From NCBI GenBank assembly GCA_003223455.1, contig QHVE01000015.1:52982-95941 (forward strand): 42,960 nt of DNA. The letters are read 5' to 3'. This DNA is from Gemmatimonadota bacterium. GTDB lineage: Bacteria; Gemmatimonadota; Gemmatimonadetes; Gemmatimonadales; Gemmatimonadaceae. Shown in pieces: positions 1 through 42,960 of this stretch. The position numbers were made by a program, and so were the translations under genes. The number at the start of each line of letters is the position of its first letter. The stretch's first letter is position 1. Below the pieces are notes generated by a model. That model saw only the letters and a list, made by a program, of their open reading frames with translations, ran no database searches and had not been told where the DNA came from.

Positions 1-1
1 T

Positions 2-103
2 CCGAAGCTCGCCGACCTCCTGGCGCGCGACTACGCGCGGCTCGTCCCGCTCGTGCGGTGGTTCAATGGCGCGCTCGGACTTCGGACGCTCGCGCGCCGC
101 TGA
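2..103 (+). CDS. C-terminal end of an unrecognised protein (5' end outside window)
   Basis: An open frame runs from the window edge to a TGA at 101-103 and encodes the last 33 residues of a protein. The tail is rich in Leu, Arg and Ala and has a Val-Arg-Trp-Phe segment near the middle. It stops 21 bases before the acetyltransferase start on the same strand, so the two may be co-transcribed. Nothing in so short a tail identifies a family. It is called coding because of its frame, base composition and position. Confidence 0.4.
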   Translation, partial: PKLADLLARDYARLVPLVRWFNGALGLRTLARR

Positions 104-124
104 CGACACTCATAGCTTGAGTCG

Positions 125-670
125 ATGCGCCGGTCCGATCCCTCTCCCATCGTGACGCGCGCGGCGAGTCCGGACGACGCCGCGCTCCTCACCGAGCTTG
201 GCGCTTCCACCTTCGCCGAGACGTTCAAGGCGGAGAACACGCCGGAAAACTTCGCGGCGTACATGCGGGCGGCGTTCGGCGAAGAGATTCAGCGTGCCGA
301 GCTCGCGGATCCCGAGACGACGGTGTTTCTCGCCGAGCAGGGGTCGGACACGATCGGCTACGTCATGCTGCGGGAGCGAAAGCCTCCGGCGAGCCTGGAA
401 TTGGACGACGCGCTCGAGATCGCGCGGCTGTACGTGCGTAAACGATCGCTCGGCCACGGGGTGGGCGCCGCGCTGATGCAGCGAGCACTGGCGGAGGCGG
501 CGGGGCGGGGAAAGGATGCCGTCTGGCTCGGCGTGTGGGATCGCAACGAGCGCGCGATCCGGTTCTACGAATCGTGGGGATTCCATCGCTCGGGCACCCA
601 GCCCTTCCTGCTTGGCAACGACTTGCAAACCGACCTCGTGATGGTGCGGCGGATCGCCCGGGAGTCCTGA
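125..670 (+). CDS. GNAT-family N-acetyltransferase, PaiA-like
   Basis: This is a 181-residue cytoplasmic acetyltransferase that should transfer acetyl from acetyl-CoA to an amine. The N-terminal part (residues 10-60, with the GASTFAETF segment) resembles the PaiA/spermidine acetyltransferase branch of the GNAT family. The acetyl-CoA pyrophosphate loop is visible at residues 107-114 (RSLGHGVG, the R/Q-x-x-G-x-G/A motif). Motif B follows at 141-153 (NERAIRFYESWGF). The length fits a single GNAT domain. The stop is one base before the ATG of the next gene, so the two are probably translated from one message. The substrate cannot be read from sequence; a polyamine is only a guess. Confidence 0.85.
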   Translation: MRRSDPSPIVTRAASPDDAALLTELGASTFAETFKAENTPENFAAYMRAAFGEEIQRAELADPETTVFLAEQGSDTIGYVMLRERKPPASLELDDALEIARLYVRKRSLGHGVGAALMQRALAEAAGRGKDAVWLGVWDRNERAIRFYESWGFHRSGTQPFLLGNDLQTDLVMVRRIARES

Positions 671-671
671 G

Positions 672-1034
672 ATGCGGCACACGCTGAAGCTGAACGGCAT
701 CGTGATCGGCTGGTCGGAGCTCGAGGAAGTCGACGCGGTCGACCAGCGCGTGTGGGGCCAGTTCCATCCCGGAATCGGCTACGAGCTCGTCCAGCCGATC
801 TTCCGTCTCTTCGTCGAGGCGACCCCGATGCCCGGCGGGGAGCCACTCGACCAGATCAAGCTCGAGCGGTACATCGCGGCGCGCGACCAGCTGCCGCTCG
901 TGCTCGTCGACGACCGCGGCCGCACGATCGAGACCGCCGCGATTCACATCGCCGACTACAGCGAGAAGCGCGGTCCGGACGCGATGTCGCTGGATGTGTT
1001 GGTGAAGGACGAGGCGTACTGGGGGACGAGGTGA
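672..1034 (+). CDS. Conserved-looking protein of unknown function, 120 aa
   Basis: This is a small acidic soluble protein with no signal peptide or membrane segment. It starts one base after the acetyltransferase stop and is likely in the same operon. A WGQFHPGIGYELVQPIF segment (residues 28-44) is distinctive but does not match a family I recognise. The stop codon (1032-1034) is the first three bases of a run of 8-bp tandem repeats. I assign no function. Coding status rests on operon position, good codon usage and lack of a competing frame. Confidence 0.7.
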   Translation: MRHTLKLNGIVIGWSELEEVDAVDQRVWGQFHPGIGYELVQPIFRLFVEATPMPGGEPLDQIKLERYIAARDQLPLVLVDDRGRTIETAAIHIADYSEKRGPDAMSLDVLVKDEAYWGTR

Positions 1035-1063
1035 CTCAGTGACTCAGTGACTCAGTGACTCAC
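1032..1063. repeat. Four tandem 8-bp TGACTCAG units between convergent genes
   Basis: Units lie at 1032-1039, 1040-1047, 1048-1055 and 1056-1063, the last ending in C instead of G. The array supplies the stop codon of the plus-strand gene (1032-1034) and that of the minus-strand DUF3224 gene (1060-1062). Its right edge forms a 13-bp palindrome (1053-1065). The same GTGACTCA/TGAGTCAC vocabulary recurs at 42560-42620. It could act in transcript ending, or be simple slippage DNA. Confidence 0.85.
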
Positions 1064-1452
1064 TGTGTTGCCAGCTCATACTCGATCGTGTAGAAGTGCT
1101 TCTTCTCGACGATCTCGATCCCGACGCTTCCGGTGATTCCCGTGAGCTGGCCTGTTCCCGAGCCGGGCACGATGACGATGTCGAGTGACTGCCCGTCGGC
1201 GTTGCGGATGCCGCGGTGCGCCATGAGGAAGCTGCCGCCCTTGCCATGCAGTGTGCCCGTCACGCGGTCGATCGCGACGTAGACACCGGCGCCGGTGAGC
1301 GGCTCGTGCGCCGCCAGCATCTCGCCGTATGCAATTGCCTCGAGGTCGCCGTGGAACTCCTTGTACAAGGTCATCCGCGCGACGGGCGCGTCGTCGGCGG
1401 TCTGTTGCGGCGTGATGGTGACGTCGAATGGGCCCGTTGCGTGGGTCGGCAC
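1060..1452 (-). CDS. DUF3224 domain protein
   Basis: This is a small cytoplasmic protein of about 130 residues in the DUF3224 family (predicted beta-barrel fold, function unknown). Family features visible are the opening TGPFDVTITPQ, the KEFHGDLEA segment, the AIDRVTGTLHGKGGSF segment and the closing PGSGTGQLTGITG stretch. I chose the GTG at 1450-1452 because a GGAG sits six bases upstream. An upstream TTG (1482) would add ten residues but lacks a ribosome site and lies across a hairpin. The gene is the last of the minus-strand group headed by imuA, but it has no known link to DNA repair. Confidence 0.8.
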   Translation of the reverse strand: MPTHATGPFDVTITPQQTADDAPVARMTLYKEFHGDLEAIAYGEMLAAHEPLTGAGVYVAIDRVTGTLHGKGGSFLMAHRGIRNADGQSLDIVIVPGSGTGQLTGITGSVGIEIVEKKHFYTIEYELATQ

Positions 1453-1474
1453 TGGTCGCTCCTGGCAGGTTGAT

Positions 1475-1489
1475 CGCGCCAAAGGCGCG
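1475..1489 (-). terminator. Short GC hairpin between dnaE2 and the DUF3224 gene
   Basis: CGCGCC-AAA-GGCGCG forms a perfect 6-bp stem with a 3-base loop just after the dnaE2 stop codon (1491-1493). There is no T-run, so it could be a weak terminator or a message-end structure that uncouples DUF3224 from dnaE2. Confidence 0.35.
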
Positions 1490-1490
1490 C

Positions 1491-4400
1491 CTAGTGGAAA
1501 TCATGCCTCTTCGCGAACTCCGCGCCCACCGCGGCCTGCAGCGCGCGGAACTGCTGGGCGCGGACGTTCACGACCTTCTGCTCCACCTGCAGCACGCCCC
1601 GGACGAGCAGCAGCGGCGTGCGTGAGATCAGCAGCGCCTGGCGCTCGAAGCGCTGTGGCGTCACCACGACGTTGATCAGTCCCGTCTCGTCTTCGAGGGT
1701 CAGGAACACGAACCCCTTCGCGGTGCCCGGACGCTGGCGGCAGATCACGAGCCCCGCCGTGGCGACGCGCTCGCCGTCTCGTCCGTGGCGCAGCAGGTCC
1801 ACCGCGCTGCGCACGCCGTTCGGCTCGAGCACCGGCCGCACGTGCACCATCGGATGGCCGGCGAGCGAGATCCCCGTCATCCGGTAGTCTGCTTCGGTCA
1901 ATTCCACGCGCGTCATCGCGGGAACCGGCGCGACGTGCTCGTTCTCCACCACGCGTCGTCGCGGTGCGAGTGGTCCGGCATCGCCCCGTGCCGCGTCGAG
2001 CAGCGTCCAGAGTGCGGCGCGCCGCTTCCGCACGTCGGGCTCGTGCGGCAGCAGGGCGTCGAACGCGCCCGCCTCGGCGAGGTGACGCAGGCCGCGCTGG
2101 TCGAGCCCCGAACGCCGCACCACGTCGTCGATCGACGTGAATGGCCTCTCCGTCAGCGCCTGCTCGAGCCGGTCGCGCGCCGTCGCACCGAGGCCACGCA
2201 CGCTGCGCAACCCGAGCCGCACGGCCGGCGCTCCGCCGGCGCGCTTCTCCAGCGTTGCCTCCCATCCCGAGCGCGTCACGTCCACCGGCCGCACCTCCAC
2301 GCCATGCCGCCGCGCGTCCTCGACGAGCGTGCCCGGCGCGTAGAACCCCATCGGCTGCGCATTGAGGATCGCCGCCGTGAACTCGGGCGCGTAGTAGTGC
2401 TTGAGATACGCCGACGCGTAGACGAGCAGCGCGAAGCTCGCCGCGTGGCTCTCGGGGAAACCGTAGTCGGCGAATCCGTTGATCTGATTGAAGATCCGAT
2501 CCGCGTCTCCACTCGCGATCCCGTTCTTCGCCATTCCGTCGAGCATCCGCTGGCAGACCGCCGCCATCCGTTCGCGGCTTCGCTTGTGCCCCATCGCGCG
2601 ACGCAGCACGTCGGCGTCACCCGCCGAGAAGCCGGCGAGCGCGATCGCCACCTGCATCCCCTGCTCCTGGAAGAGGGGAACACCGAGCGTGCGCTCGAGG
2701 ATCGGCTCGAGCGACGGATGCAGATACGTCACCGGTTCCTCACCGTTCCGCCGCCGGAGATACGGATGCACCATGTCGCCCTGGATCGGGCCCGGCCGGA
2801 TGATCGCGACCTCGACGACCAGATCGTAGAACTTCCGTGGCTTCAACCGCGGCAGCGTGTTCATCTGCGCGCGACTCTCCACCTGGAAGACGCCGATCGT
2901 GTCGGCGGCGCACAGGTCGTCGTACACCGCCTGGTCGTCCATCGGGAGGGTCGCGAGGTCGATCGTCCCGCCGCGCTGCTGCCTGATGTACAGCAGGCAG
3001 TCCTGGATCAGCGTCAACATGCCGAGGCCGAGCAGATCGATCTTCACCAGCCCCGCCGCGTCGAGATCGTCCTTCTCCCACTGGATCACGGTGCGGCCCG
3101 GCATGCTCGCCGGCTCGATCGGCACGACCTGATGCAGTGGCTCGGCCGTCAGGACGAACCCGCCCACGTGGATCGACCGGTGCCGCGGCAGCTGATGCAG
3201 CCCGCCGACGATCTCGGCGAGCGCGCGCACGCGCTTGTCGTTCGGGTCGAGTCCCGCCCGCTCGACGACACTCGCGCCATTCGTCGCGCGCAGCGCCGTC
3301 GTCGGGTTGCGCCGCTCCACATGATCCTCGCCGGCGTACGGATCCTCCCACCGGTTGCCGCGCGCCGCCTGCTCGTGCATCGGCCGCGGGATGCGTGCGA
3401 GGTCGCGCGTCCCCGCGCTCTGCGCGTTCGGGCTCCCGTACGGCTCGTACGCCGCGTTGGGCGTCGGCCGGTCGGACGCCGTCATCGGCCGATTCACCTG
3501 CTTCGCCTTCTCCTTCTCGGCGCGCGACCGGTTGGTCGCCTCGGTGCCGCGCACCATCGCGCCGCCGAGCGCGCTCGCCACGGCGCCGTCGCTCTCGGCG
3601 TCGTCGGCGGGCGTCGCGCGCAGCGCCTCGGCGGTGGCCTTCGCCGAGAAGCGGTCGCTGAGCATGGCGAGCGAGTCGGCCTGCTCGACGCTGAAGCCCA
3701 GCACGCGCGCCGCGTCGCGCACGGCGCTCTTGCCGCGATAGGTGATCTGCTCGCAGACCATCGCGGCGTGGTCGCGCCCGTAGCGCTCGTACACGTACTG
3801 GATGACGCGCTCGCGCTCGCGGTGGGCGAAGTCGATGTCGATGTCGGGCGCTTCGGTGCGCTCCTCGCTGAGGAAGCGCTCGAACAGGAGGTTGAGCCGG
3901 ATCGGATCGACCGCGGTGATGCCGAGGCAGTAGCACACCGCGGAGTTGGCGGCCGAGCCGCGCCCCTGACAGAGGATCCCTTCGCGGCGCGCGAAGCGCA
4001 CGATGTCCCAGACGATGAGGAAGTAGCCCGCGAGCCCGAGCTTGGCGATGAGCCCGAGCTCGTGCTGGAGCTGCTTCTCGTGCTCCGCCGTACGCTTCGA
4101 CGTGCCGGGCTCGCCCCAGCGCTCGCGCGCGCCCTGCTCGACGAGCCGCGCCAGATACTCGTCGGGGCTCACGCCCATCGGCAGCGGGAACGCGGGGAGC
4201 GTCGGATCGAGCTGGTCGAGCCGGAACGCGCACCGCTCGGCGACGGCGAGCGTGGCGCGCACTCCATCGAGGTTGGCGCGCCACCGCCGCGCGATCTGCG
4301 CCGGGCTCTTGAGGTACCACTCGGCGTTCGGGCGCAGGCGCGTGCCCATCGTATCGAGTGTCTTGTCATGTCGAAGGCACGACAAGACGTCGTGCACCAT

Positions 4401-5024
4401 CCGATCGCGTGCCCGCGCATAGTGCACGTCGTTGGTGACGACCCACGGCACGTCGAGCGCGCGGGCGATCTCGATCAGCCGCGCGGTCGTGACGCGCTCT
4501 TCGGGAAGTCCGTGATCCCAGCACTCGATCGCGACGCGCCGGTCGAAGATGTCCATCAGCGTGGCCGCGGCCTCGCACGCGGCGTCGGTCTCGCCGCGCG
4601 CCGCGAGCGTCGGGACCCAGCCCCGCGGGCAGCCGGTGAGCGCGAACAGTCCGGAGGCGTGCGCGGCGAGCTCGTCGAGCGTGACGCGCGGATGACCGCG
4701 GTGCGTCACGTCCTGCCGCGCGAGGGTGACGAGGGTGGCGAGGTTGGCGTAGCCGTCGCGCGACTCGGCGAGCAGTGGCAGATGCGTGACGAGCGACTCG
4801 CCGCACTGCGGTACGACGACGGTGAGCTCCGCCCCGATGATCGCCGGCAGCTCCATCTCGCGCGCCGCGGTGGCGAAGCGAACGATCCCTCCGAGCTCGT
4901 CGTGGTCGGTGACCGCGAGCGCGGCGAGCCCGAGCTCCTTTGCCCGCGCGACGAGCGGCTCGGGAAGCGCGGCGCCGTCGAGGAGCGAGAAGGCGGTGTG
5001 GGCGTGGAGCTCGGCGTACTGCAC
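1491..5024 (-). CDS. dnaE2: Error-prone DNA polymerase III alpha subunit DnaE2 (ImuC)
   Basis: This is the catalytic polymerase of the ImuA-ImuB-DnaE2 mutasome, which copies past damaged template in SOS-type mutagenesis. The 1177-residue protein opens with a PHP domain (residues 3-18, AELHAHTAFSLLDGAA). The polymerase palm has PDIDIDF at 393-399; by comparison with E. coli alpha, D396 and D398 are two catalytic aspartates and D663 (in KIDLLGLG) is the third. The OB-fold region near the C-terminus has GLVICRQRPGTAKGFVFLTLEDE, typical of DnaE2. Residues about 475-595 are a charged, Asn/Pro-rich insertion between the palm/fingers segment and the RHRSIHVGGFV motif. Translation starts at a GTG with no clear ribosome site; a palindromic element abuts it upstream. 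Confidence 0.95.
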   Translation of the reverse strand: MQYAELHAHTAFSLLDGAALPEPLVARAKELGLAALAVTDHDELGGIVRFATAAREMELPAIIGAELTVVVPQCGESLVTHLPLLAESRDGYANLATLVTLARQDVTHRGHPRVTLDELAAHASGLFALTGCPRGWVPTLAARGETDAACEAAATLMDIFDRRVAIECWDHGLPEERVTTARLIEIARALDVPWVVTNDVHYARARDRMVHDVLSCLRHDKTLDTMGTRLRPNAEWYLKSPAQIARRWRANLDGVRATLAVAERCAFRLDQLDPTLPAFPLPMGVSPDEYLARLVEQGARERWGEPGTSKRTAEHEKQLQHELGLIAKLGLAGYFLIVWDIVRFARREGILCQGRGSAANSAVCYCLGITAVDPIRLNLLFERFLSEERTEAPDIDIDFAHRERERVIQYVYERYGRDHAAMVCEQITYRGKSAVRDAARVLGFSVEQADSLAMLSDRFSAKATAEALRATPADDAESDGAVASALGGAMVRGTEATNRSRAEKEKAKQVNRPMTASDRPTPNAAYEPYGSPNAQSAGTRDLARIPRPMHEQAARGNRWEDPYAGEDHVERRNPTTALRATNGASVVERAGLDPNDKRVRALAEIVGGLHQLPRHRSIHVGGFVLTAEPLHQVVPIEPASMPGRTVIQWEKDDLDAAGLVKIDLLGLGMLTLIQDCLLYIRQQRGGTIDLATLPMDDQAVYDDLCAADTIGVFQVESRAQMNTLPRLKPRKFYDLVVEVAIIRPGPIQGDMVHPYLRRRNGEEPVTYLHPSLEPILERTLGVPLFQEQGMQVAIALAGFSAGDADVLRRAMGHKRSRERMAAVCQRMLDGMAKNGIASGDADRIFNQINGFADYGFPESHAASFALLVYASAYLKHYYAPEFTAAILNAQPMGFYAPGTLVEDARRHGVEVRPVDVTRSGWEATLEKRAGGAPAVRLGLRSVRGLGATARDRLEQALTERPFTSIDDVVRRSGLDQRGLRHLAEAGAFDALLPHEPDVRKRRAALWTLLDAARGDAGPLAPRRRVVENEHVAPVPAMTRVELTEADYRMTGISLAGHPMVHVRPVLEPNGVRSAVDLLRHGRDGERVATAGLVICRQRPGTAKGFVFLTLEDETGLINVVVTPQRFERQALLISRTPLLLVRGVLQVEQKVVNVRAQQFRALQAAVGAEFAKRHDFH

Positions 5025-5027
5025 TTT

Positions 5028-5196
5028 GGTGAGTTGGTGAGTTGGCTAGTTAGTGAGTAGATCGGTGAACTAGTGAATGGAACGACCCTGGTCACAACCG
5101 GCGTGGAGATCACGCGCGGAGGTCGCACGCTGGTTGAGTGGCCCGTGCAGTCAACGCACCAATCAACCGACCAGCCAACCAGCGATCCAACTCACC
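5028..5196. repeat. About 169-bp palindromic intergenic element, copy 1 (imuB-dnaE2 gap)
   Basis: The outer arms are GGTGAGTTGG at 5028-5037 and CCAACTCACC at 5187-5196. The inner arms are imperfect: ACCCTGGTCACAACCGGCGT near 5084-5103 pairs with ACGCTGGTTGAGTGGCCCGT near 5127-5146. The last 40 bases differ at only one base, by eye, from copy 2 at 28976-29135. It fills almost the whole gap between the imuB stop and the dnaE2 start, so it would be transcribed as a long hairpin inside the presumed operon. It could attenuate or process the message; it encodes no protein. Confidence 0.85.
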
Positions 5197-5211
5197 ACCT
5201 CACCGCCGTTC

Positions 5212-7047
5212 TCAGTCAATCCATCCCTGCAACCGCCATCCATCCTCCGCACGATCGAGGTACACCACGAACTCCCCCGCCAGGCTCTCGCATCGCCAGT
5301 AGTCGCGCCGATAGCCGTCGTCCCACCAGTCGCCCGACAATCGCTCCGGCCCGATCGGGCGTGATACGGCGATCCGGTGGCCGCGCCACGTCACCACGCG
5401 CGGCACCTCCCCCTCGCACTCGACCTCCACCGGCTCCGCTGGCTCGAGCGTGCGATGTGCGGCCGTCGTCACCGGCACTGGCGCGGGCTCGCGCACCATC
5501 TGCAGTCCGCGCGATCCATTTGCCGCACGCGTCGCCGGGAGAGCGAGTGCAGATTCCTCGACTCGCTTCGCTCGCTCGGAATGACTGACGCCGTCATCCC
5601 GCGCGAAGTCGAGGGATCTGCGCCCGCCGTCATCCCGGACCACGTCGCGCGTGCGCGCCACCGGCTCCACCTCGAGCGCGTCCCTCCACACGCCGGCCTT
5701 CTCGGGCCGGTGGGTGTCCTGCGCCACGGCGCGCACGATGGCATCCGTCCCCAATTCACTGCGCAACCGCTCGATGGCCGCGTCGGCGGCACCGATGTCG
5801 CGCCACGACGCGCTCAGGAGATCACCCTGCTCGCCGGTGAGCGGCGCCGCCGCGACGATCGCCACGCGCACGGCGCACACCGGCGCGCTGAGCGTCCACC
5901 GGTCGAGCAGCGCGCGGCACCGCTCGAACAGCGGCGCGACGCGCGCGAGCGGACGCGCCGGACGCACCTCGCGCGTCACCGTGTGCACCGGCTCCGACGG
6001 GAGCGCACCGCGCGCGTCGTCGAGCGTGAGGGTGATCGCGACGGACGCGGCGGCACGTCCGTGTGCGACGAGCTGCTGCACCAGCCGGTCGAGCGCGGCG
6101 CGCACGAGGAACAGGATGGGCTCCATCGTCGAAGACGGCGACGCGAGCTCCACTTCCACCGCGGGCTGTGTCTCGATGCGCGCGAGCACCGGGCGACGGA
6201 GATCGTCGGCGCGTGCGAGCCGCCACGCGCGGATCCCCGCGTCGCCCCATCGCCGCTCGACGTCCTCCGCGGTGAGCTCGGCGAGCGCACCCACCGTGCG
6301 CAGGCCGAGCGCGTGCAGCGCTGCACGCAGCTCCTCGTCCATCGGCACGAGTGCGAGCGGGGCGGGGGCGAGGTACGCGGCGTCGCGCCCCGCCGGCACG
6401 ACGTTGATGAGCGTGCGCTCCGTCGCCTGCGGATCGAAGCTCGCGCCCGCCCACGTCGCCGCGCGCGCGGCGACGCACGATCCCGCGATCGCCACGCGCG
6501 GCCGCGGATGCCACCGCCTGGCCACGCGCAGCAGCTCCATGGCGAGCGCGCGCTCGCCGCCGACCGGATCGAATCCCGATGCACCGACCCACCAGAGCCC
6601 CGCCGCACCTTCGACTGGCGTCACCTGTGGACTAGCGCCGAGAAAGGCCGCGGAGGCTTCGATGATCGCCGCCTCGATCGCGACGTCGTCCCACGGCAGC
6701 TCGACGAGATCGGCGCACAGCGCGCGCGCCTCGGCGGGACGCATCCCCGCGCGCACGCCGAACCGTCCCGCGGCGGCGGTGACGGCACGCAGCCGCTTCC
6801 CGCCGATGTCGATCAGCGCGATCGGATGCTCATCCCAGTGCTCGGGCGCGGGCGACGGCGGTGCGGAGCTCGGTGGAAGGCTCGACGACGGCGTGCGCGG
6901 GGGTGCCGCGTCCGGCAACGTCAGCGGGAGGAGAAGCTGCGCGTCGGGCGTGGGCTCGCCGGTTTCCCCCCGCCGGGCCGCGCGCCACACCGCGCCGATC
7001 GGGAACCTCGGGATGCGTACACAGGCGACGCGCCACTCCGATTGCAC
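5212..7047 (-). CDS. imuB: ImuB, Y-family polymerase-like mutasome adaptor
   Basis: ImuB is a DinB-related protein without polymerase activity that links DnaE2 to the beta clamp and ImuA. The GTG start at 7045-7047 is preceded by TGGAGG at a good distance and gives a 611-residue protein opening MQSEWRVACVRIPRFPIGAVW. As expected for ImuB, the catalytic acidic motif of active Y-family enzymes is replaced by RIPRFP. The polymerase-fold core (IALIDIGGKRLRAVTAAAGRFG) starts only after a Pro/Ser-rich stretch of about 45 residues. Residues about 476-500 are encoded by a palindromic repeat (5549-5621) read through in frame. The C-terminal segment GDWWDDGYRRDYWRCES is typical of the family. The first 218 bases overlap imuA in another frame. 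Confidence 0.9.
   Translation of the reverse strand: MQSEWRVACVRIPRFPIGAVWRAARRGETGEPTPDAQLLLPLTLPDAAPPRTPSSSLPPSSAPPSPAPEHWDEHPIALIDIGGKRLRAVTAAAGRFGVRAGMRPAEARALCADLVELPWDDVAIEAAIIEASAAFLGASPQVTPVEGAAGLWWVGASGFDPVGGERALAMELLRVARRWHPRPRVAIAGSCVAARAATWAGASFDPQATERTLINVVPAGRDAAYLAPAPLALVPMDEELRAALHALGLRTVGALAELTAEDVERRWGDAGIRAWRLARADDLRRPVLARIETQPAVEVELASPSSTMEPILFLVRAALDRLVQQLVAHGRAAASVAITLTLDDARGALPSEPVHTVTREVRPARPLARVAPLFERCRALLDRWTLSAPVCAVRVAIVAAAPLTGEQGDLLSASWRDIGAADAAIERLRSELGTDAIVRAVAQDTHRPEKAGVWRDALEVEPVARTRDVVRDDGGRRSLDFARDDGVSHSERAKRVEESALALPATRAANGSRGLQMVREPAPVPVTTAAHRTLEPAEPVEVECEGEVPRVVTWRGHRIAVSRPIGPERLSGDWWDDGYRRDYWRCESLAGEFVVYLDRAEDGWRLQGWID
5549..5621. repeat. 73-bp REP-like inverted repeat inside imuB
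   Basis: The left arm begins GCAGATTCCTCGACT and ends CGGAATGAC. The right arm, on the opposite strand, reads GCAGATCCCTCGACT and ends CGGGATGAC. Together they form a long imperfect hairpin. This resembles the dispersed palindromic repeats found in many high-GC genomes. It is in frame with imuB and adds about 25 charged residues containing DFARDDG and SERAKRVEES. Confidence 0.85.
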
Positions 7048-7714
7048 AACGCACCTCCACTGTTCGAAGCGTTCCGCCCTTCTCGACCCGCACGGCGATC
7101 GTGCGGGTCGCGCTACCCCCCACTCCCCACTCTCCACCCCCCACCGGTGGGGAGTGGGGAGTGGGGGGTGGGGGGTGTCGTCGCTTTCCTGGCGTCGTGC
7201 GCTCGACCAGCAATCGCACCGCGCCGCCGAGCTGCGACGCGGCGCCCACGCGGTCGCCGAGCACGACGAAGGCGGCGTTCGACTCGCGCGCGAGCCGCGT
7301 CAACCGCACCGCGGCCGACTTGGTGAGCATGGGCGCGCCGTCGAGCACCACGAGCGCGAAGGCACCGCTGCGCAGGAGGATGTCGGCACACCATGCGGCG
7401 CGCCCCGCGTCGCGCGGGCGGATGATCCACACCCCCTCGGTGTCGCCCAGGTGCACCCAGTCGCGCGCGTCGAGCGTGCGCTGCGCGTCCACGTACGCCA
7501 CCCACCCGTGCGCGGCCACGGTGGACTCGACGATGGCGCGCGTGAGCGTGGTCTTCCCACTCCCGGTCGGCCCGACGATCTCGGTCAACCGCCCGCGCGG
7601 CAGCCCGCCCCCCACCAGCACCGCGTCCAGCGCCGCCACTCCCGTGGGAAGAGCGGGGGTGGGCGGGGGCGGCGGAGGGAGGAGCTTGACCAGCTCGGCG
7701 ATCGACAGGGACAT
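6830..7714 (-). CDS. imuA: ImuA, RecA-like mutasome protein
   Basis: This 294-residue ORF encodes a RecA-fold protein, the first gene of the imuA-imuB-dnaE2 cassette. The Walker A motif is at residues 48-55 (GPTGSGKT) and the Walker B-like strand is ALVVLDG. The family C-terminal signature IAVRVEKGGTLRTVEV and the following RRLCTHPEVPDRRG are present. Between them and the core lies a low-complexity Pro/Gly segment (about residues 180-200) encoded by an in-frame palindromic repeat at 7115-7176. The last 72 codons overlap imuB. The conserved domain ends near the PEVPDRRG motif, so the tail beyond it may be an unselected read-through. The ATG at 7712-7714 has no obvious ribosome site. Confidence 0.85.
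   Translation of the reverse strand: MSLSIAELVKLLPPPPPPTPALPTGVAALDAVLVGGGLPRGRLTEIVGPTGSGKTTLTRAIVESTVAAHGWVAYVDAQRTLDARDWVHLGDTEGVWIIRPRDAGRAAWCADILLRSGAFALVVLDGAPMLTKSAAVRLTRLARESNAAFVVLGDRVGAASQLGGAVRLLVERTTPGKRRHPPPPTPHSPPVGGGEWGVGGSATRTIAVRVEKGGTLRTVEVRCAIGVARRLCTHPEVPDRRGVARGPAGGNRRAHARRAASPPADVAGRGTPAHAVVEPSTELRTAVARARALG
7115..7176. repeat. C-rich/G-rich palindrome inside imuA
   Basis: A CCCCCACTCCCCACT-type arm and a GGGGAGTGGGGAGT-type arm flank a central ACCGGT at 7143-7148. It reads in frame as a Pro-rich then Gly-rich stretch of ImuA and lies upstream of the imuB start. The unit GGGGAGT resembles the GTGAGTGG units at 42482-42510. Confidence 0.85.
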
Positions 7715-7730
7715 ACCGGAGGAAGAGGCA

Positions 7731-7761
7731 GGTATCGGGCCTGATACCGAATAAATACCGA
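7731..7761. promoter_or_regulatory. Operator-like dyad and direct repeat upstream of imuA
   Basis: GGTATC-N6-GATACC (7731-7748) is a perfect dyad 17 bases upstream of the imuA start. ATACCGA occurs twice, at 7744-7750 and 7755-7761, 11 bp apart (about one helical turn). No classical LexA box was seen. The site is a candidate damage-response operator, inferred only from position and symmetry. It also lies in the shared upstream region of the divergent S9 peptidase gene. Confidence 0.4.
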
Positions 7762-7943
7762 AAACAGGGGGCGCAACTCGAGGCGAATCCCATCCCCGCC
7801 GAGCCCGCCGAGGGGGTTCTATCTACCGAACGAAAGCCGAAAATGCAACCGGGGGGATTCTGAACCGGCGCAGGCGCCATTCAAGCCCCGTCGCCGTACC
7901 TTTTGCGACAGCCCGCGCCGAACGAACCCCTCTCTCTCAACAC

Positions 7944-10001
7944 ATGTCGCGCGCCCTTCGACGTTCGATCGCCGCTCTCGGCCTCGCCGCCAGCGCGCTC
8001 CCCGCAGCATCGGCCAGCGCCCAGGCCAAGCGCCCCATGGCGCTCCCGGACCTGCTCACCGCCGTGCGCGTCGCCGACCCCCAGCTGTCACCCGACGGGC
8101 GGCGCGTCCTCTTCGTGCGCACGACCACCGACCTGACGTCCGGCAAGCGAAACGCCGACATCTGGACGGTACCGGCCGACGGGTCGTCGCCTCCGCGACC
8201 GTTCATCGAAGGCCCGAAGAGCGACGACTCGCCGCGCTTTCTCTCCAACGACCGCGTCGTCTTCGTCTCGACGCGTGACGGCGCGCCACAGCTGTACGTC
8301 GCCGACGGCGAGGGCAGGAACCCGCGAGCCATCACCACGCTCGGCGCGGGCGTGCAGCCACCGATCGTCGTGTCCCCCGACGGACGCATGGTCGCGTTCG
8401 TGTCCGACGCGTATCCACGCTGCGGCGACGAAGCGTGCAACGCCCGCACGCGCGACTCGATCGAGAAGGATCCCGTCAAGGTGCACTCGCTGACGCGCCT
8501 GCCCTATCGCCACTGGAACGAATGGTGGGGGCAGGTGCGACATCACGTGTTCGTCACTGACGTCGGGAGCGGCGCCACGCGCGATCTCACGCCCGGCGAC
8601 TACGATTCGCCGCCGCACCTCTACGAGGACGGCGCGATCGCGTTCTCGCCGGATTCGCGCGAGGTCGCGTTCGTGTCCAAGCGCGACGGAAAGGACTCCG
8701 AGATGTGGACGACGAATCACGACGTGTGGAGCGTTCCCGTCTCCGGAGGGGCGGCGAAGAAGCTGACGTCGAATCCGGCGGCGGACATGACGCCGGTATT
8801 CTCGCCCGATGGACGATGGATCGTCGTCCGCGCACAGCGACGCGCCGGCTTCGAGGCCGACCGCTCGTATCTCGACGTGTACGATCGCGCCTCGGGGGCG
8901 AAGCACACGCTGTTCACGACGCCCGACCTATCGGTGGACGACTTCAAGTTCTCGCCTGACGGAAAGACGATCTGGTTCGTCGCGGTGCGCAACGGCACGG
9001 AGAATCTCTACACGATCCCCGCCACCGGCGGCACGCCGAAGCTGGTCGTCCAGGGCGGAGCGGTCAGCGGGTTCCAGCCGGCGAACGGATTCGCCGTCTT
9101 CGCGAAGTCGTCGCTCGTCGCACCGATCGAGCTGTACCGCCTGGCCGACGACGGCAACACGCGTCAGCTCACGAACGAGAATGCCGGATGGCTCTCCGCC
9201 GTCGACCTGCCGAAGCCGGCGAGCCTCACCGTGGCCGGTGCGGGGGGCACACCGGTGCAGTACTGGCTGCTCAAGCCGCCGCACTTCGACGCCGCGAAGC
9301 GATATCCCGTCGTCTTCCTCATCCACGGCGGGCCACAGAGCAGTTGGGTGGACGGATGGTCGGCGCGCTGGAATCCCTCGCTCTGGGCGGCGCAGGGCTG
9401 GGTCGTCGCGGCGCCCAATCCGCGCGGGTCCACCGGATTCGGCCAGAAGTTCGTCGACGAGATCACCCAGGACTGGTGCGGCAAGGCGATGACCGATCTC
9501 GACGCCGTGTTCGACGCCGTGTCAGCGCTGCCGTACGTCGACCGTGCGCGCGCCGGGATCGCCGGCGCCAGCTACGGCGGCTATGCCGTGGACTGGATCA
9601 TCGGACACACCAACCGGTTCAAGGCCGCGGTGAGCCACGACGGGGTGTTCAACGTCGAGTCCATGGCGCTCGCCACCGAGGAGCTGTGGTTCCCGGAGTG
9701 GGAGTTCGGAGGGCCAGCGACCAGCGCGACGGCTCGCCGGAACTTCGCGCGCTGCTCGCCGCACCTGGCCGCCAGCCGCATACGGACGCCGACGTTCGTG
9801 ATCACGAACGAACAGGACTTCCGCGTACCAGTCGATCAGGGTCTGCAACTCTTCACGGCGCTGCGCCGCAACGGCGTTCCGGCGGAAGGGCTCGTGTTCC
9901 AGAACGAAGGGCACTGGGTGCTGGGCGCGCTCGACAGCAAGCGCTGGCACGAGTCGGTGTTCTCCTGGCTGAACCGATACCTCGCACCGATCTCCCCGTA
10001 A
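7944..10001 (+). CDS. Secreted S9-family peptidase (acylaminoacyl/dipeptidyl peptidase type)
   Basis: This is a 685-residue exported serine peptidase that should cleave short peptides in the periplasm or outside the cell. Residues 1-27 form a signal peptide ending ASASAQ. Residues 50-400 hold WD40/TolB-like propeller repeats with recurrent SPDGR/SPDSR motifs. The C-terminal alpha/beta-hydrolase domain carries the triad: Ser543 in GASYGG, Asp625 in NEQDFRVP and His657 in NEGHW. HGGPQSSW supplies the oxyanion segment. Length and motif order fit family S9C. The gene is divergent from imuA and 47 bases upstream of a second hydrolase gene on the same strand. Confidence 0.92.
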   Translation: MSRALRRSIAALGLAASALPAASASAQAKRPMALPDLLTAVRVADPQLSPDGRRVLFVRTTTDLTSGKRNADIWTVPADGSSPPRPFIEGPKSDDSPRFLSNDRVVFVSTRDGAPQLYVADGEGRNPRAITTLGAGVQPPIVVSPDGRMVAFVSDAYPRCGDEACNARTRDSIEKDPVKVHSLTRLPYRHWNEWWGQVRHHVFVTDVGSGATRDLTPGDYDSPPHLYEDGAIAFSPDSREVAFVSKRDGKDSEMWTTNHDVWSVPVSGGAAKKLTSNPAADMTPVFSPDGRWIVVRAQRRAGFEADRSYLDVYDRASGAKHTLFTTPDLSVDDFKFSPDGKTIWFVAVRNGTENLYTIPATGGTPKLVVQGGAVSGFQPANGFAVFAKSSLVAPIELYRLADDGNTRQLTNENAGWLSAVDLPKPASLTVAGAGGTPVQYWLLKPPHFDAAKRYPVVFLIHGGPQSSWVDGWSARWNPSLWAAQGWVVAAPNPRGSTGFGQKFVDEITQDWCGKAMTDLDAVFDAVSALPYVDRARAGIAGASYGGYAVDWIIGHTNRFKAAVSHDGVFNVESMALATEELWFPEWEFGGPATSATARRNFARCSPHLAASRIRTPTFVITNEQDFRVPVDQGLQLFTALRRNGVPAEGLVFQNEGHWVLGALDSKRWHESVFSWLNRYLAPISP

Positions 10002-10048
10002 CGGCACGAAGCGCGCGGTATGAACCGCTTTTCACGAGCGACCAGACG

Positions 10049-11236
10049 ATGAGCGGTTCAGACGCGTCGCGCCTCCTTCGCGCGCCACACCGGTGGAGCG
10101 TCCTGGCCCTCGCCTGGTGCATCGGTGGCACGGCCTGCACCTACGAAACGGAACCAGATCTCTCGGCACCCACGCCGTGGGAGATCCAGCCGGCGACCGC
10201 CATCGACGACGGAACCGGCTACTGGCCCGGCGCACGGTGGCGAACGGCGCTCCCCGCCCAGGTGCAGATCGACTCGGCGGCGATGGCCACGCTCTCGCGC
10301 GATCTGCGCGCCCGCCGATGGCCCACGGTGCGCAGCCTGCTGATCGTACGCCGAGGCTATCTCGTGCTCAACGAGTACCTCGACGACGCCACACCACAGG
10401 CGCTCCAGCGGCTACACTCGGCAACCACGACCGTCACCGGCCTGCTCGTCGGCGTCGCCGTGCGGGAGGGCAAGCTGCGAGCGTCGGACGGCGTGCCGCA
10501 GCTCTTTCCCGAGTATGCCGACCTGCTCGGCGGCAATTCGTTCAAGAACGGACTGCTGGTGGACCATCTCCTCACCATGCACTCCGGGCTCGCCTTCTAC
10601 GAGGAGGACGCCTACACGCCGTCGCTGCAAGGCCTGACCAGCTCTACGGGGGATTGGCTCCGTTACATCTTCTCGGGGACCACGACCTCGCCCCCGGGTG
10701 AGCGCTTCAACTACAGCAGCGGCGACGCGATCGCTCTCGGCGGCGTACTCCACGCCGTCACCGGCGAGTCGGCGAGCGAGTACGCGAGGCACACGCTCTT
10801 CGCGCCGATCGGGATCACCGACTACACCTGGTTCACCGGACAGCCGAACGGACTGCCGGAGATGGGGGGTGGGCTCTCGCTCACCGCGCCGGACATGGCG
10901 CGCCTGGGCTATCTGCTGCTGCGCAGGGGACAGTGGGGCGCCGCGCCCATCGTGACGCCGGCGTGGGTCGCGAGCATGAGCGAGCGACGATCGGTCGGCG
11001 TCGCCCAGTGGCGCGGATACATGCTCGACTTCGGGCGGATGCTGTGGGAGCTGCCACCGCCGACCGGCACCGCCGACTTCGGCGCCGTGGCGGCCGCGGG
11101 AGTCGGCGGGCAGTGGGTCATCGTCGTACCGAGCCGCGACCTCGTCGTCGTCGCCACCGGCGCCGCCGTGTCCGTCGAGGATCACGCGATGGCGCTCAAG
11201 CTGCTCTACGAGGTGATCCTGCCGGCGACACACTGA
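10049..11236 (+). CDS. Beta-lactamase-fold serine hydrolase, catalytic Lys replaced
   Basis: This is a 395-residue exported protein of the class C beta-lactamase/esterase family, closest by eye to EstB and 6-aminohexanoate-dimer hydrolase types. The N-terminus has a hydrophobic stretch followed by a possible lipobox ending at Cys30. The nucleophile motif SxxK reads S124-A-T-T127, so the general-base Lys is Thr; I checked the codons (TCG GCA ACC ACG). The Tyr motif FNYSSGD and the late GVGGQWVIVVP segment are intact. It may be inactive, may use another base, or may be a binding protein. ATG at 10049 fits the signal sequence. It follows the S9 peptidase by 47 bases and probably shares its transcript. 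Confidence 0.8.
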   Translation: MSGSDASRLLRAPHRWSVLALAWCIGGTACTYETEPDLSAPTPWEIQPATAIDDGTGYWPGARWRTALPAQVQIDSAAMATLSRDLRARRWPTVRSLLIVRRGYLVLNEYLDDATPQALQRLHSATTTVTGLLVGVAVREGKLRASDGVPQLFPEYADLLGGNSFKNGLLVDHLLTMHSGLAFYEEDAYTPSLQGLTSSTGDWLRYIFSGTTTSPPGERFNYSSGDAIALGGVLHAVTGESASEYARHTLFAPIGITDYTWFTGQPNGLPEMGGGLSLTAPDMARLGYLLLRRGQWGAAPIVTPAWVASMSERRSVGVAQWRGYMLDFGRMLWELPPPTGTADFGAVAAAGVGGQWVIVVPSRDLVVVATGAAVSVEDHAMALKLLYEVILPATH

Positions 11237-11256
11237 CCCAGCACCGCCATGCCGGA

Positions 11257-11856
11257 TCAGCAGGCTCCGACGAAGTTCAGCGTCGGCAGATCGGCTCCCG
11301 TCGGCGCTGCCGAGACCGACCCCGATGATCCCGTCTGCACCGACCGCGTGCGCGGCCCATCCGACCACCGGCCACGTCCGACCCGGAGCACCTCTTGGAG
11401 CTGGTACAGCTGACGCACGCGTCGGCCACCCAGGCGCGCCGGCTCGAATCGCAGTCCGGGAAGAATCGCGAGCACCGATGCACCGTAGCCCGTATCGCTC
11501 TCCCGGATGAGGCGCGCGCTTCCCATCTCCGGACGCCCGAGGGTATCGATCGCGACCTCGATGAGCGCGATGAAGCAGTTGCGGTCACGTGCCGACGATC
11601 TGAACTCCGGTTGCATCTCGCTCGCGACCCGCCGAGTGGCAATGCTCACGGCACAGGCGCGATAGAGGGGGAGATGCAGAAAGTGCGTCGTGTCCTGGTC
11701 GGAGACGTCGCAGGCACGCCCTCTCACCAGCGAGGTACGATCGAGGTCGTCGTAGCGCGTGGCGAGGGCGTTTCGTGCCCCGCAGGCCGCGGCGAACGAC
11801 ATACCGAGCAGCGCGGACGACAGGAGGACGCGCGACCAGCGGATCCGAGCGCACAT
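11257..11856 (-). CDS. TonB C-terminal-like domain lipoprotein
   Basis: This 199-residue exported protein has an N-terminal signal (residues 1-25, with SFAAAC as possible lipobox). Its central domain (about 95-165) resembles the TonB C-terminal fold: CFIALIEVAIDTLGRPEMGSARLI, then LPGLRFEPARLGGRRVRQLYQL. Stand-alone TonB-C domains at the cell surface are common in this type of genome. There is no ExbB/ExbD partner nearby and no N-terminal transmembrane anchor of a true TonB, so energy transduction is unlikely. It converges on the serine hydrolase with 20 bases between stops. Confidence 0.7.
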   Translation of the reverse strand: MCARIRWSRVLLSSALLGMSFAAACGARNALATRYDDLDRTSLVRGRACDVSDQDTTHFLHLPLYRACAVSIATRRVASEMQPEFRSSARDRNCFIALIEVAIDTLGRPEMGSARLIRESDTGYGASVLAILPGLRFEPARLGGRRVRQLYQLQEVLRVGRGRWSDGPRTRSVQTGSSGSVSAAPTGADLPTLNFVGAC

Positions 11857-12047
11857 GACCAGGTTCCCCCGACGAAGCGACCGACGATCAGCCGAAACTG
11901 CGTGAGACCACGACTCCCCGACAGGGAGACGGCGCGAGCGCGCGAAACCGTCCCGCGCATCACGCGCGCCTCCGGCGCCAGTGCTTGCGGATCGACCCCA
12001 CCGGGCGCATGATCGGTTTTGCAGACGCTGGCCCCCTCCCTGGAATC

Positions 12048-12425
12048 ATGTCCCGCATCCTCCTCGTCGAGGACAACGAGCTCAGTCGCGACATGCTGTC
12101 GCGCCGCCTCACCCGCCGTGGCTACGAGGTTCTCACCGCCGCCGACGGTGCGGAGGCGGTGGAGACTGCGCGGACGGGCACCCCGGATCTCATTCTCATG
12201 GACATGAGTCTCCCGGTGATCGACGGGTGGGAGGCGACGCGTCGTCTCAAGGCGGGACCGGACACGCGTGGCATCCCGATCATCGCCCTGACCGCACTCG
12301 CGATGGCGAGCGACGAGCGTCGGGCGCGTGATGCGGGGTGCGACGACTTCGACACCAAACCCGTCGACCTGCCCCGCCTCCTCGAGAAGGTCGAGCGCTG
12401 GCTCGGCGATCGGCCGCGCGCGTGA
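12048..12425 (+). CDS. Single-domain response regulator (REC)
   Basis: This 125-residue receiver protein has no output domain and probably passes a phosphate or interacts with the downstream signalling proteins. Acidic residues E8/D9, phospho-acceptor D52 (LILMDMSLPV), T82 and K104 (TKP) are all present. ATG at 12048 gives the canonical start MSRILLVEDNE; a TTG 63 bases upstream would add unrelated residues. It is the first gene of a six-gene set, and its stop overlaps the next start by four bases (GTGA). Upstream (11857-12047) lies a 190-base divergent region in which I see no clear promoter. Confidence 0.9.
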   Translation: MSRILLVEDNELSRDMLSRRLTRRGYEVLTAADGAEAVETARTGTPDLILMDMSLPVIDGWEATRRLKAGPDTRGIPIIALTALAMASDERRARDAGCDDFDTKPVDLPRLLEKVERWLGDRPRA

Positions 12426-12871
12426 GCGATGCGACGGAGGACGCAGCGACGGAGGAGCTGGTGTGCGAAGGGCGCCGCGAACGGCTCGGCGACCTGCTGG
12501 CCTTCGTCGATCGCGCCTGCGCGCGCGCCGCGCTCGATCCCGACGTGGCGTTCGACGTCCGGCTCGCCACCGAGGAGGCCGTGACGAACGTGATCGAGCA
12601 TGGCTATGCCGGCGGCCCCGCGCCTGGCCCGATCGCCCTCCGCTTCCACCATGATGCGCGGCAGGTCGTCGTGACCATCGACGATCTCGCCCCGCCGTTC
12701 GATCCAACCGCGATCCGCCCGGCCGATCCATCGGCGCCACTCGAGCAGCGGCGGATCGGCGGGCTGGGGTGGCACTTCGTCACTCGCGTGATGGACGACG
12801 TGCGGCACGAACACCGGCATCCCCGCGGCAACCGCCTGACGCTCGTCAAGCGACTCGGCGCCACGGACTGA
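12422..12871 (+). CDS. RsbW/SpoIIAB-like ATP-binding anti-sigma or switch kinase
   Basis: This 149-residue HATPase_c_2 protein is of the anti-sigma-factor kinase type. It probably binds and phosphorylates the STAS protein encoded next. The ATP-binding N-box is seen in VRLATEEAVTNVIEHGY, the G1-type motif is degenerate (TIDDLAPPFDP), and the G2 region reads RRIGGLGWHFV. The GTG start overlaps the previous stop (12422-12425). The partner could be a sigma factor elsewhere or a non-transcriptional target; none is encoded in this operon. Confidence 0.88.
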   Translation: MSDATEDAATEELVCEGRRERLGDLLAFVDRACARAALDPDVAFDVRLATEEAVTNVIEHGYAGGPAPGPIALRFHHDARQVVVTIDDLAPPFDPTAIRPADPSAPLEQRRIGGLGWHFVTRVMDDVRHEHRHPRGNRLTLVKRLGATD

Positions 12872-12887
12872 CCACACGAGAGAACCA

Positions 12888-13226
12888 ATGGACATCGTCG
12901 TCGAGCAACGCGCGCCAACCACTGTCGTGCGCATCACGGGAAGCGTAGACGGCCTCACCGCCGACACGCTCATGACCACGCTGCAGCAGCAGATCGACGC
13001 GGGCAACACGCGCCTGATCGCCGACCTGAGTGGCGTCACCTACACCAGCAGCGCCGGCCTGCGCGCCCTCCTCGCCACGGTCAAGCAGGCGCGGTCCGCC
13101 GGCGGCGACTTTCGGCTCGCCGGTGTGCTGCCGCCCGTGCACAAGGTGCTCGAGATGAGCGGCTTCACGACGATCCTCAAGCTCTATCCCGACGTCGACG
13201 GCGCCGTGGCGAGCTATCCCGCATGA
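12888..13226 (+). CDS. STAS-domain anti-anti-sigma factor (RsbV-like)
   Basis: This 112-residue STAS protein is the likely phosphorylation target of the preceding kinase and dephosphorylation target of the PP2C encoded two genes later. The conserved segment LIADLSGVTYTSSAGLRALL holds the candidate phospho-site Ser54/Ser55. It starts 16 bases after the kinase gene, with GAGAG about nine bases upstream of the ATG. Its stop overlaps the patatin start (ATGA, 13223-13226). When unphosphorylated, such proteins release the kinase's partner. Confidence 0.9.
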   Translation: MDIVVEQRAPTTVVRITGSVDGLTADTLMTTLQQQIDAGNTRLIADLSGVTYTSSAGLRALLATVKQARSAGGDFRLAGVLPPVHKVLEMSGFTTILKLYPDVDGAVASYPA

Positions 13227-14125
13227 GCACTCCCACCAGACCACGAAAGCGCGTCGCGCTCGTGATCGGGGCCGGCAGCGTGAAGTGCGCCGCTGCGCTC
13301 GGCCTCTGGAAGGTGCTCAAGCGCGAGGGGATCGCCGTCGACATGGTGGTGGGGTGCAGCGGTGGGAGCCTCTACGCCGCACTCATGGCGCTCGGATTCG
13401 ACGCAGAGGGGTCCGAGGCGTTGACGCACTCGCTCTGGAACCGCGACGTGACGAAGCGGCGCGACTACGCCTCGATGCTGGGCGCGTTCCTGCCGAAGCT
13501 GTTCAGGTTCCGTGGACACTTCGGCATGGTGCACGGCGAGCCGCTGCTGAACGCGCTGCGGCGGGGGTTCGGCGACCGAACGTTCGCCGACACGGTGCTG
13601 CCGCTCTACGTCGTGGCCACCGAGCTCGTGTCCGGGCAACAGGCGACACTCTCGTCGGGGCGCATCCTCGATGCGGTGCGCGCGAGCATCGCCATCCCGT
13701 ACATCTGGTCGCCCTGGGAGGTGAACGGGAAGCTCATGCTCGACGGCTGCCTCTCCGCGCCGCTGCCGGTGGACGTCGCAATCAAGGAGGGCGCGGACGT
13801 GATCCTCGCGATGGGATTCGAGAGCCCGTACCCACGGCGCATCCGCTCGGCCACGAGCTACGCGTTCCACGTGAACAGCATCTACACCAACAACCTGTTC
13901 CGGGCGAACTACTCCTTCCACAACCTCGCGCACCACGCGGACATCCTTCCCATCGTCCCCGATTTCGGCGAGCCGGTGAACCTGTTCGATACGCACAAGT
14001 TCGCGCACGTGATCGCGTGCGGGGCGCAGGCGGCGGAAGAGCACGTCCCCTACCTTCGGCAGTTGCTCGCCGAGCCCGCGTCGCCGGGCACGCCCTCGGC
14101 CGCAACGCCGGCGACCTCGCGGTGA
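13223..14125 (+). CDS. Patatin-like phospholipase
   Basis: This 300-residue patatin-family lipid acyl hydrolase is predicted to cleave membrane phospholipids with a Ser-Asp dyad. The oxyanion loop is GAGSVK (residues 16-21), where Lys replaces the usual Arg. The nucleophile is Ser46 in GCSGGS (GxSxG) and the Asp is D174 in the DG motif of MLDGCLSAP. There is no signal peptide, so it acts in the cytoplasm or on the inner membrane face. It overlaps its neighbours on both sides (ATGA at the start, GTGA at the stop), which ties its translation to the partner-switch genes. The C-terminal 20 residues are Ala/Pro-rich. Confidence 0.9.
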   Translation: MSTPTRPRKRVALVIGAGSVKCAAALGLWKVLKREGIAVDMVVGCSGGSLYAALMALGFDAEGSEALTHSLWNRDVTKRRDYASMLGAFLPKLFRFRGHFGMVHGEPLLNALRRGFGDRTFADTVLPLYVVATELVSGQQATLSSGRILDAVRASIAIPYIWSPWEVNGKLMLDGCLSAPLPVDVAIKEGADVILAMGFESPYPRRIRSATSYAFHVNSIYTNNLFRANYSFHNLAHHADILPIVPDFGEPVNLFDTHKFAHVIACGAQAAEEHVPYLRQLLAEPASPGTPSAATPATSR

Positions 14126-15315
14126 ACCACGTCTCGCTGTCCGAGCCGGTCGACCCCGAGTCCACCGGGACCATCCTCGTCGTCGACGACAACGAGATGA
14201 ACCGCGACCTGCTCTCGCGGCGCCTCCGGCGCGCCGGCCACCGGGTCATGGTCGCCGAGAATGGCCGCGCGGCGCTCGACCAGCTCGCCAGCATGCCGTT
14301 CGACCTCGTGCTGCTCGACATCATGATGCCCGAGCTCACCGGCTACGAGGTGCTCGAGATCGTGAAGAAGGATCCCGCGCTGTGCCACATCCCGGTGGTC
14401 ATGATCACCGCGGCGACGGAGGAGGAGTCGATCGTGCGCTGCCTCTCGCTCGGCGCGGACGATCACCTGCCGAAGCCGTTCAACCCGGCCATCCTGCGCG
14501 CACGGGTGGCATCGTCGCTGGCGAAGAAGCGGCTCCACGACAGCGAGCAGCGCTACGCGAAGAGCCTCGAGCGCGAGCTCGAGATCGGACACGAGATCCA
14601 GCTCGGGTTCCTCCCCGAGACGCTGCCGACCGCGGACGGCTGGGAGCTCCGCGCGCACTTCCGGCCGGCGCGTCAGGTGGCGGGGGATTTCTACGACGCG
14701 TTCCCTCTGCCGAACGGCAGCGTGGCGCTCGTGCTGGCGGACGTGTGCGGCAAGGGCGTGGGCGCGGCGCTGTTCATGGCGCTGTTCCGCAGCCTGCTGC
14801 GCGCCCTCGCCGAGACCGAGTTCGCGGCGGCAGCGACCGTGCCCGACGGGCTGTGCGCCACGGTTCAGGGGACGAACGACTACATCGCGCGCACGCACGG
14901 CCGCGCCAACATGTTCGCCACGGCGTTCGTCGCCGTGCTCGATCCGGCGACGGGCGCGCTCGACTACGTGAACGCGGGACACGAACCGCCGGCGATCATC
15001 GGGAGCAACGGCGTGCGCGCGCGGCTGGAGCCGACCGGGCCGGCGCTCGGCCTCATGCCGGAGCTCGTCTTCGGCGTGAAGAGAGAGCGACTGGCGATCG
15101 GCGAGACGTTGTTCGCCTATACCGACGGCGTCGTCGACGCGCGCGACCCCGGGGATGGGTCCTTTGGAGAGGAACGACTGATGGCACTCCTGCACACGGA
15201 AGCGCCGGCCGCGGCCAGCCTGCTCGAGCGGATCGATGCCGCACTCACGGCGCACATCACGACCGCGGCGCAGTTCGACGACGTGGCGATGCTCGCCACG
15301 CGGAGGACGGCATGA
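14122..15315 (+). CDS. REC-PP2C (RsbU/SpoIIE-type) serine phosphatase
   Basis: This 397-residue response regulator has a PP2C output domain. The receiver domain (residues about 17-135) has phospho-acceptor D66 in LVLLDIMMPE and a KPFNP turn. A helical linker (RYAKSLERELEIGHEIQLGFLP) leads to the SpoIIE-type phosphatase domain with the metal-binding motifs RQVAGDFYDAF, LADVCGKGVGAALFM, YTDGVVDA and FDDVAML. It should dephosphorylate the STAS protein when its receiver is phosphorylated, probably by the hybrid kinase next door. The GTG start overlaps the patatin stop and its own stop overlaps the kinase start. Confidence 0.92.
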   Translation: MNHVSLSEPVDPESTGTILVVDDNEMNRDLLSRRLRRAGHRVMVAENGRAALDQLASMPFDLVLLDIMMPELTGYEVLEIVKKDPALCHIPVVMITAATEEESIVRCLSLGADDHLPKPFNPAILRARVASSLAKKRLHDSEQRYAKSLERELEIGHEIQLGFLPETLPTADGWELRAHFRPARQVAGDFYDAFPLPNGSVALVLADVCGKGVGAALFMALFRSLLRALAETEFAAAATVPDGLCATVQGTNDYIARTHGRANMFATAFVAVLDPATGALDYVNAGHEPPAIIGSNGVRARLEPTGPALGLMPELVFGVKRERLAIGETLFAYTDGVVDARDPGDGSFGEERLMALLHTEAPAAASLLERIDAALTAHITTAAQFDDVAMLATRRTA

Positions 15316-17156
15316 CCGCGCCCGCCGTGACCGGACCGATGCACGCTGCGGAGACGCATCGCGGGATCATCCGACTGCTCGTCCCGCGCGGGCAGCGGCT
15401 GCACCCCGTCCTGCGGCTGGACTACATCGTCCGCGTCACGATGTATCCGCTGTTCTTCATCCTGCTCGTCGTCACCAACTATCCCGACCGGCTGATTCCG
15501 TTCTTCAAGCTGCTGCTGGTGTTCCACGTGATCGCGTGGCCGTACATCGCGCTGGCGATCGCCTCGCGCTCACGCAACCAGAAGCTGGCCGAGTATCGCA
15601 ACCTGCTGCTCGACTCGGCGGTCATCGGGTGCTACGTCACGATGTCGTGGTTCAATCTCGGGCCGTCCGCCGCGGTGCTGCTCGGCATCCATTCCGGCTG
15701 CATCAGCGTCGGCGGGTGGCGCATGGGCGTGCTCGGTGCGCTCAGCATCGGCCTGGGGATGCTCGGAAGCGCGCTCCTGTTCGGCCTGCACTTCGACCCA
15801 CTGGGCGGGCACCTTCTTGCCCAGGGGCTCGGCGTGGCGATGATCTTCGTCTACACGACCGTGTTCAGCTGGCAGTCGCACGGCCAGGCGCAGCGCGTGG
15901 TGCGCGCGGCCAAGCAGCTCGAGGCGCAGAGCGCCGACTTGCAGCGCAACAGCGCGCTGCTCGAAGAGCGCACGCATCAGCTCGAGCTCGCGCGCGACGC
16001 GGCCGAAGCGGCGAATTCGTCGAAGTCGCAGTTCCTCGCCAACATGAGCCACGAGCTCCGTACGCCGCTGAACGCGATCATCGGCTACAGCGACCTGCTG
16101 ATCGAGGAGGCGGAGGAGCTGGACGCGCAGGATCTCGTGCCCGACCTCGACAAGATCCGCTCGTCGGGGAAGCACCTGCTCGGCCTGATCAACGACGTGC
16201 TCGACCTCTCGAAGATCGAAGCCGGCAAGATGGAGATGTCGCTCGAGACGTTCGAGGTGCGCGACGTCGTAGCGGCGGTGGCGGCGATGGTTCGGCCGCT
16301 CGTGGAGAAGAACGGCAACGTCTTCGAGATGTCGATCGCGGCGGATGTCGGGACGATGCACGCCGACCTCACGCGCGTGCGGCAGATCCTCCTCAACCTC
16401 CTGGGCAACGCGAGCAAGTTCACCTCGAAGGGCACCGTCTCACTGACGGTGTCGCGCGAGTCGTCGAGGGATCGCGAGTGGGTCGTGTTCGCCGTGCGCG
16501 ACACCGGCATCGGGATGACGGCGGAGCAACTCTCGCGACTGTTCCAGCCGTTCACGCAGGCTGATCCCTCGACGACGCGGAAGTACGGAGGCACGGGACT
16601 CGGCCTCAGCATCTCGCAGCGGCTGTCGCGCCTCATGAGCGGCACCATCAGCGTAGTGAGCGAGCCCGGAATGGGGAGCATCTTCACCGTGCGGCTCCCC
16701 GTCGAGGTGACCGAGTCGAAGATGTCACGCCAGACGGGGATCTACCGCGTGTCGCGACCGAGCGTGCCGATCCCGGTGGTGACGTCGAGCCGGGTGCTGT
16801 TGATCGACGACGACGCCACGACGCGTGACCTCGTGCAGCGCATGCTCGCCAAGGACGGTGTCGAGATGCTCTACGCCGCGTCGGGGCAGGAGGGGCTGCG
16901 GCTCGCGGCGCAGCTGCGTCCCGACGTCATCATGCTCGACGTCATGCTCCCCGATCAGGACGGATGGGCGGTGTTGACGGCTCTCACGACGAAGCTCGAG
17001 CTGGCGGGGATCCCGGTCATCGTCGCGACGACCGCGGACGAGCGAGGGCTCGCCGAGACGCTGGGCGCCGCAGCGTATCTGTCGAAGCCCGTGGGCGCGG
17101 ATGAGCTCCGGGCCGCGATCCGCGGCGCGCACCAGGCAGCGGCGGGGCCCACGTAG
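15312..17156 (+). CDS. Membrane hybrid histidine kinase (HisKA-HATPase-REC)
   Basis: This 614-residue sensor kinase has an N-terminal integral membrane domain of about five or six helices (residues 40-195) with no large periplasmic loop, so it probably senses through the membrane. A coiled coil (about 200-235) precedes the HisKA domain with His247 in FLANMSHELRTPLNAIIGYS. The ATPase domain has the N-box LNLLGNASKFT, the G1 DTGIGM, the F-box LFQPFTQAD and the G2 GGTGLGL. The C-terminal receiver has D543 (VIMLDVMLPDQDG) and a SKPVG turn. ATG at 15312 overlaps the phosphatase stop. It is the likely input of the operon. Confidence 0.93.
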   Translation: MTAPAVTGPMHAAETHRGIIRLLVPRGQRLHPVLRLDYIVRVTMYPLFFILLVVTNYPDRLIPFFKLLLVFHVIAWPYIALAIASRSRNQKLAEYRNLLLDSAVIGCYVTMSWFNLGPSAAVLLGIHSGCISVGGWRMGVLGALSIGLGMLGSALLFGLHFDPLGGHLLAQGLGVAMIFVYTTVFSWQSHGQAQRVVRAAKQLEAQSADLQRNSALLEERTHQLELARDAAEAANSSKSQFLANMSHELRTPLNAIIGYSDLLIEEAEELDAQDLVPDLDKIRSSGKHLLGLINDVLDLSKIEAGKMEMSLETFEVRDVVAAVAAMVRPLVEKNGNVFEMSIAADVGTMHADLTRVRQILLNLLGNASKFTSKGTVSLTVSRESSRDREWVVFAVRDTGIGMTAEQLSRLFQPFTQADPSTTRKYGGTGLGLSISQRLSRLMSGTISVVSEPGMGSIFTVRLPVEVTESKMSRQTGIYRVSRPSVPIPVVTSSRVLLIDDDATTRDLVQRMLAKDGVEMLYAASGQEGLRLAAQLRPDVIMLDVMLPDQDGWAVLTALTTKLELAGIPVIVATTADERGLAETLGAAAYLSKPVGADELRAAIRGAHQAAAGPT

Positions 17157-17247
17157 CGCGACCGGAGCATGCAGCGACTCCCCTCGCTCTTGCGGGCGTA
17201 TGGGAGGCTCCGTATCTCAGCCTCATCCTCAACCCGTCCGCACCTCG

Positions 17248-17271
17248 AGCCCGGTCCCCCACAACCGGGCT
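17248..17271 (+). terminator. Hairpin after the signalling operon
   Basis: AGCCCGG (17248-17254) pairs with CCGGGCT (17265-17271) across a 10-base loop, 92 bases after the hybrid-kinase stop. There is no T-run. This 186-base gap (17157-17342) holds nothing else I can name. Confidence 0.4.
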
Positions 17272-17342
17272 TCGCCGTCTCGATCGGGCGAAGTCGCCCG
17301 TATCCGCGCGCGGTGTGGTGCACCGTCCAGTCACAGGTCCTC

Positions 17343-18377
17343 ATGTCTTCCTCCTTCTCACACCGCCTCGGCGCAGTCCTAGTGTTGGCCGGAGCCGCCG
17401 CCTGCGGCGACGTCCCGCTTCCCACCGCGCCCCTCGCGCCGACCGCGGCCGCCGACGCTCGTGCGGCCACGTCGACGACCGACGAGAACGTCACGTACAG
17501 CCCGTTGCTGGCGCAGATCGATGCCAGGCTCGCCGCGTCCGGCGCCGCATATCGCGTCGCCAAGGCCGAGCTGCGGATTGCCGCGGCCGGATGGAACGGC
17601 GCCACGTCGACCGTAATCTTCGCGAACGACCGCACGCGCGGGATCGGCGCCGAGTGGGTGAAGGGCGATCCACGGCGAGGCGGGAACCCCGGCGTGACGT
17701 ACACGTTCGGCTCCAACACCTCGATCGCGCCGACGACCCGCGACCCCGACGGCTCGAACGTGCGGCTCGTGAGCGCCGCGGATCAGGAGGCGTACGTCGA
17801 CGAGGCGATGAGCGCCTGGCGCAGCCTCACCTGCTCCTCGAAGCCCATCACGAAGGTACCAGTCCCCGCGGGCACCGATCCCGACGTGGTCGACGAGCTC
17901 GTCCTCGGACAGCCGCCGAGCGCGAACTACGCGCAGCCGGCGGACATCGTGGAGTCTGGGTGGCAGCCCGTGTCATGGTTTGAAACGCTGGCCGGCCCTG
18001 ATGGCAACTTCATCATCGGTATCACGTTCAGCTTTATCTTCACCGACAACGGCGGCAACCCCACCGACATCGACCACAACGGGAAGGCGGACCTGGCCCT
18101 GGCGGAGATCTACTTCAACGACGGCTTCTACTGGGGCAACGGCGCGCCGAACGTCATCGACTTCTACTCGAGCATCACCCACGAGAGCGGCCACGGGCTC
18201 GGCCTCGGGCACTTCGGCAAGGTGTTCGCGACGAATCATTCTCTGGCGGACGGGTTCCAGCTCTCCGACGTGAAGTTCGCGCCGTTCGCGATGATGAACG
18301 CCGTGTACGTCACGGGACGGAGCGAGATCTCCGGCACGGACATTTCTTCGTTCTGCCAGATCTGGGCGAGCAAGTAG
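17343..18377 (+). CDS. Secreted metzincin-type zinc metalloprotease (matrixin-like), lipoprotein
   Basis: This 344-residue predicted exported zinc protease opens with a signal peptide whose end, GAAACGD, suggests a lipobox at the Cys. The full metzincin motif HExxHxxGxxH is present (H280, E281, H284, G287, H290 in HESGHGLGLGH). A plausible Met-turn (FAMMN) follows about 35 residues later. Upstream, NPTDIDHNGKADLALAEIYFNDGFYW fits the strand region before the active helix of matrixin-like enzymes. ATG 17343 is chosen because it begins the signal peptide; an in-frame extension to 17169 is poor. A strong hairpin follows the stop. Confidence 0.82.
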   Translation: MSSSFSHRLGAVLVLAGAAACGDVPLPTAPLAPTAAADARAATSTTDENVTYSPLLAQIDARLAASGAAYRVAKAELRIAAAGWNGATSTVIFANDRTRGIGAEWVKGDPRRGGNPGVTYTFGSNTSIAPTTRDPDGSNVRLVSAADQEAYVDEAMSAWRSLTCSSKPITKVPVPAGTDPDVVDELVLGQPPSANYAQPADIVESGWQPVSWFETLAGPDGNFIIGITFSFIFTDNGGNPTDIDHNGKADLALAEIYFNDGFYWGNGAPNVIDFYSSITHESGHGLGLGHFGKVFATNHSLADGFQLSDVKFAPFAMMNAVYVTGRSEISGTDISSFCQIWASK

Positions 18378-18398
18378 GCGCAGGTCGACGCGATGAAG

Positions 18399-18429
18399 GG
18401 CGAGGTCGCCGGGTATCGGCGGCCTCGCC
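18399..18429 (+). terminator. Hairpin terminator after the metzincin gene
   Basis: A 13-bp stem (18399-18411 with 18417-18429, one G-T wobble) closes on a 5-base loop 22 bases after the metzincin stop. There is no T-tract, as for other hairpins in this window. Confidence 0.5.
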
Positions 18430-18469
18430 GCGCGGGGGCGCAGCTCTGATCGCACGGTGGCTCGCACCC

Positions 18470-20029
18470 GTGCTGCTCGGCATCGTCGCGTTCGCGCTGG
18501 TGCTCGAGATCACCGATCCTCCTGCGCCCGGGCTCGACCCCGATGCGCTGGCGTACATGGGGAGCGCGCAGTCGTTCGCGCAACACGGCGAGTTCCGCAC
18601 GCCGACCACCCGCTGGTGGAGTACCGACAGCACGGCGGCGCTCGCGCATTTCCCTCCCGGGTTCGCCACCGCGCTCGCCGTGCCCGTGCGGCTCGGCATG
18701 GACCCGATGCAGGGCGCGCGACTCGTGCAGGCGCTCTCGGCGTTCGTCATCGTCACCACGCTCGTGCTGCTCGTGAGCGAAGCGGCGACACCGGTGGCCG
18801 GCGTGCTCCTCGCCACCGCGTTGTTCTCGACGTCGGCGATGCACGAGGTGCACGTCTCGGTGCTGAGCGAGCCGCTCTACCTTGCGTTCCTCGTGCTGGC
18901 GCTCTTCGCCATGGTACGGCGCCCCGACCAGCCGTGGCGCGCCGGCCTCGCGGCGGCGCTCGCGACGCTCACACGCTACGCCGGTATCTCCGTCGTCGGC
19001 GCGGTCGCGCTGTGGAGCTTCGGACGTCGCGGCACGATCGCCGTCCGGCTCCGCAACGCCGCGCTCGCGCTGCTGCCGATGCTCGTGCTGCAAGGACTCT
19101 GGTTCGTGCGCACCAGGCGGCTCAGGGGCGCGGAGCAGATCCGCCAGCTCGCACTCTACAGCGGCCTCGGTGCCGCGCTCCAGAAGGGCGCGACGACGCT
19201 CACCTGGTGGCTCGTCCCCAATCCCGATGAGTGGGACGAGAAGCTGCCGTACCAGCGCGGCGTCGCGCTCGCGGCGGGATTCGTCATCGCCCTCATCGTC
19301 CTCGCAGGCGCGTGGCGGCTCCGCCGGACGTACGCGGCGCGCGCCGAATCGTCAGAGCGCGACGAGGCGCCCGAGAGTCTGCGATTGCTCGCGGCGACCT
19401 CGCTGCTCATCGCGTCGTACGTCGGAGTGCTGCTCGTATCGCGTCTCGTCGCCGACCCGGGCATCCCGTTCGACGAGCGCATCCTCGCGCCGGTGATGCT
19501 GCTCGGCGCCACCCTGGCCGCCACGGGAATCGCCGTATGGTGGCAGAGCACGACGAGCGAGCTGCCGAAGATCGCCGTCGTCGGGGCGTTGCTCGGCTGG
19601 TGGGCGGCCGCGGGCTCGCTCACGTACAACGAGGCGATTTGGGCGCTCGAGCACGGCTCCGACTTCACGAGCGACCAGTGGCGGCACAGCGATCTGATCG
19701 ACTGGGCACGCACCGAGGGGGCCGCGCACCCGCTTTACACCAACTGGCCGGTGATGTCGTACTTCTACCTTCGCCGGCCGGCGCGCGACGTACCGCGACT
19801 CGACGAGACCGCGCGGATGGGAGCGTTCGTCGATTCGCTGCGCGCGCACGGCGGTCGCGTCCTCGAGTTCACGACACCCGGGATCGAATACGTGTCGCTG
19901 GACTCGATGGTGAAGGTGCCGGGATTGCGCGTCGTGGCGCGCCGCACTGACGGCGTGGTGCTCGCCGCGGTGGGCGAGCCTACACCAGCACGTCCGCCGA
20001 GAAGCGCTCCGCCATCTCGTCCGCCGTGA
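18470..20029 (+). CDS. Polytopic membrane protein, GT-C/GT39-like glycosyltransferase
   Basis: This is a protein of about 519 residues with many hydrophobic helices. An early acidic motif lies after the first helix ([14 protein letters not shown]), where GT-C enzymes place a catalytic Asp, followed by an aromatic/Pro-rich loop. The membrane region ends near residue 400, and a soluble C-terminal part ([21 protein letters not shown]) resembles the extracytoplasmic domain of PMT/ArnT-like proteins. It would move sugars from lipid carriers, but donor and acceptor are unknown. The GTG start is uncertain: the first helix seems to begin a few residues upstream (ALIARWLAP), where no good start codon lies. 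Its last 50 bases overlap the convergent GGDEF-EAL gene. Confidence 0.7.
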
Positions 20030-22694
20030 GCGCGCCGCCGAACAGGTAGCCCTGCACGAGGTCGCACCCGACCCCCTGCAACACGGCGAGCTGTCCCGGA
20101 GTCTCCACGCCCTCGGCGATGACCTTCATGCCGAGGTTGTTCGCCAGCGCGACGATCGTGCGCACGATCTCCGAGCCCTCCCCGTCCGGTCCGATGTTGG
20201 CCACGAACGACCGATCGATCTTGAGACCGTCGAGGTCGAAGCGGTGCAGGTACCCGAGCGAGGAATATCCGGTACCGAAGTCGTCGAGATCGAGGCGGAT
20301 GCCGAGAGCGTGCAGCTGCGCGAACGTGTCGATGACCGGCCCCTCGCGCTCGATGAGGACGGTCTCGGTGAACTCGAGCCGGAGGCACTGCGGAGGGAGC
20401 CCGCTCGCGCGCAGCGCGTCGGTCACGCGCGCGATGAGGTCCGGATGCGAGAACTGTCGCGCCGAGAAATTCACGCTGATCGTCAGGTCGGACGTGACCG
20501 GGTTCTCGCGCCGCCATTCCGCCATGCGCATGCAGGCTTCGCGGAGCACGAGATTCCCCATCGGCACCACGAGCCCCGTCTCCTCCGCGACGGTGAGGAA
20601 GTCATCCGGCGAGACGAGCCCGCGCTGTGGATGCTCCCACCGCACGAGCGCCTCCACGCCGACGATCCGTCCGCTGCGCGCCGAGATCACCGGCTGGTAG
20701 AGGATGCGGAACTCCTCGCGCTCGATCGCCAGACGGAGATCCGTCTCGAGCTGCAGCAGCGCGACCGCATGCGCGTGCATCTTCTGATCGAACACCTCGT
20801 AGCGCGACTTGCCGTTCGCCTTTGCGCGGTACATCGCGAGGTCCGCGTCGCGCAGCAGGTCGTCGGGCATGTGGTAACCCGTGCCCGACAGCGCGATGCC
20901 GATGCTCGCGCTCACGAAGACGTCCTGGCCCTGCAGATAGAACGGGCGCTGGAGCTCGATCATGATGCGCTCGGCGACACGTGTGGCGTCGCTCACCGAT
21001 GCCGTGTTGTCGATCAGCACCGTGAACTCGTCGCCTCCCAGTCGCGCCACCGTGTCGCCGGGCCGAACGCACTGCTCGAGCCGCCGCGCCACCGCGACGA
21101 GCAGCTGGTCGCCCACCGCATGGCCGAGCGAGTCGTTCACCACCTTGAACCGGTCCAGGTCGAGGAACAGCATGGCGAACGAGTAGTGCTCGTCGAGCCG
21201 CGCGCGGCTGATCGATCGGCGCAGCAGCTCCGTGAAGCGCGACCGGTTGGGCAGGAAGGTGAGCGCGTCGTGGAAGGCGTCGTGCAGCAGCTGGCGCTCG
21301 GCCGCCTTGCGCTGGGTCACGTCGCGGAAGCTCCACACGCGACCCACGCTGCCCCCGTCGACGCGCTGCGGCACCGAGTACCGCTCGAAGACGCGGCCGT
21401 CGTTGAACTCGAGCTCGTCGAAGCTCTCCGCCTCGGGCGAGGCGTAGAGCTCCTGCACCTTGCGCAGAAACGCCTCGGGGTCGCGGAGCTGCTTGACCAT
21501 GTGGGCGAGGGCGCGCTCGTCGTCGCGCGATTCGGCGATGTCCTTCGGGATGCGCCACAGCTCGACGAAGCGGCGGTTGAACAGCGTGATGTGGCCCATG
21601 CCGTCGGCGGCGAGAATGCCGTCGGCGGTGGACTCGAGCGTTGCGCCGAGCAGCGACGCGGTACGCGAGAGGTCCTCGGTACGCTGGGTCAGGTTGGTCT
21701 GATCCGTGAAGAACAGCGTGATCCCGTCCTCGAACGGGAAGGTGCGCACGTCGAGCACGCGCTCGCCGTCGGTGTCGGTGAGGTGCACGGCGAGCCGCGT
21801 TGCGCCCACGGCGCGATCGGTGAGCGAGCTGGCCAGGGTGGCGCCCAGCGCGGTGCGCGCGAGCTGCGGCCACGCCACGACGAGCGGCTGGCCGAGCACC
21901 GCGGCGCGAGCGCGCCTGGAAAGGCGCTCGGCCGCCGTGTTCCAGAGGAGCACACGCCCGTCACGCCCGAGCACGAGCATCCCCTCGTCGATCGACTCGA
22001 TGACCTCGGACAGCCGCGCCTGCGAGCGCCGCTCGCGCTCCAGCAGCTCGCCCGCCTGCACCGCGCGCAGCCCGAACAGCACGATGAGCTGCGAGAGCAG
22101 CAGCACGACGATCACGAGCTCGAACGACTGGTCGGCCGCTTCCTCGGCGTCCTGCCGGCGCACCTCGGCATCCGCCTTGTACTGCGCCTGCATGGCGAGG
22201 AGGTCGGCGCGGGCCCGGTCGAAGCTCGGAGTTCCGAGCTGGAGGTCGTACGCGATGGCCGCCGCCGTTTCACCCGTGAGGATCGAGGCGATCACCTCGT
22301 CGCGAACCCGCAGGTACTCGTCCCAGTCGGCCTGGAATTTCCGGGCGGAGGCGATCTCGCCCGGACGCACGAGGTGCGACATGTGCTGGGCGATGCGCTG
22401 CTTGACACGCTCGTCGGCGGCGCGCGACTCGTCGACGTACATCACCTGGAGATTCGGATTCGTCGTCGTGAGCGCGTAGAGCATGCGACGGCGGGCCTCC
22501 TGCGCGTCGAACTGCAGTCCAGCGAGGAGATCGAGCCCGCTCACCAGGCCGTCGTACAGCTGATGCGACTCGTGCGCCGCGCTGCGCAGCTGCAGCAGGC
22601 TGAAGGCGCCGGTCGCCACGCTCACGAGCGCGTACCCGACGAGGAGCAGTGTCGTACTGCGTCGACGCACGAGGGCGCGCGCCCATCGGATCAT
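19980..22694 (-). CDS. PAS-GGDEF-EAL membrane protein (c-di-GMP turnover)
   Basis: This is a 904-residue inner-membrane protein. Two helices (about 12-36 and 190-212) flank a periplasmic four-helix-type sensor region. Two PAS-like domains follow (about 232-340 and 345-470). The GGDEF domain keeps GGDEF at 553-557 and an allosteric I-site RPGD at 544-547, so synthesis and feedback inhibition are possible. The EAL domain keeps EAL at 681-683 and DDFGTGYSS, so degradation is possible too. The start overlaps the stop of the PstS-like gene (ATGA, 22691-22694). The periplasmic sensor may read that binding protein; this is inferred from gene order. Confidence 0.93.
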
Positions 22695-23200
22695 TGCGTG
22701 CGCACTCCCAGGCGGTAGCCCGGCTCACCGGGCAGGCGGCCATCCACGCGCAGCATCTTCACGGTCGTGTCGACGTCGCGCGCGCGGAGGTAGCCGATGG
22801 CGCCCGGCACGTTGTACACGAAGCGCAACACGCCGTACGACGAGGTGAGCGTCTTCGGGGCGTCGGTCGCCTCGCCCGAGAACACCGCCTGGAGATACGT
22901 GCGGCGGTAATCCTCTTCGGCGACGCCATACAGCGATTGCAGGATCGCGCTGCGCTCGGGGGCGCCGTGGTCGCGCATCACCAGTGTCACGCGGCGACCG
23001 TTCGACCACCGGCTCCGCTGGCCACGGAAGACGCGCCGCAGATCGGAGAATGAGATCTCGCTCAGCGGGTTGCTTCGGTTCACGACGATGGCGAGCGGCT
23101 CTCCCTGCTGCGCATGCGCAGCCTGGGGCGCAGCGCCGAGCAGCGACATCACGAGCGCGCCGAGCGCCCAACGCAACGGATGCATGGAAAGGCGCGCCAT
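22691..23200 (-). CDS. Small periplasmic PstS-like substrate-binding protein
   Basis: This 169-residue protein has a signal peptide (residues 1-30, ending AAHAQ) and one PBP-like lobe of the phosphate-binding family. Segments [42 protein letters not shown] and [13 protein letters not shown] match the short PstS-like proteins found outside transport operons. It is roughly half the length of a transport PstS, and no ABC permease or ATPase is nearby, so a sensory role is more likely. It is coupled to genes on both sides: TGATG with the barrel gene and ATGA with the GGDEF-EAL gene. Confidence 0.85.
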
Positions 23201-24591
23201 CAGAACATGAACGACACTTGGGCGTCGACCCGATTCATCGTCGGACGCGTCGTCTGCTGGAGGTGGCTCGCCTGGAGCTTGAAGGCGGCCAGTGCGTCGA
23301 AGTCCCAGCGTATGCCCCCCGTGGGACCGCTGCGGCGGCCGAGGAAGGCGAACAACTGGTTGGTGTTGGGGACGTCGACGTAGTCGTAGCGTGCGTAGGG
23401 ACGAATGGTGCGGAAGCGGCGGGATGCCTGCACGTACCAGCCTCGCGAGACGTTCTCGGCACCACCGGCGCGCGACTGGTGACGCATCGCGAGCCACTCG
23501 CCGAGCAGCTCGACGGCGTCCGTCTTGTACAGCGCGTGCGCCCCGCCGATGATCTCGTCGATCGGCGCCTTGGTCGTGTCCTGCAGGGTGAGCCGGTCAC
23601 GATAGAGCGAGACACCCATCTGCAGTCCGTCCCACCGTTCGGGACGCGTCACGAGCGCCACGTTCACCGACGGTGTGTTGTTGTCGGCGAGCGAAGGCTG
23701 CGGCGTCGTCGCGGCCGACGACTGACCCGCGCGCCCGCTCCCCAGCTCGGCGACGTATCGGAGTCCGAGCCCACCCGACGGGATGTCGCCCGTCGTCGAG
23801 ACGCCGAGCGTGTGGATCGGGAGGAGACCGATGTCGCCGTCGATCGCGAATATGAGCGGGCGGCCGACCGCCGTCTGGAACCAGCTTCCGTGGTGAAACG
23901 CGGTGTTGTAGTACCCGATGCTCGCGTGGTACCGTCCCGCCGAGGCGATGAAGTGGTCGCTGGCCGAGTACGTGACGAGGAGGCGTTCGAGCCGTGCGCT
24001 GTACGTGTTGCGCGGCAGCGCCGTCATCGTGGCCTCGGTGAGGACGCTCAGGCGGTCGGAGAGCTGGGACTGCCCGAACAGGTCGAATTGGCCAAGGGCG
24101 AAGCCATTCCGCGCCCCGGTCGAATCGATGGCGGAGAACTTCACGTCGGCGAAGAGGTGGACCCGGAACTGGGGTTCGGCCGAGGCCGTGCCCTCGCTCG
24201 CGGCGTCGGCATGCTCGCCATGCTCGTTCGCGGCGTCGTCGCGGGGCGTGTTGGAGACGTCGTGCGGTACCGAGAGAAGGTGCCGGATCGTGGCGACCGG
24301 CGCGGGCTGGCTTCCGGCGCGTTCGCAGAGCACGGCGACCAGCGCAAGCGTCGTGGTGTCGGCGTCGCTCCTCTCTTGGGCCCGGGCAGCGCCGGTGCTA
24401 CCGCGGGCCGGGCAGTCGACGACGAGGACGCGTGCTTGCCCTACCCTGTCTCCCTCGGCGGCGGGTGTCGTGTCGTGTGCGGCGTCAACTGCGGCTGACC
24501 CCTGCTGCGCGGCTGAATACGGCGACGCGCCCTGCGCCCCCACAACAGCGGGAAGGAGCGCGAACGAGAGAACCCGTACGGCCAGGCGCAT
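23200..24591 (-). CDS. Outer-membrane beta-barrel protein (porin-like)
   Basis: This 463-residue exported protein has a signal peptide in the first 20-25 residues (start ATG 24591, MRLAVRVLSFALLPAVVGAQ). A low-complexity Ala/Asp/Glu-rich N-terminal part (about 25-150) precedes alternating amphipathic strands, for example FRVHLFADVKFSAI, RPYARYDYVDVP and the terminal RVDAQVSFMF. The terminal Phe is a typical barrel-insertion signal. It is the first gene of a three-gene unit with the PstS-like and GGDEF-EAL genes; its stop overlaps the next start by one base (TGATG). The substrate is unknown. An upstream ATG (24663) is possible but would put a very basic stretch before the signal peptide. Confidence 0.78.
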   Translation of the reverse strand: MRLAVRVLSFALLPAVVGAQGASPYSAAQQGSAAVDAAHDTTPAAEGDRVGQARVLVVDCPARGSTGAARAQERSDADTTTLALVAVLCERAGSQPAPVATIRHLLSVPHDVSNTPRDDAANEHGEHADAASEGTASAEPQFRVHLFADVKFSAIDSTGARNGFALGQFDLFGQSQLSDRLSVLTEATMTALPRNTYSARLERLLVTYSASDHFIASAGRYHASIGYYNTAFHHGSWFQTAVGRPLIFAIDGDIGLLPIHTLGVSTTGDIPSGGLGLRYVAELGSGRAGQSSAATTPQPSLADNNTPSVNVALVTRPERWDGLQMGVSLYRDRLTLQDTTKAPIDEIIGGAHALYKTDAVELLGEWLAMRHQSRAGGAENVSRGWYVQASRRFRTIRPYARYDYVDVPNTNQLFAFLGRRSGPTGGIRWDFDALAAFKLQASHLQQTTRPTMNRVDAQVSFMF

Positions 24592-24795
24592 GGTCGAGCT
24601 GGTGAGGGATGCACGTCGAAGCTGCCGCAGGCGACGCCGCCCACGGGCCAGCGATAGCGTCCTCATGCAGACGATTCGAACCCACCCGCGGCACACGAAA
24701 ATGGGTGCATCTGCACGCGTCTCCGGCGGGCGGGCGCTTCGCGGTCTCGTGCAGGCCGGCGCCATTTCGCCCGACCTGCGGTATCCGCACTTGCC

Positions 24796-25137
24796 CTAGG
24801 GCTTCCCGCGCGGGCGCTCGTCGCCGCCCGGGGTATAGGCGGGCGGCACGTACAGGTTCAGGGTCCGGAGCGGGGTGCGACCGGTGTTCCGAATCTCGTG
24901 CGTCGTGCCACGCTCGATCAGCAGGAGGGTATCGGCGCTGAGTGGATGGCGCGTCCGGCCGAGCGTGGCGACGCCCGTTCCCGAGAGGACGAACAGCCAC
25001 TGATCGGCCCCGCGGTGGCGATTGCCCGGCCCGCCCTCGGAGTCACCGGGCGCCAGGACCATCGTCGCCGCCTGGCCTCGCGCGTTGGACAGCGCGACGC
25101 GGAATCCCTTTCCGAAGCGGAGTCGCTTCCTCGGCAT
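24796..25137 (-). CDS. Cupin-domain protein
   Basis: This 113-residue single-domain cupin is predicted to be cytoplasmic. Motif 1 reads RHRGADQWLFVLSGTG, with the usual Glu replaced by Asp, and motif 2 reads TLLLIERGTTHEIRNTG. The metal ligands would be the His residues of both motifs. Small cupins range from sugar isomerases to binding proteins, so no reaction is assigned. The gene is separated from the barrel gene downstream by 204 bases (24592-24795), in which I saw no RNA or repeat. Confidence 0.8.
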   Translation of the reverse strand: MPRKRLRFGKGFRVALSNARGQAATMVLAPGDSEGGPGNRHRGADQWLFVLSGTGVATLGRTRHPLSADTLLLIERGTTHEIRNTGRTPLRTLNLYVPPAYTPGGDERPRGKP

Positions 25138-25168
25138 GCCGCGGCGAGGGGCAGGGAGCGTGCCGCCC

Positions 25169-25645
25169 TCAGCCCGAGTTCACGGCGGCCGCGATGGCCC
25201 GGATCGCGAGCACCGTGACGACCAGACCGCCCGCGACGAGGAGGACGATGCCGAGGAGCGTGCCGACCACCACGAGGCGGCTCGTGCGCGTCGTGGCCGC
25301 GGGACGTTCGATCGCACCCTCGAGCAGGGCCAGGTTGCGCAGGTTGGACTTGTATGCGACGTCGAACAGGTCGCCGGCGAGAGGCACCGTTCCGCCGATC
25401 GTGTCCACGGCGACGTTGGCCAGCATGCGCAGCACGACCGAGCGCGGCGCGCCGTGGCGTCGCGCGAGGAGCACGAGGTAGCCGGCGAGCGCCGCACCGG
25501 CGACGTCGCCAAGACCAGGGACGAGTCCGAGCACGGCGTCGGCCCCGAAGCGGATCTGTGTGCCGGGCACTCGGGCCGCCGAGTCCAGCAGGCGCGCCAG
25601 CCTGCGGGCGCGCGCGAGCGGATCGGCCGTCGGGAGCGACGTCAT
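25169..25645 (-). CDS. DUF4112 membrane protein
   Basis: This 158-residue protein of the DUF4112 family has the conserved segment RFGADAVLGLVPGLGDVAGAALAGYLV, then GGTVPLAGDLFDVAYKSNLRNLALLE. A C-terminal hydrophobic helix (LVVVGTLLGIVLLVAGGLVVTVLAI) suggests membrane anchoring. The start ATG (25645) overlaps the stop of the upstream gene (ATGA, 25642-25645), so the two are probably made together. Function is unknown. Confidence 0.85.
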   Translation of the reverse strand: MTSLPTADPLARARRLARLLDSAARVPGTQIRFGADAVLGLVPGLGDVAGAALAGYLVLLARRHGAPRSVVLRMLANVAVDTIGGTVPLAGDLFDVAYKSNLRNLALLEGAIERPAATTRTSRLVVVGTLLGIVLLVAGGLVVTVLAIRAIAAAVNSG

Positions 25646-26316
25646 TCCAGGTGCAGCCCGACGTGCAGACCCGGCTGGCCGGCGGGGGCGGGACGGACGA
25701 AGAAGTTCGCGTAGCGTCCGTCGTAGTGGATACGCACGGCGTGCATCACGGCGACCCCTCCGTAGATGAGCGTGATGTCTCCCTTCGACAGGGACGAGGT
25801 GCGCGCCATGAAGTCCACGTCGCTCACCGAAGCCGTCCGGCCGATCGTGACGTAGAACAGTGCAGTCGCGATGCCACCCGCCAGGACGCCGCGCTCGAAC
25901 GGCCCTCCACCGCGGTGCGGTACGTCGAGGATTCCCTCGTCGAGGAGCGCCTGGACGTTGAGCCCCATGCTCGAGAAGAGGAATTGCTGCTGCTTCTGGG
26001 TGTATGAGTTGAGCCCCGAGTACACCGTGGGGCGGCCCTTGCTGAACCCGAAGGTCGGATGTCCACCGACGGCGACGGCCGTGACGACGTGTGCACCTTC
26101 GTGGGCGAGGATGCTCGAGGCAAACCCCGCGGCCATGCGTCGCCAGTAGTGGTGGCGCGGCGCATTCGCGACGATGGTCGACGCGCTGGCCGTGTCGCGA
26201 TGGGGCGAGTCGGTCGACGCCTGGGCGTGAAGCCCGGCCGCGGGGATGCCCGCGACGGTGACGAAGGTCAACGCCGCGACGAGCACACGTGCGCGGGGAA
26301 AGGGGGACGATGGCAC
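25642..26316 (-). CDS. Exported/membrane protein with an HExxH motif
   Basis: This 224-residue protein has an N-terminal signal or anchor (residues 12-32). The segment ASSILAHEGAHVVTAVAVGG carries HEGAH, a zinc-protease HExxH signature on a hydrophobic helix, as in membrane-embedded M50-like enzymes. A second hydrophobic stretch follows (GVLAGGIATALFYVTIG). No family is recognised and a third metal ligand is not obvious, so protease activity is unproven. It is translationally coupled to the DUF4112 gene. It is divergent from the pterin dehydratase gene, with 92 bases between starts. Confidence 0.7.
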   Translation of the reverse strand: MPSSPFPRARVLVAALTFVTVAGIPAAGLHAQASTDSPHRDTASASTIVANAPRHHYWRRMAAGFASSILAHEGAHVVTAVAVGGHPTFGFSKGRPTVYSGLNSYTQKQQQFLFSSMGLNVQALLDEGILDVPHRGGGPFERGVLAGGIATALFYVTIGRTASVSDVDFMARTSSLSKGDITLIYGGVAVMHAVRIHYDGRYANFFVRPAPAGQPGLHVGLHLE

Positions 26317-26408
26317 AACGCAATATCGCCACCGTGCGTGTCCTGCACACCGCCGCCGGAAGTGGTATCATGCATGGGTAGGCTCGCCGACCTCCATTGG
26401 TTTCCCCG

Positions 26409-26696
26409 ATGCCACCACGCCTCTCCGATCTCGAGATCCATCGCGCGCTGGGCGCGCTGCCCGGCTGGTCGCGCCGCCGGACCGTGCTGACGAAGACGTA
26501 CACCTGGCCGACGTTCGCGCAGGGGATCGACTTCGTGGCTCGCGTGGCGAAGGCCGCCGACGCGATGAACCATCATCCCGACATCGACATCCGGTACACG
26601 AAGGTGACCTGCGCGCTCTCGACGCACGACGCGGGCGGGATCACCGAGCTCGATCTCAAGCTGGCGGCGGAGATCGAGAAGGTGGCGGCGGAGTAG
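26409..26696 (+). CDS. Pterin-4a-carbinolamine dehydratase
   Basis: This 95-residue enzyme dehydrates 4a-hydroxytetrahydrobiopterin, which recycles the cofactor of aromatic amino acid hydroxylases or related pterins. The active-site motif is clear: DAMNHHPDIDIRYTKVTCAL, with the paired His and following HPD. Length matches the family (about 95-110). ATG 26409 is preferred over an in-frame TTG at 26397 because it fits the family N-terminus (LSDLEIHRALGALPGW). A TATCAT (26366-26371) upstream could be a -10 box, without a clear -35. No hydroxylase gene lies in the window. Confidence 0.92.
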   Translation: MPPRLSDLEIHRALGALPGWSRRRTVLTKTYTWPTFAQGIDFVARVAKAADAMNHHPDIDIRYTKVTCALSTHDAGGITELDLKLAAEIEKVAAE

Positions 26697-26733
26697 CTTC
26701 GGGCGCGAACACACTTCGCTTCCGAGATCCGCC

Positions 26734-27423
26734 ATGCACGTCGAGCGTCACCGCACCGCACACGTCGGCTGGCTGCGCGCTGCGGTCCTCGGCGCGAACG
26801 ATGGCCTCATCTCGACGGCGAGCCTCGTCGTCGGCGTCGCGGCATCCGGTACGACACGCTCGGCGGTGCTGATCGCGGGCGTCGCCGGACTCGTCGCGGG
26901 CGCGATGTCGATGGCGGCCGGGGAGTTCGTGTCCGTGAGCTCGCAAGCGGACACCGAGAGCGCCGACCTCGCGCGCGAGCGGCGCGAGCTCGCGACGGAT
27001 CCGGTGGGCGAGCGGGCCGAGCTCACCAGCATCTACGTGCAGCGTGGCCTCACTCCAGAGCTGGCGGCGCAGGTGACGGAGCAGCTCATGGCTCACGATG
27101 CGCTGGGCGCGCACGCGCGCGACGAGCTCGGACTTTCGGAGATCACGGCCGCGCGGCCGCTGCAGGCGGCGGTCGCATCCGCTGCCGCGTTCGCACTGGG
27201 AGCGATCCTGCCGGTGCTCGTCGTCGCCTTCGTGCCCCCGCCGAGAATCGCCGTGCTCGTGACGGCGAGTGCACTCGTGATGCTCATGGTGCTGGGCGCC
27301 GTGGCAGCGAAAGTCGGAGCCGCGTCCGTCGTGCGTGGGGCGCTCCGCGTGGCGTTCTGGGGAGTGCTGGCGATGGGGGCGTCGGCGCTCGTCGGGCGAC
27401 TGTTCGGAACGACGGTCGCTTGA
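26734..27423 (+). CDS. VIT1/CCC1-family metal transporter
   Basis: This 229-residue inner-membrane protein belongs to the VIT family, which moves iron or manganese out of the cytoplasm. The first helix has the family signature RAAVLGANDGLISTASLVVGVA, and the second has GAMSMAAGEFVSVSSQADTE. A hydrophilic metal-binding-type helical region (about residues 72-130) is rich in Glu and Asp. Three more helices follow. It lies 37 bases after the pterin dehydratase and ends at a strong bidirectional hairpin. Confidence 0.9.
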   Translation: MHVERHRTAHVGWLRAAVLGANDGLISTASLVVGVAASGTTRSAVLIAGVAGLVAGAMSMAAGEFVSVSSQADTESADLARERRELATDPVGERAELTSIYVQRGLTPELAAQVTEQLMAHDALGAHARDELGLSEITAARPLQAAVASAAAFALGAILPVLVVAFVPPPRIAVLVTASALVMLMVLGAVAAKVGAASVVRGALRVAFWGVLAMGASALVGRLFGTTVA

Positions 27424-27446
27424 GGGGCTGGCGGCCTTCCTTCTGA

Positions 27447-27479
27447 AAGGCACTGCCGTACTCTGTACGGCAGTGCCTT
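27447..27479. terminator. Perfect 15-bp bidirectional hairpin between convergent genes
   Basis: AAGGCACTGCCGTAC (27447-27461) and its exact complement (27465-27479) enclose a 3-base loop. It lies between the VIT stop (27423) and the PIG-L stop (27479-27481), so the last base of the stem is part of the PIG-L stop codon. Confidence 0.85.
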
Positions 27480-28237
27480 CAAACGTTCGGAATCCCCCCG
27501 AACAGATCTTCACCGCTTCCCGACACACCCACCGCGACGAAGTAGTCTTCCGTCGCCGGCAGCGCCACGGTGCGAAAGTACGCCTCGTGCTCGCGCTGCG
27601 TGCGATGCGCGAAGTACGCCTCGAGCTTCTTCTCGTGCCACGCCTCCATCGGCACGCGAAGCTGGATCGGCTGTCCTTCCTGCGCCGGCCGGTCGCCGGG
27701 GAAGGGCATCGGCCACGTGACGTAGCAGAGCCGATCGGGCCGATGCGGCGCGAGACCGGATTCGAGCTGCTCCGGAAACGCCGCCGTTCCGGCGAGCAGC
27801 GCCGCCGACGTCGCGAAGCGGCAGATCGCCTTGTGATCGCGGTGGCCCGTCGGTGCGCCCTCCGGTCCGAACGTCAGCACCACCTGCGGCCGCTCGCGGC
27901 GGAGGAAGGCCACGATCTGGCCGATCACGACGTCGGGATCCGCCGCCGCGAGCGCGCCGTCCGGATGTCCGCCATGCTCCACGCGTTGCACGCCGAGCGC
28001 GGCGCACGCCCCGAGCAGTTCGGCGCGGCGGATTCGGCCCAGCTCCTCTCGGGACGAGAAGGGGACGCCGGACGCTCGTCCGGCATCCCCGTCGGTCGCG
28101 CAGTACAGCGTGACGCGCGCGCCCTCTTCGGCATGCTTCGCCAGAGTCCCGCCCGTGGCGAACGTCTCGTCGTCGGGATGCGCGAACACCGCCGCGAGCG
28201 AGCGCACGTGATGTCCGTCAGTCGCGGCGGCGGCCAC
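27479..28237 (-). CDS. PIG-L/LmbE-family deacetylase
   Basis: This 252-residue zinc deacetylase acts on N-acetylated sugars or related conjugates. The zinc-binding motif AHPDDE is at residues 19-24, and the third ligand region is TGHRDHKAI. Length and the end of the conserved core fit the family. The GTG start at 28237 overlaps the BI-1 stop by 20 bases; a GTG at 28207 (VRSLAAVFAHPDDE) is an alternative that starts just after that stop. The substrate is unknown. No mycothiol or bacillithiol genes are adjacent. Confidence 0.9.
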   Translation of the reverse strand: MAAAATDGHHVRSLAAVFAHPDDETFATGGTLAKHAEEGARVTLYCATDGDAGRASGVPFSSREELGRIRRAELLGACAALGVQRVEHGGHPDGALAAADPDVVIGQIVAFLRRERPQVVLTFGPEGAPTGHRDHKAICRFATSAALLAGTAAFPEQLESGLAPHRPDRLCYVTWPMPFPGDRPAQEGQPIQLRVPMEAWHEKKLEAYFAHRTQREHEAYFRTVALPATEDYFVAVGVSGSGEDLFGGIPNV

Positions 28238-28895
28238 CGAGCAGCGAGAGGATGGCGAGGAAGAGGTTGAGCAGGTCGAGGTAGATGTTCACCGCGGCCG
28301 GTACGTAGTCGTCGGGCCCATACTGCCCCGACCGCACGATTCGCCACGTGTCGAACACCAGCAGGCCGCTGAACACGAGCACGGTGCCGCCCGCGATCCA
28401 GACCGACGCAGCCGCGCTGCCGACGAACATGTTGATCAGCGACGTCGCGATGAGCACCCACAACCCGACGATGAAGAAGCTGCCCCAGGCGCTGAAGTCG
28501 CGCCGGCTCATCACGGCGTAGAGCGACAGCACGCCGAACGTCGAGAGGGTGAGCATGCCTGCCTGTCCGACGATCCCCGGGCTGCTCCGCTCCGCCATGA
28601 ACAGGAAGGGCGCGATCCAGATCCCCTCGATGAAGGTGAAGATGAGGGTGAGGATGATGTTCTTGGGAAAGCTGCGCCGCGCCTGCATCGCCATGAACAG
28701 CGGCGCGAACATCGCCAGCATGGTGATGATCGGATGGCGCGCCACCGCCTGCATGAGCGCCGGCTGCGTGAACCCGAAGGCGACGCCGAGCGCGGTGACG
28801 ATGATGCTGATGAAGACGAGGCCGTAGGTGCGCCGAACGAGCGTCGCACGCTCCTGGCCGGTCCGAACGAGGGTCCCAGTGTAGGGGACGCCCAT
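28218..28895 (-). CDS. Bax inhibitor-1 (BI-1/YccA) family membrane protein
   Basis: This 225-residue protein has seven predicted transmembrane helices. It is a TMBIM/BI-1 family member, a group linked to calcium leak and membrane protein quality control. Typical segments are YGLVFISIIVTALGVAFGF, GIWIAPFLFM and a C-terminal NIYLDLLNLFLAILSLLGGRRRD. GGAG sits eight bases before the ATG. A TATATT on the minus strand (28923-28928) could be a -10 box, though no -35 was found. The gene overlaps PIG-L downstream. Confidence 0.92.
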   Translation of the reverse strand: MGVPYTGTLVRTGQERATLVRRTYGLVFISIIVTALGVAFGFTQPALMQAVARHPIITMLAMFAPLFMAMQARRSFPKNIILTLIFTFIEGIWIAPFLFMAERSSPGIVGQAGMLTLSTFGVLSLYAVMSRRDFSAWGSFFIVGLWVLIATSLINMFVGSAAASVWIAGGTVLVFSGLLVFDTWRIVRSGQYGPDDYVPAAVNIYLDLLNLFLAILSLLGGRRRD

Positions 28896-28975
28896 GGGGA
28901 TGCTCCGTGTGGGGGTGTAGGAAATATACCCCTTGGACGATTCAGGGAGCCATTGGGACTTGGACGCGGTGCGCT

Positions 28976-29135
28976 GGTGAGTTGGATAGCTAGTTAGTTG
29001 GACGGTGAGCGAGTGAACGGAACGGCTCTGGCTACGAACCAGCGTGGAGATCCCTCGGCGGGGCTTCCACGCCGGTTCTGACCAGGGCCGTCACTCACCA
29101 ATCAACCGACCAGCCAACCAACGATCCAACTCACC
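28976..29135. repeat. About 160-bp palindromic intergenic element, copy 2
   Basis: The outer arms are GGTGAGTTGG (28976-28985) and CCAACTCACC (29126-29135). The inner arms form a long hairpin: ACGGCTCTGG...GAACC.GCGTGGA near 29020-29050 pairs with TCCACGC.GGTTC...CCAGGGCCGT near 29066-29092. Its right third matches copy 1 (5157-5196) almost exactly. It lies between the end of the DUF4097 operon and the BI-1 gene, both on the minus strand. That is the same type of position as copy 1: after a stop and before a start. Confidence 0.85.
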
Positions 29136-29155
29136 GACTCACCGCAGTCCGGCAC

Positions 29156-29965
29156 TCACCGTTTACGCAGTTCAACATTCCCATTCACGGTGGACAACCG
29201 GATCCGCCGTCCGCCCTTGCCCACGGTGGCGCGCAGGTGGCGTGGGTCGACGCGGCCGGTGATCGTCACCGGCCAGTCCGTCTGGAAGCGGCCGTTCACC
29301 GTGCTCAACTCGATCTGGGCGTCGATGTCCTCCCCGAACTCGGCGATCACGTTCCCGTTCACGCTGGAGAAATCGAGGTCCTCACTGGTGCCCACGCGTC
29401 CCATCCGCGCGTGGACGGTGCCGTTCACGCTGCTCGCCTGCACAGGGCCACCGCTGCTCGTCGCGTCCACGCCGCCGTTCACGGAGCCCGCCTCCACCTC
29501 ACCCGTCGCGCCCTCCACACTCACGCCGCCGTTCACCGACCACGCCCCGACGTTCACCCCCTTGGGGAGGCGCACCTCGAAGTCCACGGCCACGTCGTTG
29601 TTCCGGCGATGGCCACCATCGTCGTGCGAGCGGTAGCCGCTCTCGTCGCACGTGGCGTTCTCCGACCAGTACGCACAGACGAGGATGCTGCCGTCCGACG
29701 ACTTCCTGCTCTCGATGCGCACGAGGGCCGGATCGCCGCGGCGCCAGCTCTTGGTGGCGACGATCTCGACGCGATCGCTCGTCGAGGGATGCACGCGGAC
29801 CTCGCCGATCACGTTGCGCACGCGCAGCCACTGGCCGGCGGGCACGCGCTCGTTGAGGGTGAAGGCGCGCTCCTGCTGACGATCCTGCCGGTCCTGCGCC
29901 CCGAGCACCGCGGGCGCGAGCGCCAGCACGAGGGCAGCGACTGCTGCGGACGAGCGAAGAGCCAT
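29156..29965 (-). CDS. DUF4097-type beta-helix protein, exported
   Basis: This 269-residue exported protein (signal peptide residues 1-22, ending VLGAQ) has a repeated SVNG/TVNG pattern (for example WSVNGGVSVEGATG, GSVNGGVDATSSG, SSVNGNVIAEFG, STVNGNVELRKR). Such DUF4097 repeats build a beta-solenoid; function is unknown. The start ATG 29965 has GGAG seven bases upstream. It is the last gene of the sigma / anti-sigma operon, 32 bases after a second DUF4097 gene. Expression is presumably under the ECF sigma factor (inferred from position). Confidence 0.85.
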   Translation of the reverse strand: MALRSSAAVAALVLALAPAVLGAQDRQDRQQERAFTLNERVPAGQWLRVRNVIGEVRVHPSTSDRVEIVATKSWRRGDPALVRIESRKSSDGSILVCAYWSENATCDESGYRSHDDGGHRRNNDVAVDFEVRLPKGVNVGAWSVNGGVSVEGATGEVEAGSVNGGVDATSSGGPVQASSVNGTVHARMGRVGTSEDLDFSSVNGNVIAEFGEDIDAQIELSTVNGRFQTDWPVTITGRVDPRHLRATVGKGGRRIRLSTVNGNVELRKR

Positions 29966-29997
29966 CGGTCGATCTCCAGGTGAGAGGTGCGGCATCA

Positions 29998-31068
29998 TCA
30001 CCGCTGTCCGGTCGAAGAGAGGGTCACGTCGCCGCTGAACGTCTCAGCCATGATACGTGCCGTGCCCTGTCCCAGCGAGAAGTTGAGCTTCTTGGCCTGC
30101 GAAGCGCCGATGCCGTGCGTCCCCGGGGTGAGCGTGATCGGGAACGCGCTGTCGATCTCGCCGCTGAACGTGGAGAGGCTGAGCTGCGCTCCGACGTTGG
30201 CTGGCAGCGTAAGCCGGATCTCGCCGGAGTGCGTCGTGAACTCGTAGCGGCCGGTGCTCACGATGGTGCCGCCGAACTCGAGGTCACCGCTGGTGCTGTG
30301 TGTGCGCACCACCTTGGACACGACGTCCTTCAGGTCGATGTCGCCGCTCACCGTCTCGATCTCCACGTCGCCGCGTGCGCGATCGAGTGAGATGTCGCCC
30401 GACAGTGTGTGGAGGTTGGCGGTACCGCGCACGCCTTCGATCGTGATGTCGCCCGACAGCGTCTCGGCCTCCAGATTGTCGCCCGCGTCGCGAATCTCGA
30501 TGTCTCCGCTCTGCGCGTGGGCCTCGATGTCGCCGTGCACGCCGTGGACCGCGAGCGAGCCGCTCCACGTGCTCGCCTCGAGACGCACGCCGGCAGGCAC
30601 CGACAGCTCGAAGTGCGCGTCGTTGCACCCGCGGTTCGACGCCGGCTCCAGCGTGGCGTTCGCGCCGCTGCTCACGAACCGGATCGCGCCGCGCTCGGTG
30701 CGCGCCTTGACCACGATCTGGTTGCGCTCCGTCCCCGTGATCACAACGTCGCCACCGGGGCAGCTCACGTTCACCGTCCCGCGTGCGTCGAACGTGACCG
30801 TCGTGTCGAGCACTCCGGCAAGCTCGCGCTCGCGCCGCTCCTGCTCGCGCTCACGATCGCGCTCGGCGCGTGCCTGGTCCTGGTCACGTGCGCGTTCGGC
30901 GCGCTCCTCTGCCTGCTCACGCTCCCGCTCGCGACGGTCTCGCTCGCGTTCCCGCTCGCGTTCGACACGCTCCTGCTCGCGCTCGCGATCGGCCGAGGAT
31001 TGCGCCGAGCTCGGCGAAGGCACCGCGAGCGCGAGTGCGGCCATCAGTAGGACGAGGTGGCGGGGCAT
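29998..31068 (-). CDS. DUF4097-type protein with a long Arg/Glu helix
   Basis: This 356-residue exported protein has a signal peptide (residues 1-22, ending SSAQ). Residues about 24-84 are almost only Arg, Glu, Asp, Gln and Ala (for example REREQERVERERERERDRRE), which predicts a single stable charged helix. After it, DUF4097 repeats recur with the motif SGDI/SGDV (residues about 170-340). The helix could space the beta-solenoid from the membrane or act as a rod. It sits 13 bases after the anti-sigma gene, so it is likely co-transcribed. Confidence 0.85.
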   Translation of the reverse strand: MPRHLVLLMAALALAVPSPSSAQSSADREREQERVERERERERDRREREREQAEERAERARDQDQARAERDREREQERRERELAGVLDTTVTFDARGTVNVSCPGGDVVITGTERNQIVVKARTERGAIRFVSSGANATLEPASNRGCNDAHFELSVPAGVRLEASTWSGSLAVHGVHGDIEAHAQSGDIEIRDAGDNLEAETLSGDITIEGVRGTANLHTLSGDISLDRARGDVEIETVSGDIDLKDVVSKVVRTHSTSGDLEFGGTIVSTGRYEFTTHSGEIRLTLPANVGAQLSLSTFSGEIDSAFPITLTPGTHGIGASQAKKLNFSLGQGTARIMAETFSGDVTLSSTGQR

Positions 31069-31081
31069 GCGTTGATATCCT

Positions 31082-31966
31082 CTAGGTGCGCGCGGGCAGC
31101 ATCGCCGCCGTCCGCAGCAGCTCGACTTTCTTTTCGAGCGAATGATTGAGTTGGTTGGCCAGGAACCCGCTCGCCGGATCCTTCGCCAGTGCCGACCGGC
31201 TCTGAGCGATCGCCGAGTCGATCACGGCGATACTCTGCTCGAGCACGGCGATCGTCCTGGGGTCGAGCTGGGAGCGGCGTGTCTTCATGATCGTGCGGAG
31301 CTTCGAGATCTCGCGATCGTAGACCGGCTCGGTCTCGCTCATCACACCGTCCGCGCGGACGAGCCGGGTGTTGCTCGTCCCGCTTCGGCCGGAGGCCTCG
31401 CGGTTCGACGCCACCGCGGCCGGGGCACGCTGACCGCTGCGCTGCGCGCCCGGCTGGCCCATGGTGGTCCCGCTGGGCGATGACGGGGCGGGCGGGGTGA
31501 CCGCGACCTCCAAGGACTGCGTTCCCGGCCGGGTGACGGACTCGCGCGCCGCGCTCCGCGAGGCGGGTGCCGAAGCAACCGCCGCCGACGGGGCGTAGCG
31601 CGCTCGCGTTGCGTAGTGCGTGATCCCCGCCGTGATGACGACCAGCGCTGCCGCGGCGATCGCCGGCCGCGCCCACGAGCGGCGCGCCGGCACGATCGTC
31701 CGCGTGGCAGCTCGCTCCATCGGCAGGACGCGCGCGTCGATCCGTTCGGCGATCCCGCTCCACAGATCCCGTGACGGCGTCAGCGCCGGCAGTACCGCCG
31801 CCTGCCGCGGGATGTCGCGCAGATCGGCCAGCAGCGCGCTGCACGCAGCGCACTCGTCGGCATGCGCCTCGACCGCCTCGCGAACCGCGTGAGGGGCATC
31901 CCCCTCGAGGTAGTCCGCGAGTGCCGCGGCGAACCCGTCGCAATCCAGTGGCATGTAGACGCTCAT
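31082..31966 (-). CDS. Anti-sigma factor with zinc-finger domain
   Basis: This 294-residue inner-membrane protein is the likely partner of the ECF sigma factor. The cytoplasmic N-terminus has the ZAS-type motif HADECAACSALL (H-x3-C-x2-C). A transmembrane helix follows (about 100-117, AIAAAALVVITAGITHYA), then a Ser/Ala/Pro-rich periplasmic stretch and a C-terminal helical region (about 215-290). The ATG overlaps the sigma stop (ATGA, 31963-31966). No protease that would cleave it is encoded nearby, so its release mechanism cannot be read here. Confidence 0.88.
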   Translation of the reverse strand: MSVYMPLDCDGFAAALADYLEGDAPHAVREAVEAHADECAACSALLADLRDIPRQAAVLPALTPSRDLWSGIAERIDARVLPMERAATRTIVPARRSWARPAIAAAALVVITAGITHYATRARYAPSAAVASAPASRSAARESVTRPGTQSLEVAVTPPAPSSPSGTTMGQPGAQRSGQRAPAAVASNREASGRSGTSNTRLVRADGVMSETEPVYDREISKLRTIMKTRRSQLDPRTIAVLEQSIAVIDSAIAQSRSALAKDPASGFLANQLNHSLEKKVELLRTAAMLPART

Positions 31967-32535
31967 CGATTCAGTGCCTCCCGCAAGAGGAGCCGTGCGC
32001 GATGAAGCTGCGCTTTCGTGGCTCCGGATGTCACGCCGAGCATCTCGGCGATCTCTTCGTGCTTGTAGCCTTCCACGTCGTGCAGCGTGAACACGCGTCG
32101 TGCGCCTGGCGGCAGCTTCGCGATCGCCGCCTCGAGATCCATCCGGTCGCCCGGCGCCAGCGGTCGTGCAGGCAGCGCGTCCACGCCGTTCCCCTCGTCG
32201 TCGTCCTCGAAGCGCGACCGCGAGCGCCCTTCGGACTTCCTCGCGTTCAGGACCACGTTCACCGTCATTCGGTGGAGCCAGGTGCCGAACGCGCTCTCGC
32301 CGCGAAAGAGGTGCAGCTTCTCCCACGCCCGCACGAACACGTCCTGCGTCAGCTCCTCCGCGCGGGTCCGATCCGCGACCATTCGCGCACACAGCGAGAA
32401 GACTCGGGTCACGTGCAGCCGGTACAGCCGCTCGAACGCGTGACGGTCCCCCGCGGCTGCGAGCGCCACGTCCGGATCGGCTACGTACGATGGCGTTGGA
32501 GCCGTCATCGGTTCGGGCAAGGCCACGGCAGTCAT
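31963..32535 (-). CDS. ECF RNA polymerase sigma factor (RpoE-like)
   Basis: This 190-residue ECF sigma factor has region 2 as FERLYRLHVTRVFSLCARMV and AEELTQDVFVRAWEKLHLFR, and region 4 as LPPGARRVFTLHDVEGYKHEEIAEMLGVTSGATKAQLHRARLLLREAL. It probably controls its own operon and envelope-related genes. I looked for an ECF-type promoter in the 63 bases upstream (32536-32598) and found none I can support. The gene is followed in coupled order by the anti-sigma and two DUF4097 genes. Confidence 0.93.
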   Translation of the reverse strand: MTAVALPEPMTAPTPSYVADPDVALAAAGDRHAFERLYRLHVTRVFSLCARMVADRTRAEELTQDVFVRAWEKLHLFRGESAFGTWLHRMTVNVVLNARKSEGRSRSRFEDDDEGNGVDALPARPLAPGDRMDLEAAIAKLPPGARRVFTLHDVEGYKHEEIAEMLGVTSGATKAQLHRARLLLREALNR

Positions 32536-32598
32536 CGGTCTTCTGGTCCCCCGCTATGCACGGGATGGGATACCCAGATGACCCGGAAGGTTTGAAGA

Positions 32599-33258
32599 TC
32601 AGCCTGTCGGGGTTGGGAAGCGAGCCACGACGCGCCGGAGCTCCTCGACCTGGTCGATCACGAGGTCGGCGCCCGCGCGCTCCATCTCCTCGCGGCTGAA
32701 GGCGCCCCACGTCACGCCGATCGTCCTGACGCCGGCGGCGCGACCGGACTCGACGTCGTGGGGGGAGTCGCCGACGAACAGAGCATTGGCTGCGGGCACG
32801 CCCAAAAGGGCGAGCGCCCGCTCCACGGGCTCGGGGTGCGGCTTGTGCCTGACGCAGCTGTCGCAGCCGACGACGGTCGGGATGAGGCGGTCCAGCCCGA
32901 CGTGCAGGAGGGCCTTTTCAGCCAGCCAGTCGGCCTTGCTCGTCACCAGGGCCATCCGGTGGCCCGCATCGGCGAGCCATTTCACCGTCTCGACGATCCC
33001 CTCGTACGGCCGGATCAGCCGGTCGTGGTGCTCCAGCTGATAGGCGCGGAACCGCTGGAGGAGCTGGTCGGCCTCCGCGTCGTCCCGGGCGTATTCGCGG
33101 AGGACGGTCAGCAGCGGCCGCCCGATGTCCGCGCGCCACTCCTCGTCCGTGGGCACCCGGCCGCTGAAGCCGACGAAGGCGTGGCGCGCCGAGCCGAGGA
33201 TGAGCTCGAGGGAATCGATGAGGGTGCCGTCGAGGTCGAAGAGGATGGCGGGGAGCAT
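32599..33258 (-). CDS. HAD-superfamily phosphatase (phosphoglycolate phosphatase-like)
   Basis: This 219-residue cytoplasmic HAD hydrolase has motif I FDLDGT with D8 and D10, the motif II region MALVTSKADWL, the motif III Lys in RHKPHPEPVERAL, and motif IV FVGDSPHDVESGRAAG. The cap domain is inserted between motif I and II, as in phosphoglycolate phosphatases. The substrate is unproven. ATG 33258 begins the family start LPAILFDLDGT. It lies 63 bases upstream of the sigma gene on the same strand and is divergent from the glycosyltransferase gene. Confidence 0.88.
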   Translation of the reverse strand: MLPAILFDLDGTLIDSLELILGSARHAFVGFSGRVPTDEEWRADIGRPLLTVLREYARDDAEADQLLQRFRAYQLEHHDRLIRPYEGIVETVKWLADAGHRMALVTSKADWLAEKALLHVGLDRLIPTVVGCDSCVRHKPHPEPVERALALLGVPAANALFVGDSPHDVESGRAAGVRTIGVTWGAFSREEMERAGADLVIDQVEELRRVVARFPTPTG

Positions 33259-33374
33259 GTCCCAAACTAGTCTTTGGAAGCGGACCGGGTGGCGCCCGAC
33301 GAGCAGTTGACTCGCCTTCGACCGGGGACGAACCTTCGCCGCCGCGTCCCACAGTCCCGCCCGACAGGAAGGCC

Positions 33375-34901
33375 TTGAAGCCACAGAGGATGACTGCGCC
33401 CTCCCCGAGCCGTTTCCGCCAGGCCATTCGATCCGAGCTCGAAGGGATGACGAGCGTCGAGCGCTCGACCGGCGCGCTGCTTCTCGTGGGGGCGCTCCTG
33501 ATACGGCTCCTATACATCGGGCAGCCCATCCGGCACGACGAGGCGGTCACCTTCCTGGACTACGCATCCCAGCCCCTCGGTCTGGCGCTCAGCGACTATT
33601 CACTGCCCAACAATCACCTCTTTCACACGCTGCTCCTCAAGGCGACCACCTCGGTGCTCGGAGGTTCGCTGCCGGCGATTCGGCTTTGGGCGTTCGCGGC
33701 CGGAATGCTGACCGTACCTGCCGTCTACCTGCTCACCAGACGCTTTGCCGATCGGGGCGCCGCGTTGCTCGCCACCGCGCTCGCCGCCGCCTGGCCGGAG
33801 CTCGTCCACTATTCGACGAACGCGCGAGGCTACGCGCTCATCGCGCTCGGCTTTCTCGCCCTGCTGGCGCTGGGTGACGAGATGGCCGAGCGAGACACCA
33901 GCGTGCTCGCCATCGCGATCGCGGTGGTGCTGGCGCTCGGGATGTACACCGCGCCGGTCATGCTCTATCCCGGCGGCGCTGCCCTGCTGTGGACCGTCGT
34001 CGAGCGCGGGCGCCGCGCAGGCGTCGCGGGCGTGCGCGGCCTGCTGCCGCGAGTCGCCGTGACCGTCGCGCTGGCGGGAATGTTGACGGCCATCGCCTAC
34101 TCACCGGTCGTCGTTCGCTCCGGTCTCGCACCGCTGCTGAGCAACCGGTACGTCGTCGCGTTGTCGTTTCGCGAGTTCCTCAGGACGATGCCCGCATTCG
34201 CCGGCGACCTGGCGCAGTCGCTCGGGCTCGGAATTCCGCTTCCCGTGCTCGGCCTGCTCGTCGCCGCCGGAGCATTTGGCGCGTTCCATCCGCGCGAGGG
34301 ACGTGACCGACGACTCGCCCTCGTGCTGACCGTGCTCGGATGGTGCGGGCTCCTTCTCGCGGCCACGCGCCGAGCGCCACCGGCCCGTGTGTTCTTGTTC
34401 CTCGTGCCCCTTGGCTGCGCGTACGCGGGAATGGGGTGCGCGCTCGTGGTGCGACGGCTCGCGCTCGTGCGGCTCGCGGATGTGCGCACCGCATGCGCCA
34501 TCGTCGCGCTTTGCCTAGCCGGCTTTCTCGCGACGAGTTCCATACGCAGCCGCGCCGTCCTTCGAACGCTCGAGACGGGGACGCTCGCCGACGCACCGGT
34601 GACCGCGTCCTATCTGCTCGCTCGGCTACGTCCCGGCGACCGGATCGTGGTGAGAAATCCGTGCAACATCGTTCTCGACTACTACCTTCTGAGAGGTGGT
34701 GGTCGACGCCTTCGCGAGATCGACTCACGCGCATCTACCGGCCACGTGTTCGTCGTCGTGGAGCCGCGTCACCTCCAGACGCTGGAGATGGTGCAGGCGA
34801 TCGAGCCGCGTGTGCCCTGGTCAGCGCTGACGCTTCAGGCGCCCGTAGACACGTTCACGTCGGCCCGCGTGTACACCTACCGCGCCGCGTCGACCGAGTA
34901 G
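33375..34901 (+). CDS. GT39-like polytopic glycosyltransferase
   Basis: This is a membrane protein of about 508 residues with around ten or more helices. Near the start, IRHDEAVTFLDYAS matches the catalytic acidic motif of dolichol-phosphate-mannose-type GT39/PMT enzymes. The C-terminal soluble part (from about residue 400) is RLRPGDRIVVRNPCNIVLDYYLL. It may move a sugar from a polyprenyl-phosphate donor. The TTG start at 33375 follows AGGAAGG; an ATG at 33390 is an alternative. It is the second such enzyme in the window (see 18470-20029). Confidence 0.8.
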   Translation: MKPQRMTAPSPSRFRQAIRSELEGMTSVERSTGALLLVGALLIRLLYIGQPIRHDEAVTFLDYASQPLGLALSDYSLPNNHLFHTLLLKATTSVLGGSLPAIRLWAFAAGMLTVPAVYLLTRRFADRGAALLATALAAAWPELVHYSTNARGYALIALGFLALLALGDEMAERDTSVLAIAIAVVLALGMYTAPVMLYPGGAALLWTVVERGRRAGVAGVRGLLPRVAVTVALAGMLTAIAYSPVVVRSGLAPLLSNRYVVALSFREFLRTMPAFAGDLAQSLGLGIPLPVLGLLVAAGAFGAFHPREGRDRRLALVLTVLGWCGLLLAATRRAPPARVFLFLVPLGCAYAGMGCALVVRRLALVRLADVRTACAIVALCLAGFLATSSIRSRAVLRTLETGTLADAPVTASYLLARLRPGDRIVVRNPCNIVLDYYLLRGGGRRLREIDSRASTGHVFVVVEPRHLQTLEMVQAIEPRVPWSALTLQAPVDTFTSARVYTYRAASTE

Positions 34902-34907
34902 GCGCGC

Positions 34908-34945
34908 CACCAAGCTGGGGTTTCCCGCAATCGGGTTCGCTGGTG
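34908..34945 (+). terminator. Possible weak hairpin after the GT39-like gene
   Basis: CACCAAGC (34908-34915) pairs imperfectly with GCTGGTG (34939-34945) just after the stop. The stem is short and has a bulge. Confidence 0.25.
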
Positions 34946-35032
34946 CGGGAGTTGTATGGATGGACAGTCCGACGTCCGCTGTCGTGCCCGGCGCCGGGAG
35001 CTGCACCTGAATTCCTACTATCTCCCCCTCAC

Positions 35033-35602
35033 ATGCTTCGGACCCGTCCCAGAATCGCCGCGATCGCGCTCGTCGCCCTCACCGCCCTGGGCTGCCAGGC
35101 GACTCCGCGCAGTGGATCAGGGCCAGCCGCCGCCTCTTCGAGCGCGATGCAGCCGGTGGACGGCCCCGCCGTGCAGGCCGCATCGATGGAGAAAGCGGGC
35201 GAATACCTCACGGTGGTGGCCGGATGCAACGACTGTCACACCGAGAACTGGTCGAAGAGCGAGGGCAAGGTCCCGCCCGAGGAGCGCATGTCGGGGATGA
35301 AGGTCGGGTTCCGCGGGCCGTGGGGCACCGTGTACGGCAAGAACCTGCGGACGATCGTGCAACGCATGTCCGAAGACCGGTGGGTCAAGGTCCTCACTAC
35401 CGCCGACAGCGGCGATGGGAAGCCTCCGATGCCATGGTGGAACACGGCCCAGATGAGCGAGCGCGACCTCAGGGCGATGTACCGCTACGTGAAGTCGCTG
35501 GGCCCGAAGCAGAACGGGGTGCCGCGGGGGCTGCCGGCGGGCAAGGAGCCGACGACATCCTACTATTCATTGGAGCCGAAGCAGCCTGGGCAGGGCCAGT
35601 GA
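35033..35602 (+). CDS. Monoheme c-type cytochrome-like lipoprotein
   Basis: This 189-residue exported protein has lipobox LTALGC (C21) and one heme-binding motif C65-N-D-C68-H69. A likely distal Met is M133 (GKPPMPWWN), and a C-terminal helix holds RDLRAMYRYVKSLGP, as in class I cytochrome domains. It should carry electrons in the periplasm or at the outer membrane; no partner oxidoreductase is adjacent. The ATG at 35033 is just downstream of a short gap with no clear promoter. Confidence 0.82.
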   Translation: MLRTRPRIAAIALVALTALGCQATPRSGSGPAAASSSAMQPVDGPAVQAASMEKAGEYLTVVAGCNDCHTENWSKSEGKVPPEERMSGMKVGFRGPWGTVYGKNLRTIVQRMSEDRWVKVLTTADSGDGKPPMPWWNTAQMSERDLRAMYRYVKSLGPKQNGVPRGLPAGKEPTTSYYSLEPKQPGQGQ

Positions 35603-35672
35603 GGATCTGCAGCCGCGGCCGCTCAGCCCGATTGGTCCGTTCAATGCTTTGAGGACGGCCGCTGGTGGCGGA

Positions 35673-35694
35673 CGGGCCCTCACACATGGGCCCG
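35673..35694 (+). terminator. Small GC hairpin after the cytochrome gene
   Basis: CGGGCCC (35673-35679) and GGGCCCG (35688-35694) form a 7-bp stem with an 8-base loop, 70 bases after the cytochrome stop and 40 bases before the next start. It could end transcription or shape a 5' leader. Confidence 0.35.
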
Positions 35695-35733
35695 CAACGC
35701 TCGTCACCTCGCCTCACTTCAACTGGAAGCCAG

Positions 35734-36189
35734 ATGCCCCAATTCCGATACCGATTTTCCTCGCGCGCGGGTCGCGCCTTGCTGCTCACCACCGCGCTTG
35801 CCCTCGCCAGCGGGGCATGGACGTCGAGGCGCGACGTGGCACGTCACGAGGCTCGACCGTTCGAAACCATCGTACGGCTGACGAGCCTCGGTCTGGAGCG
35901 GCCGACCTCGGACTCGGTGCGCGTGATCGTCTACTCGAGCGGGCCGGCCCGGATCGGCGTCGACCAGCTCGATCTGCGACCGCTCACCGACACGGTGCGA
36001 CTCTCGTCGCTGCCGATGCTCGCGCTCGACGTTTCACAGGCCGACGTTCACGTTCGCCTGCTCTCGCCCGGTCGGATGCGGCTCGCCGGCGACGTGCTCG
36101 GTGGGCGCGCCGTCCGCTTCACCGCCACCGGCCGGCACGTCGTGATCCTGAAGGGTGGCGTAGGCGCAGACACGATCACGGATCCCTGA
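35734..36189 (+). CDS. Exported protein of unknown function, 151 aa
   Basis: The N-terminus has a signal sequence (about residues 13-29, RALLLTTALALASGAW). The rest looks like a small beta-rich domain with alternating strands (SVRVIVYSSGPARIGVDQLDL, VRFTATGRHVVILKGG). GGAAG lies five bases before the ATG at 35734. It ends at a perfect hairpin shared with the convergent DUF4142 gene. No family is recognised. Confidence 0.6.
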   Translation: MPQFRYRFSSRAGRALLLTTALALASGAWTSRRDVARHEARPFETIVRLTSLGLERPTSDSVRVIVYSSGPARIGVDQLDLRPLTDTVRLSSLPMLALDVSQADVHVRLLSPGRMRLAGDVLGGRAVRFTATGRHVVILKGGVGADTITDP

Positions 36190-36205
36190 TCCGGGTGAAA
36201 TCCGA

Positions 36206-36239
36206 ACGGCCTGCGGTCACTCCCGTGACCGCAGGCCGT
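36206..36239. terminator. Perfect 15-bp bidirectional hairpin between convergent genes
   Basis: ACGGCCTGCGGTCAC (36206-36220) and its exact complement (36225-36239) surround a 4-base loop, between a plus-strand stop at 36189 and a minus-strand stop at 36268. The design matches the hairpin at 27447-27479. Confidence 0.85.
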
Positions 36240-36267
36240 CATCGCATCCCAGTGCCTGGCGCGACCG

Positions 36268-36942
36268 CTACTGCTTCGGCGTGCTCGTCGCGGGCGGCGG
36301 CGGAGCGGCTGTGCCACCTTGTGCTCCGACTGGCGTCGCGGCGCCGTGCTCCAGCGTACGGAGCGCATTCAGCTCCGCCTGGTGTTTCTGCAGGAACTGT
36401 GCGTTTTCCGGCAGCGTCGGCGTCGGCGGCGCTGCCTTCGGGCTCCCCATGAAGCGCTCGGCCTGCGCGACGGCGATCGAGGCGACGAAGTAGTCCTTCG
36501 CCGACATCCCCGTCGACTCGATGACCTTGGCGATGGCGGGATTGTCCTCGAGCCGCTTGCGTCCCGCGTTCATCGTGCCGACCTGCGTGTTGACGCCGGC
36601 GTCGCTCACCTCCTTGTCGAACAGCGCACGCACGGCGGGATCGCGGCGGCGGAGTACGACGAGACTGTCGCTCGCCGCGACGAACTGGCGGAAGTTCTGA
36701 TCGGTGAGCTTGTACTCCGTCGCATGCTCGACGCTCTTCGCGTCGGTCGGTGTGATCTGCGCCGTGCCCCCCGCGACAGGCGTGGCGGCGTTGTTCAGAC
36801 CCGTGTCGATCTTCGCCGCCGCGGCGACATTGCCAGCCGCGGTGTCGGTAGTAGTGTTCTCCGACCGGCTGCAGGCGACGAGCGCAACGCCGAGCGCCAT
36901 CGCCGCAGCGCGGCGCGCGATCAAGAGGTTCATGTCTCGCAT
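36268..36942 (-). CDS. DUF4142 lipoprotein
   Basis: This 224-residue lipoprotein has lipobox LVAC (GVALVACSRS). The DUF4142 helical domain spans about residues 70-190 (FRQFVAASDSLVVLRRRDPAVRALFDKEV ... KDYFVASIAVAQAERFM). A Pro/Ala-rich tail follows. The start ATG 36942 has GGAG five bases upstream; ATG 36933 is an in-frame alternative. The gene is divergent from the penicillin acylase, with 124 bases between starts. The family's function is not established. Confidence 0.82.
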   Translation of the reverse strand: MRDMNLLIARRAAAMALGVALVACSRSENTTTDTAAGNVAAAAKIDTGLNNAATPVAGGTAQITPTDAKSVEHATEYKLTDQNFRQFVAASDSLVVLRRRDPAVRALFDKEVSDAGVNTQVGTMNAGRKRLEDNPAIAKVIESTGMSAKDYFVASIAVAQAERFMGSPKAAPPTPTLPENAQFLQKHQAELNALRTLEHGAATPVGAQGGTAAPPPPATSTPKQ

Positions 36943-36985
36943 GCTGTCTCCGATGAAGAGGTTCGATTCTCCTGGTCGCATCCGA

Positions 36986-37018
36986 CGTGCCCGGCGGGGC
37001 GAGGCTCCGCCAGGCACG
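36986..37018. other. Stem-loop in the divergent DUF4142 / acylase region
   Basis: CGTGCCCGGCGGGG (36986-36999) pairs with CTCCGCCAGGCACG (37005-37018) with one mismatch and a G-T wobble around a 5-base loop. It lies between two divergent starts, so it could be an operator dyad or a 5' leader hairpin of the acylase message. Confidence 0.5.
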
Positions 37019-37066
37019 ACGTTCGCTGCACGGCCGCGTCCGCCCCGTAGTCGATGACACGCTGAC

Positions 37067-39547
37067 GTGCGCGTGCTTCGTCTTCTCGGCGCAGTGCTCG
37101 TGCTCGGCGCGGGACTGTTCATCGGCGCGCGACCGATCGGACCCGCGCCTGCGCTGGGAGCGTTTCTCGAGCCGGCGCACGGCGTGTGGGCGCTGGCGCG
37201 CGCGGCCGCCTCGCCGGCGGGACTCGACGCGAGCGTCGCCGGACTTCGCGAGCCGGTGGAAGTGGTGTACGACGACCGCGCCGTGCCGCACATCTTCGCG
37301 CGCAGCGAGGAGGACGCCTACCGCGCGCTTGGCTACGTTGTCGCGCGCGACCGGCTGTTCCAGCTCTACGCTCAGACGCTCGCGGCGAGCGGGCGTCTCA
37401 CGGAGATCGGCGGCGCGCAGGCACTGCCGCTCGACCGGGAGATGCGCCAGCTCGGGCTCACGCGCGCGGCCGAGGGGATCGCGGCGCGGCTCGGCGACAC
37501 GAGCGTCACGGTGCGCATGGCGCGAGCGTACGCCGACGGGGTGAACGCGTACATCGCCCGTATGCCCGCCGCCGAGCTGCCGCTCGAGTTCCGACTGCTC
37601 GGCAGGCGTCCGCCGAAGTGGGAGCCGATCGACAGCTACTTCCTGCAGAACCGCATGGGTTGGACGCTCGCAAACATCGCGAACGAGCGTGATCGCGTGG
37701 GCGCCGCGGCGAAGGTCGGTGCCGCCGCCGCGAACGCGCTCTTCCCCGACGACTCGCCGATCGTCGAGCCGATTCAGCCGAATGGGCAGGGCACGCCGCG
37801 CTTCGACACGTCGCCGCTGCCACCGCCGGGCGCTCCCGACAGCGCGAGCATGCTGCTGGGCGCCACCGATGCGTGGCTGCCATCGCGCCGGCGCGCGCGC
37901 GCGGACGACGAGGACGCGCCATGGAGAGCGAGCAACAACTGGGCGGTGATGCCGAAGCGCAGCGCCACGGGGCACGCCCTCCTTGCCGGCGATCCGCATC
38001 TCGATCTCACGCTCCCCTCGATCTGGTACGAGGCGCATCTCGTCGTGCCCGGACGGCTCGACGTGTACGGCGCGACGATCCCGGGGCTGCCGGCCGTCGT
38101 GCTCGGCTTCAATCGCGACGTCGCCTGGACGTTCACGAACACCGGCGCCGACGTGATGGACTACTACGTCGAGGAGGTGGACGACGACCGGCATCCGACG
38201 CGGCACCGCGTCGACGGCGCGTGGCGTCCGATCGAGCCGCGCGTGGAGGTGTATCGCGGACAGAAGGGCCAGACGATCGCCGTCGACACCGTGTACTACA
38301 CGTTCCGTGGCCCGATGCAGCGTGTGCGCGGCCGCTGGCTCTCGCTTCGCTGGACGGTGCTCGACGCGGGACGTGAGGCGGCGGGGTTCATCGAAGGTGC
38401 GCGCGCGCGAACCGCCGCGGAGTTCGAGGACGCGATGGCGCGCACGTACCGCGCGCCGGCGCAGAACATGCTCGCGGCCGATCGCGCCGGGCACATCGCC
38501 ATTCGCTCGACCGGGCGCTATCCGATTCGTGCGCGCAACGGTTCGGTACCGCTCGACGGCACATCGAGCGCGAACGACTGGAAGAGCGATCTGCCCCTCG
38601 AGCGTTGGCCGCAGGCGTTCGATCCGGCGCAGGGCTATCTCGCGTCGGCGAATCAGCAGCCCGTCGATCCGCGCGCCGTCGATTTCTGGTTCGGTGGCAG
38701 CTACGACCCGTGGCGTGCGCTGCGCATCAACGCACTGCTGCGCGCGGACAGCGCCGTCACCGTCGACGACATGCGCCGCTTTCAGACCGATCCCGGCAGC
38801 GCGCGCGCCGATCTCTACGTGCCGTACTTCCTGAACGCCGCGCTGCGTGTGGCGTCACGCGGCACGGGCCCCAACCGTGTCGTGCTCGCGGAGGCCGGCC
38901 GATTGCTCAACCGGTGGGACCGCCGCTACACCGCGTCGAACACGGGGGCCGTGCTGTTCGAGTCGGCCATGCGCGAGGCGGCGATGGAAACGTGGGACGA
39001 GCTCGCGAGCGAGAATGGTGCGCGGCGAGTGACGCCGTCGAGCGCAGTGTTCGCGCGCCTGATGCACGATTCGGCGAGCGCATGGTGGGACGATCGCAGC
39101 ACGCCGCAGGTGGAAGATCGCGATGCGATTCTCGCCTCGAGCCTCGTGTCGGCGTTCCTTGCCACGCGCCAGCGCCTCGGCACGCCGGGGGACAGCGGGT
39201 GGCGCTGGTCGAACGTGCACCACGTCAACATCCCGCACCTGCTGCGCATCCCCGCGCTGTCGGCGCTCGGCATGCCGATCGATGGGGGGCCAGGGACGCT
39301 GAGCCCGATCGCCATCGGCGGTTCGAATGGGCCGAGCTGGCGCATGGTCGTCGAGCTCGGACCCACCGTCCATGCGTGGACGACGTATCCGGGCGGGCAG
39401 TCGGGCAATCCGGCGAGCCCGCGGTACAAGGACCGCATCCCGCAGTGGCTCGCGGGCACGCTCGAGGCGGTGCACGTGCCGATGCGCGCCAGCGAGCTGC
39501 CACCGTCGCAGCGGAGCGGCTCGCTCACGCTGCTTCCGGGTCGCTGA
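37067..39547 (+). CDS. Penicillin acylase-family N-terminal nucleophile hydrolase
   Basis: This 826-residue exported enzyme has a signal segment (residues 1-21), an alpha-chain region (about 55-285), a linker with Pro/Asp/Arg-rich spacer, and the beta-chain start at Ser289 in SNNWAV. Autocleavage before Ser289 should give the N-terminal nucleophile. Other family features are HLDLTLPSIWYEAHLV, the segment AWTFTNTGADVMDYY, and LGTPGDSGWRWSNVHHVNIPHL near the C-terminus. It hydrolyses amides or N-acyl lactones; the true substrate is unknown. The GTG start has no strong ribosome site. It heads a plus-strand run of small genes. Confidence 0.92.
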   Translation: MRVLRLLGAVLVLGAGLFIGARPIGPAPALGAFLEPAHGVWALARAAASPAGLDASVAGLREPVEVVYDDRAVPHIFARSEEDAYRALGYVVARDRLFQLYAQTLAASGRLTEIGGAQALPLDREMRQLGLTRAAEGIAARLGDTSVTVRMARAYADGVNAYIARMPAAELPLEFRLLGRRPPKWEPIDSYFLQNRMGWTLANIANERDRVGAAAKVGAAAANALFPDDSPIVEPIQPNGQGTPRFDTSPLPPPGAPDSASMLLGATDAWLPSRRRARADDEDAPWRASNNWAVMPKRSATGHALLAGDPHLDLTLPSIWYEAHLVVPGRLDVYGATIPGLPAVVLGFNRDVAWTFTNTGADVMDYYVEEVDDDRHPTRHRVDGAWRPIEPRVEVYRGQKGQTIAVDTVYYTFRGPMQRVRGRWLSLRWTVLDAGREAAGFIEGARARTAAEFEDAMARTYRAPAQNMLAADRAGHIAIRSTGRYPIRARNGSVPLDGTSSANDWKSDLPLERWPQAFDPAQGYLASANQQPVDPRAVDFWFGGSYDPWRALRINALLRADSAVTVDDMRRFQTDPGSARADLYVPYFLNAALRVASRGTGPNRVVLAEAGRLLNRWDRRYTASNTGAVLFESAMREAAMETWDELASENGARRVTPSSAVFARLMHDSASAWWDDRSTPQVEDRDAILASSLVSAFLATRQRLGTPGDSGWRWSNVHHVNIPHLLRIPALSALGMPIDGGPGTLSPIAIGGSNGPSWRMVVELGPTVHAWTTYPGGQSGNPASPRYKDRIPQWLAGTLEAVHVPMRASELPPSQRSGSLTLLPGR

Positions 39548-39551
39548 CGCG

Positions 39552-39899
39552 ATGCTCGCGCTCCTCGCCACGGCGATTGCGATGGCCTCGCTCACCTGGC
39601 TCCTCGGGTGGTGGGGCATCGTCATCGCGGCGCTGGTGGCGGGGACGCTGCTGCGCCGACGCGGCGCTCCCTGGCTCGTCGCGCTCAGCGCAATCGTCGC
39701 GTGGGGGGCGCTGCTCGCCGTCGACTCGTTCGGCGGCCGGTTCGCCGCGCTCGCGACGTCGATCGCCGGTGTGATGCGTGTGCCCGTGCCGGCGCTGCTC
39801 ATCGTGACGCTGCTCTTCGGTGCGCTGCTCGCGTGGAGCGCGGCCGTCGTCGGAGACGAGATCGGGCGACGCGTGCGCTCGACCCCACCGTCCGCGTAG
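39552..39899 (+). CDS. Small integral membrane protein, about 3 helices
   Basis: This 115-residue hydrophobic protein has helices near residues 5-33, 42-60 and 77-98. It begins four bases after the acylase stop. There is no recognisable domain. It is probably co-transcribed with the acylase and may be unrelated to it. Confidence 0.65.
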   Translation: MLALLATAIAMASLTWLLGWWGIVIAALVAGTLLRRRGAPWLVALSAIVAWGALLAVDSFGGRFAALATSIAGVMRVPVPALLIVTLLFGALLAWSAAVVGDEIGRRVRSTPPSA

Positions 39900-39957
39900 C
39901 GGCGCACGCGCGAGGCTGGCTCTCGCGCGCCCGCGTCACGGCGGGCAGCTTTCCCCC

Positions 39958-40491
39958 ATGTCGCTTTCGCACGAGCTCACACTCGAGTCGCTTGGCGCCG
40001 CGCCGCTTTCGGGTGACGCGCCGGCCTGCGCCGTCCGCCTCGTGGACGCGCTCCGGCGTACTACACCGGCGCTGCTGGCGCTCGACGATGCCGCCACGAT
40101 GCGTCGTCCCGCACCGGGCAAGTGGTCGCCGCGCGAGATCATCGGCCATCTCGTCGATTCCGCCAGCAACAACCATCAGCGCTTCGTGCGCATGCGCGAG
40201 CGCGACGAGCTCGTCGTCGAGGGCTACGAGCAGGACGAATGGGTGGTCGCGCAGCGCTACCAGGACGCGCCGTGGACCGAGCTCGTGGTGCTGTGGATGA
40301 CGTACAACCGACACCTCGCGCGTCTCATGGCGGCGACCCCCGCGGCGGATCGCGACCGCGTGCGCCAGCGCCACAACCTGCATCTTCGCGCGTATCGCCC
40401 CATGCCCGCCGACCGCGCTGTGACGCTCGGCTACTTCATGAACGACTACGTCGAGCATCTCGAGCATCATCTCGCGCAGGTGCTCGGATGA
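39958..40491 (+). CDS. DinB-family four-helix metalloprotein
   Basis: This 177-residue soluble protein of the DinB/YfiT-like fold has metal-binding His candidates in EIIGHLVDSASNNHQRF and YVEHLEHHLAQVLG. Such proteins use a metal in thiol-transferase or hydrolase reactions; here the substrate is unknown. It is not related to the Y-family polymerase also called DinB. Its stop overlaps the next start (ATGA, 40488-40491). Confidence 0.82.
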   Translation: MSLSHELTLESLGAAPLSGDAPACAVRLVDALRRTTPALLALDDAATMRRPAPGKWSPREIIGHLVDSASNNHQRFVRMRERDELVVEGYEQDEWVVAQRYQDAPWTELVVLWMTYNRHLARLMAATPAADRDRVRQRHNLHLRAYRPMPADRAVTLGYFMNDYVEHLEHHLAQVLG

Positions 40492-40937
40492 CGGATCCGC
40501 GCCCGCCTCTGCCCACCTCCACGTCGCTGCGGCCGGCGCTCGCGCTGCTCGCCGGCCTTGGCGTGACGGTGCTCATCGTCTTCGTCGGCGTCACGGTTTC
40601 GACGCTCGCCGCGTTGCGCGGCGTGGATCCGAAGTCGTACGTGGCCCCCTTCTGGACCTATCCGACCCACCTCGTCATCAGCGCGCTGGGCGCGATGGCC
40701 GGCGGGTTCACGACGGCGCGGATCACGACGGGCCGCACGCTGTTCACGACGCTCGTGCTCGCGTTGATCCTGCTCATGTCCGCGCTCACCCCCGTGCTGC
40801 GCCGTACCGCGCGCGCGCCCGGGGAGCCGGACTGGTATCCGCTGTCGCTCGCCATCGCGAGTCCCATCGCCGCGCTGCTCGGTGGAATCATCGAGCGGCG
40901 CCGCTCGCTCACGTATTCACCGACGCCGTCCGCGTAG
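40488..40937 (+). CDS. Four-helix membrane protein of unknown function
   Basis: This 149-residue protein has four hydrophobic stretches (for example VTVLIVFVGVTVSTLAAL, HLVISALGAMAGGFTTARI, TLVLALILLMSALTPVL, LAIASPIAALLGGII). It is translationally coupled to the DinB-family gene. No family is recognised. Confidence 0.72.
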   Translation: MTDPRPPLPTSTSLRPALALLAGLGVTVLIVFVGVTVSTLAALRGVDPKSYVAPFWTYPTHLVISALGAMAGGFTTARITTGRTLFTTLVLALILLMSALTPVLRRTARAPGEPDWYPLSLAIASPIAALLGGIIERRRSLTYSPTPSA

Positions 40938-41003
40938 GAACACTCCGTGCGAAGCGGGGTCTCTCCCGCTGGACGCTGGGTATGCACCACCACAGCATTG
41001 CCA

Positions 41004-41477
41004 ATGCGCCGACTCGCTCTCCCCGCTCTGCTGGTCGTGATGCTCCCCCTGCGTGCCGCGGCGCAGACGCCGGACGACACGACCGGTTATGTCCACATCT
41101 CACCGGCGGTCGGCTTCCACTACGGCGTACCCCTCAAGATCTCCGTGGCGGCGGGCGGCCTGTTCGACTTCCGCGGTCCCCACGACGACGGCGTCATCGC
41201 GATGGCGGAGATGGGGCAGGGGGGTGGCGAGCTGTCGATCGGCTATTTCCGGATGATCCGCTTCGGGCAGGGTTTCGACGTGCGCCTCGCCGGACTCCGC
41301 ACCCTCCCCGATCCACGCAGCGCTGCACCGGAGACGACGTATTTGGGCGCCGAAGCCCACGTGATGTTCCTGCTCGGCGTCGGCGGCCGGATCGGCTATT
41401 TCCGTCGCGCCACCCCGTACTCCGGACCGAACACGTACGACAACGTCGGATCATTCCGCGTATCGGTCGGCCTCTAG
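41004..41477 (+). CDS. Exported outer-membrane-like protein, 157 aa
   Basis: An N-terminal signal peptide (residues 1-17, ending RAAAQ) precedes a beta-rich domain with Gly/aromatic alternation (YVHISPAVGFHYGVPLKISVAAGG, GGELSIGYFRMIRFGQGF, VRLAGLRTL, GGRIGYFRRATPY), ending in a hydrophobic strand. This looks like a small beta-barrel. The start ATG 41004 begins the signal peptide; an in-frame earlier start would disrupt it. Function is unknown. Confidence 0.65.
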   Translation: MRRLALPALLVVMLPLRAAAQTPDDTTGYVHISPAVGFHYGVPLKISVAAGGLFDFRGPHDDGVIAMAEMGQGGGELSIGYFRMIRFGQGFDVRLAGLRTLPDPRSAAPETTYLGAEAHVMFLLGVGGRIGYFRRATPYSGPNTYDNVGSFRVSVGL

Positions 41478-41479
41478 CC

Positions 41480-41617
41480 ATGCGCGACGTCGATTGGCCA
41501 TTGGCGATCGTGCTCGCGGTCGTGTTCGTGGCGATGTCGGTCGTCCGGTGGCGCTATTTCCGCTCCGTGGCGCGGCGTCGGGCGCGGCGTCCCGAGGGCG
41601 ACGACACCCCGCGCTGA
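41480..41617 (+). CDS. Small single-helix membrane protein, 45 aa
   Basis: One transmembrane helix (WPLAIVLAVVFVAMSVVRWRYF) and a very basic tail (RSVARRRARRP). The ATG starts two bases after the preceding stop and is probably co-translated. Such mini-proteins often modulate membrane complexes, but here the role is unknown. Confidence 0.5.
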   Translation: MRDVDWPLAIVLAVVFVAMSVVRWRYFRSVARRRARRPEGDDTPR

Positions 41618-41660
41618 ACGTTCGCGCTGGACTGCACGGTTCTTGTACTCGAACCGACGC

Positions 41661-42452
41661 ATGGGCATTCGCGAGACCGAAGTCCGCTCGCTCGGCGAGC
41701 TCATCGACCGGGTCACCCCCGAAAAGCCGGATCCCGTCACTGGCCGGCGCCGTGACTCGTGCGTCTACCATGGATCGGCTGACGCCTCGCGCTCGCTGCT
41801 CACGAGCCTCGATCGACTGGGCGGAGTCGATCCGCCCCACACGAAGACGGGGCTCGAGGAGCACATCCTCCGCAACTTCGCGCGCTACTCCCGTCCGCAC
41901 CTGCAACACGCGACGAACGAGTGGGAGCTGCTCGTCGCCGCACAGCACCACGGCGTGCCCACGCGCCTGCTCGACTGGAGCTACTCGCCGCTCGTCGCGG
42001 CGCACTTCGCGACGCTCGGCGACGCCGACGCCGACCGCGTCATCTGGCGGCTCGACTGGAAGCGCGTGCATCGGAAGTTCGGCTTTCCCGAGCTCGCCCT
42101 GTTGATCGACGATCTGCACCGGCTGGTCGGTCGCGACGGGGAGTTCACCCCCTGGCGACTGATCGCGGAGGGGCGCGAGGCGAAGCCCTTCGCGTGCATG
42201 ATCGAGCCGCCGACGCTCGACGCGCGCATCTCCGCGCAGACGGCGACGTTCACGCTCAGCTCCGACACGACACGGGCATTCGACGACTTCCTCGACGAGC
42301 ACGGACTCGAGGACGCACTGACGCGTTTCGTGATCCCGCGCCAATCGGCCGACTGCGTGCGCGATCAGCTCGACATGGCGGGTATGGACGAACGACGCCT
42401 GTTCCCCGACCTCGACGGCGTCGCGGCGCAGATGCGGCGGTATTACAGCTAG
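41661..42452 (+). CDS. FRG-domain protein
   Basis: This 263-residue cytoplasmic protein carries an FRG domain. The typical core is WELLVAAQHHGVPTRLLDW plus the following SPLVAAHFAT (residues 88-117). The name-giving Phe-Arg-Gly position reads Tyr-His-Gly (CVYHGSADASRSLLTSL). FRG domains are seen beside phage-defence and toxin genes elsewhere, but no such neighbours exist here. ATG 41661 is chosen over a TTG at 41643. A composite hairpin element follows the gene. Confidence 0.88.
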   Translation: MGIRETEVRSLGELIDRVTPEKPDPVTGRRRDSCVYHGSADASRSLLTSLDRLGGVDPPHTKTGLEEHILRNFARYSRPHLQHATNEWELLVAAQHHGVPTRLLDWSYSPLVAAHFATLGDADADRVIWRLDWKRVHRKFGFPELALLIDDLHRLVGRDGEFTPWRLIAEGREAKPFACMIEPPTLDARISAQTATFTLSSDTTRAFDDFLDEHGLEDALTRFVIPRQSADCVRDQLDMAGMDERRLFPDLDGVAAQMRRYYS

Positions 42453-42481
42453 GGCCAGGGGCTGGAGAAGGTGGGCGAGTG

Positions 42482-42620
42482 GTGAGTGGTGAGTGGTGAG
42501 CGGTGAGCGGGTGAAGCAGAAACGGCCCCGGGAGGCAAAAGCTCCCCGAGGCCGTTTCTGAGTCACTGAGTCACCGAGTCACCGAGTCACTGCCTCACCC
42601 ACTCACCGAGTCACTGACTC
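42482..42620. repeat. GTGAGTGG / GAGTCAC repeat-flanked element
   Basis: GTGAGTGG-type units (42482-42511) precede and GAGTCACC/ACTCACC-type units (42560-42618) follow a central hairpin, making a loose long palindrome. It separates the FRG gene (plus) from a minus-strand membrane protein gene. The unit vocabulary matches the tandem array at 1032-1063. Confidence 0.75.
42517..42560. terminator. Hairpin within the repeat element, after the FRG gene
   Basis: CAGAAACGGCC (42517-42527) pairs perfectly with GGCCGTTTCTG (42550-42560), with an interrupted inner stem around GCAAAAGC. It lies between two convergent genes and could act in both directions. Confidence 0.75.
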
Positions 42621-42621
42621 T

Positions 42622-42960
42622 TCAGGGTATCCCCTCCGCCCCCAGATCCGGCGGAACATCGGACGGCGCCTCAGGCGCGCGCGGCGGCTTCGGCTTGCCG
42701 CGCCACCACTTCACCAGCCACACGATCAGGATGATCGGCAGCGCTATCTTGATCGCCAGGATTCCCAGCGCGAGCAACCCGCCCACCAGGACGAGCATCA
42801 CGCCACCAAAGCCGACCACCACAAGCGCCGGCAGCCCGATCGCCGCGAGGAGCAGGAAGATCGGCGCACCGACGACGCCGAGGACGATCAGGATCGGCAG
42901 TCCGATCACCTTCAGAACGCCCGCGAGAGGCACGAGCAGGAGGAACAGCGTGGCGAGCAT
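42622..42960 (-). CDS. Hydrophobic membrane protein (start at or beyond window edge)
   Basis: The visible 112 residues form about three to four hydrophobic segments rich in Val, Leu, Ile and Gly, then a basic Pro-rich tail (WLVKWWRGKPKPPRAPEAP) and an acidic C-terminus. An ATG falls exactly at the window edge, so the true start could be here or upstream. No family is recognised. It converges on the FRG gene. Confidence 0.6.
   Translation of the reverse strand: MLATLFLLLVPLAGVLKVIGLPILIVLGVVGAPIFLLLAAIGLPALVVVGFGGVMLVLVGGLLALGILAIKIALPIILIVWLVKWWRGKPKPPRAPEAPSDVPPDLGAEGIP

Follow-up and report, generated by a model that had tools for sequence, protein, structure and literature searches.

A dispersed family of palindromic repeats with tandem-repeat arms at gene ends in a Gemmatimonadota genome

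INTRODUCTION

What is the palindromic sequence that separates an imuB-like gene from dnaE2 in a Gemmatimonadota bacterium, and is it likely to affect the genes that it separates? The sequence lies in a 42,960-nt stretch of contig QHVE01000015.1 (referred to below as the window), where an earlier note, prepared from the DNA letters, had described two copies of a palindromic intergenic element and suggested that folding of the transcript could set DnaE2 output from a mutasome operon.

All four genes that flank the two copies are on the minus strand. The gene after copy 1 (1491 to 5024) encodes a dnaE2-type error-prone DNA polymerase, as judged by matches to Pfam DNA_pol3_alpha and NCBIfam PRK05672, and its GTG start, the first possible start in its own frame, is 3 nt from the element. 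Upstream of copy 1 is a gene for an imuB-like Y-family polymerase homologue (5212 to 6990, with a start taken from a codon-usage gene caller in an open reading frame that is open to 7137). Its assignment is based on weak DNA polymerase IV matches, gene calls, and synteny, the gene being syntenic with dnaE2 in several congeners. Copy 2 is preceded by a gene with no Pfam match, whose stop codon abuts the element (29156 to 30001, with an uncertain start at either 29929 or 30001), and is followed by a gene for a Bax1-I family membrane protein (28218 to 28895).

RESULTS

Alignment of the family to which they belong places copy 1, a palindromic repeat of about 180 bp, at 5028 to 5205 and copy 2 at about 28970 to 29145, close to the limits given in the earlier note, which had located both elements correctly. 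Both are oriented with the better-folding strand, here termed B-first, on the minus strand, and for copy 1 this is the coding strand of both neighboring genes. Read on that strand, copy 1 consists of a G-rich and C-poor 5' arm (5150 to 5205) that directly follows the stop codon of the imuB-like gene, a GC-rich core hairpin (5084 to 5149), and a C-rich 3' arm with 8-nt and 4-nt periodicity (5028 to 5083). The common outer ends GGTGAGTTGG / CCAACTCACC were found in both copies, and the right 40 bases differ, as had been counted by eye, at exactly one position (5157 to 5196 compared to 29096 to 29135). The inner inverted repeat was likewise confirmed in both copies, with inverted arms of 41 to 48 nt that are 71 to 78% complementary. 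The folding computation that the note had proposed gave -83.5 kcal/mol for copy 1 compared to -59.8 kcal/mol in dinucleotide shuffles (z, -5.3) and -104.8 compared to -64.5 kcal/mol for copy 2 (z, -8.5), with none of 200 shuffles folding as well as the window copies. The description of each element as filling the gap between a stop and the next start is exact for copy 1, which lies between the stop at 5212 and the GTG at 5024, but not for copy 2, because the next gene start (28895) is approximately 75 nt away. The reported lack of a ribosome site at the dnaE2 GTG was borne out, there being no Shine-Dalgarno-like stretch between copy 1 and the GTG. A coding open reading frame and a target-site duplication were both looked for and neither was found, in agreement with the view that this is not an insertion sequence.

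A DNA search followed by a covariance model identified 43 full-length, imperfect palindromes of approximately 178 bp in the source genome (G000; a draft assembly of 4.96 Mb in 127 contigs), so that the two copies in the window are more than a chance pair. About a dozen short relatives that were one-armed or lacked a core were also present. One copy of the element (L080:2079-2253; G000:C127:72978-73152) has a stretch of N inside its core, as though the assembler had failed to resolve the palindrome. Mean pairwise identity among 33 aligned copies was 79%. A DNA search yielded no copies of the 180-bp family in 40 relatives, nine of them from the same genus. A conserved 20-mer had no match in a viral collection from which records nearest the source genome may be missing, and its exact matches in a collection of named genomes, which may leave out records very near the source genome, were to unrelated sequence without arms or palindrome (L052 and L053) and were rejected. 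The element had no match in Rfam, and a search of the literature on such repeats in Gemmatimonadetes and Gemmatimonas returned nothing relevant.

The arms of the family are built from short tandem units. The 5' arm contains 24 G and 3 C in 52 nt (3 C in 52 to 53 nt across arms), with a period of 8 (31 of 44 matches) and a period of 4, and in the alignment an unchanged G recurs every four bases along most of its length while the bases between vary; in the 3' arm a nearly unchanged C recurs likewise, again with variable intervening bases. Arms of the GTGAGTTG type, to which the window family belongs, do not contain GGG, whereas GGG is present in further unit types, for example GGGGATGC. We also observed that GGTTGATTGG in one arm is nearly invariant across all of the aligned copies while its pairing partner is variable (A1 columns 39-50, L001-L049), as if the sequence and not the pair were kept.

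The placement of the copies with respect to genes is far from even. Of 43 copies, 19 are in convergent gaps, 21 in tandem gaps, 2 in divergent gaps, and 1 at a contig end; 14 of those in tandem gaps are oriented in the direction of the genes and 7 against it. Divergent gaps constitute about a third of the intergenic non-coding bases in 400 kb of G000, yet hold only the 2 copies mentioned above. Convergent gaps are favored and divergent gaps are avoided by the family, an avoidance that fits a function at 3' ends and selection against promoter damage alike. With flanking genes called by a purpose-written codon-usage script, so that single distances may be off, 52 of 60 flanking 3' ends fell at -20 to +12 nt from the element, compared to only 7 of 25 5' ends that were equally close. 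Nearly every copy begins at a stop codon or contributes one; many genes obtain their TGA from the GGTGAG end of the element, and distances of -7 and -15 recur because genes use the TGA inside GGTGAGTTGGTGAG as their stop codon. For convergent pairs, the median difference between gap length and element length is -3 nt, and the element therefore occupies a junction at which the genes would otherwise abut. Four copies end 0 to 7 nt before a codirectional start codon, so near that a complete stop of transcription would silence the next gene unless it had another promoter.

The consensus is a near-perfect hairpin, with 75 Watson-Crick, 7 G-U, and 1 A-C among 88 pairs on the B-first strand, and is much more palindromic than single copies. 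The B-first strand folded better in 35 of 43 copies. Compensatory change, however, which the note had named as a mark of a structured repeat family, was absent. In 33 copies, paired cells reached 85.4% compared to 85.8% in shuffles, double-sided changes numbered 30 compared to 41.3, and covariation was below shuffles on all five measures. The outer arms of one copy were no more complementary to each other than to those of other copies (635 of 2000 permutations were as good), the middle 26 nt had a small within-copy excess of pairing (3 of 2000 permutations), and copy-specific changes displayed no strand bias (131 G-U and 129 A-C). Since change was neither compensatory nor strand-biased, we take the fold to belong to the source sequence, with single copies not visibly held to it. 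The earlier interpretation is thus upheld as to a dispersed family of intergenic palindromes, in many copies and tied to gene ends, but not as to a structured RNA family marked by compensatory change.

Linkage disequilibrium between alignment columns decayed with distance, with r2 falling from 0.17 at distances of less than 15 bp to 0.04 at more than 40 bp, and all four combinations were present in 417 of 528 column pairs. Together, these results imply that segments have been exchanged between copies or that the copies arose as mosaics. Recurrent mutation at individual sites could raise the number of pairs with four combinations, but the decay with distance would not follow from it.

Searches for signals within the element were negative in the window: no terminator-like site with a U-tract was found at either copy, and neither contained a promoter. 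Of 52 ends of ACGGCCTCGGGA-type cores, 13 have 5 or more T in 9. As for mobility, terminal inverted repeats are present in the form of the common outer ends and the full-length palindrome. Direct identities between flanks were not above those of shuffled pairs and reached 4 nt or longer in 0 copies, although, with element ends judged by eye, a 2-nt duplication may be hidden. A transposase search confined to the Y1 family detected one Y1_Tnp (RAYT-like) gene in G000 (L051:1343-2372; G000:C32), whose flanks carry a different repeat, GGGGTCAGACTCCTTGAAAA, and whose 3.3-kb locus contains no copy of the 180-bp element. This flanking repeat was also seen in several gaps of the sister genome, G007, as GGGGTCAGAC...GTCTGACCCC.

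We subsequently compared individual gene junctions, or slots, among related genomes, all of them draft assemblies. The slot between imuB and dnaE2, which holds the 180-bp element in G000, contains a single (GGGGATGC)n arm in G007, a gap of a few nucleotides in G002, and another long quasi-palindrome in G005; this last sequence, upstream of dnaE2 on L156, is built of GAGCACGAGC/GCTCGTGCTC words. In G007, dnaE2 has GGAGG a short way before an ATG in the slot where copy 1 sits. The copy 2 slot holds an GGGGATGC-type hairpin with a ACGGCCTCGGGA core in G007 and about 31 nt between the aligned flanks in G009 and at one G005 locus. A second G005 locus has a hairpin of approximately 90 nt at the same point, with flanks 86 to 88% identical, so that, in a bin that is 6% contaminated, the two G005 loci represent a filled and an empty site. 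All 8 comparable slots that hold the family in G000 contain a tandem-repeat element with other arms or another core in G007, a proportion that is inflated because some G007 contigs were picked for containing matches, while 24 of 25 tandem gaps that are hairpin-free in G000 are so in G007 too. When slots were located by gene homology alone, 4 of 4 held a repeat element in G007; three of these hold the family in G000, two of them being those in the window. Some other congeners are empty at slots that are filled in G000. As read from these alignments, design and place appear to persist while the sequence is swapped quickly.

The covariance model also matched further genomes within the genus, as well as more distant relatives, where the sequence was different. 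Hairpins in these relatives have arms of 7- to 8-nt tandem repeats that run from the stop codon, are G-rich and C-poor on the coding strand, and usually surround a GC-rich core. This design, built from other units, was found in G001, G003, G007, G008, G044, G025, and G033. A survey of unit types, which covered 173 to 400 kb per genome, revealed several types in each genome. Among these, GTGAGTTG and GTACTGAGTACC are common to G000 and G007, GGGGATGC was found in G007, GTGGTGAGTGG in G000, GTCGGTCA in G001, GTAGGTGG in G008, and GGTGGTT and GAGGGCA in G044, with 7-mer units occurring in G044 and G033. In 6 of 6 surveyed genomes, 7- to 8-mer tandem repeats were more common after stops than before starts, G004 contributing only one repeat. 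The exact triple GTGAGTTG unit was confined to G000 and G007 among 395 genomes of the phylum. Arms and cores occur in different combinations, in that the left and right arms of certain hairpins belong to different unit types and the core ACGGCCTCGGGA...TCCCGAGGCCGT (16 in G000 and 41 in G007) is joined to different arms at different loci; among 97 other relatives searched, this core was found only in G060, once. The earlier note had one family in view, whereas hairpins of this design, made of different repeat units, are also found in related genomes.

DISCUSSION

Based on the data presented above, the sequence before dnaE2 is one of 43 dispersed copies and probably not a mutasome-specific regulator. 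Our preferred reading, to which we assign a probability of about 0.5, is that the family is a copied, recombining palindromic repeat of gene ends that probably provides mRNAs with a hairpin 3' end. A putative copying process would land copies at gene ends and so spread the family, and recombination or gene conversion between copies would remodel them, with drift afterwards. Since the element begins at stop codons, transcripts would be expected to enter it, and the upstream mRNA would then acquire a very stable hairpin of up to approximately 80 bp at its 3' end; at a convergent pair, both mRNAs would receive one. Such a hairpin could act as a bidirectional transcription end, an RNase III substrate, or a block to exonucleases. 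Between imuB and dnaE2, the effect may be lower or decoupled dnaE2 expression or translation, although this is a guess. Three sets of results count against this reading, namely the lack of covariation or strand bias, so that individual copies show no constraint on their fold, the lack of a U-tract or promoter in the window copies, and the four copies that end 0 to 7 nt before a codirectional start codon.

We rank this 3'-end reading above the possibility that the element is purely selfish or neutral, a MITE-like palindrome that has no role and accumulates where it does the least harm, at gene ends and tight convergent junctions, its palindrome mattering only for its own mobility. This is the less probable of the two, and yet much of the data is compatible with it, including the missing covariation, copy-specific changes without strand bias, a consensus far more palindromic than individual copies, the absence of the family from 40 relatives in the DNA search, and the filled and empty sites in related sequences. 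However, no target duplication was found, and the search of the Y1 family linked no transposase to the element, the sole Y1 gene having its own flanking repeat. Moreover, exact abutment to stop codons, and slots that in the sister genome hold unrelated hairpins of the same design, would not be expected of random, tolerated insertion, unless a strong insertion preference gave both the abutment and the sharing of slots.

A cis-regulatory RNA that is specific to the mutasome and sets DnaE2 output, as first suggested for this locus, has in its favor the end of copy 1 at 3 nt before a dnaE2 GTG that lacks a ribosome-binding sequence, in the place where G007 has GGAGG before an ATG. We nevertheless consider it improbable on comparative grounds, as the family is found at 42 other places beside unrelated genes, the slot is empty or otherwise filled in congeners, and no conserved, structure-specific evolution was detected. 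Still more doubtful is local growth without dispersal, in which template switching and slippage of repeats would extend a native terminator hairpin de novo as far as the stop codons. It would explain why the arms consist of simple tandem repeats extending to the stop codons, why some cores resemble terminator hairpins, and why unit number varies strongly between loci, but 43 loci that share one 180-bp sequence, core included, are impossible by local growth. In addition, the two arms of some hairpins are built from different unit types, and the arms of one copy are no more alike than those of different copies. For the 180-bp family, growth by template switching is ruled out by the common core and by the uncoupling of arms within copies, while for the simple-repeat hairpins of relatives local growth may still hold. 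Finally, a REP/BIME-type element mobilized by RAYT, a Y1 transposase, is highly improbable: the copies are dispersed, palindromic, and at gene ends, and the genome has one Y1_Tnp gene, but this idea is contradicted by the flanks of that gene, which carry GGGGTCAGACTCCTTGAAAA in a 3.3-kb locus from which the element is absent, and by an element length of approximately 178 bp, not 20 to 40 bp.

The nearest known kind of sequence is found in Xanthomonas and Nostoc, whose gene-end heptamer repeats, (GGGAATC)n and (GGGGA[C/T]T)n, are located mostly 0 to 50 bp after the stop codon or overlap it, are G-rich on the coding strand, often occur as two copies in inverted orientation, and are under-represented between divergent genes (PMC4692102). 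They occupy the same slots in related species with extensive variation in length and sequence, are not linked to mobile elements, and are of unknown function (PMC4692102). The family in the window resembles them in having a short tandem unit that is G-rich on the coding strand and lies within 50 bp after a stop codon or overlaps it, in being scarce between divergent genes, and in the occupation of the same gene slot in related species with changed sequence. It differs in that its unit is 8 nt and not a heptamer (although 7 nt in some relatives), the arms usually enclose a GC-rich core, a composite of approximately 178 bp is dispersed as 43 copies, and the unit type is replaced at the same slot between sister species. 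The window family also has no G-triplets, and the potential for G-quadruplexes is thus not shared; with respect to the idea of G-quadruplexes in the Xanthomonas and Nostoc repeats, what these have in common with the family is their position at gene ends and their inverted pairing, and not G-triplets.

Other known elements are more distant. ERIC/IRU, YPAL/RU-2, and NEMIS/Correia are imperfect palindromes of 100 to 170 bp with tens of intergenic copies (PMC2229807), and are similar to the family in size, in copy number, in being transcribable into long hairpins, and in not needing an open reading frame of their own (PMC2229807). Unlike them, the family lacks TA ends and target duplication, has tandem-repeat arms, and strongly abuts stop codons, and its sequence matches no known family. 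Pneumococcal RUP and BOX are likewise small intergenic repeats that are interspersed in tens of copies (PMC3049150, PMC2229807). REP/BIME sequences are palindromic, dispersed, located downstream of genes, and enriched between unidirectional and convergent genes (PMC3733652); the family shares these properties, but is 178 bp and not a hairpin of 20 to 40 bp, has no GTAG/CGTC tag, and is not the repeat that accompanies the Y1 transposase. Stem-loops that follow stop codons or lie in convergent gaps are widespread among bacteria (PMC6060812, PMC1590033), and such post-stop stem-loops are the ordinary background for the family. As with intrinsic (bidirectional) terminators, its inverted repeats lie just after stops and are enriched in convergent gaps, but the window copies have no U-tract, the stems are about 80 bp, and the sequence forms a dispersed family.

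It is tempting to go further and to regard these elements as an undescribed class of gene-end modules, consisting of genome-specific hairpins of 7- to 8-nt repeats with interchangeable cores that are copied to stop codons, where slots and design are retained while the sequences themselves turn over within the divergence that separates sister species. We put this forward tentatively, as a proposal that may well not hold. If gene ends were repeatedly rewritten in this way, termination or 3'-end protection would depend on a fast-evolving, copied module and not on conserved terminators, and there would have to be machinery by which short repeats are copied to stop codons.

Two additional dispersed sequences were observed while these genomes were compared. 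A second long hairpin, with GTACTGAGTACC-like arms, is dispersed in convergent gaps (L106:14256-14458, L133:7846, L141:8975, and L119:16578); the GTACTGAGTACC-armed hairpin is present in G000 and G007, and in a weaker form in G004. In addition, a dispersed GTGCAGATCCCTCGACT...GCTCGGGATGAC sequence recurs in intergenic gaps of G007 and G000 (L137:4837-5034, L147:9880-10089, and L152:8083).
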